This document shows, in pieces, positions 1 to 59,668 of a DNA stretch of 59,668 nt; position 1 is the stretch's first letter, and each line of letters begins with the position of its first letter. The position numbers and the translations under genes are program-made. The stretch is from Alphaproteobacteria bacterium. Lineage in GTDB: Bacteria > Pseudomonadota > Alphaproteobacteria > Micropepsales > Micropepsaceae. The notes beneath the pieces are model-generated. The model was not told where the DNA came from and searched no databases. It was given only the letters and a program-made list of their open reading frames with translations. The DNA lies in NCBI GenBank assembly GCA_018971835.1, contig JAGWZW010000013.1:1-59668 (forward strand). The letters run 5' to 3'.

Positions 1-1728
1 CAAACGGAGCAGCTCACCGTTCAATCGGTTTCGCAGGTCATCTACTACCTCCACATGATGCTGGCGCGCTGCCTGGAGATGGACGAATCGCGCATCCGGG
101 TGGTGAAGCCGTTTGTCGGCGGCGGCTTCGGCGCGCGCGTCGAGGTGCTCAATTTCGAACTCATCACCGCCCTGCTGGCGCGCGCCGCCGACGGCAAGGT
201 GTTCATGGCGCTCAGCCGCGAAGAATGCTTCCTGACCCACCGCGCCCGGCCGCAAACCGACATGACGTTGCGGATCGGAATGCGGCGTGACGGGCGGATC
301 ACGGCCTGCGCCTGTGAAGTGACCCAGCGCGGCGGCGCCTATGCCGGGTATGGCGTGGTGACCATTCTCTATGCCGGTGCGTTACTGCACGGCCTCTACG
401 ACATTCCCGCCCTCAAATATGACGGCTATCGGGTCTATGCCAACCTGCCGCCCTGCGGCGCCATGCGCGGCCACGGCACCGTTGATACCCGCCACGCCTT
501 CGAATGCCTGCTGGACCGGATGGCGCGGGAATTGAACCTCGATCCCTTCGCGGTGCGCCGCGCCAATCTGCTTCAGGCACCGTCGCGGACCTTGAACGAT
601 CTCGTCGTCAACAGCTACGGCCTGCCCGAATGCCTGGACCGGATCGAGCGCGCCAGCGCCTGGCGCGAGCGCATCGGCAGGCTGCCGCCCGGCAAGGGAC
701 TGGGGATGGCGTGTTCGCATTATGTCAGCGGCTCCGCCAAACCCATCCATTGGACCGGCGAGCCCCATGCTGTCGTCAATGTGCGGCTCGATTTCGACGG
801 CGGCGTCACCGCCCTGACCGGCGCCGCTGACATCGGGCAGGGATCCTCGACCGTCGTGGCGATCGCCGTTGCCGAAATTCTCGACGTGGCGCTCGAGCGG
901 GTTCGCGTCATCGCGGCCGACAGCGCGCTGACCCCGAAGGACAACGGCTCCTATTCCTCGCGCGTCACCTTCATGGTGGGCAATGCGGCGATCGATGCGG
1001 CACGCAAGCTGAAGGACATCCTCGTCGAAACCGCGGCGCGCAAGCTGGGCGCCGAGCCCGGCGATATCGAAGTCGCCGGCGAGTGCTTTCGCATCGGCAG
1101 CGGCGCGCAGGCGAGCCTGTCTTTCGGCGAGGTGACCAAGGCCGCACTGGTCGACAGGGGACCGATCACCGTCACGGGCACCTTCACCTGCCCGCCGGAT
1201 GCGCAGGGCGGCCGCCACAAGGGCGGCGCGGTCGGCTCCACGATGGGCTTCAGTTACACCGCTCAGGTCGTCGAGGTCAGCGTTGACGAGGCCACCGGCA
1301 GCGTCCGTGTCGATAAGGTCTGGGCCGCTCTCGATTGCGGCCACGCCATCAATCCGCTGGCGGTGACTGGACAGGTTCAGGGCGCCATCTGGATGGGCAT
1401 GGGGCAGGCCCTGTGCGAGGAGACACGCTACATCGACGGATTGCCGGTTCATGCCAGCCTTTTGGAATACCGTATGCCCACCGCGGTCGACTCACCGCCC
1501 ATCGATGTCCAGATCGTCGAAAGCCACGATCCCAACGGCCCCTTCGGTGCCAAGGAAGCGAGCGAGAGTCCGCTGTCGGGCTTTCCTCCTGCGCTGGTGA
1601 ATGCCATTGCCAACGCCATCGGCATCGACCTCAACGAACTTCCCGCAACACCGGACAGGGTCATGGATGCGCTCATTCAACGCCGCCGCAACGCCAGGCT
1701 TCGCAGCCGGCTGGAGGTGACACCATGA
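1..1728 (+). CDS. hcrA: 4-hydroxybenzoyl-CoA reductase alpha (molybdopterin) subunit, 5' partial
   Basis: This is the large molybdenum-cofactor subunit of a xanthine-oxidase-family enzyme. In 4-hydroxybenzoyl-CoA reductase it removes the phenolic OH from 4-hydroxybenzoyl-CoA to give benzoyl-CoA during anaerobic aromatic breakdown. The frame is open from base 1, so the N-terminus lies outside the window; 575 codons are visible. Family signatures seen are GGGFGARVE near the start, the QGSSTVVAIAVAEIL stretch, CGHAINPLAVTGQVQGAIW, and GPFGAKEASE near the C-terminus. The stop overlaps the start of the next gene (ATGA), so the two are translationally coupled. The specific substrate is inferred mainly from the partner subunit, whose iron-sulfur loop is diagnostic. 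The [2Fe-2S] gamma subunit is not in the window and probably lies upstream. Confidence 0.88.
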   Translation, partial: QTEQLTVQSVSQVIYYLHMMLARCLEMDESRIRVVKPFVGGGFGARVEVLNFELITALLARAADGKVFMALSREECFLTHRARPQTDMTLRIGMRRDGRITACACEVTQRGGAYAGYGVVTILYAGALLHGLYDIPALKYDGYRVYANLPPCGAMRGHGTVDTRHAFECLLDRMARELNLDPFAVRRANLLQAPSRTLNDLVVNSYGLPECLDRIERASAWRERIGRLPPGKGLGMACSHYVSGSAKPIHWTGEPHAVVNVRLDFDGGVTALTGAADIGQGSSTVVAIAVAEILDVALERVRVIAADSALTPKDNGSYSSRVTFMVGNAAIDAARKLKDILVETAARKLGAEPGDIEVAGECFRIGSGAQASLSFGEVTKAALVDRGPITVTGTFTCPPDAQGGRHKGGAVGSTMGFSYTAQVVEVSVDEATGSVRVDKVWAALDCGHAINPLAVTGQVQGAIWMGMGQALCEETRYIDGLPVHASLLEYRMPTAVDSPPIDVQIVESHDPNGPFGAKEASESPLSGFPPALVNAIANAIGIDLNELPATPDRVMDALIQRRRNARLRSRLEVTP

Positions 1729-2708
1729 CCGCGCCCGTCCCGGAGTTTCGCCTGGCCCGCCCTTCCAGCATCGAAGAAGCCATCGCCCTGAAGCGCGCGC
1801 ATGCCGCCAGTCACTTCCTTGCCGGCGGCACGGATATGCTGGTCAACCTGCGCCACGGCATCAGCGCGCCGGACGTTTTGATCGACCTGTCTGGAATTAC
1901 CGGGCTTCGAAAGATGGAGACGCGTGAAGACGGCGTTACGATCGGGGCCGGTACAACCATTTCCGATCTGACGGGCGACGCCACCATCGCCGGTTCCTAT
2001 CGGGCACTGGCACAGGCGGCCGAGGCGATTGCCGGGCCCGGACACCGCGTGATGGGTACGGTCGGCGGCAATCTTTGTCTCGACACCCGCTGCATCTACT
2101 ACAATCAAAGCGAATGGTGGCGCAGCGCCAATGCCTATTGCCTGAAGCATCGCGGCGACACCTGCCGCGTTGCGCCCAAAGGGGCACGGTGCCATGCCGC
2201 CTACACCGGCGATCTGGCACCAGCGCTGCTGGTCCTGAACGCCGAGGTCGAGATTGCGGACGCCGGCGGCACGCGGCGGATACCGTTATCCGAACTTTAC
2301 GTCGAGGACGGCCGCGCCCATCTCGCCCTGAAAGACGGCCAGCTCGTCACCGCCGTGCATCTGCCGAAGGCGCCACCACCCTCTCTCTACGAGAAGGTCC
2401 GTCAGCGCGGCAGCATCGATTATCCGCTCGCCGGCGTGGCCGCGGCGCTCTCGCAGGCGGACGGCAGGGTCGGCGCGCTCCGTATTGCGCTGACCGGCAC
2501 CAACTCCCGGCCGTTTCTCCTGGACGGGACGGAGCGCTTTGCCGGGCGGGCGCTCGACGAGCAGGCCCTGCAGGAAATCGACAAACTGGTGCAAAAACAG
2601 GTTCAGCCGATGCGCACGACCGTCGCCCCCGCAAACTACCGGCGGATTGCGGCCGGCGCAGTGGCGCGGCGTATCGTTTCCCGGCTGCTGTCAGCAGACG
2701 GCAGATGA
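1725..2708 (+). CDS. hcrB: 4-hydroxybenzoyl-CoA reductase beta (FAD/[4Fe-4S]) subunit
   Basis: A 327-residue FAD-binding subunit of the molybdenum hydroxylase family (CO dehydrogenase medium-chain type) that passes electrons to the molybdenum subunit. FAD-binding motifs are FLAGGTDML near residue 32 and the GTVGGNLCLDTR segment near 111. What sets it apart is an inserted loop with Cys123, Cys139, Cys147 and Cys156. These match, within one position, the four cysteines holding the extra [4Fe-4S] cluster of the Thauera 4-hydroxybenzoyl-CoA reductase beta subunit, and this cluster is absent from ordinary xanthine dehydrogenases. The ATG lies inside the upstream stop codon (ATGA). This loop is the best evidence that the pair is a reductase and not a hydroxylating dehydrogenase. 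Confidence 0.9.
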   Translation: MTAPVPEFRLARPSSIEEAIALKRAHAASHFLAGGTDMLVNLRHGISAPDVLIDLSGITGLRKMETREDGVTIGAGTTISDLTGDATIAGSYRALAQAAEAIAGPGHRVMGTVGGNLCLDTRCIYYNQSEWWRSANAYCLKHRGDTCRVAPKGARCHAAYTGDLAPALLVLNAEVEIADAGGTRRIPLSELYVEDGRAHLALKDGQLVTAVHLPKAPPPSLYEKVRQRGSIDYPLAGVAAALSQADGRVGALRIALTGTNSRPFLLDGTERFAGRALDEQALQEIDKLVQKQVQPMRTTVAPANYRRIAAGAVARRIVSRLLSADGR

Positions 2709-2774
2709 CGCGCAGCGTCACGCTTCTGCGCGGCGGCCGATATCACCTGCGAAATTGCCCACATTGCATCTGAG

Positions 2775-3494
2775 CTATGGCTGCAGCGTCGCCCGCACCG
2801 CATTGCGGCTGTCAGCAGCCAACTGCCGCAGCTTTGCCATATCGTTGACCGCGACCCGACCTGCGCCAACCTCCACGCCGATGGACCGCAGCCGCGCAAA
2901 GGCGCGCGACAGGGACTCGGGCATCAGGCCGAGCTGGCCGGCAATCAGCACCTTGCCGTAAGGCAAAGCCAATGTGCATGGGCCCTCTTTTTCGGGCGAG
3001 AGGGAGACGAGAAACTCGGCAACCCGCTGCACGACGGATTGCGCCTTGAGCTGCTCGACCTGCTGGACGAGGTAGTGAACGTGCTGCGATATCGAGCGCA
3101 TCAGCGACAGCGCGAGTTCCGGTCTGGCAGCGATGCCGCGGATCACATGGCCAGCGGGAATCCACGCCAGCCGGACGTCGCTCGCCGCGTCGGCGCCGAA
3201 GAAATACGTTTGCCCCGTCAGCGCATCGACCTCCCCGAAACTGCCACCCTGCGACATGATCTCGATGATCGATTCGTCGCCGGAGGCACTGTTGCGGTAA
3301 AGCTTAACCCAACCGTCGATGACGATGTAAAACGCGCTCGCCGGATCGCCCTGCCGCACAATCGGTTCCTGACGTCTCAACGAAACGGCGGTAGCCGGCG
3401 CCACAACCTCGTCCACGAGCCCGGGCAACAGGCCGCAAAACACCGGACTGCAGGCGATGATCTGAAGATCGGTGGCGGTCAACTTCGATTGCAT
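2775..3494 (-). CDS. Crp/Fnr-family transcriptional regulator (NnrR/Dnr-like)
   Basis: A 239-residue regulator with an N-terminal cyclic-nucleotide-like beta-barrel domain (GDPASAFYIVIDGWVKLY, then GGSFGEVDALTG) and a C-terminal winged helix. The recognition helix contains PESLSRAFARLR, which keeps the E..SR residues that FNR-type proteins use to read TTGAT half-sites. The four-cysteine arrangement of oxygen-sensing FNR is missing, which fits the haem- or NO-responsive NNR/DNR branch. It lies on the same strand as, and downstream of, a hemerythrin-like gene and an NO reductase, so control of NO detoxification is the likely role. The frame is open upstream to 3584; I chose the ATG at 3494 because family alignment begins near it, but ATG 3515 is also possible. 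Confidence 0.82.
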   Translation of the reverse strand: MQSKLTATDLQIIACSPVFCGLLPGLVDEVVAPATAVSLRRQEPIVRQGDPASAFYIVIDGWVKLYRNSASGDESIIEIMSQGGSFGEVDALTGQTYFFGADAASDVRLAWIPAGHVIRGIAARPELALSLMRSISQHVHYLVQQVEQLKAQSVVQRVAEFLVSLSPEKEGPCTLALPYGKVLIAGQLGLMPESLSRAFARLRSIGVEVGAGRVAVNDMAKLRQLAADSRNAVRATLQP

Positions 3495-3646
3495 GGCAGC
3501 GCCCCAGGCCGACATCTTGCCGTTCGGCAGATGTCGGTGATGCCCGAAGCCGTTTCCCATGCAACAGAAACTTGCCAGCGTCAACTCTCCCGCCCCCGGA
3601 ACAACCGGTGGTGGGGGCTCCGGCAGGACGGCGGCAACTCGCGCCG

Positions 3647-4087
3647 TCAGGCGAGCATGTCCTCCACCTGCGCCAGCAGGCCGGCGGCTTCTGCGCCAAG
3701 CAAATTGTCGAGCATGGGATAGAGGATGTTCTCCTCTTTCATATTGTGCTCGTGCAGCAGCGCGGCGACGAGATCGGCATTGCGCAGATAGCGGTCAGCC
3801 TCTTTGCCGCCTATGGCCGCCAGCATCTCTTCGAACAACTCGCGCAACTGGGCATGCTCCATGCGCATCACCTGGGTCGGCCCGCCGGTCATGCCGGTCT
3901 TGTCCTCGAACGCAGGAAACAGCAGGTTCTCTTCGGCATCGATATGCTGATTGATCTGCTGCAGAAACGCCTTGCAGTCCCGTTCCGTGCCTGCCCAGTC
4001 GTTTCCCGTTGCGGCTTTCTTCGCGCGGCCAAAGATGCCGTCACACAGCTCGTGGTGCCTGCTCATATACTCGTGAATGCCAGCCAT
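3647..4087 (-). CDS. hemerythrin HHE-domain protein
   Basis: A 146-residue all-helical protein with the residues of a hemerythrin di-iron site: a His pair in SRHHELCD, His and Glu in HIDAEENLLFP, His in MRMEHAQL, and a final LLHEHNMKEENILYP with His and Glu ligands. Such proteins bind O2 or NO, or repair NO-damaged iron-sulfur centres (the DnrN/YtfE/ScdA group). It lacks the N-terminal ScdA domain of YtfE, so it is a single-domain form. It lies between the NO reductase gene and the Crp/Fnr regulator on the same strand, which supports an NO-stress role. A hairpin separates it from the reductase, so it may have partly independent transcription. The biochemical function is inferred from context. 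Confidence 0.85.
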   Translation of the reverse strand: MAGIHEYMSRHHELCDGIFGRAKKAATGNDWAGTERDCKAFLQQINQHIDAEENLLFPAFEDKTGMTGGPTQVMRMEHAQLRELFEEMLAAIGGKEADRYLRNADLVAALLHEHNMKEENILYPMLDNLLGAEAAGLLAQVEDMLA

Positions 4088-4115
4088 GATCCTCCCCTTT
4101 ACGTTGGATGTCCTG

Positions 4116-4157
4116 TAAAAGCGGCGGGCCTCGCGTATTACGCACGCAAGGCCCGCC
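4116..4157 (-). terminator. hairpin terminator downstream of the NO reductase gene
   Basis: GGCGGGCCT pairs with AGGCCCGCC (4123-4157), and the inner bases GCGT/ACGC extend the stem. Read on the minus strand, the stem is followed by GCTTTTAC. It sits just after the NO reductase stop codon. The T-run is short, so termination may be partial and allow read-through into the hemerythrin gene. Confidence 0.6.
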
Positions 4158-4166
4158 CCTTCCTCG

Positions 4167-6491
4167 TCATGCCGCAGACTTGGCGACTTTCTGCGGTACG
4201 CGTACGCCGCCGACAGACTTCGGCAAAAGCGGCCGCAACTTGACGATGAAGTCTCCCGCCATCAGCAGCGCGCCGAGGGCAAAGACGACGTCGCCCGGCA
4301 TGCGCATCCACTGCCAGAACAACGTAGTGTTGTAGAAGGCGTTGCTGCGGGCATAGGCCAGGCCGTGCTCATACACTGCATCCAACTGCATCCAGCCGAT
4401 GGGGTAGAAGTTGAGCACGATCCACAGCACCAGCCCGCCATTGTAGAGCCAGAAGGCCCAGCGCCCGGCCTTCTCGCTGAAGGGATGCTCGTCGCCCGCC
4501 AGATAGCGCAGGCAGAAGTAGATCAGCCCGAGGCCCAGCAGTCCGAAGGCGCCGAACAGCGCAGTGTGCGCATGGTTGAGCGTGAGGAACGTGGCGTGCT
4601 CGTAGTAGTTGGCAAGCGGCGCATTGAGCGTGCCACCGCCGAACACGCCGGCACCAACGAAGTTCCAGAACGCCGCGCCGATGATGTAGGTATAGGCGAG
4701 GCCGTACTTGAACTGCGCATTCTCCTTGATCAGGCGGCGCTGCTGGATGGCCTCGACCACGAGTAACATCAGCGGCAACACCTCGATGAAGGAGAACATC
4801 GTGCCCACCGGAACCCACAGGCCCGGCGCGCCGGCCCAGTAGTAATGGTGCCCCGTGCCCAGCACGCCGCCGACGAAGATCAGGATCAGCTCGAAATAGA
4901 CGGCGCGTTCGGCCAGCTTGCGCGGCACCAGTCCCAGAGCCATCAACAGATAGGCACTGATGGAGGCCGCAAAGAACTCGAAGGACTGCTCGACCCACAG
5001 ATGCACCACCCACCAGCGCCAGAAATCGGTGATGGTGAACGATTTCTCGACTCCGGTCAGCGGAACCATGCCGCAGGCATAGAGCAGCGCGATATTGGCG
5101 GTCGAAACCCAGATCAGGTGTTCGAGGGTGATGCGGCCCGTCACCAGTTCGCGCAGGGTCTTGCCCACCGCATTGGCGTGCGGCCACATCGCCCGGAACA
5201 CCAGGATGCTCCAGATGGAGAGGCCGGCAAAGAAGCCGATCTGCCAGGCCCGGCCGATCTGGATGTAGGACAGGCCCTGGTTGCCGAACCAGAACCAGCT
5301 CTTGCCGATATAGCCCATGATGCCCAGATAATTGCCGATCAGCGCACCGGCAACGACGAACAGCGTCACCCAGAACAGCGCCTCGACCAGAAAGCCCTGA
5401 CCCTTGGCTTCCTTGCCGCTGATGGCAGGCGCCAGGAACAATCCCGCGCCGATCCACGACAGCCCGATCCACACGATCGGCGACTGGATGTGCACGTCAC
5501 GCAGGAAGTTGAACGGCAGGTAGCGGTCCACCGGCAGGCCATAGAAGCTGGCCCGGTCCGAGTAGTAATGCGCCATAATCGCGCCGGCCAGGATCTGCAC
5601 CAGGAACACGGCCGCCACCACCAGGAAGTATTTCCAGATGCGCCGCTGGCTCGGGGTCAGCGGGCGGAATTTGGCCAGTACCGGGTCCATCGGCCCGACG
5701 TCGTGCCCGTTGAGGAAGCGCTCATAGATGAAGATCACCGCGCCAAAGGCGAAGAAGACGAAGCAGAAGCTGATCCACGTCCATTCGAAGGTGGCGGTGG
5801 TCGGCGTATTGCCGACCAGTGGCTCGAAAGGCCAGTTCTGGGTCCAGGAGGCGGTGCTGCCCGGCCGCCGCGCCACCGTGGTCAGCGAGGAATAGATCAG
5901 GAAGTCCGCCGTCTGCGCAGCAGTGTGCGCATCGAGGCTGTGGGCCGTGGACCAGCCCTTGGCGTAATCCGGACGCAGGAGGGACTGCGCGATCTGTGCC
6001 CGCCGCGTGGTGATGGCCGAGGCCAGCGCATCGGGGATGACGGACGTTTTCTGCGTAAGGTCTACGCCCTGCAGAGCCTTCTGCATGGCGACCTTGACCG
6101 CGGCCTGCTGGTCGTCCGGCAGGGCAGAAAGAGCCTTGCCGTAGCGCGCCTGCGCAATGTTGTCCTCGGTCAGCTTCGCCACGCGCACCAGATTGTCGGC
6201 GGTGTAGTCCTCGCCGAAATAGGAGCCCATGCCGTAGATGCTGCCATAGTCCATCAGGTCGGCCTTCTGGAAGCCCGACTTGCCCGCGATGATATCCCCG
6301 GCCGTCATCACCGGCGTGCCGTTCGTGCTCACGAAGGCGTCCGGAAAGGGCGGCGCCTCCTCATAAGTCAGCTTCACGGTCCAGCCCAGCGCCGCGAAGC
6401 ACAGGGCCGCCACCACGATCAGCGTCCATTTTAGAACGCTGCCGACCGGATCCGAGTCGGATGCAGCAGCAGCAACGGTTTGTGTTGTCAT
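4167..6491 (-). CDS. norZ: quinol-dependent nitric oxide reductase (qNOR)
   Basis: A 774-residue inner-membrane enzyme that reduces 2 NO to N2O with electrons from quinol. There is an N-terminal membrane anchor at about residues 20-42, then a periplasmic domain (to about 230) replacing the NorC cytochrome, then roughly twelve hydrophobic helices. Metal-site residues are visible: His497 and Glu501 in HLWVEQ (FeB site), His548-His549 in GTGHHYYWAG, and His640/His642 in NHAHTALFG (haem ligands). The fused extension and the lack of a CxxCH haem-c motif separate it from cytochrome-dependent NorBC. A GGGAG ribosome site precedes the ATG. A candidate FNR/NNR box lies about 116 nt upstream. No nitrite or nitrous oxide reductase is in the window, so detoxification is as likely as denitrification. 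Confidence 0.93.
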   Translation of the reverse strand: MTTQTVAAAASDSDPVGSVLKWTLIVVAALCFAALGWTVKLTYEEAPPFPDAFVSTNGTPVMTAGDIIAGKSGFQKADLMDYGSIYGMGSYFGEDYTADNLVRVAKLTEDNIAQARYGKALSALPDDQQAAVKVAMQKALQGVDLTQKTSVIPDALASAITTRRAQIAQSLLRPDYAKGWSTAHSLDAHTAAQTADFLIYSSLTTVARRPGSTASWTQNWPFEPLVGNTPTTATFEWTWISFCFVFFAFGAVIFIYERFLNGHDVGPMDPVLAKFRPLTPSQRRIWKYFLVVAAVFLVQILAGAIMAHYYSDRASFYGLPVDRYLPFNFLRDVHIQSPIVWIGLSWIGAGLFLAPAISGKEAKGQGFLVEALFWVTLFVVAGALIGNYLGIMGYIGKSWFWFGNQGLSYIQIGRAWQIGFFAGLSIWSILVFRAMWPHANAVGKTLRELVTGRITLEHLIWVSTANIALLYACGMVPLTGVEKSFTITDFWRWWVVHLWVEQSFEFFAASISAYLLMALGLVPRKLAERAVYFELILIFVGGVLGTGHHYYWAGAPGLWVPVGTMFSFIEVLPLMLLVVEAIQQRRLIKENAQFKYGLAYTYIIGAAFWNFVGAGVFGGGTLNAPLANYYEHATFLTLNHAHTALFGAFGLLGLGLIYFCLRYLAGDEHPFSEKAGRWAFWLYNGGLVLWIVLNFYPIGWMQLDAVYEHGLAYARSNAFYNTTLFWQWMRMPGDVVFALGALLMAGDFIVKLRPLLPKSVGGVRVPQKVAKSAA

Positions 6492-6600
6492 TCTCTCACT
6501 CCCTATGAACCATGCCGCCGGACCGGCCCCTTGTGATTGAACATGTATGACAAATACCTCTTTGTGAAGCTATTGCTAGCTTCGCCGGAAAGCAATATTA

Positions 6601-6614
6601 TTGATCTATCTTAA
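6601..6614. promoter_or_regulatory. candidate FNR/NNR-type operator between qNOR and the DsrC-like gene
   Basis: TTGATCTATCTTAA fits the TTGAT-N4-ATCAA plan with one intact half (TTGAT) and one imperfect half (CTTAA). Its centre is about 116 nt from the qNOR start and 100 nt from the divergent gene. If the site sits at -41.5 for the minus-strand promoter, a TAGCAAT sequence at 6572-6578 falls near the -10 position. The local Crp/Fnr protein has the matching E..SR recognition residues. This is inferred by eye only. Confidence 0.4.
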
Positions 6615-6706
6615 GGACGGGTGCGACAAACTGTGCGGCTTCAGGCCGATCAGGCTTCGGGCCGCCGGCGCACAGGGCGTCAAGAACGGCAACGTGAGGC
6701 AGACCG

Positions 6707-7054
6707 ATGGCTGCAGACCCGAACCCGAGCCAGATCAACGCGCGACGCGGCCCCGAGGGTTACCTGCTCGACCCCGCAAGCTGGGACGAACAGATTGCGG
6801 GCGCGCTCGCGACGGAGGAAGACATCGCGCTCGGTGACGAGCACTGGCGGGTTCTCCGCTTCATGCGCGAATACTGGAACGAGCATCAGGTTGCGCCCGA
6901 CGTGCGGCACGTCACCGGATTTCTCGCCGATGCGTTGCACGTCGACAAGAAGATCGCCAAGGAACAGCTATTTCAGCTGTTCCCTTACGGCTATGTTAAA
7001 CAGGCCTGCAAGATCGCAGGCATGATGCGCCCGCTCGCCTGGAGCACCGGTTGA
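6707..7054 (+). CDS. DsrC/TusE-family sulfur-relay-like protein lacking CysA
   Basis: A 115-residue protein of the TusE/DsrC/DsvC family, small swollen-hairpin proteins that carry sulfane sulfur on a mobile C-terminal arm. The C-terminal signature KQACKIAGMMRP is clear and gives Cys101 at the CysB position. The tail then reads LAWSTG, so the penultimate CysA, which in true DsrC and TusE takes the persulfide or trisulfide, is missing. Canonical TusE (tRNA thiolation) or DsrC (sulfite reduction) function is therefore unlikely, and a regulatory or single-Cys relay role is possible. It is transcribed divergently from the NO reductase, sharing a 215-nt region, and is followed by a DUF488 gene. No dsr or tus genes are nearby. 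Confidence 0.85.
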   Translation: MAADPNPSQINARRGPEGYLLDPASWDEQIAGALATEEDIALGDEHWRVLRFMREYWNEHQVAPDVRHVTGFLADALHVDKKIAKEQLFQLFPYGYVKQACKIAGMMRPLAWSTG

Positions 7055-7085
7055 CCATCACACCGCACCGTTGAGGCTGCACCGT

Positions 7086-7451
7086 ATGGGAACGTTAAGC
7101 GTCAAACGGGTCTACGAACCGCGCCAGCCGGGTGGCGGCGCTGACGTTCTGGTCGACCGCATCTGGCCGCGTGGCGTTCGCAAGGAAGACCTGAAGGGGG
7201 CGTTGTGGCTCAAGGAACTGGCGCCCAGCACGGCGCTGCGCCAATGGTTCGGCCATGAACCCGGCCGCTGGACGGAATTCTGCAAGCGCTACTGGTCGGA
7301 ACTCGACGCCGCGCCCGAGCCGGTGAACACGTTGCGCGCGCTGCTGGCGGAGAAAGACGTGACCCTGCTCTACTCGGCCCGTGACCCGGTGCACAATCAG
7401 GCGCAGGCATTGAAAAAATATCTCGAGCGGCATCCGCAACGCGCAAGCTAG
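7086..7451 (+). CDS. DUF488 family protein (YeaO-like)
   Basis: A 121-residue protein of the DUF488/YeaO family. It shows the family start VKRVYEPRQPGGGADVLVDR, then IWPRGVRKEDL, WFGHEP and a late LLYSARDPVHNQA segment. Molecular function is not established for the family. It follows the DsrC-like gene after 31 nt on the same strand, so they are probably cotranscribed. A TTG at 7071 would add five residues; the ATG at 7086 places the start just before the conserved region. Related DUF488 genes often turn up in stress-response neighbourhoods, which fits the NO-related setting but does not prove a role. Confidence 0.8.
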   Translation: MGTLSVKRVYEPRQPGGGADVLVDRIWPRGVRKEDLKGALWLKELAPSTALRQWFGHEPGRWTEFCKRYWSELDAAPEPVNTLRALLAEKDVTLLYSARDPVHNQAQALKKYLERHPQRAS

Positions 7452-7514
7452 GCCGAAGTGCTTCACGCCTCAGGCACGCGGCACCGGATGCCGTCCGGCA
7501 ACCGCGCAGACGAT

Positions 7515-7991
7515 TCAGAGCACGACGAAATAGTGAATGCTGTTCGCGCCCGGCAGCTTCTCGGCCACGCCGACAAAGACATGCCGGCTCAGCCATTCAT
7601 GCGGACCCTCGGGAGCCTCGAATTTCGGCGACACCCGCATGTAATAGTCGCGCGGATCGACGGCTTCGTTGCGTGCCATCCTGGCCATGACCTCTTCGCC
7701 GGCCCAGCGATAGCCGCGGTTTTGCAGATAGATGATCGCGCCGTCGTCCGCCTCCAGCAGGTAGCGGGCATCGAAGTCGATGACGCCGTTGGGACGCACC
7801 AGCGGAAAATCGCCGCCCGACATCGGGATGACGCGGCCGTTGAGCCGTGGCCCCTCGACCTTGCCCGCCGCCGCATAGACAGCCGCGCGGGTGGCGCCCA
7901 TCGAAGTCGGCCGTACCCATTGAACGCCCGCAAGCTCGATCGAAATCGTGAACGCATACTCGAGTTTCGGCTCAAAAGGGTGCCGTTCCAT
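7515..7991 (-). CDS. DUF3237 domain-containing protein
   Basis: A 158-residue protein matching the DUF3237 family over its whole length: an N-terminal MERHPFEPKLEYAFTI strand, the GPRLNGRVIPMSGGDFPL core, a YLLEADDGAIIYLQNRGYR segment, and an RVSPKFEAPEGPHEWL C-terminal part. The function of the family is unknown, although members often sit near catabolic genes. The frame is open further upstream, but the ATG at 7991 has an AGGGAG ribosome site about 8 nt away and begins where family similarity begins. It is divergent from the ThDP enzyme gene with 169 nt between the starts, so shared regulation is possible. No signal peptide or membrane segment is seen. Confidence 0.82.
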   Translation of the reverse strand: MERHPFEPKLEYAFTISIELAGVQWVRPTSMGATRAAVYAAAGKVEGPRLNGRVIPMSGGDFPLVRPNGVIDFDARYLLEADDGAIIYLQNRGYRWAGEEVMARMARNEAVDPRDYYMRVSPKFEAPEGPHEWLSRHVFVGVAEKLPGANSIHYFVVL

Positions 7992-8160
7992 TCCGCGTCT
8001 CCCTGCTATCTGTACTGCGTGCATTAGCAGACGACTGGCCGGGGTTCCAGTGGCGGTGGCCGATTCGCGGCCCCGGTCCGCAGGCAAGCCCGATCTGTTG
8101 CGATCCGGGCGTTTACGTGTATTTCTTTGCCAGACCGGAAACCGATATCTGGAGCTGGCG

Positions 8161-9936
8161 ATGACGCGGGCGCGAGACGACGACGCCGTGAGTGCCCCGA
8201 CCACGGCCGCGCCGGATGCCGCGACGCGCTATACGGGAAGCATGGCGCTGCTCGACGCGCTGCAAAGCGCGGGCATCGAGTACATCTTCGTGAATCTCGG
8301 CAGCGACCATCCGGGGATCGTGGAGGCCATCGCGGAAGCGCGCGCCCACGGCCGCAAGCTGCCGCAGATCGTCACCTGCCCCAACGAGATGGTGGCCCTG
8401 AGCGCGGCGCACGGTTTTGCCCAGGTTTCGGGACGCGCCCAGGCGGTGTTGGTGCATGTCGAGTGCGGAACCCAGGCGCTGGCCGGCGCGGTGCATAATG
8501 CTGCCAAAGGCCGGGCGCCGGTATTCGTCTTCGCCGGAACCTCGCCTTTCACGCAGGAAGGCGAACTCGCAGGCAGCCGGAACGAGTTCATCCAATGGAT
8601 TCAGGACGTGCACGACCAGCGCGGCATCGTCCGCGGCTACATGCGCTACACCAACGAAATCCGCACCACTGCCAACATCCCGCAGCTCGTCAACCGCGCG
8701 CTGCAATTCGCCTGCAGCGATCCCAAAGGCCCCGTCTATCTGACCGGCGCGCGGGAAATCCTCGAAGCCGAGGCGCCACGGGTGACGCTCAACCGCGAGC
8801 ACTGGCAAGCGGTGGCGCCGCCGGCGCTGCCGCCCGCTGCAGCCGGCGAGATCGCGGCGGCGCTGCTGGGCGCGAAGGCGCCACTGGTGGTGGCCTCCTA
8901 TCTCGGGCGCAATCCGGCGGCGGTCGGCGAACTGGTGCGGCTCTGCGAGCGCCTCGGCGCCGGCGTGCTGGAATCGGTGCCCAATTACGTCAACTTCCCG
9001 CACGACAATCGCCTTTACCTCGGCAATCAGTGGAACGAGCCGCAGCAGAACGAAGCGCTGGCGAAGGCGGATGTGATCCTCGTCGCCGACAGCGACGTGC
9101 CCTGGATTCCCAGCGTCAGCGCGCCGCGCCCGGATGCCCGCATCTTTCATATCGATGTCGATCCGCTCAAGGAGCAGATGCCCCTGTGGTATATCCCGGC
9201 CGTCCGCCGCTTTGCTGCCGATGCCGAAACCGCCTTGTCCCAGATCAACGGCTGGCTGGATCACAACAGCGCGGAGGCCAAAAGCAATGCGTCCAGCCGC
9301 GTGCTGTGGACCGCGCTGCACGATGCCCGCCGGGAGATGCTCGACCGCCGCGAGCGGCGCGGCGCCATCCTGACGCCGGAATCGCTCGTGGCCGCCGTCC
9401 GCCAGCGTCTTGATGAAAACTGCCTGGTGCTCAGCGAAAGCGTTTCGAATTTTCCCACCGTGCTCAATCACCTGCGCCCTGAACGGCCGGGCACGATCTT
9501 CGCGAGCGGCGGCGGCTCGCTGGGCTGGCACGGCGGCGCGGCCATCGGCGCAAAGCTCGCCTGCCCCGACAAGACCGTGATCGCTTTCACCGGAGACGGC
9601 AGCTACATGTTCTCGGTGCCCTCCAGCGTACATTGGATCGCGCGGCGCTACGCCACGCCGTTCCTGACTGTCATCTTCAACAATGGCGGCTGGAAATCGC
9701 CGAAACTTTCGGCCCTGGCGGTGCACCCCGCCGGTTACGCCAGCCGCGCCAACAAGCTGGACGTCAGTTTCGAACCGGATTCGGACTATGCCGGGATCGC
9801 AGCGAGCGCCGGCGGCGCGTTTGCGGCGACGCTGGAACGGGTAGACGAGCTTGATGCCGTCCTCGATCGCGCGTTCCATGCCGTGCGGGTGGAGAAGCGT
9901 TGTGCAGTGATCAATGCCCGCCTGCCGCGCCTGTGA
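8161..9936 (+). CDS. thiamine-diphosphate-dependent enzyme, acetolactate synthase-like, substrate unknown
   Basis: A 591-residue protein with the three-domain layout of the acetolactate synthase/benzoylformate decarboxylase superfamily. The N-terminal PYR domain has the cofactor-activating Glu in CPNEMVALSAAHG. A central domain begins near GEIAAALLGAKAPLVV. The C-terminal PP domain has the ThDP/Mg motif starting GDGSYMF and ending IFNNGGW. It is not a normal biosynthetic IlvB: there is no regulatory small-subunit gene beside it, and the sequence belongs to a poorly described group of ThDP-requiring proteins. The ATG at 8161 has a GGAG ribosome site; the frame is open further upstream. The divergent DUF3237 gene and the aldehyde dehydrogenase opposite suggest a catabolic role, but the substrate cannot be read from the sequence. 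Confidence 0.85.
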   Translation: MTRARDDDAVSAPTTAAPDAATRYTGSMALLDALQSAGIEYIFVNLGSDHPGIVEAIAEARAHGRKLPQIVTCPNEMVALSAAHGFAQVSGRAQAVLVHVECGTQALAGAVHNAAKGRAPVFVFAGTSPFTQEGELAGSRNEFIQWIQDVHDQRGIVRGYMRYTNEIRTTANIPQLVNRALQFACSDPKGPVYLTGAREILEAEAPRVTLNREHWQAVAPPALPPAAAGEIAAALLGAKAPLVVASYLGRNPAAVGELVRLCERLGAGVLESVPNYVNFPHDNRLYLGNQWNEPQQNEALAKADVILVADSDVPWIPSVSAPRPDARIFHIDVDPLKEQMPLWYIPAVRRFAADAETALSQINGWLDHNSAEAKSNASSRVLWTALHDARREMLDRRERRGAILTPESLVAAVRQRLDENCLVLSESVSNFPTVLNHLRPERPGTIFASGGGSLGWHGGAAIGAKLACPDKTVIAFTGDGSYMFSVPSSVHWIARRYATPFLTVIFNNGGWKSPKLSALAVHPAGYASRANKLDVSFEPDSDYAGIAASAGGAFAATLERVDELDAVLDRAFHAVRVEKRCAVINARLPRL

Positions 9937-10033
9937 CGGGCGCGCGCGGCGGGTGACGACCGAAGCCGCGTTCGTCACGCCCGCGAGCGTAGCGTGGTAA
10001 CGCCGATTCCCCCTCGCGAGCGAAGAACCCGTT

Positions 10034-11497
10034 TCAGCGTTTGATCTGCGTGGCGAGGAACTTGCGGAACTTGGCGCCATAGGGCGGGCGCAGCATGGCC
10101 GTGATGTCCATCTTGGTTTGGCGCAGCACCGCCTTGGCGTGGCTGAAGGTCTTGAAGCCGTCGATGCCGTGATAGGCACCCATGCCTGCCGGGCCGATGC
10201 CGCCGAACGGCAAATCTTCCATCGAGACATGCCACACCACGTCGTTGACCGAGACGCCGCCCGAGGTGGTGCGCGTCAGCACCGTCTTTTCTTCGGCAGA
10301 GTCGCTGCCGAAATAATAAAGCCCCAGCGGCCGCGGATGCGCGTTGACATAGGCCAGCGCATCCTCGGTCTTGCTGTAGGTCTTCACCGGCAGGAGCGGG
10401 CCGAAGATTTCGTCCTGCATGATCTTCATGTCGTCGCTGGGATTGAGCACGAGCGTCGGCGGGATCTTGTGGAACGGCTGCTGCGTGAAATCCTCTTTCG
10501 CCGGATTGAGTTCCACAATCTCTGCGCCCTTGGCCCTGGCGTCGTCGAGATAACCCATCAGCCGGTCGTAGTGCCGCTGGTTCACCACCGAGGTATAATC
10601 GGGATTGTCCTTGAGCGTGGGGAACATCGCGCTCACCGCCTTCCCCGCCGCGGCAACGAAATCGCCCGCCCGTTCCTCCGGCACCAGCATGTAGTCCGGC
10701 GCCAGGCAGATCTGCCCGGCGTTCAGCGTCTTGCCGAACATCACCCGCTTGGCCGCCAGTTCCAGGTCCGCCGAGCGGCCGACGATCACCGGCGACTTGC
10801 CGCCCAGTTCCAGCGTCAGCGGCACCAGGTTCTCCGCCGCCGCGCGCATGACGTGATAGGCGATCGAGGTGGCGCCGGTGAACAGCAGATGGTCGAAGGC
10901 CAGCTTCGAGAACGCCTGCCCCACCTCCGGCCCGCCGGTGAACACCGCGACCTCGGTTTCGTCGAAGGCGGTGCGGAACATGCGCGCCATCAGCTCGGAG
11001 GTGTGCGGCGTGAACTCGGAGGGCTTGATCATGGCGCGGTTGCCGGCGGCGAAGATGCCGGCCAGCGGCGCGAAAGTGAGATTGACCGGGAAGTTCCACG
11101 GGCTGATGACCCCGACCACGCCCTTGGGCTGGTACTCCACCCGCGCCCGGGTGCCGAACAGCGCCAGCGGCGCCGGGTTGACCTTGCGCTTCTCCGGCAC
11201 CATCCAGCGCCGCAAATGCGCCCTGGCGTGCTTAAGCGGGCCGATGGAGCCCCCCACATCCGTCAGCAGCGTGGCGTCCACCGAGCGGTGGCCGAAATCC
11301 TCCCTCAGGGCCTCGGCGATGGCGTCCTGGTGGCCGAAGAGCAGGCCGATGGCGCGGTCGAGCCACTCGATGCGCTGTTCGGCGCTGGGCGGGCCGGCCT
11401 TGAGATGGGCCCGGCGCTGGGCCTCCAGCACCGCCTGCATGGTCCGGCCGGCTGGGCTGTTGCCTGTGCTGACGGGTTTTGCCTGTGCCATGCTCAT
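10034..11497 (-). CDS. coniferyl-aldehyde-dehydrogenase-type NAD(P)-dependent aldehyde dehydrogenase
   Basis: A 487-residue aldehyde dehydrogenase that oxidises an aldehyde to the acid. Key segments are the substrate/cofactor region VVGVISPWNFPVNL, the general-base Glu in TLELGGKSPVIVG, the nucleophilic Cys in LNAGQICLAPDYML, and EIFGPLLPV. The absence of the usual longer N-terminus and the C-terminal YGAKFRKFL region fit the coniferyl aldehyde dehydrogenase (CalB) subgroup of class 3 enzymes, which also handle medium-chain aldehydes. A GTG at 11575 is in frame, but the ATG at 11497 has a GGAGGATCC ribosome site just upstream. It is convergent with the ThDP gene and divergent from the GGDEF gene. 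Substrate assignment is by family only. Confidence 0.87.
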   Translation of the reverse strand: MSMAQAKPVSTGNSPAGRTMQAVLEAQRRAHLKAGPPSAEQRIEWLDRAIGLLFGHQDAIAEALREDFGHRSVDATLLTDVGGSIGPLKHARAHLRRWMVPEKRKVNPAPLALFGTRARVEYQPKGVVGVISPWNFPVNLTFAPLAGIFAAGNRAMIKPSEFTPHTSELMARMFRTAFDETEVAVFTGGPEVGQAFSKLAFDHLLFTGATSIAYHVMRAAAENLVPLTLELGGKSPVIVGRSADLELAAKRVMFGKTLNAGQICLAPDYMLVPEERAGDFVAAAGKAVSAMFPTLKDNPDYTSVVNQRHYDRLMGYLDDARAKGAEIVELNPAKEDFTQQPFHKIPPTLVLNPSDDMKIMQDEIFGPLLPVKTYSKTEDALAYVNAHPRPLGLYYFGSDSAEEKTVLTRTTSGGVSVNDVVWHVSMEDLPFGGIGPAGMGAYHGIDGFKTFSHAKAVLRQTKMDITAMLRPPYGAKFRKFLATQIKR

Positions 11498-11646
11498 CGC
11501 CGGATCCTCCGCTTTCGGGGCTGACGTTTTGTCAAATAGAGCAGCCCGCCCACGCGGCTGCAATCCCCAGGACACGGATTTTTGCAGGTTTTGCGGTGGC
11601 CTTAACGCTTTCTTTCACCTCGACGGAGCATTGTCTGGCCAAGGAC

Positions 11647-12732
11647 ATGACGCCGGAGAACCCGGTGACACGCGTGGGGAAAACCGTGAATCGCTACGAG
11701 CGCGCGCAGGCTTTGGCAAAGACGGCGATCGGGCTGATGGCGGAGCGCGCGGTCGAACCCTCCCCGGAAAATTTCGAGTTGTTCTTCGCCTTTGCCTCCG
11801 GCGACAACCCGGCAGTCTCGCGCGTCATCGGCGACATGATCGCGGGGCGCAAGGCCTTCACGCCCGCGGTGCTCGACGATCTGCGCCGGCGGTTCTTCGC
11901 CAAGGCGCGGCTGGAAGAGGCGATGGATTCGGTCGGCGAAAGCGTGGCCGAAACTCTGGACGCCATGCTCGGCAAACTGGAAAAGGCCGGGCGGGAGACG
12001 GTCGACTACGGCAAGGCGCTGTCCGCGGCCACCGGCGAACTCGGCGCCGCTCAAACTCCCCAGGGCGTGCGTAAGCTGGTGGACGGGCTCATCAAGGCCA
12101 CGCGCACGATGGAAGAGCGCACCGCGGCGCTGGAAAGCGAACTTCAGAACTCCTCGCGCGAAGTGGCCGAGTTGAAAACCAAGCTCGACGACGTGCGCAA
12201 GGAAAGCCTCACCGATCCGTTGACCGGCATCGCCAACCGCAAGGCCTTCGACACCGAACTGAGTTCGGCCATCCGCCAGGCACGCGAAAACCACGAGCCG
12301 CTGTCGCTGCTGATGTGCGACATCGATCACTTCAAGAGTTTCAACGACACCTTCGGCCACCAGACCGGCGACCAGGTGCTGCGGCTCGTCGCCAATTGCC
12401 TCTCCGAGAACGTCAAGGGGCGCGATACGGCGGCACGATACGGCGGCGAGGAGTTCGTGGTCATCATCCGGGGTGCGCCACTGGAAGCAGCCGTGCGGCT
12501 CGCCGACCAGATTCGCGGCAACGTGGAGAACAAGAAACTGGTCAAGAAATCGACCGGCGACATCCTGGGCACCATCACCATCTCCATCGGCGCTGCAGAG
12601 CTTGACGCAACGGAAGCGCCCTCGTCGTTGATCCAGCGCGCCGATGCCTGCCTTTACGCCGCCAAGAACGCCGGGCGGAACTGCGTCAGGAGCACGGTAT
12701 CAGACGACAAAGGCAGCGTCGCGGCCGCCTGA
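11647..12732 (+). CDS. GGDEF-domain diguanylate cyclase
   Basis: A 361-residue cytoplasmic protein predicted to make cyclic di-GMP from two GTP. The first ~180 residues are helical and end in a coiled-coil-like stretch (ALESELQNSSREVAELK). The GGDEF domain then begins at LTDPLTGIANRKAF, with CDIDHFKSFND and the catalytic GGEEF at residue 266. The usual inhibitory I-site RxxD before GGEEF reads KGRD, so product inhibition may be weakened. No transmembrane or PAS sensor domain is evident. The start is uncertain: the frame is open back to 11479, ATG 11647 lacks a well-placed ribosome site, and a GTG at 11595 is possible. It stands alone, with no phosphodiesterase nearby. Confidence 0.85.
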   Translation: MTPENPVTRVGKTVNRYERAQALAKTAIGLMAERAVEPSPENFELFFAFASGDNPAVSRVIGDMIAGRKAFTPAVLDDLRRRFFAKARLEEAMDSVGESVAETLDAMLGKLEKAGRETVDYGKALSAATGELGAAQTPQGVRKLVDGLIKATRTMEERTAALESELQNSSREVAELKTKLDDVRKESLTDPLTGIANRKAFDTELSSAIRQARENHEPLSLLMCDIDHFKSFNDTFGHQTGDQVLRLVANCLSENVKGRDTAARYGGEEFVVIIRGAPLEAAVRLADQIRGNVENKKLVKKSTGDILGTITISIGAAELDATEAPSSLIQRADACLYAAKNAGRNCVRSTVSDDKGSVAAA

Positions 12733-12797
12733 CACAAGCGCTTTCCCCTCCCCGGGCTTGCGCTTATGCTTGCCTCGACAACCATCGAGGACCACCC

Positions 12798-13595
12798 ATG
12801 CGGAAAGATTTCGAACGCGCCCACGTCGTCGCGCACGGCACCGTCGCCGTGCTCACGCTCAACCACCCCGAAACGCTGAATGCCGCGTCCGTGGGCATGG
12901 TCGGCGGCCTGACCGAGGCCCTGCGGCACGTCAGCGACCCGCAAAGCGGTTTCCGCGCGCTGGTGATCACAGGCGAAGGGCGCGGCTTCTGCTCGGGTGC
13001 CAACCTTGCCGATGCCGATCCTTCCGCCGTCGATGCACGCGATACCGGCAACGCGCTCGAAACGGCCTATCATCCGCTGCTGCGACGGCTGCGCGATCTG
13101 AACATGCCGATCGTCACCGCCGTCAACGGCGCCGCAGCCGGCATCGGCATGAGCATCGCGCTGATGGGCGACATCATCATCGCAACGCGTTCGGCCTATT
13201 TTCTCCAGGCCTTCGCCCGCATCGGCCTGGTGCCGGATGGCGGCTCGACCTGGCTGCTGCCGCGCCTGATCGGGCTGGCGCGCGCCAGGGAATTGTCGCT
13301 GCTGGCGGAGAAGCTACCGGCCCAGACCGCCCTCGAATGGGGCCTCATCAACCGGGTGTGCGACGACGCCACGCTGATCGACGATGCGCTCGCCCTCGCC
13401 CGCCGGCTGGCTGACGGCCCCACCGCGACCCTGGCGATGATCCGCCAGCTCTATCGCGACAGCCCGAACAATTCCTACGAAGTGCAAATCGATCTCGAAC
13501 GGCAGATGCAGCAGCGCGCGGGACGCACCGAAGACTTCGTCGAGGGCGTGACCGCCTTCCTGCAAAAGCGCCCGGCCAAATTCCGGGGCCATTGA
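12798..13595 (+). CDS. enoyl-CoA hydratase/isomerase (crotonase) family protein, PaaG-like
   Basis: A 265-residue crotonase-fold protein acting on an acyl-CoA. The oxyanion-hole segments are GEGRGFCSGANLAD near residue 56 and NGAAAGIGMSIALMGD near 112. The second catalytic region reads IGLVPDGGSTWLLPRLIG, with Asp where classical hydratases have Glu, a pattern shared with PaaG-type ring-epoxide isomerases and other isomerases. The C-terminal helical region is intact and ends in QKRPAKFRGH. It is a single gene 65 nt after the diguanylate cyclase, with no other phenylacetate genes around, so the exact reaction is open. Fatty-acid or aromatic CoA metabolism is a reasonable guess given hcrAB elsewhere in the window. 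Confidence 0.85.
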   Translation: MRKDFERAHVVAHGTVAVLTLNHPETLNAASVGMVGGLTEALRHVSDPQSGFRALVITGEGRGFCSGANLADADPSAVDARDTGNALETAYHPLLRRLRDLNMPIVTAVNGAAAGIGMSIALMGDIIIATRSAYFLQAFARIGLVPDGGSTWLLPRLIGLARARELSLLAEKLPAQTALEWGLINRVCDDATLIDDALALARRLADGPTATLAMIRQLYRDSPNNSYEVQIDLERQMQQRAGRTEDFVEGVTAFLQKRPAKFRGH

Positions 13596-13767
13596 AGCCG
13601 GACGCTCCGCAAGAATCCGAATGCCGGCGCCCTCCGAAAGACAGACCGTTGCGCGCACGGCTCCGTGACTTGCGCGCGGCGTTATTCTGTTGCCCAATCC
13701 GCACTTCATTGAGGGAATCGCCGCGCGGCCCGTTCTGCCGCGTCCAGTCCAATTTGGAGACGACAAG

Positions 13768-15840
13768 ATGAAACGCAGCCTGGTTCTGCTCGCGAGCGTG
13801 ATTTGCGCCGCCTGCGCCACCACCACCGTTCCGCCGCAGAAGCCCGCCGCCCCGCCCGCGCCCAAGGCGACCTTGGGCCAATGGGGCGTCGATCTCTCCG
13901 ATATGGACCGCAGCGTGAAGCCAGGGAACAACTTCTTCGACTACGTCAACGGCACCTGGCTCAAGACGGCGGCAATTCCGGCCGACCGCTCCAGCACCGG
14001 CTCGTTCCAGGATCTGGCCATCCTCAGCGAAGATCGGATGAAGGCGATCGTGGCCACACTGGCCGCCAAGCCCTATGACCAGCTCACGCCCGACGAGAAG
14101 AAGCTGCGAGATCTCTATGACGCCTTCCTCGACCAGAAGCAGATCGATTCGCGCGGCCTTGAGCCGGTGAAGGCCGATCTGGGTTATCTGGCGCATCTCA
14201 AGACGCATCGCGATGTGGCGCGCGCGATGGGTTCGATCAAGCTGCAGATCGACGCCCCCTACAACCTCTATATCGGCGTGGACGACAAGAACCCCGACGC
14301 CTATTCGGTGAACCTGATGCAGGGCGGCCTCGGCCTGCCGGACCGCGACTATTACCTGCGCGACGACAAGGCGCTGGTGGCGACACGCGAGGCCTACAGA
14401 AAATACCTGGCAACGATGCTGGCCTTCACCGGCGACAAGCACACCGAGCAGCGTGCCGAGCGCGTCTATGCCCTCGAACTGGCCATTGCCAAGGCCGAAT
14501 GGCCCAATGCCGAGCGCCGCGACGCCACCAAGACCTACAATCCGATGACGGTGTTGGCCCTCGAAAAATACGCGCCGCAATTTCCCTGGGCGGTGTTCCT
14601 CAAGGAAGCGGACATCCCGCTGAAATCGCCCAAGGGCGAGCGCAAGGTCATCATCGCCGAGAACACCGCCTTTCCGAAACTCGCCAAGATCTTCGCCGAG
14701 ACGCCGGTGCCGGTGTGGCGCGACTATTTGACTGTGCATTTCCTGAGCAGCTATGCGCCCTATCTGCCCAAGAAGATCGACGAAGAAAACTTCGCCTTCT
14801 ACGGCAAGGTCGTCCGCGGCAATACCCAGCAGCTGCCCCGCGCGACGCGCGGCGTACACCTGCTCGACGGCACACTGGGTTTTGCCCTCGGCAAGCTCTA
14901 CGTCGCCAAATATTTCCCGCCGCAAGCCAAGGCCAAGGCGCAGGCGCTGGTGGCGAACCTGCTGAAGACCTACGCCGCCGACATCCAGACGCTGGACTGG
15001 ATGACGCCGGAAACCCGCAAGAAAGCGCTGGAGAAGCTGGCCAAATTCACGCCCTATATCGGCTATCCCGACAAGTGGCGCGACTATTCGGCCTATGACG
15101 TGACGCGCAACGATCTCGTCGGCGACATCGAGCGCGGCGCCCGGTTCGAATGGAACCGCCGGCTCAAGCGCCTCGATCAGCCCGTGGACAAGAGCGAATG
15201 GGACATGACCCCGCAGACGGTCAACGCCTATTACGATCCCACGGCCAACAAGATCGTGTTCCCGGCGGCGATCCTGCAGCCGCCCTTCTTCGACGCCAAC
15301 GCCGACGACGCCGTGAACTACGGCGGCATCGGCGCGGTGATCGGCCACGAGATCAGCCACGGCTTCGACGACCAGGGCTCGAAATACAACGGCGACGGCA
15401 AGCTGGAGAACTGGTGGACGCCGACCGACCGCAAGAACTTCGAAGCCCGCGTCTCCGCGCTCGGCAAGCAGTACGATTCCTACGAGCCCCTGCCCGGCGT
15501 CCACATCAACGGCGCCTTCACCATGGGCGAGAACATCGCCGACCTGGCGGGCCTGACCATCGCCTACAAGGCCTACCATCTCTCGCTGGACGGCAAGCCC
15601 GCGCCGGTGCTCGATGGCTACACCGGCGATCAGCGCTTCTTCCTGTCTTACGCCCAGATCTGGCGCGGCAAGTATCGCGACGGCGCGCTCAGGGCTCAGC
15701 TCCTGTCCAACGAGCACAGCCCGGGCGAGTTCCGCGCCATCGGCGCCACGCGCAATCTGGATGCCTGGTACAAGGCCTTCGACGTCCAGTCGGGTCAGAA
15801 ATATTACCTGGCGCCGGACCAGCGCGTGCGGCTCTGGTAA
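13768..15840 (+). CDS. M13 family zinc metallopeptidase (PepO/neprilysin-like), exported
   Basis: A 690-residue endopeptidase. The zinc motif HEISH is at 527-531 and the third ligand lies in ENIAD (Glu588, with Asp592). The preceding NAYYDPTANKIVFPAAILQ stretch is the usual M13 substrate-binding strand, and the C-terminal CxxW-type ending is replaced by RVRLW at the extreme terminus. The N-terminus has a hydrophobic signal ending ICAACATT, probably a lipoprotein or secreted signal, followed by a Pro/Ala-rich linker. The ATG at 13768 has a GGAGA ribosome site 7 nt upstream; an upstream in-frame start at 13690 would bury the signal peptide. Expected to act in the periplasm on short peptides. 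Confidence 0.92.
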   Translation: MKRSLVLLASVICAACATTTVPPQKPAAPPAPKATLGQWGVDLSDMDRSVKPGNNFFDYVNGTWLKTAAIPADRSSTGSFQDLAILSEDRMKAIVATLAAKPYDQLTPDEKKLRDLYDAFLDQKQIDSRGLEPVKADLGYLAHLKTHRDVARAMGSIKLQIDAPYNLYIGVDDKNPDAYSVNLMQGGLGLPDRDYYLRDDKALVATREAYRKYLATMLAFTGDKHTEQRAERVYALELAIAKAEWPNAERRDATKTYNPMTVLALEKYAPQFPWAVFLKEADIPLKSPKGERKVIIAENTAFPKLAKIFAETPVPVWRDYLTVHFLSSYAPYLPKKIDEENFAFYGKVVRGNTQQLPRATRGVHLLDGTLGFALGKLYVAKYFPPQAKAKAQALVANLLKTYAADIQTLDWMTPETRKKALEKLAKFTPYIGYPDKWRDYSAYDVTRNDLVGDIERGARFEWNRRLKRLDQPVDKSEWDMTPQTVNAYYDPTANKIVFPAAILQPPFFDANADDAVNYGGIGAVIGHEISHGFDDQGSKYNGDGKLENWWTPTDRKNFEARVSALGKQYDSYEPLPGVHINGAFTMGENIADLAGLTIAYKAYHLSLDGKPAPVLDGYTGDQRFFLSYAQIWRGKYRDGALRAQLLSNEHSPGEFRAIGATRNLDAWYKAFDVQSGQKYYLAPDQRVRLW

Positions 15841-15858
15841 GCGCCAGCAGCAAATGCG

Positions 15859-15895
15859 CGAATAGCGAATGGGGAGCGAACCCATTCGCTATTCG
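15859..15895. terminator. 15-bp perfect hairpin between convergent M13 peptidase and sufA
   Basis: CGAATAGCGAATGGG (15859-15873) is perfectly complementary to CCCATTCGCTATTCG (15881-15895) across a 7-nt loop. It lies between two convergent stop codons and would form on either transcript. There is no good T-run on either side, so it may be an RNA-stabilising hairpin or an intergenic repeat rather than a classical intrinsic terminator. Confidence 0.55.
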
Positions 15896-15915
15896 TCGCT
15901 TGCCGTTCGGATTGC

Positions 15916-16305
15916 TTATTCGGCTTCCTGCGCCGGCGTGATCGCCACGCTCTCGCCGCAGCCGCAGGCGGAGGTCTGGTTCGGATTGTTGAACACAAAG
16001 CGGGTGGCGAGCTTCTCGCGCACATAGTCCATTTCCGTTCCCAGCAGGAACAGGATCGCCTTGGGCTCCACGAAGATCTTCACGCCCTGGTCCTCGATCA
16101 CTTCGTCAAGCGGGCCGGGCGCCTCGGCATAGTCCATCGTGTAGCTCATGCCGGCGCAACCGCCGTTGCTGACGCCCACGCGCACGCCCTGGTACTTGCC
16201 TTCCGCGTCCGCCATGATCTGGCGCAGGCGCGCGGCCGCCGCCACAGTCAGGCGCACGGGCTGGGGCCGGGTCCGTTTGGGTTTTGCTTCGATCGTCGTC
16301 GTCAT
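15916..16305 (-). CDS. sufA: A-type iron-sulfur carrier, HesB/IscA family
   Basis: A 129-residue A-type carrier that hands iron-sulfur clusters to apoproteins. The three conserved cysteines are visible in NGGCAGMSY and near the C-terminus in SACGCGES. The first ~20 residues form a Lys/Arg/Pro-rich extension before the fold starts at VRLTVAAAARL. It is the last gene of the SUF operon, 12 nt after sufT. Placement with sufBCDS supports the name sufA over iscA or erpA, though paralogues cannot be told apart with certainty by sequence alone. Confidence 0.9.
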   Translation of the reverse strand: MTTTIEAKPKRTRPQPVRLTVAAAARLRQIMADAEGKYQGVRVGVSNGGCAGMSYTMDYAEAPGPLDEVIEDQGVKIFVEPKAILFLLGTEMDYVREKLATRFVFNNPNQTSACGCGESVAITPAQEAE

Positions 16306-16317
16306 CGCTGGCCCTCC

Positions 16318-16677
16318 TCAATACATGTTGAGTTCGAGTTTCGCGACGTCGCTCATGCGGTCCGGCGTCCACGGCGGTTCGAACACCATGTTGACCGTGA
16401 TCTTGCCGATACCCTCGACGGTTTCGAGGGCATTCTGCACCATCACCGGCATCTCGCCCGCCACCGGGCAGCCGGGCGCGGTCAGGGTCATGTCCACGTC
16501 CACGTCCTTGTTATCCGCTACCTCGACCTTGTAGATCAGCCCGAGTTCGTAAATGTCCACCGGGATTTCCGGGTCGTAGACGCTCTTGAGCGCCGCCACC
16601 AGCTTGGCGGTGAAATCTTCCAGCTCTTCGGCGCTCATCTGCGGAATCGCCTCCGCGGGTTCAGCTTCCGCACTCAT
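16318..16677 (-). CDS. sufT: SUF-associated MIP18/DUF59 protein
   Basis: A 119-residue protein of the DUF59/MIP18 family involved in iron-sulfur cluster maturation. It has the signature YDPEIPVDIYELGLIY followed by VDMTLTAPGCPVAGEMP, with the conserved Cys. The start overlaps the sufU stop by 4 nt, so it belongs to the SUF operon. SufT proteins help deliver clusters when demand is high; the precise step is not settled. The N-terminal 35 residues are acidic (AEAEPAEAIPQ) and not conserved in the core family. No membrane or export signal is present. Confidence 0.9.
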   Translation of the reverse strand: MSAEAEPAEAIPQMSAEELEDFTAKLVAALKSVYDPEIPVDIYELGLIYKVEVADNKDVDVDMTLTAPGCPVAGEMPVMVQNALETVEGIGKITVNMVFEPPWTPDRMSDVAKLELNMY

Positions 16678-17129
16678 TCACTCTTCGCGGCGTCGCCGCC
16701 CTCCAGGGCCGACTTCATCGTGTGCCAGGCCAATGTCGCGCACTTCACGCGCATGGGAAAGGCAGAGACACCGGCCATCGCCTCCAGCCTTTCGCGGTCC
16801 TCGTCGGCAAGGCCGCCCGCCTCTTCTCCCTTCACCAGATGCAGGAATCCGCCCATCAACCGTTCCGCCTCGGCGGCGGTCCGCCCGATCAGCGCGTCGG
16901 TCATCAGCGAGGCGGAAGCCTGCGAGATGGCGCAGCCCTTGCCTTCAAATGTGATATTGGTAATGCGGCCCCCGGAATCAACCGTCAGATAGATTTTTAC
17001 CCGGTCGCCGCACAGCGGATTGTAACCCTCGCCCACATGGCTGGCGCCCTCGAGCGCGCCATAATGATGGGGATGCCGCGAATGATCGAGGATCACTTCC
17101 TGGTATAGTTCGCGCAAACTGTCGTCCAT
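16674..17129 (-). CDS. sufU: SufU-type iron-sulfur assembly protein
   Basis: A 151-residue NifU/IscU-like protein. The three ligand cysteines are in NPLCGDR, EGKGCAISQAS and RVKCATLAW, together with the conserved Asp. About 20 extra residues lie between the second and third cysteines compared with IscU, the mark of SufU, which in Bacillus is a zinc-dependent sulfur acceptor for SufS. It lies directly after sufS (4 nt) and overlaps sufT by 4 nt. An in-frame start further upstream at 17180 would extend into sufS; the ATG at 17129 begins exactly at the family N-terminus DDSLRELYQEV. Confidence 0.9.
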   Translation of the reverse strand: MDDSLRELYQEVILDHSRHPHHYGALEGASHVGEGYNPLCGDRVKIYLTVDSGGRITNITFEGKGCAISQASASLMTDALIGRTAAEAERLMGGFLHLVKGEEAGGLADEDRERLEAMAGVSAFPMRVKCATLAWHTMKSALEGGDAAKSE

Positions 17130-17133
17130 CAGC

Positions 17134-18375
17134 TCAACCCAAAATCTTCTGCGCCTTGGCGAGCGCCGCCACCAGGGCATCGACCTCGCTGCGCGTGTTG
17201 TAGAGCGCGAAGGAGGCGCGTGTGGTGGAAATTACACCGAAGCGGTCCATCAGCACCTGTGCGCAGTGATGGCCGGCGCGCACTGCCACGCCTTCGCGGT
17301 CGAGGATCGTCGCCAGGTCGTGTGCGTGCATGCCTTCGGCCTCGAAGGAGAGGATGGCGCCCTTGCCCGGCGCATCGCCGATCAGCTTCAGCCAGTTGAA
17401 GCGGCGCACGCTCTCGCGCGCATAGGCGTACAGGTCGCGCTCGTGCGTGGCCACCGCTTCGCGGTCGAGCGCTGACAGATAGGCCAGTGCCGCCTCCAGC
17501 CCCACCGCCTCGATGATCGGCGGCGTGCCGGCTTCGAAGCGCGCGGGCGGATCGGCATAGGTGACAACCTCGCGCGTCACTTCGCGGATCATCTCGCCGC
17601 CGCCGTTGTAAGGCCGCATGGCCTTCAGGTGCGCGCGCTTGCCATAAAGCGCGCCGATGCCGGTGGGGCCGTAAAGTTTGTGCCCGGTGATGGCGTAGAA
17701 ATCGATGTCGAGATCCTGCACGTCCACGATTTCGTGTACCGCGCCCTGGCAGCCGTCGGCCAGCACCGGCACGCCCTTTTCGTGCGCGCGTTTCACGATT
17801 TCCTTCAGCGGCGCGACCGTACCCAGCACGTTCGACATGTGCGCGATCGCCACCAGCTTGGTCTTGGGACCGATGGCGGCCTCGACCGCTTCGACGTCCA
17901 GCGAGCCGTCGTCGCCCACATCCACCCATTTGAGCACCGCGCCCTGGCGTTCGCGCAGGAAATGCCAGGGCACGATGTTGGAATGATGCTCCATGACGGA
18001 GAGCACGATCTCGTCGCCGGGCTGGAGTTTGGGCGCGAGGAAACTCGCCGCCACCAGATTGATGGCTTCGGTGCCGCCTTTGGTGAAGACGATCTCGTCG
18101 GCCGCGCGGGCGTTGAGGAACCGGCGCACCGCCTCGCGCGCGCTTTCGTAGCGCTCGGTCGACGCGGCGGAGAGATAATGCACGCCGCGATGGACGTTGG
18201 CATATTCGTCCTGCGCAAAATCGCGCATGGCGTCGAGCACCTGGCGCGGCTTCTGCGCCGAGGCGGCATTGTCGAGATAGACCAGCGGCCGGCCGTAAAC
18301 CTCGCGGCCGAGGATGGCAAAACCTGCACGCGCGGCCACCGGATCGAAGGCGGTGATTTTGGCGTGCGCGCTCAT
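17134..18375 (-). CDS. sufS: SufS cysteine desulfurase (group II)
   Basis: A 413-residue PLP enzyme that takes sulfur from cysteine for cluster assembly. The PLP lysine is Lys233 in TGHKLYGPTG, the persulfide cysteine is Cys371 in VRAGHHCAQ, and the N-terminal PLVYLDNAASAQKP segment is typical. The RxGHHCA context defines group II (SufS) enzymes. The start overlaps the sufD stop by 4 nt, showing translational coupling. The frame runs upstream to 18582, but that part is only sufD read in another frame. A second cysteine desulfurase of the other group sits near the start of the same operon. Confidence 0.93.
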   Translation of the reverse strand: MSAHAKITAFDPVAARAGFAILGREVYGRPLVYLDNAASAQKPRQVLDAMRDFAQDEYANVHRGVHYLSAASTERYESAREAVRRFLNARAADEIVFTKGGTEAINLVAASFLAPKLQPGDEIVLSVMEHHSNIVPWHFLRERQGAVLKWVDVGDDGSLDVEAVEAAIGPKTKLVAIAHMSNVLGTVAPLKEIVKRAHEKGVPVLADGCQGAVHEIVDVQDLDIDFYAITGHKLYGPTGIGALYGKRAHLKAMRPYNGGGEMIREVTREVVTYADPPARFEAGTPPIIEAVGLEAALAYLSALDREAVATHERDLYAYARESVRRFNWLKLIGDAPGKGAILSFEAEGMHAHDLATILDREGVAVRAGHHCAQVLMDRFGVISTTRASFALYNTRSEVDALVAALAKAQKILG

Positions 18376-19628
18376 GACGCCGCCTCGCTGGCGCGGGCGA
18401 GCGCCGCTTCCACCGCGGACCAAACTGCGCCGCGCAAGGCCTCGTTTTCGATTTCGGAAACCGCGTCCTCCAGAAAGGCGCGGATCAAGAGGCCGCGCGC
18501 CTCGGCCTCGGGAATGCCGCGGGCGCGCAGATAGAACAGCGCCTCCGCATCCAGATCGCCCACCGCCGCACCGTGCGCGCATTTGACGTCGTCGGCGAAG
18601 ATGATGAGTTCGGGCTTGAGATCGGCCTCGGCGCGCGGCGACAGCAGCAGCGCCTTGGCGGTCTGGCGGCTGTCGGTGCCGTCGGCCCCTTCCGCCACGG
18701 TGATGCGGCCCTGATAGACCGTGCGCGAATGCCCGCCCGCGGCGTATTTGAACAGTTGCGTCGAATGGGTGTTGCCGACGGCGTGGTCGATGCGCGTCGT
18801 TACGTCCGCGTGGCGCGTATCCGCCGTGACGGCGACGCCGGAAAGCTGCGCCTCGGCCGTCTCGCCGGTGAGCGCGATGGCAACTTCCAGCCGCGACAGC
18901 TTGGCGCCGAAATCGGCTGCGTGCAGCCTATAGGCACCGCCCGCAGCCACGGACACCGCGACTTCTTCCACTTGCACGGCCGTCTCGGCGCTGTGCGCCA
19001 GCCGCAGATGCGTGAGCTGCGCTTTCTCGCCCAACACGATCTCGACACCGAGATTGGCCAGCGGCGCGGCGTTGTCATGGCTTTCGAGCAGCGTCAGCGA
19101 TGCGCCGTCCTCCAGCACCACCAGCACGCGGGCGTGATGCGCCGACGACGAGGTGAAATTCAGCTGCAGCGGTTCCTCGACCGCGACGCCGGATTTGACG
19201 CGCAGCGCCACGCCGCCCGCCATCAGCGCCAGCGAGGCCGCCGCCATCTCCTTGGCGTCCTGCGCGCCGAACTGCGCGCGCACCCAATCGGGCGCGGCGT
19301 CGAGTTGGGAAAGATCGCAGGCCTCCAGCGTCGGCGGCAGCTTGGCCAGATCGCTCCTGAGCACGCCATCGCGAATTTCGAGACGCAAGCCGGCAATGTC
19401 CGCGAACGGAGCGGGCGCGGGCGCCGTTTCCACCACCGCTGCAGGTGACGACAAGGCCGAACGCAAATCCGAATATTTCCAGTCCTCGACGCGCCGGTGC
19501 GGCACGCCGCCGGCCTGGAACGCGGCCAGCGCCTTCGCGCGCCGCGCCTCGGCCCAGGCGGACGGGCGGGCGCGCTTCGCCTCGCTCGCGATCGCCTCGG
19601 CCAGTGCGTCGGTCGTCCGCGCGCTCAT
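18372..19628 (-). CDS. sufD: SufD, SufBCD scaffold subunit
   Basis: A 418-residue SufD protein. In the SufBC2D scaffold complex it pairs with SufB and binds SufC. The C-terminal core is well conserved: HSRTVYQGRITV, then QTAKALLLS and KPELIIFADDVKCAHGAAVG, with RARGIPEAEARGLLI near the end. The N-terminal third is variable and Ala-rich, as usual in this family. It overlaps sufC and sufS by 4 nt each, so sufC, sufD and sufS are translated as a coupled set. Length agrees with the family (about 420 residues). Confidence 0.93.
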   Translation of the reverse strand: MSARTTDALAEAIASEAKRARPSAWAEARRAKALAAFQAGGVPHRRVEDWKYSDLRSALSSPAAVVETAPAPAPFADIAGLRLEIRDGVLRSDLAKLPPTLEACDLSQLDAAPDWVRAQFGAQDAKEMAAASLALMAGGVALRVKSGVAVEEPLQLNFTSSSAHHARVLVVLEDGASLTLLESHDNAAPLANLGVEIVLGEKAQLTHLRLAHSAETAVQVEEVAVSVAAGGAYRLHAADFGAKLSRLEVAIALTGETAEAQLSGVAVTADTRHADVTTRIDHAVGNTHSTQLFKYAAGGHSRTVYQGRITVAEGADGTDSRQTAKALLLSPRAEADLKPELIIFADDVKCAHGAAVGDLDAEALFYLRARGIPEAEARGLLIRAFLEDAVSEIENEALRGAVWSAVEAALARASEAAS

Positions 19629-20374
19629 GCCGTCTCCTTCAGGATCTCGGCATAGCCCTTGGCTTCGAGTTCGTGCGCCAGTTCCTTGCCGCCCTCGGCA
19701 ACAATGCGGCCCTTGGCCAGCACGTGGATGCGGTCCGGCACGATGTAGTTGAGCAGGCGTTGGTAATGGGTGATCACCAGCATCGCGCGCGAAGGATCGC
19801 GCAACGCGTTCACGCCCTCGGCCACCACCTTGAGCGCATCGATGTCGAGGCCGGAATCGGTTTCGTCGAGAATGGCGAGGCCCGGCTCGAACAGCGCCAT
19901 CTGCAGGATTTCCAGCCGCTTCTTCTCGCCGCCGGAGAAGCCGACATTCAGCGCACGCTTGAGCATCTCCTCTTTGACGCCGAGGGACTTCGCCTTCTCG
20001 CGCACCAGCTTGAGCATCCCCAGCGCGTCGATCTCGCTCTCGCCGCGGGCGCGGCGCTGGGAATTGAGCGCGGTCTTGAGGAAGGTGAGCGTGGGCACGC
20101 CCGGAATCTCCACCGGATATTGCAGGGCGAGGAAGATGCCCTTGGCCGCGCGCTCTTCCGGCTTCATCGCGGTGAGGTCTTCGCCCTTGTAGGTGATGCT
20201 GCCCGAGGTGATCTCGTAGCCGTCGCGCCCGGCCAGCACATAAGAGAGCGTGGACTTGCCCGAGCCGTTCGGCCCCATGATGGCGTGCACCTGCCCGGCC
20301 TGAACCGAGAGCGAGAGCCCCTTCAGGATTTCCTTGCCGTCCACGGCGACATGAAGGTCTTTGATCTCTAACAT
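19625..20374 (-). CDS. sufC: SufC, ABC-type ATPase of the SUF system
   Basis: A 249-residue cytosolic ATPase that drives conformational change in the SufBCD scaffold. Walker A is GPNGSGKSTL near residue 37, the ABC signature is FSGGEKKRLEI, Walker B is LAILDETDSGLDIDAL, and the H-loop is in LVITHYQRLL. The Asp/Glu-rich Walker B with DETDSGLD is typical of SufC. Its start lies two bases beyond the sufB stop, and its end overlaps sufD by 4 nt. Length and motif order are standard. Confidence 0.95.
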   Translation of the reverse strand: MLEIKDLHVAVDGKEILKGLSLSVQAGQVHAIMGPNGSGKSTLSYVLAGRDGYEITSGSITYKGEDLTAMKPEERAAKGIFLALQYPVEIPGVPTLTFLKTALNSQRRARGESEIDALGMLKLVREKAKSLGVKEEMLKRALNVGFSGGEKKRLEILQMALFEPGLAILDETDSGLDIDALKVVAEGVNALRDPSRAMLVITHYQRLLNYIVPDRIHVLAKGRIVAEGGKELAHELEAKGYAEILKETA

Positions 20375-20375
20375 T

Positions 20376-21824
<1,449 letters not shown>

Positions 21825-21834
21825 ATCGTCCCCG

Positions 21835-22995
21835 TCAGGCCGCACGCGCGCGGGCGCGGCGGGCGAGCTTATCGAATGCGGCCAGCGCGGCCTCGACCTC
21901 CGCCTCGCCCGAGTTCCAGCCGAAGCTGACGCGCAAGGCCGAGGCCGCAAGATCGCCGGGCACGCCCATCGCCTGAAGCACATGCGAGCGCGCCACCTTG
22001 CCCGAAGAGCAGGCCGCGCCCGAACTCACCATCACGCCTTCCAGGTCGAGCGCCATCACCGCCGTCTCCGCTTTCATCGGCGCCCAGGCGAAAAGGGACG
22101 TGTTGGCCAGCCGGGGCGCGGCTGCGCCGAAGATCACGAGGTCCGGCAGCAGCGCCATCATACCCTGCTCGAAGCGGTCGCGCAGCGCGGCCAAGCGTGG
22201 CACCTCGGCGTTCAGTGCGGCAGCCGCTGCAGCCGCCGCGGCGCCGAAGCCGGTGATGCCGGAAAGGTTCTCCGTGCCGGCGCGGCGGCGCTTTTCCTGC
22301 CCGCCACCCAGCACTTGCGGCGCCAGCGGGGCGCCGTCGCGGGCGATCAAAGCCCCCACGCCGCTGGGCCCGCCCAGCTTGTGGGCAGACAGCGCCAGAT
22401 AATCGGCCGCGGCCGCGAGAGGCTTGAGATCGGTCTTGCCCGCAGCCTGCACCGCATCCACCAGCAGCAGCGCGCCCGCTTCTCGCGTCAGCGCCGCTAC
22501 CTGTTCGCCCGGCTGGATCACGCCGGTTTCGTTGTTGGCGGCCATCACCGCCACCAGCGCGCGGCCATTGCCCTCGCGCAAGGACCGGCCGAGCTCCTCC
22601 AGATCGAGCACGCCGTCCGCCGTCACTGGCTGGATTTCCAGCCCTACGCTGCCGGTGCGCCGGGCCACCGCTTCCGCATTGGCCAGCACCGCCGGATGTT
22701 CGATGGCCGAGACGAGCAGCCGGGTGATCCGCCCACCGGCCTCCGTCGCCCCGGCGACCGCGCCGCCGAGCGCCAGAGCCAGCGCCTCGGTGCCGCCAGA
22801 GGTAAAGATCACGTCGCCCGGACCGGCTCCGGCAAACATCGCCACGGTCTCGCGCGCATCCTCCACGGCGGCGCGGGCCTTGCGGCCGGCCACATGGACG
22901 CTGGAGGGATTGCCCCCCGCCTCCAGCGCGGCCAGCATCGCAGCCCTCGCCTGGGGCCGAAGTGGCGATGTCGCGTTATGATCCAGATAAGCCAT
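21835..22995 (-). CDS. cysteine desulfurase, NifS/IscS-type (group I)
   Basis: A 386-residue PLP-dependent desulfurase. It begins with the group I signature [13 protein letters not shown], has the PLP Lys in [12 protein letters not shown], and carries the reactive Cys on a loop reading [15 protein letters not shown]. This differs from SufS, which has the shorter group II loop. It lies between the Rrf2 regulator and sufB, as in many alphaproteobacterial SUF operons. Together with sufS, this gives the operon two sulfur donors. It may serve tRNA or cofactor thiolation as well as cluster assembly. An Ala-rich run at about residues 245-260 is unusual but in frame. Confidence 0.9.
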
Positions 22996-23020
22996 GACTA
23001 TTAACTTGGGATACGGACTG

Positions 23021-23533
23021 TCAGGCGGCAGCGACCCGAGCGTCCCCGGAGTTGTCCTTACCGTCCAGGTCCAGTTCCGCAGGCGCATTCTCTGCCGCCA
23101 CCGTACCGGCCCGGCCCAGTACCCGCTTCTCCACCACGTCGGCCAGCGAGACCGCCGCCAGGAAGACATGGATATGCCGGCCCAGTTCCTCCCACAGATC
23201 GTGGGTGACGCAGCGGCTGGTGCCGCCGATGCACCCCTTGGGGCTGTTCTCCTTGCAGCGGGTGGCCGTGATCGGCTCGTCCACTGCCAGGATGATGTCG
23301 GCCACGCGCACATCCTCGGACGGCCGGCTGAGGCGGTAGCCGCCGCCAGGCCCGCGCACGGACTTGACCAGCCCGCCGCGGCGCAGCTTGGCGAACAACT
23401 GTTCCAGATAGGACAGGGAAATCTCCTGCCGCTTGGCGATTTCCGCCAGCGACACTGGGCGCATTCCGCCCTCATGGGCCGCCAGATCGGCCATTGCCAT
23501 CACGGCATAACGACCTTTGGTGCTCAGTCTCAT
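23021..23533 (-). CDS. iscR: Rrf2-family iron-sulfur regulator, IscR-like
   Basis: A 170-residue Rrf2 repressor expected to sense iron-sulfur status and control the SUF operon that it heads. The winged helix starts MRLSTKGRYAVMAMADLA, with a DNA-reading helix in ISLSYLEQLFAKLRR. The cluster-binding residues are Cys93, Cys101, Cys108 and His111 (CVTH), comparable to Cys92/98/104 and His107 of E. coli IscR but with slightly longer spacing. The C-terminus is extended and acidic (DLDGKDNSGD). The ATG at 23533 is preferred over an upstream in-frame ATG at 23545 because the family starts at MRLS. The promoter region upstream carries a perfect palindrome. Confidence 0.9.
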   Translation of the reverse strand: MRLSTKGRYAVMAMADLAAHEGGMRPVSLAEIAKRQEISLSYLEQLFAKLRRGGLVKSVRGPGGGYRLSRPSEDVRVADIILAVDEPITATRCKENSPKGCIGGTSRCVTHDLWEELGRHIHVFLAAVSLADVVEKRVLGRAGTVAAENAPAELDLDGKDNSGDARVAAA

Positions 23534-23849
23534 GGTCACCTCCATGCCAGGCCCGCCAATTGCCGCCAGCGGCGATTCCGGGCTTGCTTCCGGGGGGCCG
23601 CTTCGGTGTAAGAAGCAACTCCCCTCCCGGCACCGGCCGGGATACGTAGGTATCCGATATAGAGTTCTTGACCACCTCAGTCAAGAATTAAGCATTTAGC
23701 GCTCTGGCATCTATAATAAGGCATTGAAATAAATGAGTTTTATTGAAAAGTTAATCTGCGGAGAACCAGACTGCCATACTCTGATAAACACAATGCACCG
23801 TCAGCCCCACCCCATGCCCCCACGCGCATGATGCCGAAAGCCGCCGCCC
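23534..23849. other. 316-nt divergent intergenic region
   Basis: It separates the Rrf2 regulator (minus) from the alpha/beta hydrolase (plus). It holds the suf promoter and operator (listed separately) and an AT-rich stretch around 23685-23750 that contrasts with the GC-rich surroundings and probably contains the promoter for the hydrolase. No RNA gene or open frame with family similarity was recognised. Confidence 0.6.
23656..23687 (-). promoter_or_regulatory. suf promoter with overlapping palindromic operator
   Basis: On the minus strand, TTGACT (-35) is followed after 17 nt by TATATC (-10, complement of 23656-23661). A perfect 8-nt inverted repeat, TTCTTGAC and GTCAAGAA with a 7-nt spacer (23665-23687), covers the -35 box and part of the spacer. 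This is where an Rrf2 repressor would block polymerase, so autoregulation of the SUF operon by its first gene is likely. The leader to the first ATG would be about 115 nt. Confidence 0.65.
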
Positions 23850-24509
23850 ATGCCTGATATCATCCTTCCCGGTCCTGCCGGCCGCATCGAGGCACGCTAT
23901 CAGCGCCAGAAGGTCCAGGGCGCACCGATGGCCCTGATCCTGCACTCGCATCCGCAGTTCGGCGGCACCATGAACAACCCGCTGGTCTACGACCTGTTCC
24001 ACATGTTCCACGGGCTGGGCTGCACCACCGTGCGCTTCAATTTCCGCGGCGTGGGGCGCAGCCAGGGCACCTTCGATTCCGGCGCGGGCGAGCTTTCCGA
24101 TGCCGCCGCCGTGCTCGACTGGATGAACACGCTCTATCCCAATCCGTCTTTCGTCTGGGTGTGCGGGATTTCCTTCGGCGCCTGGATCGGCATGCAGTTG
24201 CTGATGCGCCGGCCGGAGATCACCGGCTTCATCTCCATCGCGCCGCCCGCCAGCATGTACGATTTCGCCTTCTTGGCGCCCTGCCCGGCGAGCGGCTTGA
24301 TCGTGCATGGCACCAAGGACCAGGTGGTACCCGAGCCGGACGTGCAGAAGCTGGTGGACCGGCTGTCCGCCCAGCGCGGCATCACCGTCACCTACAAGAA
24401 GATCGAAGGCGCCAACCACTTCTTCGACAAGCACGAGGCCGACGTGCTCGAACTGGTGCAGGACTACGCCGCCAAGACGATGGGCGTAGCCGTGCCGGAG
24501 AAAGAGTGA
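23850..24509 (+). CDS. alpha/beta hydrolase (serine hydrolase family)
   Basis: A 219-residue alpha/beta hydrolase. The oxyanion strand reads ALILHSHPQFGGTMNNP, the nucleophile elbow is CGISFGAWIG (Ser), the acid is in HGTKDQVVPEPD, and the catalytic His is in EGANHFFDKH. The HPxFGGTMNNxVV pattern followed by RFNFRGVGRSQG is typical of a widespread bacterial group of small cytosolic hydrolases whose natural substrate is not known. It is a single gene after the AT-rich promoter region and converges on anmK across a strong hairpin. No signal peptide was found. Confidence 0.87.
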   Translation: MPDIILPGPAGRIEARYQRQKVQGAPMALILHSHPQFGGTMNNPLVYDLFHMFHGLGCTTVRFNFRGVGRSQGTFDSGAGELSDAAAVLDWMNTLYPNPSFVWVCGISFGAWIGMQLLMRRPEITGFISIAPPASMYDFAFLAPCPASGLIVHGTKDQVVPEPDVQKLVDRLSAQRGITVTYKKIEGANHFFDKHEADVLELVQDYAAKTMGVAVPEKE

Positions 24510-24521
24510 GCGTTCCACTGC

Positions 24522-24549
24522 TTTCCTCCCCCGCAAGCGGGGGAGGAAA
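24522..24549. terminator. bidirectional hairpin terminator between hydrolase and anmK
   Basis: TTTCCTCCCCCGC and GCGGGGGAGGAAA form a perfect 13-bp stem with a tiny AA loop (a 4-nt loop if the C-G closing pair opens). It fills the gap between two convergent stops, with T-rich flanks of the stem on either strand. The CCTCCCCC-GCAAGC-GGGGGAGG core resembles intergenic palindromes widespread in alphaproteobacteria, so it may also be a dispersed repeat. Confidence 0.7.
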
Positions 24550-25659
24550 TTATCCCGCTTTGTGAAACTTCCCGCCGGTCATCGGCGCGGCGACGCCGGT
24601 GGTGGTCGGCAGGCTGAGCGGCAGCCCGCGCCGCGAACGCACCGCCAGATAGGCGAAAGCTTCCGCTTCCAGGAAGTCGCCGCGCCAGCCCGCATCCTCC
24701 GCCGCCAGCACCGGCGCGTTCACCCGTGCGCGCAGCGCCTCCATCAGCACCGGATTGTGCCGTCCGCCGCCGCACACGATCCAGGCATTTGCCGGTTCGG
24801 GGAAATGCTCGCGCGCCCGCGCGATGGCGGCGGCGGTGAAGGCCGTCAGCGTGGCCGCGCCGTCCGCGGGCGAGAGATGGCCCACGGCGCCGGTGCCGAA
24901 ATCCATGCGATCGAGCGATTTGGGCGGCAGCCGGTCGAAGAAGGCGTGCGCCAGCATGGCGTCCAAGGCGGCCTGGTCGATCATTCCGGTCCGCGCCAGC
25001 ACGCCGCCCTCGTCCACCGGCCGGCCCGTGTGGGCGTGCGCCCAGTCGTCGATCGGCGCATTGCCAGGGCCGGTGTCGAACGCGAGGATATCCTGGTGCC
25101 CGACATAGGTGACGTTGGCCACGCCCCCGATATTGACCACCGCAACCGGCGGCTGCAGGCCCGCCGCTGCCCGCAGCAAGGCGGCATGATAGAGCGGTAC
25201 CAGCGGCGCGCCCTCGCCGCCCGCGCGCACATCGGCGCTGCGGAAATCGCTCACCACGGAAATGCCGGTCAGCGCCGCCAGCGCCGCTCCGTCGCCGATC
25301 TGCCAGGTGAAGCGCGCCTCGGGCCGGTGCAGGATGGTCTGGCCGTGGAAGCCGATCAGCGCCACGTCTCTTGCCTTCAGCCCGGCCTCGGCCAGCAGCG
25401 CGGTGACGGCCTCGGCATGGGCCTGCGTCGCCCGCGCTTCGGCGGCACGGATCGAATCGGGCATCGGGCTGGCTTCGCCCAGCCCCCGCGCCGCGTCGAT
25501 GGCGGCGCGCAAGAGCGCCCGCGTTTCGCCGTCATAGCGAACCGTCAGCGCCGGGCCGGGGATGGCCACCGCCTCGCCGTCCGTCTCCAGCAGGGCCGCG
25601 TCGACGCCGTCGAGCGAGGTTCCGCTCATCAATCCGATGACTTTAAGAACTTCGGCCAT
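24550..25659 (-). CDS. anmK: anhydro-N-acetylmuramic acid kinase
   Basis: A 369-residue sugar kinase of the ASKHA fold. It phosphorylates and opens 1,6-anhydro-MurNAc released from recycled peptidoglycan, yielding MurNAc-6-phosphate. Signatures are GLMSGTSLDGVDAALL near the start, the catalytic-base region GFHGQTILHRP, VVNIGGVANVTYV, FDTGPGNAPIDDW, and CGGGRHNPVLM near the C-terminus. The frame remains open far upstream through tyrS in antisense, but the protein family starts at AEVLKVIGLMSGTS, giving ATG 25659. It is divergent from tyrS with only 42 nt between start codons, so promoters must overlap. MurNAc-6-P etherase (murQ) is not in the window. Confidence 0.94.
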   Translation of the reverse strand: MAEVLKVIGLMSGTSLDGVDAALLETDGEAVAIPGPALTVRYDGETRALLRAAIDAARGLGEASPMPDSIRAAEARATQAHAEAVTALLAEAGLKARDVALIGFHGQTILHRPEARFTWQIGDGAALAALTGISVVSDFRSADVRAGGEGAPLVPLYHAALLRAAAGLQPPVAVVNIGGVANVTYVGHQDILAFDTGPGNAPIDDWAHAHTGRPVDEGGVLARTGMIDQAALDAMLAHAFFDRLPPKSLDRMDFGTGAVGHLSPADGAATLTAFTAAAIARAREHFPEPANAWIVCGGGRHNPVLMEALRARVNAPVLAAEDAGWRGDFLEAEAFAYLAVRSRRGLPLSLPTTTGVAAPMTGGKFHKAG

Positions 25660-25701
25660 CCGTGCTAAAGCACCCAACCTTTTCCCCATGAGTTTACGAC
25701 A

Positions 25702-26961
25702 ATGACCAGCGCGCCGTCCCGTTTCAAATCCCCGTTCCTCGCCAATTTCCTGGCGCGCGGGCAGTATTACGACTGCACGGACGCGGAAGCCCTGGATAGC
25801 CTGCTCCTGAAGGAGCGCGTCACCTGCTACATCGGCTTCGACTGCACGGCGCCGTCCCTGCATGTCGGCCACGCCCTGCAGATCATGACGCTGCGCCGGC
25901 TGCAGCAGGCCGGCCACCGCCCCATCGTGGTGATCGGCGGCGGCACCACCAAGGTGGGCGATCCCTCCTTCCGCAACGAGGCCCGGCCCTTGCTCAGCGA
26001 GGAGCAGATCGAGGCCAACAAGCGCGAGATCCGCAAGACCTTCGAACGCTTCCTGACCTTCGGCGACGGGCCGTCCGACGCGCTCATGGTGGATAACGCC
26101 GAATGGCTCGACAAGCTCGAATACGTGCCGTTCCTGCGCGAGATCGGCCGGCACTTCTCCATCAACCGGATGCTGACGATGGAGAGCGTCAAGGCCAAGA
26201 TCGACAACGACCTGCCTTTCAGCTTCCTCGAATTCAACTACTCGATCATGCAGGCCTACGATTTCGTGGAGCTGTACCGGCGCTACGGCTGCCGCCTGCA
26301 GTCCAGCGGCTCGGACCAGTGGGGCAACATCGTCTCCGGCATCGACCTCGGCCGCCGCGTCGAGAACGTGCAGCTCTTCGGCCTGACCACGCCGCTGCTC
26401 ACCACCTCCTCCGGCGCCAAGATGGGCAAGACCGCGGCGGGCGCCGTCTGGCTCAACCCGGACATGCGCAGCCCTTACGAATACTGGCAGTTCTGGCGCA
26501 ACACTGAGGACGGCGATGTCGGCCGCTTCCTGCGCCTGTTCACCGATCTGGCAGAGAGCGAGATCGCGCGGCTGGAGACGCTTGAAGGCGGCGAACTGAA
26601 TGACGCCAAGAAGGTTCTCGCCACCGAAGCGACTGCGCTCTGCCACGGCCGCGCCGCCGCGGACGCCGCCGCCGAAACCGCGCGGCGGACCTTCGAGGAG
26701 GGGGCCGCCGCGGCCGGCCTGCCGACCGTGGAAATTCCGTCTACGGAGTTTCCCCTCGGCGTGCTGACGCTGGCGGTCAAATCCGGCGTCAGCGCCTCCA
26801 ACAGCGAAGCGCGCAAGCTGATCGCCAACAACGGCCTCAAGCTCAACGATGCGACCATCAGCGATCCGAAGCTGGAAATCGCGCTGTCCGATTTCGGCAG
26901 CGAAGGTGTCTTGAAAATCTCCGCCGGCAAGAAGAAGCACGTCCTGGTTCGCCCCGCCTAA
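25702..26961 (+). CDS. tyrS: tyrosyl-tRNA synthetase
   Basis: A 419-residue class I aminoacyl-tRNA synthetase that charges tRNA-Tyr. The ATP-binding HIGH-like motif is HVGHAL near residue 53 and the KMSKS-like motif is KMGKTA near 239. Between them are the tyrosine-pocket stretches FDCTAPSLH and YSIMQAYDFVELYRRYGC, with SSGSDQWGNIVSGIDLGRR. The C-terminal S4-like RNA-binding domain is seen as SNSEARKLIANNGLKLND. Length is normal for the bacterial TyrRS-S type. A stable hairpin follows the stop. Confidence 0.96.
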   Translation: MTSAPSRFKSPFLANFLARGQYYDCTDAEALDSLLLKERVTCYIGFDCTAPSLHVGHALQIMTLRRLQQAGHRPIVVIGGGTTKVGDPSFRNEARPLLSEEQIEANKREIRKTFERFLTFGDGPSDALMVDNAEWLDKLEYVPFLREIGRHFSINRMLTMESVKAKIDNDLPFSFLEFNYSIMQAYDFVELYRRYGCRLQSSGSDQWGNIVSGIDLGRRVENVQLFGLTTPLLTTSSGAKMGKTAAGAVWLNPDMRSPYEYWQFWRNTEDGDVGRFLRLFTDLAESEIARLETLEGGELNDAKKVLATEATALCHGRAAADAAAETARRTFEEGAAAAGLPTVEIPSTEFPLGVLTLAVKSGVSASNSEARKLIANNGLKLNDATISDPKLEIALSDFGSEGVLKISAGKKKHVLVRPA

Positions 26962-26968
26962 CGCCGCT

Positions 26969-26995
26969 GTCGTCTCCGGCTCGGCCGGGGATGAC
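26969..26995 (+). terminator. stem-loop after tyrS
   Basis: GTCGTCTCCGGC and GCCGGGGATGAC pair over 12 bp (two G-T wobbles) around a TCG loop, 7 nt beyond the tyrS stop. There is no T-run, so this could be an intergenic palindromic repeat of the 'cgtcatccccggc' type, common in alphaproteobacteria, acting as a transcript end. Confidence 0.45.
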
Positions 26996-27010
26996 GGCGC
27001 GTTCTGGCGC

Positions 27011-27104
27011 TTATCCACGCCCGCCACTCCGGGCCTCGCGGCCAAGCGCCTGAGGCGCCTTGCGAATTTATCCGCACAAGGATTTTCGTCCGAATTTATC
27101 CACG
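27011..27104 (+). promoter_or_regulatory. three DnaA-box-like 9-mers in one orientation
   Basis: TTATCCACG at 27011-27019, TTATCCGCA at 27068-27076 and TTATCCACG at 27096-27104 each differ by one base from the DnaA consensus TTATCCACA. The last two lie in a GAATTTATCC direct repeat 28 nt apart. They sit in a non-coding region, so they could bind DnaA as a regulatory or titration site. There is no dnaA, dnaN, parAB or hemE gene nearby to suggest the chromosomal origin. Confidence 0.4.
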
Positions 27105-27456
27105 CTCCGCAACGCGGGCGTAGAATGCGTGCGATGAATTTGAAGGAGTGACACGGCCGTGCCCAGTTCGAAATGGGCCGGCGAAGATGGAAACGGCAAC
27201 GACGTGAGACCGTCAGACAGGACAGAGATCGTGCGCTCGCGCGCGAGGCGTCGAGGTCGAAGGCGGGCAGGGAAAAACGGACGGCCCGAACGGGGTCCGT
27301 GGAGTAGATGCCATCGCCTTCTTCATTCGGAATGTCCGGAGAGAATGCAAAGGTGCCTGTTGGCCGCGCGGATGCGCGCCGCCGCTCGCCTGCCGGAGCA
27401 ATCATCGTCTGAAGCGGCGTACGATCATCGGATCGCGCGCCGCTTTGGCGTGCCGC

Positions 27457-30400
27457 TCACGGTGTCTTTGGTACATTCGGATCGGTCTTTGCCGGCGCTT
27501 TCGGCTTGGCCGGGTTCGGGGGGGCCTGCGGCGCATGCGGTGTGCCTTCGAAGATGCGCCGGAGGATTCCGGGCGTCAGCATCGAAAGCGGATTGACGCT
27601 GATCTCCGGCTCGTCGGTGTTTCCGGTCACGCTGTAGCTGACACCGATAATGCCCTCGCCCTTCTTCGACACCAGCACATCGCCCAGCAGCGGAATGGCG
27701 CCGAGCGCACCGTTCAGGCCGTAGACCGGCGCCAGCGCGCCCTCGAGCGCCAGCTTGTTGCTGCGCCGGTCCACATAACCGTCGGCCGTGATGCCAACCG
27801 ACGGACCGCTGGCCCGCGCGTCATGAATGGTGAGGACACCGCTCTGCATGCTGAACGGCACCGCCAGGCGATCGACGGCGATGCCGCCGCCGCGCAACAG
27901 ATCGATCAGCCCGCCGAACGAGCCGGCCGACAACAGCCGCGTCAGGAACGGCTGGTTGACGACGGTGAAATTGGTGATGGCGACCTCTCCCCGATAGTCC
28001 GGGACATGATTGGCCGCAATCTCCGCCGTCGTGGGCTTGGGCGACAGTGCCGCCGTCAGGTTCATCTCGCCGCCGCGCATACCCGAAAACCCGAACAGGC
28101 CCTTGACGAGCAGCCCGGTATCGTTGGTGTTGAGGTGGATCTTGCGTTCGCCGCCCTCCGTCACCAGTACGCCGTGCAGCGATGTCGTCTTGCTCAGCGT
28201 GCCGGAGAGCGTCATGGCCTGCGGCCGGTCGCCCACGCCGCTCGTGCTGAAGGCGAAGGGCGAAAGAGTCACCCCCTTGCGCAGGACGAGGCGGCCCAGG
28301 TTCACATTGATGTCGAAAGGTTCGTTATCCGGCGCGGCAGTCTTGTCGGGCTGGCCCGCGTTCTCGGACAGGTCGGCATGGCCAAGACCGGCGCCGTCGG
28401 CGGCGCGGCCGCTGAGCGTCACGCTGAACCCTTTCGCCGGCAGGTGCGCCAGGTGGAAGGTGAAATCGTTATCCGGCCCAACGCGCGCCTCGGGAACGTC
28501 GAGGCGCTGCAGAGTTTCATCCGGGCCAAACGCGGCGGTGCCGCTGGCCGCGAGGTCCATACCGGACAGCGCAATATCCTCGCCGGCGATCACGCCTTTC
28601 TTGAAGCGCGCGGTGATCTCGGCGGTTGCGGCCGTTCCGGGCGGCTTACGGTAGTCAATCAGATCCAGCGCCAGCGTGGCCGGCGTCAGGTCCATCGTCA
28701 GATGCGCTTGCGTGATGCTGCCGCGATGCCCCTGAAGCTTGGCCTCGATCGGCACCGGCCCCTTGAGGAACTTGGCGGAGTGGAAGTTCAGCTGCTCGCG
28801 CGCGGCATCGTCCACCAGCCCGGCCGCGGTGATCTGCGTGGTCACTGCGTTCCTGGCGCTGAACTGCTCCATCCAGTCCATCGTCAGGTCGGCCCCGGCG
28901 AGGTTGACCTTCCCGGCGGCGTGCAGGCTGGAGTTGTTGATCGCGACGCTCACCGCACCGTTGCTGATCGAATGGCTGCCGATACTGAGCCCCAGCCCAT
29001 CGATCTTGCCGTTCACCGCAATCTTGACGTCATTGACGCTAAGGTCGCGCACCATCGGCATGTCGAACGACAGATCGACGGCCGCTGCCCCCTTGGCGCT
29101 GGCGGTATTGATGCCGAAGCGCGTGGGATAGCCGAGCGGCTTCATGTCGATGAGCCTGAGAACATCACCGAACGCGCCCTCGACATGCGCGGTGATCGTG
29201 CCAGGCGGGCGCGGCACGCTGATATCGGCGATGACCACCTTGCCGGCGCTGACCTTGAGCGGCCCCACCATCGCGGAACTGACCGTCGCAGTGAAACTGT
29301 TGCCGGTCAGCGTGCCGGTTCCGGTCATTTGGCTGAGCGGCGTCAGCCCGCGCAGATAGGTGATGGTTCCGTTCTGGATGGGAAACGACAGGTTCAGCGC
29401 CGCGTCCGGCAGCACGGGAAGATCGAGCGCGCCCGCGGTGATATTCGTGGTCAGCATCACCGGCCCGACATTGCCGTCCGAAACATTGGCGGCGATCCAT
29501 GCCCGGGCGCCTTCGCCGAGCTTGAGCGGCCAGTATTCGAGCAGTGCGTGCGCGCTGAGCGGCGCCATGCGGCCGTTGACCGCAATCGCGGGCGTCTGGC
29601 CGGGCGAAAAGACGACCTTGCCGTTCAGCGAGGCCGACAGCGGCCCGCCGGTAACCAGCAAATCCTGAATATCGAGCGTATTGTCGTCCGGCGTGTAGCT
29701 GGCCCGCAGCGCCACGCGCGCCAGCGTCAGCGCCTGCTGCATCACGCCAGGCATGTTCACGCCGATGCGGTCGAGCGTCAGATCGACATTGCCCTTCTGC
29801 AGCCCGCCGGAGGAATTGAAGGAAAGATTGCCCCAGCCCGTCAGCCGGGCGCGCGCCTCGTTGCCCGCAAGCGATCCGTCCTCGATCAGCAGCCGGCCGG
29901 TCGTGCCATCGTAGCGGCCGACCAGCCGCAGCGCCTTGACGCGCACAGGATGGCCGAGGCCCGAGATCGTGCCCGTAGCGCCCAGCCCGAAATCGGCGTA
30001 GTGCAGATGCGTGCTGCCCTGATCGAGAACGAACGAGCCCGACATGTCCGTCGTCAGGCCATAGGGCTTGAGAAAAGCAAGCGCCTTGGCGTTCTCGCCC
30101 AATGCATTGACCGCAAGGCCGGTGATGGAGACGTCGCCCGCCACGGTCTGGCCGTCGCGTGGCAGTTTCAGGTTGGCGACCATGCTGGCGCGATGACCAG
30201 AAATCTCTATCTGCGCATCGATCGCCGCCGCCACCGTGCCGCCGGCTGCCGGATCGGTGGCAATCTGCACGCTGGCCTGCGGCGCCACCACGAACAGCCC
30301 CGTGCGCTCGTCATAGAAGGCTAGCCTCGCCTTGCGCACGGCAAAACTCTTCAGCGCCGAATGGCCGCCGCTGGAGGACAGGGCCTCGCGCAGTTCCTTC

Positions 30401-30948
30401 AGCACATCGCTCTGCTCGCGATCGCGCTCGATACCGAGCCGGAGCGTGCCGTCGAGGGTGTGGACCAGGGTGAGTTGCACGCCCACCAGCGCGATCCGCC
30501 GGATCGCCACCTTGCCGTCGAGCAGCGGCGCTGCGGCCAGGTCGATCTCAGCCTTGGGCGCCTGGGCAATGATCCGCTGGCTGCGGTCGAACACCCTCGC
30601 CCCCAGCACGACGATGTTGACCTTGCCTTCGTCCCGCGACCACTCGACCGCAGCTTCGTCGTAGTGCACAGACAGGCCGGGCAGCGCGTCGGAAAGCGAC
30701 GCGCCCAACGCCGTGGCGAAAGGGCCCAGCGAAACCGGCCCCATCAGGAGCCGCAAAAACGCCCCCAGGAGGAAAAAAACCGCCGCCACGGCTACGGCCG
30801 CGGCGATTAGGCCAGCCCGGCGGAAATGATGAGGCTTCACAAGCAATACTTTCAATCGTGGCAGAACCGGGCCCGCTGCCGTCCGGCTCCGGCCGTTCCG
30901 GGCCGGCAGCCCCCGACCGGCCGCCCGGACACTTGCGCCGGATCGCAC
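27457..30948 (-). CDS. AsmA/YhdP-like large envelope protein
   Basis: A protein of up to 1163 residues with one N-terminal membrane anchor (AGLIAAAVAVAAVFFLLG) followed by a long, beta-rich repetitive region and the AsmA-like C-terminal domain (GVLTIHDARASGPSVGITADGYVD, then GALGAIPLLGDVL). The length and architecture fit the YhdP/TamB-like group, rod-shaped bridge proteins that move phospholipids from the inner to the outer membrane. The last ~25 residues are Pro/Ala/Lys-rich (PNPAKPKAPAKTD). The start is uncertain: the first in-frame start is GTG 30948, while GTG 30840 lies directly before the anchor and may be the real one. It is a single gene, divergent from the peroxiredoxin. Confidence 0.85.
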   Translation of the reverse strand: MRSGASVRAAGRGLPARNGRSRTAAGPVLPRLKVLLVKPHHFRRAGLIAAAVAVAAVFFLLGAFLRLLMGPVSLGPFATALGASLSDALPGLSVHYDEAAVEWSRDEGKVNIVVLGARVFDRSQRIIAQAPKAEIDLAAAPLLDGKVAIRRIALVGVQLTLVHTLDGTLRLGIERDREQSDVLKELREALSSSGGHSALKSFAVRKARLAFYDERTGLFVVAPQASVQIATDPAAGGTVAAAIDAQIEISGHRASMVANLKLPRDGQTVAGDVSITGLAVNALGENAKALAFLKPYGLTTDMSGSFVLDQGSTHLHYADFGLGATGTISGLGHPVRVKALRLVGRYDGTTGRLLIEDGSLAGNEARARLTGWGNLSFNSSGGLQKGNVDLTLDRIGVNMPGVMQQALTLARVALRASYTPDDNTLDIQDLLVTGGPLSASLNGKVVFSPGQTPAIAVNGRMAPLSAHALLEYWPLKLGEGARAWIAANVSDGNVGPVMLTTNITAGALDLPVLPDAALNLSFPIQNGTITYLRGLTPLSQMTGTGTLTGNSFTATVSSAMVGPLKVSAGKVVIADISVPRPPGTITAHVEGAFGDVLRLIDMKPLGYPTRFGINTASAKGAAAVDLSFDMPMVRDLSVNDVKIAVNGKIDGLGLSIGSHSISNGAVSVAINNSSLHAAGKVNLAGADLTMDWMEQFSARNAVTTQITAAGLVDDAAREQLNFHSAKFLKGPVPIEAKLQGHRGSITQAHLTMDLTPATLALDLIDYRKPPGTAATAEITARFKKGVIAGEDIALSGMDLAASGTAAFGPDETLQRLDVPEARVGPDNDFTFHLAHLPAKGFSVTLSGRAADGAGLGHADLSENAGQPDKTAAPDNEPFDINVNLGRLVLRKGVTLSPFAFSTSGVGDRPQAMTLSGTLSKTTSLHGVLVTEGGERKIHLNTNDTGLLVKGLFGFSGMRGGEMNLTAALSPKPTTAEIAANHVPDYRGEVAITNFTVVNQPFLTRLLSAGSFGGLIDLLRGGGIAVDRLAVPFSMQSGVLTIHDARASGPSVGITADGYVDRRSNKLALEGALAPVYGLNGALGAIPLLGDVLVSKKGEGIIGVSYSVTGNTDEPEISVNPLSMLTPGILRRIFEGTPHAPQAPPNPAKPKAPAKTDPNVPKTP

Positions 30949-31045
30949 ATGAGCTTATCGCCTAACGGTACTTTCTGGTAAACGCCAGAGCCGGGACCGA
31001 TAGTTGAACTTTTGGCCTATTTTGGGGCCACCTGCCGGGGAACCC

Positions 31046-31531
31046 ATGACTGTCAAACCTGTCACCGACGCACTTGCCGCCGGAGCCAAGGCTCCGGCCT
31101 TCAAGCTGGCTAATGCCGGCGGCGGAGAGATTTCTTCGGCGGCGCTGAAGGGCCACCCTTACGTACTGTACTTCTACCCAAAGGACGATACCGCCGGTTG
31201 TACCAGAGAGGCGGTCGAGTTCTCCGCAGCGAAGAAAAAGTTCGCCGCCGCCGGGGTCACCGTGATCGGCGTCTCCAAGGACAGCATTGCGTCCCATGAA
31301 AAATTTCGCGCCAAGCACAAGCTCAGCATCGAGCTGGCGTCCGATACCGAGCTCGCAGCAGCTCAGGCTTATGGCGTCTGGGTCGAAAAGAGCCTGTATG
31401 GCCGCAAATACATGGGCATGGAACGGGCCACCTTCCTGATCGATGGCGCCGGGAAAATCCGCGCCGTCTGGCGCAAGGTAAAAGTCCCGGGCCATGTGGA
31501 AGCCGTGCTCGCGGCGGCAAACGCGTTATGA
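31046..31531 (+). CDS. bcp: peroxiredoxin, BCP/PrxQ type
   Basis: A 161-residue thiol peroxidase that removes hydrogen peroxide and organic peroxides. The peroxidatic cysteine is in KDDTAGCTREAVEF. The second cysteine that E. coli BCP has five residues later is absent (Ala/Val here), so the enzyme works as a 1-Cys form or uses another thiol partner. The strand VIGVSKDSIASHEKF and the RATFLIDGAGKIRAVW segment are typical. The ATG at 31046 follows a GGGGAA ribosome site; an in-frame TTG at 31004 has none. It is expected in the cytoplasm. Confidence 0.92.
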   Translation: MTVKPVTDALAAGAKAPAFKLANAGGGEISSAALKGHPYVLYFYPKDDTAGCTREAVEFSAAKKKFAAAGVTVIGVSKDSIASHEKFRAKHKLSIELASDTELAAAQAYGVWVEKSLYGRKYMGMERATFLIDGAGKIRAVWRKVKVPGHVEAVLAAANAL

Positions 31532-31668
31532 GGGCGACGAAGCCGCTCAGGGCGCGGTTAACCTCATTGTCTTTTTTTTCCGCTAAGACCTTGAACACAC
31601 GCTCACAATTGAGTGAAATCCGGCGGTCTGGGGCTGGCGCGAAAGACGCCCAAAAGGGAAAGGCGGAC

Positions 31669-33096
31669 ATGGCCGAAACGCTCATCGAGCGCGTATGGGC
31701 GTGGCTTCATGCGACGTTCCCAGAACGTCAAATCTACATCCGCAGCGACGGGCGGGTGCAGTTCTTCACCTTCAGCCCCACCCTGCAAGCCACGCTGGCC
31801 GGATTGTCCCTGATCTTCCTGGGCTGGGTGGCATTCGCCTCGGTCAACGTGATCTTCAAGGACCGCATCATTGCGGCCAAAGATCACCGCTACCAGCAGA
31901 TGCAATCGACCTACGAGGACCGGCTTGCGGACATTCAGGTTTCGTATGACGAGCTGAACGGCGCCCTGGTTTCGGCCGAAGACACCTTCAAGGCGACGGC
32001 CGACAAGCTCGAAGTCAAGCAGCGCACCGTGGCCGGGCTGCTGGACCGCAAGAATGCCGTCGATCAAACGCTTGCCGGGCTGCGAGGGTCGTCCGCCTCC
32101 CAGAGAACCAGCATCGACGGTATCCTCGCCGCGCCGGCGTCAAATACCGCCAGCGACGGTATCAGCGGCCAGGCGCCCATTGGCGGCGACGGCAGCGATT
32201 TGGGCGGAAGCTCCGACATCGGCGCCATGCCCAATACGGCCCAGCCGCAGCCGCGCACCGCCAATCCCACCAAAGCCAGCTTCCTGGACGAGGCGGTCGG
32301 GCGCCTTGCTGCGGCCCTTTTTCCCAAAAAGGTCCGGCCGCCGGCCGCCAAGATCCTCAACCAGCCCGCCTTCCGGCTTTTAGCCACCCAGACCGCCCGC
32401 CTGCAGCAGATGAGCCACTCCGAAACTGCGCTTCTGGTCGCGGCGGACCACCAGGTTTCCGGCAGCATTGACGAGATCGAAGCGGTGATGCGCCGCGTCG
32501 GCGTCAGCCCCGATCGGATGGAGCAGGAAGAGGAAAGCAAAGTGGGCGGCGTCGGCGGCCCCTTCATTCCCATCTCTGCCATGCGCATAGACGGCATCGC
32601 CGACACGGCATTTACCAACGCCTTCGCTGAAGCCAGCGCTCATGTGAAGGAACTGGACGCCCTGTTTTCGGCTTTCCGCCATATCCCGTTGACAACGCCG
32701 GTCCACGGCGGCGAGTTCGAGCTGACGAGCGATTTCGGACCTCGCATCGATCCGTTTACCCATCGGCTGGGTTTCCATCCGGGCCTTGATTTCGGCGGGC
32801 CTTGGGGGGCAGTCATCCACTCCACGGCTCCGGGCGTGGTCGATTGGGCCGGCTGGCGCGGCGGATACGGAAACATGGTTGAAATTGACCATGGTTTCGG
32901 AATCAAGACGCGCTACGGCCATATGTCATCGATCTTGGTGAAAGTCGGCGCTAAAGTGCAAAAAGGCACGCCCCTCGGGAAGCTCGGATCGACGGGGCGC
33001 AGCACCGGGCCGCATGTCCATTACGAAGTGTGGTTGGGCGACGTAGTCAGGGATCCGAGCCGGTTCATTGAGGCGGGGCGCCATGTTCTCAAGTAA
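31669..33096 (+). CDS. M23-family peptidoglycan endopeptidase with coiled coil, membrane-anchored
   Basis: A 475-residue LytM-domain protein. A single membrane segment lies at about residues 38-60 (ATLAGLSLIFLGWVAFASV), followed by a coiled-coil-like stretch (MQSTYEDRLADIQVSYDEL), a Gly/Ser/Pro-rich linker, and a C-terminal M23 domain with metal ligands in FHPGLDFGG and HVHYE and the LTSDFGPRIDPF entry. It is predicted to cleave peptidoglycan cross-links in the periplasm or to act as a regulator of such cleavage. The ATG at 31669 has AAAGG upstream. Its 3' end overlaps the bactofilin start by 14 nt, a pairing known from other bacteria where bactofilin places the peptidase to shape the cell. 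Confidence 0.9.
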   Translation: MAETLIERVWAWLHATFPERQIYIRSDGRVQFFTFSPTLQATLAGLSLIFLGWVAFASVNVIFKDRIIAAKDHRYQQMQSTYEDRLADIQVSYDELNGALVSAEDTFKATADKLEVKQRTVAGLLDRKNAVDQTLAGLRGSSASQRTSIDGILAAPASNTASDGISGQAPIGGDGSDLGGSSDIGAMPNTAQPQPRTANPTKASFLDEAVGRLAAALFPKKVRPPAAKILNQPAFRLLATQTARLQQMSHSETALLVAADHQVSGSIDEIEAVMRRVGVSPDRMEQEEESKVGGVGGPFIPISAMRIDGIADTAFTNAFAEASAHVKELDALFSAFRHIPLTTPVHGGEFELTSDFGPRIDPFTHRLGFHPGLDFGGPWGAVIHSTAPGVVDWAGWRGGYGNMVEIDHGFGIKTRYGHMSSILVKVGAKVQKGTPLGKLGSTGRSTGPHVHYEVWLGDVVRDPSRFIEAGRHVLK

Positions 33097-33646
33097 GAGT
33101 AAGAATACTGAACAACAAGCGTCGGCTGCGGCAGCCCAGGCCGCGGCCCAGGCTGGTCAGCTCAAGCGCGGCGCGAAGAGCGCGTCAGCGCCGTCGCTCA
33201 TCAGTGCGGACCTGGTGGTCAACGGGACGCTGACGTCCACCGGCGATATCCAGATCGACGGCCGGGTTGAGGGCGACGTACACAGCTCCGGCCTGGTGAT
33301 CGGCGACAAGGCCTTCATCAACGGCGAAGTCGTCGCCGACGACGTGACCGTGCGCGGCCGCGTTCAGGGCGGCATCCGCGCGCGCAAGGTTCTGCTGGCG
33401 GCCACCTGCCATGTCGAAGGCAACATCCTGCACGAAGCCTTCGCCGTCGAAGCCGGCGCCTTCTTCGAGGGCAATTGCCGGCACTCCGACAATCCGTTGG
33501 CCGAAGAGGCGCCGCGTTCCACTGTGATCGAGCGCAAGCCGGTGGCCAGCGCGCCGGCCGCGCCGCGTCCGGCGGAGACTGCCGCGCCGCGCCCGGCCCC
33601 GGCAGCCCAGGCTGCCAGCTTCGCTCCGCTGAAAAGCGGCGGCTGA
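33083..33646 (+). CDS. bactofilin (DUF583) cytoskeletal protein
   Basis: A 187-residue bactofilin that self-assembles into filaments through a right-handed beta-helix. The core (about residues 40-130) is a series of short repeats such as NGTLTSTGDIQIDGRVEGDV and GEVVADDVTVRGRVQGGI. The N-terminus is Ala/Gln-rich (QQASAAAAQAAAQ) with a Phe near the start that may touch the membrane. The C-terminus is a Pro/Ala-rich disordered tail. It overlaps the M23 peptidase gene by 14 nt, so the two are translated together and probably act in the same local cell-wall growth task. A terminator follows. Confidence 0.92.
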   Translation: MFSSKSKNTEQQASAAAAQAAAQAGQLKRGAKSASAPSLISADLVVNGTLTSTGDIQIDGRVEGDVHSSGLVIGDKAFINGEVVADDVTVRGRVQGGIRARKVLLAATCHVEGNILHEAFAVEAGAFFEGNCRHSDNPLAEEAPRSTVIERKPVASAPAAPRPAETAAPRPAPAAQAASFAPLKSGG

Positions 33647-33670
33647 GCCGCGCTCCAGCGATCTTCCAAG

Positions 33671-33702
33671 CCCCGCTCCGCGGCCACGCGGTGCGGGGTT
33701 TT
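33671..33702 (+). terminator. rho-independent terminator after the bactofilin gene
   Basis: CCCCGC-T-CCGCG pairs with CGCGG-T-GCGGGG around a GCCA loop, then TTTTCATTT. A strong stem directly followed by a T-run on the plus strand, 25 nt after the bactofilin stop, ends the M23-bactofilin transcript before the convergent prfB gene. Confidence 0.85.
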
Positions 33703-33711
33703 CATTTGGCC

Positions 33712-34843
33712 TTAATCGATATCCTCGATCTTCTCGGCCGGCTTGCCGCCTATCGCCTGGGCCAGCGCCGCCGCCATGAAAGGATCGAGATCGCCATCGA
33801 GCACATCGGACGGCGTGCGGCTTTCGACGCCGGTGCGCAGATCCTTCACGAGCTGGTAGGGCTGCAGGACATAGGAACGGATCTGGTGGCCCCAGCCGAT
33901 ATCCGACTTCTCACCGATATGGGCCGCATGTTCGGCCTCCTTCTTCTCCAGTTCGATCTCGTAAAGCCGGGAGCGCAGCATGTCCCAGCAGATGGCGCGG
34001 TTCTGGTGCTGGGACTTTTCGGTCTGGCACTGCACGGCGATGCCGGTGGGAAGGTGGGTGATGCGCACCGCGCTTTCGGTCTTGTTGACGTGCTGGCCGC
34101 CGGCGCCGGAGGCACGATAGGTATCGATGCGCACGTCCTTTTCGGGGATGTCGATTTCGATGTTCTCGTCCACCACCGGATAGACGGTGACGGAGGAGAA
34201 GCTGGTGTGCCGCCTGGCATTGGCATCGAAGGGCGAAATGCGCACCAGGCGGTGCACGCCCGCCTCGGTCTTGAGCCAGCCATAGGCGTTGTGGCCCTTG
34301 ACGAGCACGGTGGCGGACTTGATGCCCGCGCCCTCGCCTTCGCTCTCTTCGAGATATTCGACCTTGCAACCGTGGCGCTCGGCCCAGCGCGTATACATGC
34401 GCATGAGCATCTCGGCCCAGTCCTGGCTTTCGGTGCCGCCGGCCCCGGCATGGACTTCGAGATAGGTGTCGTTGCCGTCCGCCTCGCCGGAAAGCATGGA
34501 TTCCAGGCGCAGCTTCTCGGCGCGAGCGTGAAGGACCGCGATGCTCTTCTCGGCGTCGGCCACCATATCTGCGTCGCTCTCGGCTTCGGCCAACTCGACC
34601 AGCCCCACGGCATCGTCCAGTTCGCCTTCGAGCGCCTTCACGCCAGCGATGGCCTCGTCCAGCCGCTGACGCTCGCGCATCAGCTTCTGTGCGTCCTGCG
34701 GCTTGTTCCAGATCGCGGGGTCTTCGGCCTTGGCGTTCAGTTCATCGAGATGGCGGAGGGCGTTATCCCAGTCAAAGATGCCTCCTCAGCAGGGCGACGG
34801 CCTGCTTGATCTCGTCCACAGCTCGTTCGGTCTCGGTGCGCAT
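33712..34843 (-). CDS. prfB: peptide chain release factor 2, with programmed +1 frameshift
   Basis: Release factor 2 ends translation at UGA and UAA. The main frame carries the codon-recognition tripeptide SPF ([10 protein letters not shown]) and the catalytic GGQ in [10 protein letters not shown]. The gene is split: from ATG 34843 a 23-codon frame ([20 protein letters not shown] then RHL) ends at UGA 34774-34772. The site is AGGAGG-CAT-CTT-TGA-C, matching the classical prfB shift signal: an internal Shine-Dalgarno sequence three bases before CTT-TGA. Shifting +1 on CTT continues as [19 protein letters not shown] into the long frame, giving about 376 residues. An annotation that starts at the internal ATG 34680 would lose the first ~55 residues. 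It is the last gene of a minus-strand cell-wall gene row. Confidence 0.94.
34772..34786 (-). promoter_or_regulatory. programmed +1 ribosomal frameshift signal in prfB
   Basis: Minus-strand AGGAGG (complement of 34781-34786), a CAT codon, then CTT TGA (34777-34772). The in-frame stop is read by RF2 itself: when RF2 is scarce, the ribosome slips +1 on CTT and makes more RF2. Spacing and slippery codon are the same as in E. coli prfB. Confidence 0.92.
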
Positions 34844-34905
34844 GGCATGTCCTTATGATGCGCTCCGATATGGTCGGGCGAACGGCTGTTGTAAAGAGGC
34901 GAACG

Positions 34906-35316
34906 TCAGCCGCCTTTGGCAGCCTTCGCGACCGCTTTTGTGGGGGGCGGAGGCGGAGGTGGCTGAAACTCGATACGCAGGGGGGCCCAGGCCGATCGGG
35001 TATCGCCGTTCGCGTCCGTGGCGGGCAGGTAATGCCATCCCAGGGCTGCTTCGATGGCGGAATTGTCGAGATCGGGAAAGCCGCTCGACTTGGTGACCTT
35101 CACCTTGCCCGTGGCCTGCCCGGCGGAGCCGACATACACGGAGAGTTCGACACTGCCCTGCTCGCCCCGTTTCTGGGCATCTGCGGGGTAAAGCGGCGCC
35201 GGATTGATCTTCGTCGTGTCAATTCTGGCGGGTGTCGCTCCGCCAGCCAGGGCGGGAGCGGACAGAGCCGAAATGCCAAACAAGCAGGCGGCGGCCATTA
35301 CCGGAAAAATGCGCAT
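34906..35316 (-). CDS. exported TonB C-terminal-domain protein
   Basis: A 136-residue protein with a cleavable signal peptide (MRIFPVMAAACLFGISALS, cleavage near ALAGG) and a TonB-like C-terminal domain (PLYPADAQKRGEQGSVELSV, then SSGFPDLDNSAIEAAL and WHYLPA). Unlike true TonB it has no lasting membrane anchor and no long Pro-rich spacer before the domain. Instead a run of seven prolines and a Lys/Ala-rich tail follow the domain. It is therefore probably a free periplasmic protein rather than an ExbBD-driven energy transducer. A strong AGGAGG ribosome site lies 5 nt before ATG 35316. Its role is unknown. It sits between clc and prfB on the same strand. Confidence 0.8.
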   Translation of the reverse strand: MRIFPVMAAACLFGISALSAPALAGGATPARIDTTKINPAPLYPADAQKRGEQGSVELSVYVGSAGQATGKVKVTKSSGFPDLDNSAIEAALGWHYLPATDANGDTRSAWAPLRIEFQPPPPPPPTKAVAKAAKGG

Positions 35317-35389
35317 CGTTTCCTCCTGTGAGCCCGCTGGAAGCAGCATACGCACCCACTTCGCCAGGACAAACTACTTCCGGTAGCAC

Positions 35390-37237
35390 TCACCGAGAAG
35401 TGTGGCCCAGCGAAAACAAGTTCTGCTCGCCCAACTCGGCGCTGCGCCGGCGCTCCAGCTCCTGGCTGTAGCGGCGCAAGGCGTAGGCCTCGGTGAGGTA
35501 GCCGATCACCCGCCGGTCCGTGCGTGCCGCCAGCACCGGTAGCGATTCGGTCTGGGTGTCCTCGAAGCGCCGCAACGCGACCCGGATGTTCTCGTCCGGC
35601 AGCAGGAAAATACTGGATTCTTCCACCAGGTCGGCCACCACACAGGCGTCGACGGCATCGTCCACCAGGGGATCGTGGGCGTCGGTCATGTCGAGCGACC
35701 CGGCGTAGAGGCCATCGGGATCGACAGCGAAGACGCGCTTGGCGCTGCCCGCCGGATAGCGCATGCGTAGATCCCGCAGGCTCATGGAGGTCGGCACCAG
35801 CTTGGGGTCGGCGCGCATCAAGCGCCCGGCTGTCAGGTCCGCGATCCAGCCGATGTCGTGCGCGCCACGAATGCCGATCCCGCGCACATGGAAGCGCCAG
35901 GTGGCGAAGGAATAGCCAAAGGTCAGCCGCACGATGGTTGCCGACATGATGACGCCGACCAGCACCCCCGCGGTGACAGGAAAATTGCCCGTCGCTTCCA
36001 GCACCAGGAACACCATCGTGAAAGGTGCGCCGACGATGGCCGCTGCCACCGCCCCCATGCCCACCATCAGAAACGCCTGCTGCTGGGCCGCCAGCGCCGG
36101 AAAGAAAAACGCCAGGATATGCCCGACAGCCGCGCCGAACAGGCAGCCCAGAAACAGCGAGGAACTGAAAAGGCCGCCGCGAAATCCGGCGCCGATCGAA
36201 ACCGCCGAAGCCACCAGCTTGGCGGCGAGCAGCGCCAGCAACGGCAGGATCGCCCAGTCGGTATGAACGTGATAGCCAATGGCACCGTGGCCGCTCCCCA
36301 GAACCTGGGGGAAGTAATAGGCAATTCCCGACAGCACCACTCCGCCGACGGCCGGCCGCATCCACTCGGGCACGGGTACGCGGCGGATGCCACGCTCGCA
36401 CCAGGTTACGCCCAGCATCGCCAGCACCGACACGCCCGCCGCGAGGATTCCGACGGCGCCGAACAACACATAACTCAGCGTATCGATTGGAATCATCTGG
36501 CCGACGGAGAATAGCGGCCTGGCGCCGCCGATCGCGCGCTGCACCAGCGTGCCGCAGACGCTGGCCACCGCCACCGGCGCCAGGGCGCGCGGCAGGTAGC
36601 TGCCCAGCACCAGTTCGTAACCGTAGAAGGCGCCGGTGAGCGGCGCATTGAAGGCTGCGGCGATGGCGGCGGCGGCTCCTGCCGTCACGAACACGCGCTG
36701 GTCGGCGCGGCGCAGGCGGAAATATTGCCCGAACGAGGAAAAAACGCCGGCGCCGAACTGCGAATACCCCGCCTCCATGCCCAGCGAAGCGCCTGCGGCG
36801 TTTGAAATCATAGTGAAAATCGCGAGCCTTGTGCTGTCGGCCAGCGACATTCGCCCCCCGTAGAGCGCATTGGCCTCGATAGGGTCGACGATCTCGCTGT
36901 GCCGGAAGCGCCGCCAGATGAGCGCCGTCAACCCCAGCACCAGCCCGCCTGCCGTCGGCACGATCAGGATGCGAAATCGGTCGATGTGCTCGCCGACGCT
37001 GAGCAGCACGTGCGGCGGCAACCGAAAGCTCAGCCGGTGCAGCAACTCAACCGCCTCGTGCATGCCTTCCACCAGCGCCCCGACAAGACCGCCGATCAGG
37101 GCGCAGAGCACGATCTGCGCCGGTTCGCTGGAGCGCAGGTCGCGCTGCACGGCGGCCGCGAGCAGCCTGAGGCGCCGCCAGGCATAGAAACGCCTGACGC
37201 CGAGTTCCTGACGGAACAGGGAAATGCGAACCGTCAT
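35390..37237 (-). CDS. CLC-family chloride channel/antiporter with C-terminal CBS domains
   Basis: A 615-residue membrane protein with about ten or more hydrophobic helices over residues 40-440 and a C-terminal cytoplasmic part with two CBS-like segments (about 460-600). The gating glutamate is Glu155 in GASLGMEAGYSQ, equivalent to Glu148 of E. coli ClcA. The usual third selectivity motif appears as GGLFSSSLFLG. The central Ser and GSGIP region is diverged (GGRMSLADS), so ion selectivity may differ from a standard Cl-/H+ exchanger; fluoride or other anions are possible. CBS domains suggest gating by adenine nucleotides. It lies between mrcA and the TonB-like gene, breaking an otherwise conserved cell-wall gene row. 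Confidence 0.87.
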   Translation of the reverse strand: MTVRISLFRQELGVRRFYAWRRLRLLAAAVQRDLRSSEPAQIVLCALIGGLVGALVEGMHEAVELLHRLSFRLPPHVLLSVGEHIDRFRILIVPTAGGLVLGLTALIWRRFRHSEIVDPIEANALYGGRMSLADSTRLAIFTMISNAAGASLGMEAGYSQFGAGVFSSFGQYFRLRRADQRVFVTAGAAAAIAAAFNAPLTGAFYGYELVLGSYLPRALAPVAVASVCGTLVQRAIGGARPLFSVGQMIPIDTLSYVLFGAVGILAAGVSVLAMLGVTWCERGIRRVPVPEWMRPAVGGVVLSGIAYYFPQVLGSGHGAIGYHVHTDWAILPLLALLAAKLVASAVSIGAGFRGGLFSSSLFLGCLFGAAVGHILAFFFPALAAQQQAFLMVGMGAVAAAIVGAPFTMVFLVLEATGNFPVTAGVLVGVIMSATIVRLTFGYSFATWRFHVRGIGIRGAHDIGWIADLTAGRLMRADPKLVPTSMSLRDLRMRYPAGSAKRVFAVDPDGLYAGSLDMTDAHDPLVDDAVDACVVADLVEESSIFLLPDENIRVALRRFEDTQTESLPVLAARTDRRVIGYLTEAYALRRYSQELERRRSAELGEQNLFSLGHTSR

Positions 37238-37383
37238 AAATGCCTCGTGGCCCGATCGCGGGTACCGCGACCGCTGCTTATTATCGCTGCCGCTTATTTC
37301 CGAAGAATTGCCGCGAAACTAAGGCAGGGCGGGCACATGGGCCCTATCTCAGAGGAGATAACGCCCGGCAACAGTAGTGAGGG

Positions 37384-39792
37384 TCAGTATAGCCCGCCTG
37401 TACCCTGCCCGACATTGCTGGCGGGCTTCTTGTTCTGCTGCGGCTGGTTCGGGTTGACGTTCGCCAGCGCCGGTTCGGTACCGGCCTTGAAGGCCTCGAG
37501 GATGGTGTTGGGCGCGCCGGCCGGCTCCGGCGCGCCGCTGAAGCGGTTGACCGTTGCGAAATCGATGCCCGGCGGCACGCGGAACGGCGTTGGCGGTACC
37601 CCGGCCAGCGCCGCCTTCATGAAATCGCGGAAGATCGGCGCGGCCACAGTGGCGCCCTGCTCGTTGTGGCCCAAGGTACGCGGATTGTCGAAGCCGACGA
37701 AGACGCCACAGACCAGATCCGGAGAGAAGCCGACAAACCAGGTATCCTTGGCGTCGTTGGAAGTGCCCGTCTTGCCGGCCAGCGGCTTGCCGACGGCGCT
37801 GACGGCGATGCCGGTGCCGCGCTCGACCACGCCCTGCAGCATGGAGACGATCTGATAGGCCGTACGCGGATCAAGAATTTGTTCGCGGGTGTCCGGCAGA
37901 AGCGGCTCGAGCTGGCCCGTCCACGGCCCGTTGCAATCTGTGCAGAGGCGTTTGTCGTGACGGTAGACGGTGATGCCGTTGCGGTTCTGCACACGATCGA
38001 TCAGCGTGGCGGAAATTTTCTTGCCGCCGTTGACGAACTCCGAATAGCCCGTCGTCATGCGCATCAGCGTGGTTTCCTGCGCGCCGATGGCGTTGGAGAG
38101 ATACGGCGTCATCTTGTCGTAGATGCCGAAACGGAGGGCATAGGGCACGACCTTGTCCATGCCGATATCGTAGGCCAGGCGGATGGTCATCAGGTTGCGC
38201 GACAGCTCCAGGCCACGGCGCAGCGTGGTCAGGCCGAGGAAGGTTTTTTCGTAGTTCTTCGGCGTCCATAGCGGCAAGCCTGGGCCCTGCGGCAACGCCA
38301 CCGGCGCATCGAGAATCTCGCTGGCGGGCGTGTAGCCATTGTCAAGCGCCGCAGCATAGACGAACGGCTTGAACGAAGAACCTGGCTGACGCATCGCCTG
38401 CATGGCGCGGTCGAACTGGCTGGAGGCGAAGCTGAAGCCGCCGGACATGGCCAGCACGCGGCCGGTATGCGGATCCATCACCACGATGGCGCCGTTCACT
38501 TCCGGCACCTGCCTCAGGCCGTAATCGCCCTTGTTGTCCACCGGTTCGACGTAAACGACGTCACCGGGCTTGACGACCTGTTCCGGCGATGTGGGCTCGG
38601 GACCGACATAGGCGTTCTTCAGTTCGGGCCGCGCCCATTTCAGCTCGCTGAAGGGGATTCTCGCTTCGCTGCCATCGTCGAGCCCGATCGTGACCGAGTC
38701 ATCGGCGCCATAACCGAGCACCGCCGCCACGCGCCAGCTCTCGATGCCCGACTGGTTGCCGGTGCTTTTGAGCACATCCTTCCAATCGCCGTGGATGTCG
38801 ATATGGCTGACGGCGCCGCGCCAACCGTGGCGACGGTCGTAGCGCACCAGGCCCGTGCGCAGCGCGTTGACCGCGAAGTTCTGCAAGCGGGTGTCGAGCG
38901 TGGCGCGCACCTGCAGGCCGGCGTCGTAGAGACCATGCTCGCCGTATTTGTCGTAAAGGAGACGACGCACCTCTTCGACGAAATAATCCGCGTCCTCAGC
39001 CTGGCTGCCGAGCGGGCGTGTCTGCGTGACCAGCGGCTGGGCAATGGCGGCAGCAGCCTGTGCTTGCGTGATATAGCCGTTTTCCGCCATCTGGCCGATC
39101 ACCCAGTTGCGCCGGTCGGTGGCGGCCTTCAGGTGGTAGCGGGGATTATAATTGCTGGGCGAGCGCGGCAGCGACGCCAGGAACGCCACTTCCCCGACCG
39201 AAAGCTGGTCGAGCGACTTGCCGAAATAGTTCAGGGCCGCAGCGGCGACTCCATAGGAGTTCTGCCCCAGAAATATCTCGTTCAGATAGAGTTCGAGAAC
39301 CTTGTCCTTGGAGTAGGTGGCGTCGAGCCGCAGCGCCAGTACCGCCTCGCGGATCTTGCGCGAAAATTTCACCTGGCTGTTGAGCAGAAAATTGCGTGCC
39401 ACCTGCTGGGTGATGGTCGATGCGCCCTCGAGGCGGCGGCCTACCAACACGTTGTAGACGTCCTTCACGCCGGCGCGCAGGATGCCTTCGACGTCGATGC
39501 CCGGATGGCTGTAGTAGTTCTTGTCCTCGGCGGAGATGAAGGCGTCGATCACCAGCTTGGGCACGAAGGCGATGGGCACGAAAATGCGCCGCTGCCGCGC
39601 AAACTCGCCGATCACCGTGCCGTTTCCGGCATAGACGCGGGTGGTGACGGGCGGGTTGTAGTTCTTCAGCGCATCGACGCTCGGCAGATCGCGGGTGACG
39701 ATATAGACGTAGATGCTGAGCACCAGCATGCCGGCCGCAACCAGCCCGCCGACCCCCACGCCCAGGTAAACCCAGATTTTCCGCCGCGACAT
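37384..39792 (-). CDS. mrcA: penicillin-binding protein 1A (bifunctional transglycosylase/transpeptidase)
   Basis: An 802-residue class A PBP that polymerises and cross-links peptidoglycan at the outer face of the inner membrane. It has a short cytoplasmic start, one membrane helix (VYLGVGVGGLVAAGMLVLSI), a glycosyltransferase domain (catalytic EDKNYYSHPGID, then GASTITQQVARNF and LYLNEIFLG), an OB-like insert region, and a transpeptidase domain with SxxK in GSSFKPFVYA and KTGT in LAGKTGTSNDAKD. The C-terminal tail is Asn/Pro/Gln-rich. It starts 71 nt after the amidase gene on the same strand, so the two are probably cotranscribed. Confidence 0.95.
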   Translation of the reverse strand: MSRRKIWVYLGVGVGGLVAAGMLVLSIYVYIVTRDLPSVDALKNYNPPVTTRVYAGNGTVIGEFARQRRIFVPIAFVPKLVIDAFISAEDKNYYSHPGIDVEGILRAGVKDVYNVLVGRRLEGASTITQQVARNFLLNSQVKFSRKIREAVLALRLDATYSKDKVLELYLNEIFLGQNSYGVAAAALNYFGKSLDQLSVGEVAFLASLPRSPSNYNPRYHLKAATDRRNWVIGQMAENGYITQAQAAAAIAQPLVTQTRPLGSQAEDADYFVEEVRRLLYDKYGEHGLYDAGLQVRATLDTRLQNFAVNALRTGLVRYDRRHGWRGAVSHIDIHGDWKDVLKSTGNQSGIESWRVAAVLGYGADDSVTIGLDDGSEARIPFSELKWARPELKNAYVGPEPTSPEQVVKPGDVVYVEPVDNKGDYGLRQVPEVNGAIVVMDPHTGRVLAMSGGFSFASSQFDRAMQAMRQPGSSFKPFVYAAALDNGYTPASEILDAPVALPQGPGLPLWTPKNYEKTFLGLTTLRRGLELSRNLMTIRLAYDIGMDKVVPYALRFGIYDKMTPYLSNAIGAQETTLMRMTTGYSEFVNGGKKISATLIDRVQNRNGITVYRHDKRLCTDCNGPWTGQLEPLLPDTREQILDPRTAYQIVSMLQGVVERGTGIAVSAVGKPLAGKTGTSNDAKDTWFVGFSPDLVCGVFVGFDNPRTLGHNEQGATVAAPIFRDFMKAALAGVPPTPFRVPPGIDFATVNRFSGAPEPAGAPNTILEAFKAGTEPALANVNPNQPQQNKKPASNVGQGTGGLY

Positions 39793-39863
39793 GCTGCTGT
39801 CCTTGGGGCGCCGTCAGGCGCGCCTGCCCCCGCACTTCAATTTACCACGTCCGGACGGGTCTA

Positions 39864-41192
39864 TCACTCCATCGCCCGCCTGCCCGCTATGGGCGAGGCC
39901 ACGACGGGCGCAAATTGCCGGTCAACCGCGTCTGCAATAGCGCCGGCCGCACGATTTCGCCAGTCCGATGTGGCCATCTGATGGCAGTCATGCGGGTTCG
40001 ACAGATAGCCCAGTTCGACCAGGACGCCCGGCACATCCGGCGAGCGCAGCACCACGAAATTGGCCGACCGATGGGGTTCCGGCGACAGGATGTCGGTCGC
40101 CCTGCTCAGGCTTTGGACCACTTCCTGCGCAAAGCGTGACGATTTGTTCATGGTGTCGCGCTGCGCCAGATCGATCAGGATCGAAGCCACCGAGCTGTTA
40201 TCGCCCGACAGATCGACGCCGGCGATGACGTCGGACTGGTTTTCCTCCCGCGCCAGGCGGGCGGCCTCCTTGTCCGAGCCCTTTTCCGAAAGCGTGTAGA
40301 CCGAGGCGCCATGCACCGATTTGTCCGGGTTGGAATCCGAATGCAGGGAAATGAACAGGTCGGCGTGACGGCGGCGGGCAAAGGGATCACGGTCGAACAA
40401 GGGGATGAACACGTCCGTCTTGCGCGTCATATAAACGGTGTAGCCGCGCGCCCGCAAATCCGCCGCCAGCCGCTTGCCGACGTCAAGAACGACATTCTTC
40501 TCTTCCATGCCCGTGACACCGATGGTGCCCGAATCGATGCCGCCGTGCCCCGGATCGATGACAATCACCTTGTGTGCCGGAACCCCTTTGTGTGAGGCGC
40601 CCTGCTCTGCCGCGGACGGCGGGGTTTCGTCCGGTGTTTCCGGCGGCAGCGAGGCCATCTCGGCGGCGGCGGCTTCACGCGCACGAAGATCGGCCGGCCA
40701 GCCGGCATGTTTCTCGAAAGCAGCCTGCGTAGTAGGGAAGAAATCGAGCACCAGCCGGTAGCCATAGCCGTCCTCGGGCGGCAGCACCAACGGGTCGGAA
40801 GCGGTCACGGGGCCGTTCAGATCGATCACGAAGCGGGAATTGCCCGGACGGAACAGACCGTAGCGGTAGGAATGCACGGCGCCCTCGCCAGTGGGAGCCG
40901 GCGGGCCGCTCAACCGCCACAGCACTTCGGGCATGTCGATGACCACCCGGTCGGGATTGGCCAAGGTGAAAACGCGGAACTTGACCGGATCGGACAGTTC
41001 CACCACGAAGCGGGTGCGGTCGCTATGGTTGCCGACCCGCGCGTCCAGCACTACGGGCTCGGCGGCCGGCTGGGCGACAGCGGCCGGGCGCGGACCGGGC
41101 ACTGCCGCAGACTGGGCCGATGCGGCCACCGTCCCCAGCAGGATTGCCGCTGCGAAGGCCAGGATGCGCGTCATCGCTTGCTTTAACCGCAT
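39864..41192 (-). CDS. amiC: N-acetylmuramoyl-L-alanine amidase with AMIN domain
   Basis: A periplasmic amidase of about 442 residues that cuts the bond between MurNAc and L-Ala to separate daughter cells. A signal peptide (MTRILAFAAAILLGTVAASA) is followed by an AMIN peptidoglycan-targeting domain (residues about 45-155, RFVVELSDPVKFRVF) and the Amidase_3 domain with zinc ligands in IDPGHGGIDSG, ENV, SLHSDSNPD and the catalytic Glu in VLVELGYLSNP. The start is uncertain: ATG 41246, 41192 and 41174 are in frame. I chose 41192 because a signal peptide with a charged start (MRLKQAMTR) begins there. It is divergent from rne and upstream of mrcA. Confidence 0.92.
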   Translation of the reverse strand: MRLKQAMTRILAFAAAILLGTVAASAQSAAVPGPRPAAVAQPAAEPVVLDARVGNHSDRTRFVVELSDPVKFRVFTLANPDRVVIDMPEVLWRLSGPPAPTGEGAVHSYRYGLFRPGNSRFVIDLNGPVTASDPLVLPPEDGYGYRLVLDFFPTTQAAFEKHAGWPADLRAREAAAAEMASLPPETPDETPPSAAEQGASHKGVPAHKVIVIDPGHGGIDSGTIGVTGMEEKNVVLDVGKRLAADLRARGYTVYMTRKTDVFIPLFDRDPFARRRHADLFISLHSDSNPDKSVHGASVYTLSEKGSDKEAARLAREENQSDVIAGVDLSGDNSSVASILIDLAQRDTMNKSSRFAQEVVQSLSRATDILSPEPHRSANFVVLRSPDVPGVLVELGYLSNPHDCHQMATSDWRNRAAGAIADAVDRQFAPVVASPIAGRRAME

Positions 41193-41644
41193 TTCCCCAG
41201 TGTTCCCGGCCAAATTGCCGGCAAACCGTTTACGGATCGTTAGCATATGGGAAATTTAGAATGAATTCCCCGCCAGCCCTTGCCGGGGACTGCATTGATA
41301 CCTAAAAAGAGTCCGTACCTGCTTCGCCGCGGGCTTTTCGGGCGCCTTGGGCTGCCCAGCGCGGCGGTCGCGGCTTTCCGGAAATGGGATGTTTTCCGCT
41401 TTCGGGCAGGCTCTGCGGCAGAAATGCAGGCTTTATGGGCCGGGCGATGTCGCCCGCCCTCCTGATGTGAATTTTACGATGACCAATGCTGCCAGAACCC
41501 CATTGACCCAGACTGCGGCGCTGCCGCAGGCGGCGGGGCTCCGGCGCCTGAGCCAAACAACGCGTCCTGCATCCCCGAAACACCCGCACCGCGCGCCCGT
41601 TCGCGTGGGCCGGCCGTGCGCGATGCCGACGCCCGGAGATCATA
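41193..41644. other. divergent amiC-rne intergenic region with long rne leader
   Basis: About 450 nt of non-coding DNA. It must hold promoters for both genes. Close to rne it has a stem CGGGCGA-TG-TCGCCCG (41441-41456). A long structured 5' leader is known for E. coli rne, where RNase E cleaves its own mRNA, so a similar autoregulatory leader is a fair inference. A short frame beginning ATGACCAATGCTGCC runs out of frame into rne and shows no family resemblance. Confidence 0.45.
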
Positions 41645-44284
41645 ATGCCCAAACGTATGCTAATCGACGCAAGCCACCCGGAGGAGACCCGGGTGGTCGT
41701 TCTCGACGGTCAGAAGGTCGAGGAATTTGACTTCGAGGCCGCCTCCAAGCGGCCGCTTAAGGGAAACATCTATCTGGCGAAAGTGACGCGCGTGGAGCCC
41801 TCGCTCCAGGCCGCCTTCGTGGAATATGGCGGCAACCGCCAGGGCTTCCTCGCCTTCTCGGAAATCCATCCCGACTACTACCAGATTCCGGTGGCCGACC
41901 GGCAGGCTCTGATCGCCGAACAGCAAGCCGAGGCCCGCCGCCGCGGCGACGACGACTTCGAAGCGGTCGAAACCGCCAAGTCCAGGAAAAAGGGCAAAGC
42001 CGAAGCGGTTCCCCTCGCCGAAAGCACGGACGAAGACGCCGCCACCGACAGCGAAGTGCCGGTCACCGGAGAGACGAACGGCGACAGCGGCGTGATCGAA
42101 GCGTTTGCCGATGAAGACGGCGATGTCCTGCTCCGCGATACCAGTGACGACGAAGCCGATGCCGAGCCGGTAGAGGGTGACGAAGAAGCCGCCGAAGCGG
42201 CCACGACAGAAGCTGCAGACGGCGAAGCCGGCGAAAGCGAAACCGGCGAACAGAAGGCCCAGCCCCTGCAGGCGCAGCGGCCCTCGCAGCGCTGGATGCG
42301 CAAGCGTCATTACAAGATCCAGGAAGTCATCAAGCGCCGCCAGGTGATGCTGGTGCAGGTGGTCAAGGAAGAGCGCGGCAACAAGGGCGCAGCGCTGACC
42401 ACCTATCTCTCGCTCGCAGGCCGCTATTGCGTGCTCATGCCCAACACGCCGCGCGGCGGCGGCATCTCCCGCAAGATCACCAATGCCAGCGACCGCAAGC
42501 GCCTCAAATCTGCGGCGGCGTCGCTCGAATTGCCCGAGGGCATGGGCCTCATCATCCGCACTGCAGGCGAGAACCGCACCAAGCTCGAAATCAAGCGTGA
42601 TTACGAATATCTGCTGCGCATGTGGGATACGATCCGCGAGCTGACGCTGAAATCGAACGCGCCAGCCTGCGTTTACGAGGAAGGCGACCTCATCAAGCGC
42701 GCCATACGCGATCTCTACAACAAGGACGTTTCGGAAGTTCTGGTGGAAGGCGACGACGGCTACCGCAACGCCAAGGACTTCATGCGCATGCTGATGCCAA
42801 GCCATGCGAAGAACGTGAAGCAGTACAAGGAGCCGGTGCCGCTGTTTCACCGTCTCAGCATCGAATCGCAACTCGACGCCATGTTCACGCCGACGGTGAC
42901 GCTGAAGTCGGGTGGCTATCTCGTCATCAACCAGACCGAGGCGCTGGTGGCGATCGACGTGAACTCGGGCCGCGCCACGCGCGAGCACAACATCGAGGAC
43001 ACCGCCTACAAGACCAATCTCGAAGCCGCCGATGAAGTCGGCCGCCAGCTGCGCCTGCGCGATCTGGCCGGTCTGATCGTCATCGACTTCATCGACATGG
43101 AAGACAGCCGCAACGACCGCGCGGTGGAAAAGCGTCTGCAGAACGCGGTGAAGACCGACCGCGCGCGCGTGCAGGTGGGCAAGATCAGCCAGTTCGGCCT
43201 GCTCGAAATGTCACGCCAGCGGCTGCGCGCGGGCGTGATCGCGGGCTCGACCGTGCCTTGCCCGCATTGCGCCGGTCAGGGCATCGTGCGCTCCGTGGAA
43301 TCCACGGCGCTGCGCGTCCTGCGTGGGCTCGAGGAGGAAGGCCAGAAGCAAAAGGCCGCTGCCGTAAAGGTGCGCGTGCCGGCGGACGTGGCCGTCTACA
43401 CGCTGAACCAGAAGCGCCGCGAGCTGGCCCGTATCGAAGCCGATTACGTCATGACCATCGCCATCGAACCCGATGGCGCTGTCACCGCAGGCAATTTCGA
43501 GATCGACCGGCTCCAGGCCCGCAGTCCCGAAGACCGCGTGAAGATCGCCATTGCTCCGTTGCCGGTCGCCGAAGAGCCGCCGGCCGAGGAACCCGAAGAG
43601 CGCGAAGAAGCGGCCGAACCGCAACCTGCAAGTGGTGACGGCGAGGGTCAGGGCGGACGGCGCCGCCGCAAACGCCGCCGTCGGGGCCGCGATCGCGATC
43701 GCCCGGCCGTGATACAGGAAGCAATTCCGGCGAGCGGCGAAACCGAATTCGATGCCGAACAGGAAGCCGAAGCCGCCGAAACCGGCAGCGAGGCGCAGGA
43801 AGGCGGCGTTCCGGCGCAGGCCGGCGAATCCGATGAATCTGGCGAATCCAGGCGCAAACGCCGCCGCCGCCGCCGGGGCCGCCGCGGCCGGCGTGACGGC
43901 GAGGCCCAGGGCCAGGGCCAGGAGTCGGAAGGCGCCGCCCGGGAAAGCGAAGAGCGTGAAGAGGAACCGGAAGAAACCGGTCCAGAGGCCGTCGCCGAAA
44001 TCGGTGAGGTGCCATCCGCGCCGCTCAACGCGCCGTCGGAGCCGCAATGGTCGCTGCTGGGCGAGGAGATGCCGGAACCCGCTGCAATTGCAGAGCCTGC
44101 CGCCCCGGCCGAACCAGTGCCCGCAGCGGAGCCCGAACCCGCCGCCGAACCGGAACCGGAGCCGGCGCTTGCCGGAGAGCCGGCCGGTGCCGCGCCGGCA
44201 ACCGAGGCTGAACCGGTGGCTGAAACCCCGGCCGCCCCGCCGCGCAAGGGCTGGTGGCAGCGGCCGTTCCGTCCGAAGGAGTAG
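41645..44284 (+). CDS. rne: ribonuclease E
   Basis: An 879-residue endoribonuclease, the core of the RNA degradosome. The N-terminal catalytic half has the S1 domain (KGNIYLAKVTRVEPSLQAAF), catalytic Asp residues in ALVAIDVNSGRA and IVIDFIDMED, and the zinc-link CPHC in TVPCPHCAGQG. The S1 domain is interrupted by an acidic, low-complexity insert of about 120 residues (from QQAEARRRGDDD to about AQRPSQRWMRK), a feature of alphaproteobacterial enzymes. The C-terminal half is a disordered scaffold with two Arg blocks (KRRRRGRDRD and RRRRRRGRRGRR) for RNA binding, then Glu/Pro/Ala-rich segments. GGAGATCATA precedes the ATG. It ends at the convergent GGT-like gene with 1 nt between stops. Confidence 0.95.
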   Translation: MPKRMLIDASHPEETRVVVLDGQKVEEFDFEAASKRPLKGNIYLAKVTRVEPSLQAAFVEYGGNRQGFLAFSEIHPDYYQIPVADRQALIAEQQAEARRRGDDDFEAVETAKSRKKGKAEAVPLAESTDEDAATDSEVPVTGETNGDSGVIEAFADEDGDVLLRDTSDDEADAEPVEGDEEAAEAATTEAADGEAGESETGEQKAQPLQAQRPSQRWMRKRHYKIQEVIKRRQVMLVQVVKEERGNKGAALTTYLSLAGRYCVLMPNTPRGGGISRKITNASDRKRLKSAAASLELPEGMGLIIRTAGENRTKLEIKRDYEYLLRMWDTIRELTLKSNAPACVYEEGDLIKRAIRDLYNKDVSEVLVEGDDGYRNAKDFMRMLMPSHAKNVKQYKEPVPLFHRLSIESQLDAMFTPTVTLKSGGYLVINQTEALVAIDVNSGRATREHNIEDTAYKTNLEAADEVGRQLRLRDLAGLIVIDFIDMEDSRNDRAVEKRLQNAVKTDRARVQVGKISQFGLLEMSRQRLRAGVIAGSTVPCPHCAGQGIVRSVESTALRVLRGLEEEGQKQKAAAVKVRVPADVAVYTLNQKRRELARIEADYVMTIAIEPDGAVTAGNFEIDRLQARSPEDRVKIAIAPLPVAEEPPAEEPEEREEAAEPQPASGDGEGQGGRRRRKRRRRGRDRDRPAVIQEAIPASGETEFDAEQEAEAAETGSEAQEGGVPAQAGESDESGESRRKRRRRRRGRRGRRDGEAQGQGQESEGAARESEEREEEPEETGPEAVAEIGEVPSAPLNAPSEPQWSLLGEEMPEPAAIAEPAAPAEPVPAAEPEPAAEPEPEPALAGEPAGAAPATEAEPVAETPAAPPRKGWWQRPFRPKE

Positions 44285-44285
44285 C

Positions 44286-45779
44286 CTACCCGCCGGCTGC
44301 GGCGGCGCCGTGCGCCGCCGGATCCGGCAAGGCCGTGCACACGCCCTGGCAGACGATGGCGTTCACCGTATCGGTGGGTGCCGCACGAGTGGCGTTGAGA
44401 TCGGCCCTGAGGTCGCTGGGTTTGCTCATGTCCTTGCCGCCGGCGACCCGTAACAGGGCGTAGGCAATGGCCGCCGTGCCGTCCGGCCCGCCAGCCCCGG
44501 CCCCGGCCAGGGTCACACCACGGCTCGCGCCTTCACCGGGGAGCTGGATCGGACCGCTGACGTCTTCCGTCGCCACCATCGGGGTGAGGAACGCCGCAGC
44601 CAGGCCCACCTGGCCAGCCGACGGAGCATTGGCGAGCGTCACGCCGGAATCGGCGGCCGTGTGCCCGGAACCGAACGGACCGTTCATGGTGACGGCACAG
44701 GCGACCGCCTGCCCGTTGGTGTCGAGGGCGGCAAAACCGGTAGCGCCAAGATCAGACGGCAGATTCGCCACGCCGAAGCGGGCAACCGCTTCGCGCACGG
44801 CGCGGCTGGCGGCGGCGCCGGATTTATCTCCGGAATGAAGATTGCCCTGCGCATCGACGAGCTGCGACAGCACAGCGGCCGCGAAGTTGCCCGCGCCCAC
44901 ACCTCTGGGCGGCAGATAAACGCGCTCATTGCCGAAATTGAGCACCTGCGGCGCCCCGATTTCGGCGCGGTAGGCGGCCAGGTCGCTCATCGAAACGGCA
45001 CCGCCTTCGCTGGCCGCGTAGTCCGCGAGCTGTTTGGCGACGGCGCCGCGATAAAGACCGTCCGGGCCCTCGCGGCGGATCGCCTCCAGCGTCATGGCCA
45101 GTGCCGGATTGACCACCGTGGTGCCGGCCGGTTTCACCTGCCCCGATTCATCCAGATATTCGGCCGCCAATCCGGCATCGAGCCGGATGATGTTCTGGCT
45201 GGCCTTGAGGCGCTCAGCCAGTGCCGCCGAAATGGGAACGCCTGCACCGGCGAGGCTCTCGCCCAGCGCCACGTCACGCGACCAGGAAAGCCGGCCATAG
45301 GCAGCGCGCAAGGCTGCAAAGCCCGCGACATTGCCCGGCACACCGAAGGCGCCGCCGCGCACCGCGTTGCGGGCCAGGAAGTTCACCGTCTGGCTGCGGC
45401 CGCTGGCCGCGTCGTAAACCACACAAAGCCCGCCGCCGCCCAGCCCCGCCGCCACCGGATACGTGGCGGCCATCGCGAAATAGGTCGCCGTTACGGCATC
45501 CGCCGCGCTGCCGCCCTGGCGAAGGATCGTCGCCCCTGCCCGCACGGCATAGGGCTCGTCACCAACGACGTACCCAGTCTTTGCCGCCTCCGAAGCCGAG
45601 GGCCCGAACAGCTTGCCCAGCGTCAGCGAACCCGAACTGTCGTCGGACGACGCGGTGTCCGTTCCGCTGTCTGAAGGATTCATGACGAGACCCTTGTCGG
45701 GGTCGTAGGTCGGAAGGTTCGAGCAGGCCGTAAGGATCAGCGCGGCGGCAACACCGGCAAGAAAACCGTGGCGGGGCAT
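44286..45779 (-). CDS. gamma-glutamyltransferase-like lipoprotein lacking the catalytic threonine
   Basis: A 497-residue lipoprotein (lipobox LTAC, Cys19) with the gamma-glutamyltranspeptidase fold. The large-subunit signature ATILRQGGSAADAVTATYF is followed by PVAAGLGGGGLCVVYD and GVPGNVAGFAALR. At the autoprocessing site, where active enzymes read TTHxS followed by the D-x-DGNAV and FGTG segments, this protein has GATGFAALDTNGQAVA and PFGSG. The alignment is gap-free and puts Ala346 at the position of the nucleophilic, self-cleaving Thr391 of E. coli GGT; the following His is also lost. It should therefore neither self-process nor carry out transfer. The upstream in-frame start at 45857 is less likely than the lipoprotein start at 45779. 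It is divergent from the M48 peptidase gene. Confidence 0.85.
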   Translation of the reverse strand: MPRHGFLAGVAAALILTACSNLPTYDPDKGLVMNPSDSGTDTASSDDSSGSLTLGKLFGPSASEAAKTGYVVGDEPYAVRAGATILRQGGSAADAVTATYFAMAATYPVAAGLGGGGLCVVYDAASGRSQTVNFLARNAVRGGAFGVPGNVAGFAALRAAYGRLSWSRDVALGESLAGAGVPISAALAERLKASQNIIRLDAGLAAEYLDESGQVKPAGTTVVNPALAMTLEAIRREGPDGLYRGAVAKQLADYAASEGGAVSMSDLAAYRAEIGAPQVLNFGNERVYLPPRGVGAGNFAAAVLSQLVDAQGNLHSGDKSGAAASRAVREAVARFGVANLPSDLGATGFAALDTNGQAVACAVTMNGPFGSGHTAADSGVTLANAPSAGQVGLAAAFLTPMVATEDVSGPIQLPGEGASRGVTLAGAGAGGPDGTAAIAYALLRVAGGKDMSKPSDLRADLNATRAAPTDTVNAIVCQGVCTALPDPAAHGAAAAGG

Positions 45780-45958
45780 GAAATGGTCCAAATCTCTTGG
45801 TTTATGGGACAATCTCGGCACCGGTTCACGCTCCGTTGACGGCGGACCGGCGCACACATACTTTCCCCCGCCGGGAGCTTCCCGAACAGGGGTATGCGCG
45901 GGGTGAGAGGAGAGTTCAAGCCTTGGCGTTTTGCAACCCTTTGCCGCGTATCGGCGCT

Positions 45959-47365
45959 ATGACGTTTCGCACGCTCACGTTTCGGCGTCGCCCGCGGACC
46001 AGCCTGGTGCGTGCCGCGCTCTTTGCGCTGCCGGCGCTGGTCTGCTTCTTCGTTGCGCCGCCGCCGGCCGCCGCGCAAGGCATTTCCATCATCCGCGACA
46101 CCGAGATCGAGCGCGTCCTGGAAAGCTACGAGCGCCCGCTCCTGATCGCGGCCGGCATCGATCCCAGCACGGTGAAGATGCGCATCGTGGACGACCCCTC
46201 GCTCAACGCGTTCGCCGCCCAGAGCCCCTATCTCGCAGACAGCGAAGACATCTTCGTGAACACCGGCACCTTCCTGCAACTGAAGACGCCCAACCAGCTC
46301 ATCGGCATCCTGGCCCACGAAACCGGCCATATCGCCGGCGGCGACGTGATCCGCGGCGGCATCGCCATGCAGAAAGCCTCGATCCCCATGCTGATCGGCA
46401 TGGCGGTGGGCGTGGCGGCCATGATCGCCGGCGGCGGCGAAGCGGGCATGGGCGCGATCATGATGGGCCAGCAGGCGGCGATGGCCCAGTATCTGGAGTT
46501 CAGCCGCGCCCAGGAAGCGACCGCCGACCAGCGCGGCCTCACCTACCTGGACCGCACGCACCAGTCGCCCGAGGGCATGCTGCAGGTGTTTCAGCAGATG
46601 GCCCAGGAACAGGCGATGAGCGCAGACTACAACAAGCAGTTCGTCTCCGACCACCCGGCCGACCGCCAGCGCATCGACGAGCTGCAGAACCGCGTCAACG
46701 CGTCCCCTTACAAGAACCTGAAGGACAGCCCGGCCGCCGTCGATGAATTTCATATGATCCAAGCCAAGCTGATCGGCTACATCTCGAATCCGGACGCGGT
46801 GCTCGTGCGCTATCCGGCCAGCGACAACAGCGACGAGGCCTATTACGCCCGCGCGATGGCCTATTTCCGCAAGCCCGACATGAAGGACGCCCTCGCCCAG
46901 GCCGACACGCTCATCAAGCGCCACCCGGACAATCCCTATTTCTGGGAAATGCTGGGCCAGATCTATGTCGAGATGAGCAAGCCCGACAAGGGCGTGGCGC
47001 CCTACCAGAAATCCGTGGACCTGATGCCCGATGCGCCGCTGCTGCGCGTTTCGCTGGCCGCGGCCCAGCTCGCCACCGAGAAGCAGGCTCTGGTCAAGCC
47101 GGCGCTGGAAAACCTGAAGGTCGCCCTGCAACAGGAAAACGACAGCACCTTCGCCTGGTACGAGGTGGCGCAGGCCTACAGCGACCTCGGCAACCAGCCG
47201 ATGGCCGACCTCTCAACGGCGGAGCGCTTCTACTGGTCAGGCGGCATGAAGCAGGCCGCAATGTTCGCGTCGCGTGCCGCCAAGAAGCTGCCCAGGGGAT
47301 CAATCGATTGGCAACGCGCGAACGATATCGTGTCCACGGCCAGCGCCCAGGCCAAGAGCAACTGA
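45959..47365 (+). CDS. M48 metalloprotease with TPR repeats, BepA-like
   Basis: A 468-residue periplasmic zinc protease. A basic start and signal peptide (ALFALPALVCFFVAPPPAAAQ) are followed by an M48 domain with HETGH (LAHETGHIAGGD) and a downstream Glu ligand in RAQEATADQRG. The C-terminal half consists of TPR-type helical repeats (AYYARAMAYFRKPDMKDALAQ, YFWEMLGQIYVEM). This layout matches BepA, which repairs or degrades stalled outer-membrane proteins such as LptD. ATG 45959 puts the signal peptide near the start; an upstream in-frame start at 45797 would not. A DsbA-like gene follows 27 nt later, so the pair is likely cotranscribed and both act on envelope protein folding. Confidence 0.92.
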   Translation: MTFRTLTFRRRPRTSLVRAALFALPALVCFFVAPPPAAAQGISIIRDTEIERVLESYERPLLIAAGIDPSTVKMRIVDDPSLNAFAAQSPYLADSEDIFVNTGTFLQLKTPNQLIGILAHETGHIAGGDVIRGGIAMQKASIPMLIGMAVGVAAMIAGGGEAGMGAIMMGQQAAMAQYLEFSRAQEATADQRGLTYLDRTHQSPEGMLQVFQQMAQEQAMSADYNKQFVSDHPADRQRIDELQNRVNASPYKNLKDSPAAVDEFHMIQAKLIGYISNPDAVLVRYPASDNSDEAYYARAMAYFRKPDMKDALAQADTLIKRHPDNPYFWEMLGQIYVEMSKPDKGVAPYQKSVDLMPDAPLLRVSLAAAQLATEKQALVKPALENLKVALQQENDSTFAWYEVAQAYSDLGNQPMADLSTAERFYWSGGMKQAAMFASRAAKKLPRGSIDWQRANDIVSTASAQAKSN

Positions 47366-47392
47366 CCACGTTTCAGCAGAGGATCGAATACA

Positions 47393-48130
47393 ATGGATTT
47401 CAAAACGGCTGCCCTGGGCGGCATTGCGGGCGCCGTACTGGGCGTCGCCGCAGTTTACGGCCTCTCCGGCGCCGGCCTGCTTCCGGGCCGCACCGGCGAC
47501 GCGGCGATCCATGCCTATCTGATGAAGCATCCGCAGATTCTGGTGGACATGACCAACGAACTGCAGGCCCAGCAGCAGCAAGCCGACGACGACGCCCGCC
47601 AAGCTGCCGTCAACAAGCTCGGGACCAAGGCCTACTTCGATCCCAGGGTCGCCTTCGTCACCGGCCCGGCCAACGCCAAGACCACCTTCGTCGAGTTCTT
47701 CGATTACAACTGCCCCTTCTGCCGCTCGTCCAATGCGGTGGTGGAGAAATTCTACCAGGCGCACAAGAACGATGTGCGTTTCGCCTTCATCGAGTTTCCC
47801 ATCAAGGGCCAGGCCTCCATCGACGCCACGCGCATTTCGCTGGCCGCGCGCCAGCAGCCGGACAAATATCTGGCGCTCCACTTCGCCCTGATGAACCAGA
47901 ACGGCCAAACCGACGCCGCGACGGTGGTGCAGGAAGCCAAGAAACTCGGCTTCAACCTGACGAAACTTCAGGCGGATGAAGAGGCCGATGCGGTCAGCGC
48001 CGAAATCGCCGCCGCCCATACGCTGGCGGGCGCCAGCGGCATCGACGGCACACCGGCCTTCATCATCAACGGCAAGGTCCGCGAAGGCGCCATCGACGAT
48101 CACGTCCTGGAGCAGATGCTCAAGGGCTGA
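47393..48130 (+). CDS. DsbA-family thiol:disulfide oxidoreductase
   Basis: A 245-residue protein with an N-terminal membrane anchor or signal (ALGGIAGAVLGVAAVYGLSG), a charged helical spacer (NELQAQQQQADDDARQAA) and a thioredoxin-like DsbA domain with active site CPFC in FFDYNCPFCRSSN and the cis-Pro loop GTPAFIIN. It should form or shuffle disulfides in periplasmic proteins. The spacer and CPFC with TP cis-Pro resemble ScsC/BdbD-like relatives more than classical CPHC DsbA. It follows the BepA-like gene closely. No DsbB partner is in the window. Confidence 0.9.
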   Translation: MDFKTAALGGIAGAVLGVAAVYGLSGAGLLPGRTGDAAIHAYLMKHPQILVDMTNELQAQQQQADDDARQAAVNKLGTKAYFDPRVAFVTGPANAKTTFVEFFDYNCPFCRSSNAVVEKFYQAHKNDVRFAFIEFPIKGQASIDATRISLAARQQPDKYLALHFALMNQNGQTDAATVVQEAKKLGFNLTKLQADEEADAVSAEIAAAHTLAGASGIDGTPAFIINGKVREGAIDDHVLEQMLKG

Positions 48131-48139
48131 GCCTGTCTC

Positions 48140-49135
48140 TCAGATCAGCCCGGCCAGCGGGCTCGAAGGATCGGCATAGCGCTTCTTGGGCATGCGGCCG
48201 GCGAGATAGGCAAGCCGGCCCGCCGCCACCGCATGTTTCATGGCGCTGGCCATCATCACCGGATTCTTGGCCTCGGCGATGGCGGTGTTCATCAGCACCG
48301 CGTCGCAGCCCAGTTCCATCGCGATCGCCGCGTCCGACGCCGTGCCCACGCCGGCGTCCACGATCACCGGCACCTTGGCTTCCTCGATGATCATGCGGAT
48401 GCCGACGGGATTCTGCAGGCCCAAGCCCGAGCCGATGGGCGCCGCCAGCGGCATGATCGCCGCTGCGCCCATCTCTTCCAGCCGCTTGGCCATCAAGGGA
48501 TCGTCGCTGCAATAGACCATCACCTGGAAGCCTTCCTTGATGAGCAGCTCGGTGGCGCGCAGCGTCTCGATCATGTCGGGGTAGAGCGTCTTGCGGTCGC
48601 CCAGCACTTCGAGCTTCACCAGATCCCAGCCCCCCGCTTCGCGCGCCAGGCGCAAGGTGCGTACTGCATCTTCGCCGGTGAAGCAGCCCGCGGTATTGGG
48701 CAGATACGTCACCTTTTTCGGATCGATGAAGTCGACCAGCTTGGGCTGGCTGGGATCGGTCAGATTCACGCGGCGCACGGCGACCGTCACCATCTCCGCA
48801 CCCGAGGCTTCCAGCGCGCGCGCGTTCTCTTCGTAGGTCTTGTACTTGCCGGTGCCGATGATGAGGCGGGACTTGTAGGTCTTGCCGGCGATAACCAGCG
48901 GCCTGTCGGCCGGCGTCTCGAACGGCGCATTGCCGCCGCCGATGAAATGGACGATCTCCAGCCGGTCGCCGGCGCCCACCGTCACGGCCTCGTACTGGCT
49001 GCGCGGCACGATCTGAAGATTGTGCTCCACGGCGATCTTGGCCGGATCCAGCCCCAGAGAGCCGAGCAAGGCCTTCAGGCTCACGGGGGCGTCGAGCTGC
49101 CGATTCTCGCCGTTGATGGTCACTGAAAGGGTCAT
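48140..49135 (-). CDS. thiG: ThiS-ThiG fusion: sulfur carrier plus thiazole synthase
   Basis: A 331-residue protein for the thiazole half of thiamine. Residues 1-67 are a ThiS ubiquitin-like carrier ([14 protein letters not shown], ending [13 protein letters not shown]). Residues from about 78 are a complete ThiG barrel ([54 protein letters not shown]). In free ThiS the terminal Gly-Gly becomes the thiocarboxylate that gives sulfur, yet here the Gly run is internal and followed by [11 protein letters not shown]. Either the linker is cut after GG, or a separate ThiS elsewhere does the work. Such fusions are known in some bacteria. No thiF, thiO, thiC or thiE lies nearby. It converges on the DsbA-like gene with 9 nt between them. 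Confidence 0.92.
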
Positions 49136-49218
49136 AAAGCTTGTTCCTGCTTAGGATTTCCCTTGGCCGCCAAGGGCCAGTATAAAGCGCACCGGCAGCA
49201 GCGTTAACCGGAGTTCCC

Positions 49219-49698
49219 GTGTCCCGGAAATCCCCAGCCCGCACCAGCCGGGCAAAGCCGATATATGTCCTGAATGGACCAAACCTCAATCTCCTGGGCA
49301 GCCGGGAGCCGGAGCTTTACGGCCGCACCACGCTGGCGGATATCGAACAGGCCGCGGCGGCGCAGGCCAAGGCGCATGGATACGAGGTGATTTTCCGTCA
49401 GTCAAACCACGAAGGCGTGCTGGTGGACTGGATTCAGGAGGCGCGGACGGCGGCAGCCGGCGTGATTCTCAACGCCGGGGCCTACACCCACACCTCGCTT
49501 GCCATTCACGATGCGTTGCGGGCGCTTGACCGGCCGCTGATCGAGGTTCATCTCTCCAACATCTTTGCGCGCGAGCCCTTCCGTCACCACTCCCATGTGA
49601 GCCCGGTGGCCACAGGGGTGATCTGCGGGCTGGGGGCAACGGGCTATCTTCTCGCCATCGACGCGCTTGCAAGCCTTCTCAAGGAAAAGACCGCATGA
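49219..49698 (+). CDS. aroQ: type II 3-dehydroquinate dehydratase
   Basis: A 159-residue shikimate-pathway enzyme turning 3-dehydroquinate into 3-dehydroshikimate. Type II signatures are present: [21 protein letters not shown] (including the active-site lid and Tyr), [28 protein letters not shown], and the catalytic His in VEVHLSN-like [12 protein letters not shown]. It starts at a GTG with a short basic extension ([12 protein letters not shown]). It overlaps accB by 4 nt (ATGA); the aroQ-accB-accC order is standard for alphaproteobacteria. Confidence 0.95.
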
Positions 49699-50165
49699 CC
49701 AACAAGGACGCCGGCAAGAGCAAAGCCATCGACGCCGAGGCCATACGTGAGTTGGCAGAACTGCTCAGCGAAACCAGCCTGACCGAGATCGAGGTGGAGC
49801 AGAACGGCCTGCGCATCCGCGTCAGCCGTCAGGGCTTGGCCGTCCATGCGCCCGTGCCCGCCATGCCGGCGCTGAACCATGTGGCGGCCGCCCATGCCGA
49901 AGCGCCCGCCGCCAAGCGCGATGGCCACGCGCCGGGCACCGTCACCTCGCCGATGGTGGGCACGGTCTATGTCGCGCCCGAACCGGGGGCGGCGCCTTTC
50001 GTCAAGGTCGGCGATGTAGTGAAGGAAGGCGACACGCTGATGATCGTCGAGGCGATGAAGACCATGAATCCGATTGTGGCGCCGCGCGGCGGCTCCATCA
50101 CCGAAATCTGCATCCACGATGCCGAGCCGGTCGAATTCGGCCAGGCGCTGATCGTGATCGGCTGA
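49695..50165 (+). CDS. accB: biotin carboxyl carrier protein of acetyl-CoA carboxylase
   Basis: A 156-residue BCCP. The C-terminal biotinyl domain carries the biotin lysine in [10 protein letters not shown] and begins at [17 protein letters not shown]. The N-terminal ~40 residues form the dimerisation part ([20 protein letters not shown]), joined by an Ala/Pro-rich hinge ([12 protein letters not shown]). It is translationally coupled to aroQ (4-nt overlap) and ends 1 nt before accC. It delivers biotin-bound CO2 for malonyl-CoA formation, the first step of fatty-acid synthesis. Confidence 0.96.
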
Positions 50166-50166
50166 G

Positions 50167-51513
50167 ATGTTCGAGAAGGTTCTGATCGCCAACCGCGGCG
50201 AAATCGCGCTTCGCATCAACCGCGCGTGCAAGGAGATGGGCATCTCCACCGTCGCCATCCATTCGACGGCGGATGCCGAGGCCATGCACGTGCGCCTGGC
50301 GGACGAGAGCGTCTGCATCGGGCCCCCGCCGGCGGCACAGTCCTACCTCAACATTCCCCAGATTATCGCCGCGGCCGAGATCACCGGCGCCGAAGCGATC
50401 CATCCAGGCTACGGTTTCCTCTCCGAGAATGCCCGCTTCGCCGAGATCGTGACGGAACACGGCCTCACCTTCATCGGCCCGAGCGCCGACCAGATCCGCC
50501 TGATGGGCGACAAGATCGCGGCCAAGCAGGCAGTGAAGTCGGCCGGCATCCCGACCGTTCCGGGCTCGGACGGCGGCGTCGGCTCGGATGAAGAAGCTGC
50601 GCGCATCGCCCGCGACATCGGCTATCCGGTGCTCATCAAGGCGGCGGCTGGCGGCGGTGGCCGCGGCATGAAAGTGGCCAGGAGCGAAGCCGAACTTTCG
50701 ATGGCGCTGACCACCGCGCGCGCCGAAGCCAAATCCGCTTTTGGCGACGATGCGGTCTATCTCGAAAAATATCTGCAGCGCCCCCGCCACATCGAGGTGC
50801 AGGTTCTGGCGGATTCCTTCGGCAAGGTGCTGCATCTGGGCGAGCGCGACTGCTCGCTGCAACGCCGCCATCAGAAGGTGTGGGAGGAAGCGCCCAGCCC
50901 AGCTCTCAACGCCGCCCAGCGCGAGGAGATCGGCGGCATCGTCAGCAAGGCGCTCGGCAAGATCGGCTATCTCGGCGCCGGCACCATCGAGTTCCTGTTC
51001 GAGGACGGCAAGTTCTACTTCATCGAGATGAACACGCGCCTGCAGGTGGAGCATCCCGTCACCGAGGCCATCACCGGCATCGACATCGTGCGCGAGCAGC
51101 TGCGCATCGCGGCCGGCAGCCCGCTGGAAATCGAACAGTCCGACATCGTGATTTCCGGCCACGCCATCGAGTGCCGCATCAACGCGGAGAATCCGTTCAA
51201 CTTCCAGCCTTCGCCCGGCACCATTACGCAGTTCCACGCGCCGGGCGGGCTCGGCGTGCGTTTCGATTCGGCGATCTATGCGGGCTATCGCATCCCGCCC
51301 TATTACGACAGCCTGGCCGGCAAGCTGATCGTCCACGGCCGCAACCGCAACGAATGCCTGATGCGCTTGCGCCGCGCGCTGGACGAGCTGGTGGTCGGCG
51401 GCATCGAAACCACCATCCCGCTGTTCCAGCATCTGGTGCGCGAGCCGGATATCCTCAACGGCGACTACCATATCCACTGGTTGGAGCACTGGCTCGCCGC
51501 GCGTGGTTCCTGA
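50167..51513 (+). CDS. accC: biotin carboxylase subunit of acetyl-CoA carboxylase
   Basis: A 448-residue ATP-grasp enzyme that carboxylates the biotin on AccB. It starts with [16 protein letters not shown], has the glycine-rich ATP loop [14 protein letters not shown], the biotin/bicarbonate site in [17 protein letters not shown], and [13 protein letters not shown]. Length is as in E. coli (449). The start is 1 nt after the accB stop, so the two are cotranscribed; accA and accD are elsewhere, as usual. Confidence 0.97.
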
Positions 51514-51581
51514 GGCGGCGGCGTAACCCGGAATTAACCCTAACGGTTCAGCCTTGGGCGCGAAATGCCGAGGGCATGCCC

Positions 51582-52835
51582 ATGACCGTCCGCCTCGTCC
51601 CCGCCGAAGACCTCGATCTCAAGCCCCGCATCGGGCTCGCCAAGCTGACCAAGCGCGCCTTCGACGGCGAAGACCTGAACACGATCTGGTCCGAGCTGGT
51701 GCATGTCGTCCGGGCCGATCCCGAGAATATCGAAGCGGCGATGGATCTCTCGCTGGTCGCCCAGCTCGCGCAGCAGCAGAAGCTGGGACTGGAGATTCAG
51801 GACGAAGCGCTGAGCGTGCGCCGGCTGTTCCGCTCGCCCTGTGCGAGCACCACGCCGCGGCTGCGTGTGCTGGCCTTTGCGGCATCGGCCGACATCGGCG
51901 GCAATACGCCCATCGAATTCCTGCTCCAGGGTTCGGACATCGAGCTTTACACGCTTTACGTGGTGCCCGGCTTCGAGCTTCCCGAGGCGCTGCCGGATCA
52001 CGACGTTGCCTTCGTCGCCGTGCCGGATTCGGACAGCGCGCGGGCCACGCTCGCCGAGATCGAACGGCTGGCGCAGAACTGGCCGCGGCCGATCCTCAAC
52101 GCGCCGCAGCGCATCTACGAACTGGAGCGCGACCGCCTCCACAAACTGCTCTCGGACATCCCCGGCGTCGATATTCCGGCCACCGCGCGCGTCGATCGCG
52201 ACGATCTGGCCGATATCGTGGGCGGTATCGAAGAAATCGATGATCTTCTCGGCGACACTCACTTCCCGCTCATCATCCGCCCGGTGGGCTCGCAAGCCGG
52301 GCGCGGCCTCGAAAAACTGGACGAGATCGAAGCCGTCACCCCCTATCTCACACTGTGGGAGGACGAGGACTTCTTCGTTTCGCGCTTCGTCGACTACAGT
52401 GGCGCGGACGGGCAGTTCCGCAAATACCGCGTCGTCTTCGTCGACGGCAAAGCCTATGGCTGTCATCTTGCCATCGCCGGGCAATGGAACCTCTGGTACC
52501 TGAATGCCGACATGGGCGCCTCGCCCGCCAAGCGCGGGGAGGAAGCCGTCTTCCTCAGTGACTTCAACGCCACTTTCGGCGCGCGCCATCGCGGCGCACT
52601 CGACGAGATCGCGCGCCGCGTCGGCCTCGATTATTTCGCCATTGACTGCGCGGAAACCAAAACCGGCCAATTGCTGATCTTCGAGGCCGACATCGCCGCC
52701 ATCGTGCACGACATGGATCCGCCCGACGTCTATCCCTACAAGGGCCCGCAGATGCAGCGGATTTTCGCCGCTTTCGCCGCCATGCTCGAAGCCAGGAGCA
52801 GGCCCGCCGGAAGCGCACACGCCGAAGCGGCCTGA
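51582..52835 (+). CDS. orphan ATP-grasp protein of unknown substrate
   Basis: A 417-residue protein with an N-terminal helical part (to about 85), a Rossmann-like middle (RLRVLAFAASADIGGNTPIE) and an ATP-grasp-like C-terminal half. ATP-binding features are FPLIIRPVGSQAGRGLEKL (flexible loop), EDFFVSRFVDYSG, and the metal-binding end GQLLIFEADIAA. It resembles the glutathione-synthetase/RimK-like domain found at the C-terminus of some large alphaproteobacterial TPR proteins, here without TPRs. No recognisable substrate peptide or partner gene is next to it. ATG 51582 has GAGGG 7 nt upstream; an ATG at 51576 is also in frame. It follows accC by 68 nt but need not share its function. Confidence 0.75.
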   Translation: MTVRLVPAEDLDLKPRIGLAKLTKRAFDGEDLNTIWSELVHVVRADPENIEAAMDLSLVAQLAQQQKLGLEIQDEALSVRRLFRSPCASTTPRLRVLAFAASADIGGNTPIEFLLQGSDIELYTLYVVPGFELPEALPDHDVAFVAVPDSDSARATLAEIERLAQNWPRPILNAPQRIYELERDRLHKLLSDIPGVDIPATARVDRDDLADIVGGIEEIDDLLGDTHFPLIIRPVGSQAGRGLEKLDEIEAVTPYLTLWEDEDFFVSRFVDYSGADGQFRKYRVVFVDGKAYGCHLAIAGQWNLWYLNADMGASPAKRGEEAVFLSDFNATFGARHRGALDEIARRVGLDYFAIDCAETKTGQLLIFEADIAAIVHDMDPPDVYPYKGPQMQRIFAAFAAMLEARSRPAGSAHAEAA

Positions 52836-52852
52836 CCTGCGCCACAGCTCCG

Positions 52853-52886
52853 ATTCGATCCAATTCGATTCAAATTCGAATCGAAT
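52853..52886. repeat. phased ATTCGAT repeats with 9-bp inverted repeat
   Basis: ATTCGAT or ATTCGAA occurs at 52853, 52863 and 52874, spaced 10-11 nt, about one helical turn. The last two form an inverted repeat ATTCGATTC / GAATCGAAT (52863-52871 and 52878-52886) with a 6-nt spacer. It lies about 50 nt upstream of the small rod-like gene, in a place suited to an operator. No known regulator motif was matched. Confidence 0.55.
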
Positions 52887-52937
52887 GTGCCCAGTATTCT
52901 TCGCTTAGTCTTAGAAACTTCGGCGCAAACTCGAATC

Positions 52938-53258
52938 ATGACGGATGCGCTGTCGATTTCGGCTTCGGGACTGGCTGCCAGTGCAGCGAAACTCTCCACA
53001 GCCGCGGCCAAAATCGCCGGAGCTTTCGTCACCCGACCTGAACCCTCCAACCCCCGACCGCAGCCGGTGCCGTCCGCCTCCCCCGCGACGGTGCCGGCTG
53101 CGGCACCCTTGGTTCCATCCGCCACGGCACTGCAGCAGGATGGCGCCGTTGCGGACATGGTGGACATGCTGGAGGCCTCGGCTGCTTACCGCGCGAACAT
53201 CGCGGTGCTCAAGACAGCCGACAAGCTGGCACAGGCAACGACGAGCATGCTCGGCTGA
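52938..53258 (+). CDS. miniature flagellar-rod-like protein (FlgC-type ends)
   Basis: A 106-residue protein. The N-terminus TDALSISASGLAASAAKLS resembles the start of flagellar axial proteins (FlgB/C/F/G), and the C-terminus DMVDMLEASAAYRANIAVLK resembles the matching C-terminal helix of FlgC/FlgG. The two terminal helices form a coiled coil in rod proteins. Between them is only a ~50-residue Pro/Ala/Ser-rich linker (RPEPSNPRPQPVPSASPATV), without the usual folded domain. No other flagellar gene lies in the window. The ATG at 52938 begins at the family-like residue; upstream in-frame starts add nothing. It may be a remnant or an accessory axial protein. Confidence 0.65.
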   Translation: MTDALSISASGLAASAAKLSTAAAKIAGAFVTRPEPSNPRPQPVPSASPATVPAAAPLVPSATALQQDGAVADMVDMLEASAAYRANIAVLKTADKLAQATTSMLG

Positions 53259-53370
53259 GAGAGGCCGCGGCCCAGCCACCTTCCGGCGCCGCCCTGCGCA
53301 CTACGTGGAATATGGTTGAATCAATCCCCTCGCAGGCGTCCAAATACAGCCTGCGACGGAGAGCACGGTC

Positions 53371-54120
53371 ATGCACGGAACACCCCGCCTGACGCCGGAA
53401 CTGGTGCTCAGGGCCTATGCCGAGGGCCTGTTTCCGATGGCCGAGAGGCGGGACGACCCCACGCTCTACTGGATTTCACCCGAAGCGCGCGGGATCATCC
53501 CGCTCGACAAGTTTCACGTTTCGCACCGTTTGGCGCGCACCATCCGCAGCGGCCGCTTCACCGTCACCGCCGATAGGGCCTTTGCGGAGGTGCTGGCGGC
53601 CTGCGCGGCGCCTGCCCCGGGGCGCGAGGACACCTGGATCAATGCCGAGATCGTCTCGCTCTATACCGCGCTGTTCGCGAAGGGCCACGCCCACTCGCTC
53701 GAATGCTGGTACCGGGGCCGGCTCGTGGGCGGGCTTTACGGCGTCGGCATGGGAGCGGCCTTCTTCGGCGAAAGCATGTTCTCGTGTGAGCGTGACGCCA
53801 GCAAGGTGGCCCTCGCCCACCTGGTGGCGCGGCTGCGGTCCGCCGGTTATGAATTGCTGGACACCCAGTTCATCACCAGCCACCTGGCCTCGCTTGGCGC
53901 CTGCGAGATTCCGCGCCGCGCCTATATGACAAAGCTGAAAAAGGCGATTGCGAAAAAGGCCGTTTGGCCCGGTTACTGCCCGGCGCCTTCCGGCAGCACG
54001 ATGGGCGCGTCTGCTGCTTTGGCATTGGGCGAAACCGGCTTGACCGGCGCCGAGGACTCCACTGGGGGGCCTTCCTGGCCGGGCTGGTTGGTCCTGCAAC
54101 TCATCACCCAGACGTCGTAG
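53371..54120 (+). CDS. aat: leucyl/phenylalanyl-tRNA--protein transferase
   Basis: A 249-residue enzyme that adds Leu or Phe to N-terminal Arg or Lys of proteins, marking them for ClpSAP degradation. Family segments: [73 protein letters not shown] and [19 protein letters not shown]. The conserved domain ends near [12 protein letters not shown]; the final ~35 residues are not conserved and arise because the frame runs 148 nt into the 3' end of the convergent DUF2155 gene. Confidence 0.95.
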
Positions 54121-54545
54121 AGCGGATGCTGCATCGCGTTGAGCGAGGGGCTGGATGCCCACATCCAGCCGGAGAACACCGTTTGCGGCGGCTTGTCGGG
54201 GCGGTGATCGACGACGGTGAGAAAAGCCGTCGTCTCCGGCGTTTCGCTGGGCGGCGTCGAATAACAATACTCGGCGGTGATCGTCAGCGTCGCATAGTGC
54301 ACGGGCACGCCGACCGGCGCGTCGATAACAGCCGCCTGGCCCGTCAGCTTGTCGAGCCCGCGCAGGATCGCCATGCGCTTGACGCCATCCTTGCCTGCAA
54401 CGGCATCGTTGACGGAATAGACCTTCGGCGGCCTGGAGAGGTCCATCGCCAAGTCGTCGCCCGCGGCGGCCGCGAGCGCAGGCGCGCCGTTGCCGGCCAG
54501 CAGCAAAACGGCTGCCAGAACAGCTCGCGGTGCGAGCTTGCGCAC
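53973..54545 (-). CDS. DUF2155 domain-containing exported protein
   Basis: A 190-residue periplasmic protein. A signal peptide ([20 protein letters not shown]) is followed by the DUF2155 domain: [40 protein letters not shown], and [20 protein letters not shown] with VWVMSC. The C-terminus is Pro/Ala-rich and non-conserved, and the coding sequence of that tail overlaps aat. The family is found mainly in alphaproteobacteria and has no known function. It lies 1 nt after mlaD and in a conserved row with the NDUFA12-like gene, so envelope lipid or respiratory roles are possible but unproven. Confidence 0.9.
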
Positions 54546-54546
54546 C

Positions 54547-54990
54547 TTACTTGCCTCCGCTGGTAATCATCCGTCCGATCAGGCCCATCAGATCGACAGA
54601 ACCCTGGGTGTTCATGATCATTCCACCCGCCGGGATCATCTTGTCGCTGCCGCCCGGCGTGATCGACAGATAGGGATTTCCCATGATGCCGGACGAGGTG
54701 ATCTTGATCGAGGAATCGTCGGGCAGCTTGATGTCGTTGCGGATCGAAAGATGGGCGACGGCCAGATAGGTCTTCGGATTGAGGTCCAGCGCCGACACCG
54801 TGCCGATCTTGATGCCGGACATGCGCACGTCGGTGCCGATGGAAAGGCCATCCACCCGGCTGAACTGGGCGCTGACCTCATAGCCGGTCAGATTGCCCGC
54901 GCTCGTGGCGGTATAGGCAAAATAGAGGAAGCCCGCCGCCACGAACACGACGATGGCACCAATCAGGGTCTCGACAGTCTTGTTCTGCAT
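54547..54990 (-). CDS. mlaD: MlaD-family phospholipid transport protein
   Basis: A 147-residue membrane-anchored MCE protein. One N-terminal membrane helix (ETLIGAIVVFVAAGFLYFAY) is followed by an MCE/MlaD domain (YEVSAQFSRVDGLSIGTDVR, MSGIKIGTVSALDL, SIKITSSGIMGNPYLSI) and a short C-terminal helix. MlaD forms a hexameric ring and carries phospholipids between the inner-membrane MlaFE transporter and the periplasm. The other mla genes are not in the window. It is in a row with the NDUFA12 homologue and DUF2155 on the minus strand. Confidence 0.93.
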   Translation of the reverse strand: MQNKTVETLIGAIVVFVAAGFLYFAYTATSAGNLTGYEVSAQFSRVDGLSIGTDVRMSGIKIGTVSALDLNPKTYLAVAHLSIRNDIKLPDDSSIKITSSGIMGNPYLSITPGGSDKMIPAGGMIMNTQGSVDLMGLIGRMITSGGK

Positions 54991-55029
54991 GGACCGATTC
55001 TAACTCAAACTTGCGCGCGGCAAAGAGGC

Positions 55030-55413
55030 TTATTGCGGCTTCCAGGCTTCGTAATCCCCGGTCGCGGCCGGACGTTCGCCCTTGGAGGCGAGGCTGCCGT
55101 CGGGCCTGTAGGCGCTCGGCGTGCCGGTCAGGTTCGGCGTGTAGGCGCGTTCCCAGGCCTTGGCCTTCAGTGGCGCCACCGTCGGCGGCTCCTTGAAGGT
55201 GTGATGCAGCCAGCCATGCCAATCCGGCGAGACGCGGCTGGCTTCCACCGTGCCGCTGTAGAGCACCCAGCGCCGCTTGCCATCCTTGGTCTGATAGAAA
55301 CGGTTCCCGTACTGGTCGGTGCCGACATAGCGGCCCGACCACCAGGTGGTCACCAGCGTGCCCAGGGTGGCGCCGCGCCACCAGATGAAGATCAGCCTCA
55401 GCAAAGACAACAT
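55030..55413 (-). CDS. NDUFA12-like complex I accessory subunit
   Basis: A 127-residue homologue of mitochondrial complex I subunit NDUFA12 (B17.2), found in alphaproteobacteria. Conserved parts: WWRGATLGTLVTTWWSGRYV, VGTDQYGNRFYQTKDGKRRW, VSPDWHGWLHHTF and EPPTVAPLKAKAWERAYTPN. It is a peripheral subunit stabilising NADH:ubiquinone oxidoreductase. The frame is open upstream to 55512; ATG 55413 is where the family begins (MLSLLRLIFIWW). It is the first gene of the NDUFA12-mlaD-DUF2155 row and is divergent from nrdJ. Confidence 0.94.
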   Translation of the reverse strand: MLSLLRLIFIWWRGATLGTLVTTWWSGRYVGTDQYGNRFYQTKDGKRRWVLYSGTVEASRVSPDWHGWLHHTFKEPPTVAPLKAKAWERAYTPNLTGTPSAYRPDGSLASKGERPAATGDYEAWKPQ

Positions 55414-55947
55414 GGCAGCCTCATAGACCCCGTCAGTGTGCGGGATTCGCGGCCGGACTATAGGTGCGAAGCCCCCTTCCGCCAAGCAACCGGATGCCGC
55501 GGCCAGGGGCAAATTTTGCGGGCAAATTTCGCGCGCGGATTTTCAGTCTGTTCCACGTCCAATCTGTGGCTTCGCCTGGGGTCTTTTGCCATCCACAACT
55601 GGCCCACAAGAGATGTGCGTTGGGGACAAAATTTTTTCTCAGACCTGCAATTCGACTTGACACGCAGTGTTTCCAAGCCTTTCGCGCAACCACTTTAGCC
55701 ACAAGATGTAGTGGGTAAGATTTCGTTAACCACTTAGGCCTTGCGTGCCACATTTCACCGTGTCCATACTTCGCCCCTGCCGCTGATCGCGGCACCAAAT
55801 CTGGCGGACGAACCATCATCTAGGCGTCCGGGGGCCCTGCTTATGCAGGTCGGTTCCCGGCGGTGGGATGCTTGTCCCCTGAACGGTGCCGGAAAGTGGT
55901 GGAACGGAGCATTTCGGGTCTCATCTGGCCAAGTTGTGGGGGTTCAC
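55414..55947. other. 534-nt divergent region upstream of nrdJ
   Basis: It separates the NDUFA12 homologue (minus) and nrdJ (plus). It contains an A/T-rich patch (GGGACAAAATTTTTTCTC around 55625), a TTGACA near 55658, a candidate NrdR box (listed separately), and a small hairpin CCTGC-TTAT-GCAGG at 55836-55849 in the likely nrdJ leader. I looked for a cobalamin riboswitch (B12 box) and saw none. No coding frame with family resemblance was found. Confidence 0.55.
55699..55714. promoter_or_regulatory. candidate NrdR box upstream of nrdJ
   Basis: CCACAAGATGTAGTGG is a 16-nt imperfect palindrome (6 of 8 pairs match), close to the NrdR consensus acaCwAtATaTwGtgt. NrdR is the ATP/dATP-sensing repressor of ribonucleotide reductase genes. 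It lies about 240 nt before the nrdJ start. The usual second box about 31 nt away is not clear (CCACTTAGG at 55730 is only a partial match), so this stays tentative. Confidence 0.5.
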
Positions 55948-58900
55948 ATGCGCATCCAGCGGCAGTTCACGGTCGAGGGTCATTCGCCTTACGAAGGCAT
56001 CACGTTCCGCAACGCGCAGAGCGAAATCCGAAACCCGGACGGTTCGGTGGTTTTCCAGCAGACCGATATCGAAGTGCCGGAAAGTTGGAGCCAGGTGGCC
56101 TGCGATGTGCTGGCACAGAAATATTTCCGCAAGGCCGGCGTGCCGGTGGCGCTGAAGGCGGTGCCGGAGGAAGGCGTGCCGGAATGGCTGTGGCGCCACA
56201 AGCCCGACGAGGCCGAGGGCAGCGAACCGAAAACCCGCGGCGAGAACTCGGCCAAGGAAGTCTTCAACCGGCTGGCCGGCACCTGGACCTATTGGGGCTG
56301 GAAGGGCGGCTATTTCGACGGCGAGGCCGACGCCCGCACTTTCTACGACGAACTGTGCCATATGCTGGCGGCGCAGAAAGTGGCGCCCAACTCGCCGCAA
56401 TGGTTCAACACCGGCCTCAACTGGGCCTACGGCATCGATGGGCCAAGCCAGGGCCACTACTACGTCGATTTCAAGACCGGGCGGCTGGTGAAGTCCGCCT
56501 CGGCCTATGAACACCCCCAGCCCCACGCCTGCTTCATCCAGTCCGTCAGCGACGACCTGGTGAACGAAGGCGGCATCATGGACCTTTGGACGCGCGAGGC
56601 CCGCCTGTTCAAATACGGCTCGGGCACCGGCACCAATTTCTCCAACCTGCGCGCCGAGAACGAGCGGCTGTCGGGTGGCGGCAAGTCGTCCGGCCTGATG
56701 AGTTTCCTGAAGATCGGCGACCGCGCCGCCGGCGCCATCAAGTCCGGCGGCACCACGCGGCGCGCCGCCAAGATGGTGATCGTCGATGTCGATCATCCGG
56801 ACATCGAGCAGTTCATCGACTGGAAGGTGATCGAGGAGCAGAAGGTGGCCGCGATGGTGGCCGGCTCCAGGCTGGCCGAGAAGCATCTCGGCGCTATCAT
56901 GAAGGCCTGCGTGAATTGCGAAGGTCACGACGGCGATTGCTTCGATCCGAAGAAGAACCCGGCCCTGCGCCGCGAGATCAAGGCCGCGCGCAAGGCCATG
57001 ATTCCGGACAATTACATCGAGCGCGTCATCTCCTTCGCGCGCCAGGGCTACAAGAAGATTGAATTCCGCACCTACGACACCGACTGGGATTCGGAAGCCT
57101 ATCTCTCCGTCTCCGGCCAGAACTCCAACAATTCGGTGCGCGTGACCGACACCTTCCTCCAGGCTGTTCTGGAGAACGCCGACTGGAATCTCACCTATCG
57201 CAAGACCGGCGCGATCGCCAAGACGGTGAAGGCGCGCGAGCTGTGGGAGAAGATCTCCTACGCCGCCTGGGCCTGCGCCGATCCGGGCATCCAGTTCCAC
57301 ACCACCATCAACGACTGGCACACCTGCCCGGCCGGCGGCGAGATTCGCGCCTCCAATCCGTGCTCGGAATACATGTTCCTGGACGACACGGCCTGCAACC
57401 TCGCCTCGCTCAATCTGATGACCTTCCGCCGCGAGGAAAAGGGCAAGAAGGTGTTCGACGTCCCCGCCTTCGAGCATGCCGTCAGGCTGTGGACCGTCGT
57501 GCTGGAAGTCTCGGTGATGATGGCGCAGTTTCCTTCGAAGGAAATCGCGCAGCTCTCCTACGACTATCGCACGCTGGGCCTGGGCTTTGCCAATATCGGC
57601 GGCCTGCTGATGGCGGCGGGCATTTCCTATGACAGCCGCGAGGGCCGCGCCATTGCGGGCGCCATCTCCGCGGTGATGACCGGCGTGGCCTATGCTACCA
57701 GTGCCGAGATGGCCGGCGAACTGGGCCCCTTTCCGGAATATGCGCCCAACAAGGCCGCCATGCTGCGCGTCATCCGCAACCATCGCCGCGCCGCACACGG
57801 CTTGAACGAAGGTTATGAAAACCTCTCCGTCCTGCCGGTGCCGCTGGACCTGCCGGCCGTGGCACAGAGCGAACTGGCCGACGCCGCCAAGCGCGCCTGG
57901 AACAGCGCGCTGACGCTGGGCGAACGCTTCGGCTTCCGCAACGCGCAGGCTACCGTGATCGCCCCCACCGGCACCATCGGCCTGGTGATGGATTGCGACA
58001 CCACCGGCGTGGAGCCGGACTTCGCCCTGGTGAAATTCAAGAAGCTGGCCGGCGGCGGCTATTTCAAGATCATCAACCGCTGCGTGCCCGAAGCCCTGAA
58101 GGGCCTGGGCTACGGCCAGGAAGAGATCGACGATATCGTCGCCTATGCCGTCGGCCACGGCACGCTGGAAAGCCTCTCCGCCGGCCTCACCCACGACGCG
58201 CTGGAAGCCAAGGGCTTCGGCGCCGAGCAGATCGCCAAGATCGAGGCGGCGCTGGAATCGGCCTTCGACATCCGCTTCGTCTTCAACAAGTGGACGCTGG
58301 GCGAAAGCTTCTGCACCGAGACGCTGGGCATCGACGCCGCCGACCTCGATGCGCCGGAGTTCGACATGCTCAAGACCCTGGGCTTCTCGCGCAGCCAGGT
58401 CGATGCGGCCAATCTGCATGTTTGCGGCGCCATGACGCTCGAAGGCGCGCCGCACCTGAAGGACGAGCATCTGCCGGTGTTCGATTGCGCCAATCCCTGC
58501 GGGCGCATCGGCAAGCGTTCGCTCTCGGTCGAAAGCCACATCCGCATGATGGCGGCGGTGCAGCCCTTCGTTTCGGGCGCCATCTCCAAGACCATCAACA
58601 TGCCCAACAGCGCGGGCGTGAAGGATTGCGGCGAGAGCTATCTGCTGTCCTGGAAGCTGGGGCTCAAGGCCAACGCGCTCTATCGCGACGGCTCCAAGCT
58701 CAGCCAGCCGCTGGCCTCGCAGGTACTGCAGTTCGACGACGAGGAAGAGGACGAGCTGGAGAATCTGGTGGCCGCGCCGCAGGCCAGCCGCACCACCGTC
58801 GTCGCCGAGCGCGTGATCGAGAAGATCGTCGAGCGTGTGGTGCACGAGCGTTCCACCGAGCGCGAGAAGCTGCCGCACCGCCGCAAGGGCTATACGCAGA

Positions 58901-59668
58901 AGGCGGTGGTCGGCGGCCACAAGGTCTATCTGCGCACCGGCGAATACGAGGACGGCCGCCCCGGCGAAATCTTCATCGACATGCACAAGGAAGGCGCCGC
59001 CTTCCGCAGCCTGATGAACAATTTCGCCATCGCCATCTCCATCGGCCTGCAATACGGCGTGCCGCTGGAGGAATTCGTGGAGGCCTTCACCTTCACCCGC
59101 TTCGAACCGGCGGGCATCGTGCTGGGCAATGATTCGATCAAGAACGCCACCAGCGTGCTCGACTACATCTTCCGCGAGCTGGCGGTGTCCTATCTCGGGC
59201 GCAACGACCTGGCCCATGTGCCGCCGGCGCGCGACGAGGATCTGGGTCATGGCGGGGACGGCAAGGCCCATCCCTCGCGCGAGGAGGAGAAGATCGCCCG
59301 CGCCATCAGCCGCGTGGCCTCCACCGGCTATGTGCGCGGCAATCCGCTGGTGGTGGTGCGCGGCGGCGCGGCGATGAAGCTCGATGCCCATGCCGGGCAC
59401 GCCCACGATCATGATCACGCCCATGACCGCGATGAGGAAGCGGAAGCCTTCTTCGACGCGGAGAACGGGCCGGTCAGCGAAGCCTTGAGCGAAATCCGCG
59501 CCAGCGTGATGGAAGCCTCCGGCAATCCTGTCGGCGTCGCCGTCGCTACCCTTGAAGCGCGCATGAGCACGCGCAGCGCCGAAAAGGAGACCTATGCCCG
59601 CCGCTCCGCGGAGGCCCGCATGAAGGGCTATGAGGGCGATGCCTGCGGCGCCTGCGGCAACTTCACCC
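55948..59668 (+). CDS. nrdJ: vitamin B12-dependent (class II) ribonucleotide reductase, 3' partial
   Basis: It reduces ribonucleotides to deoxyribonucleotides using adenosylcobalamin, independent of oxygen. The frame is open from ATG 55948 (GGGGG ribosome site 6 nt upstream) to the window end, 1240 codons. Landmarks: [68 protein letters not shown], the active-site [20 protein letters not shown], and a C-terminal region ending [10 protein letters not shown], the start of the Cys-rich redox tail. Family length suggests only about 20-30 residues are missing. An unusual His/Asp patch ([16 protein letters not shown]) lies near residue 1150. It would let the cell make DNA precursors with or without oxygen, which suits the NO-respiring lifestyle suggested by qNOR. 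Confidence 0.96.

Follow-up and report, generated by a model that had tools for sequence, protein, structure and literature searches.

What becomes of the gamma-glutamyltransferase (GGT) fold once its catalytic nucleophile is gone is the question raised by one gene in the 59,668-nucleotide stretch of alphaproteobacterial DNA analysed here, to which we refer as the window. The gene lies on the minus strand (44286..45779, with an ATG start at 45779) and encodes a GGT-fold lipoprotein of 497 aa, as judged from the translation, Pfam and a structure model. The original prediction for this locus held that the protein carries Ala at the position of the nucleophile Thr391 of E. coli GGT and Gly in place of the neighbouring His, and both observations were borne out. 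Codon 346 (GCT, 44742..44744, minus strand) encodes Ala exactly at the site of the catalytic Thr391, a placement on which phmmer and two MAFFT family alignments agree. In the phmmer pairing with the chain of 2e0w, the E. coli T391A precursor, Ala346 falls on the mutated residue 391, Thr347 on Thr392 and Gly348 on His393; codon 347 (ACC, 44739..44741, minus strand) thus encodes a Thr that is not aligned with the nucleophile. The segment 345-385 pairs with 2e0w without gaps, and the N-G-x-A-V and FGSG landmarks are retained, as had been noted. Taken on its own this segment gives a weak match (i-Evalue 0.059, phmmer against 2e0w), and its placement is the same in the two MAFFT alignments.

The window protein and its predicted fold

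The protein is recognised by the Pfam model PF01019 (G_glu_transpept) with 173.9 bits, against a cut-off of 27, but its 142.5 bits for the NCBIfam GGT equivalog TIGR00066 fall below the cut-off of 357.85. In the alignment, residues T391, R114, D433, S462 and S463 of the E. coli enzyme correspond to A, L, A, A and F, so that both the N-terminal Thr nucleophile and the substrate contacts are missing, and the oxyanion glycines G483 and G484 are both still Gly. With these substitutions the protein would be expected to stay as one uncut chain without transferase activity, as originally proposed; it is a GGT homologue that ought not to be classed as a gamma-glutamyltransferase. The accompanying suggestion that it may bind gamma-glutamyl compounds finds no support, because the remaining contacts of GGT with the glutamyl group have also been lost. 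Two further GGTs in the source genome (L001 and L002) are canonical, with Thr at the site in both. An error of sequencing or assembly has practically no chance of accounting for the Ala of codon 346: the draft assembly that contains the window does consist of 162 contigs, but the GATGF motif is common to close relatives from other assemblies and Ala is found at this position in a third of the relatives considered below (50/150), by which this explanation is refuted.

An AlphaFold2 model, calculated with the alignment of relatives that we call A1 (see below), had a pLDDT of 86.5 and a pTM of 0.85. Its top PDB match in Foldseek was 2e0w (E 4.7e-28), that is, the uncut E. coli precursor, and the second-best structure entry was the T399A precursor of the B. 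licheniformis enzyme (4y23). Aligned to 2e0w with VIA-align, the model matched over 410 residues, with a Z of 45.9 and an rmsd of 2.9, and it has therefore the GGT fold at the level of prediction. The statement that the whole GGT fold is present holds for these 410 residues of the model, and has to be qualified for the segment equivalent to E. coli 320-388, which is shortened to 24 residues in the window protein versus a canonical median of 75.

A clade spread across the Alphaproteobacteria

A set of 46 related loci (L036-L081) was gathered, including those of Rhizomicrobium electricum, Parvibaculum, Oceanibacterium hippocampi, an Acidocella and bins of Rhodospirillales and Acetobacteraceae; the homologue of R. 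electricum, of the order Micropepsales, is 52% identical to the window protein. Forty of these loci together with the window protein form the 41 rows of profile A1, which was searched against 289 genomes of the class. Clade members were found in at least 101 of the 289 genomes, a lower bound taken from the matches examined, with loci summed by hand, and obtained with a profile that, being built from clade members, favours lookalike sequences. Before residues were counted, 13 duplicates and the three rows L083-L085, from repeat genomes, were removed, and the counts below refer to 150 non-redundant clade members; four that are cut by contig ends (L072, L075, L080 and L148) were omitted from the tree only. 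Among 19 further matches of the class survey, 11 belong to the clade and have all four of the cysteines described below; these 11 enter the 101-genome count and stand outside the 150 rows. Seven others are canonical with TTH or TSH, and one (L243) is split. This last gene, in genome G092, belongs to the clade and carries one in-frame TAA that leaves fragments of 212 and 334 aa, reflecting either a disrupted gene or a mistake in the assembly.

In a search of 398 genomes of the phylum, none of the 10 loci listed from other classes (L276, L277, L279-L283 and L286-L288) belongs to the clade, all of them being canonical with TTH; the check covers these stronger out-of-class matches. A plasmid search returned 17 matches annotated as gamma-glutamyltransferase or its family among the best 20 of 175 records, and among the plasmid matches listed Tistrella mobilis NC_017958 agrees in place with the clade locus L248. 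No earlier description of the clade was apparent in full-text literature searches, which covered titles and the starts of abstracts and left subscription papers mostly outside.

Within the clade, position 346 is occupied by Ser in 56 members, Ala in 50, Gly in 25 and Thr in eight, and the remaining 11 of the 150 are divided among Glu (three), Arg and Phe (two each) and single cases of Asn, Gln, Trp and Asp. At position 347 there are 109 Thr, 24 Ala, eight Ser, four Gly, three Val, one Ile and one Phe, and 26 of the 150 members lack Ser, Thr and Cys at both positions. The original prediction had asked whether Ala is conserved among relatives; it is the second most frequent residue after Ser, and the position drifts among many letters. 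For comparison we used 32 canonical GGTs, namely the 29 best-scoring PF01019 loci, the two from the source genome and the E. coli enzyme, a control drawn mainly from the top of the PF01019 matches. Here Thr391 is found in all 32, R114 in 32, D433 in 31, S462 in 31 and S463 in 30. Counted together, these five core residues are all present in 30 of the 32 canonical sequences, with one sequence keeping four and another two, whereas in the clade 112 of 150 members have none of them, 30 have one and eight have two.

Other parts of the site are better kept. T364 and N366, which correspond to the substrate-site residues T409 and N411, are retained in 121/150 and 108/150 members, respectively, which indicates from the alignment that part of the old GGT pocket persists, and Gly is present at the equivalent of E. 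coli G483 in 142/150. In addition, the alignment of the 150 relatives reveals residues conserved in the clade at positions that are Val, Asp and Ala in the E. coli enzyme: Asp74 (133/147) and Glu75 (139/147), encoded at 45555-45560, and Arg235 (135/148), encoded at 45075-45077, all on the minus strand.

A single branch with a support of 100 divides 146 clade members from the 32 canonical sequences (178 rows), in a tree made with FastTree, a quick method, with a long-branch warning (L169 and L170 joined) and uneven letter composition in many rows. The window protein lies on the clade side of this branch and has Cys at 119, 361, 477 and 481, the combination by which we define the pseudoenzyme clade. 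Position 346, which was excluded from the tree, has undergone at least 40 changes of letter over the 146 tips, and at least 20 changes between Ser, Thr or Cys and other residues. In view of the spread of letters, the losses in the core and these changes on the tree, Ala346 represents one state of a position freed from selection for a nucleophile.

How far such losses imply inactivity can be judged from characterised enzymes. The available part of PMC8062742 reports that T391A abolishes autoprocessing and activity, and that R109L and R109M abolish transpeptidase activity with 5% and 4% of hydrolysis left. According to the same part of that source there are GGTs from extremophiles without R114 and S462/S463, and for this reason the loss of these residues alone is no proof of inactivity.

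Another residue might have taken over, with part of the clade still acting as N-terminal-nucleophile enzymes through Ser346 or Thr347, and the window protein either using Thr347 or representing a late loss. Gly-Ser is a cleavage site in other N-terminal-nucleophile enzymes, and Ser or Thr is found at 346 in 64/150 members and at 347 in 117/150. Moreover, E. coli T391S is impaired and not dead (PMC8062742, in the part available). We consider this very unlikely, since the Ser/Thr/Cys state at 346 flips so often on the tree and since 26 members are without such a residue at either place. The original prediction had counted Thr in relatives, or a nucleophilic Thr347, as evidence against itself. 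The former is seen in a weak form, in the eight members with Thr346, which retain at most one further core residue; as for the latter, Thr347 is indeed present, but it aligns to Thr392 and is replaced by another residue in 41/150 members. When the 150 relatives were searched for a new nucleophile, no Ser, Thr or His proved invariant at the old active site, where the invariant reactive residues are cysteines. Cys361 was considered as a catalytic candidate and rejected: it precedes T364 (E. coli T409) by three residues, and because the two side chains should face opposite sides of the strand, we infer that Cys361 is structural and not catalytic.

The clade is thus, in our reading, a group of alphaproteobacterial lipoproteins with the GGT (N-terminal-nucleophile hydrolase) fold in which self-cleavage and gamma-glutamyl chemistry have been lost, and this loss of the chemistry is well supported. 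The original prediction was too narrow in its scope, as the substitution is class-wide and not confined to one gene, and it had missed the four invariant cysteines as well as a DsbA-like neighbour. Clade members pass the GGT Pfam model, as tested on the window protein, and could be misnamed as active transferases.

Conserved cysteines and the lipid anchor

The claim that the protein is a lipoprotein agrees with its translation, which begins with a signal peptide followed by the lipobox LTAC; the lipobox cysteine, Cys19 (45723..45725, minus strand), is Cys in 146 of the 147 rows covering the position. The residue following the lipid-bearing cysteine is Asp in only 5/146 clade members. In E. coli, Asp after the lipobox cysteine governs the membrane sorting of lipoproteins, and by this rule an outer-membrane location is suggested for the clade lipoprotein.

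Four further cysteines, all encoded on the minus strand, are specific to the clade and absent from all canonical sequences (0/32 in each case). Cys119 (45423..45425) lies in strand 116-123 and is present in 147/147 covering rows; Cys361 (44697..44699), in strand 357-364, in 150/150; and Cys477 (44349..44351), at the end of strand 471-477, and Cys481 (44337..44339), at the start of strand 481-484, in 149/149 covering rows each. The last two are separated by 3 to 13 residues, depending on the member, with both retained throughout. Exactly four cysteines follow the lipobox in 144/150 clade members; of the six exceptions, four are the genes cut by contig ends (L072, L075, L080 and L148), and the others carry extra cysteines, one in L140 and two in L142. 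As the four cysteines always occur together in an exported protein, we infer that they form two disulfides. From the strand positions in the predicted model, our guess at the pairing would be C119 with C361 and C477 with C481.

Gene neighbourhood, function and known systems

Divergently beside the lipoprotein gene lies the gene of an M48 metalloprotease with TPR repeats and an intact HETGH motif (45959..47365, plus strand; PF01435, 97.7 bits). It scores 134.2 bits for the NCBIfam BepA equivalog, below the cut-off of 570, and is called BepA-like here for this reason, the M48 domain and the TPR repeats being present. It is followed by a DsbA/ScsC-like thioredoxin-fold protein with a CPFC motif (47393..48130, plus strand; PF13462, PF01323 and PF18312). 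Besides DSBA, this protein matches the ScsC N-terminal domain (PF18312), which suggests a thiol protein of the ScsC type. A ThiS-like stretch fused to ThiG, in an ORF judged by eye, occupies 48140-49135, and on the other side the convergent neighbour is RNase E (rne; 41645..44284, plus strand). A scan for promoters and terminators of the lipoprotein gene and its start region gave none above shuffles.

The conserved gene block with a divergent BepA-like protease, and a neighbourhood shared by relatives, were both confirmed class-wide: in 40 loci of up to 14.5 kb, the divergent M48 gene adjoins the lipoprotein gene in 39 and a DsbA-like gene is found within 3 kb in 31. Of the 46 related loci, several of which are truncated by the end of their contig, 37 contain M48 and 36 DsbA. 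In six loci without M48 (L073, L217 and L289-L292), a DsbA-like gene and the lipoprotein gene lie 0-149 bp apart, but five of these loci (all except L073) come from one family, f26, and are not independent; L071, L076, L077 and L081 have neither neighbour. The M48 protein occurs in 248 of the 289 class genomes (match at E 1e-25), against at least 101 for the lipoprotein, and therefore the protease probably does not need the lipoprotein. Of the five f26 genomes, the three that this survey covered (G062, G193 and G290) have the lipoprotein and are not among the M48-matching genomes at that threshold.

We give about an even chance to the proposal that the protein is a single-chain, disulfide-held, non-catalytic lipoprotein of the GGT fold, working as a scaffold or adaptor where envelope proteins are folded or checked for quality. 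The chain would stay whole in the envelope, tethered by its lipid and held by the two disulfides, which would probably be made by the DsbA-like enzyme encoded nearby, and the GGT shell would provide a binding surface, acting together with the BepA-like protease and the DsbA-like protein. A more specific form of the proposal, that of a dedicated alphaproteobacterial module in which a disulfide-locked outer-membrane GGT derivative, the BepA-like protease and the DsbA/ScsC-like enzyme serve the oxidative folding or quality control of outer-membrane proteins, the lipoprotein acting, for instance, as a receptor presenting clients to the protease, is put forward tentatively and as rather improbable, slightly more so as one family accounts for five of the six loci that lack M48 and have DsbA adjacent.

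Two other functions have to be weighed against the scaffold or adaptor. The retained T364 and N366, together with the Gly equivalent to G483, would also suit a lipoprotein whose pocket binds a peptide or an amino-acid compound, such as a muropeptide, which contains a gamma-D-glutamyl bond, and which works as a receptor or buffer near amiC and PBP1a. Genes for AmiC and PBP1a are indeed found on several of the longer loci, and amiC in 20 of the 40 class-wide stretches, but the cell-wall genes are farther off and less often conserved than those of M48 and DsbA, and the glutamyl contacts R114, D433, S462 and S463 have been lost, so that we regard ligand binding as unlikely. It is likewise doubtful, to our mind, that the protein is simply a structural envelope lipoprotein kept in an old housekeeping synteny, with no working link to the protease or to DsbA beyond being a client of the latter. 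The gene order may be mere ancestry, because rne, accB, accC and aroQ also stay near the lipoprotein gene in many loci; the much wider distribution of the M48 gene and the four loci with neither neighbour point the same way. However, the divergent M48 pairing is seen in 39/40 loci compared with 25/40 for rne, and DsbA is directly adjacent in the six M48-less loci, albeit with the dependence on family f26 given above. The steady pairing with M48 and the frequent one with a DsbA-like gene give experiments on envelope quality control in the Alphaproteobacteria a place to start.

Envelope proteases with a lipoprotein partner are known in NlpI-Prc and LbcA-CtpA. In Sinorhizobium, the M48 protease JspA and the small lipoprotein LppA act jointly (PMC10659215, available part), and the likeness is that an envelope protease, there too with an M48 domain, is linked to a lipoprotein. 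A working link between the window lipoprotein and its M48 neighbour may be envisaged. The systems differ in that LppA has 148 aa and JspA carries LysM and a lipobox, and the part of PMC10659215 available mentions no GGT fold. In the LptD route of E. coli, the available parts of two papers describe BepA as promoting or degrading LptD (PMC8423444), and DsbA and the lipoprotein LptM as acting on the LptD disulfides, with BepA not synergistic with LptM (PMC10567701). The same kinds of protein, an M48 protease, a thiol oxidase and a lipoprotein (LptE or LptM), are thus found in that route and in the window; the likeness is one of protein kinds alone, and the DsbA of the window is ScsC-like.

Compared with E. 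coli GGT itself (Ggt, PF01019), the window protein shares the fold over the 410 aligned residues, the NGxAV and FGxG landmarks and the oxyanion glycines, and lacks Thr391, His393, R114, D433, S462 and S463, differing further in its 24-residue counterpart of the 320-388 segment, its lipoprotein nature and its four added cysteines. The laboratory counterpart of an uncut, inactive state is found in the precursor mutants T391A of E. coli (2e0w) and T399A of B. licheniformis (4y23), whereas the state seen here is natural and clade-wide, with other active-site residues lost too. If the pseudoenzyme reading is true, the clade provides a natural and widespread case of the GGT fold being left uncut and put to another use.
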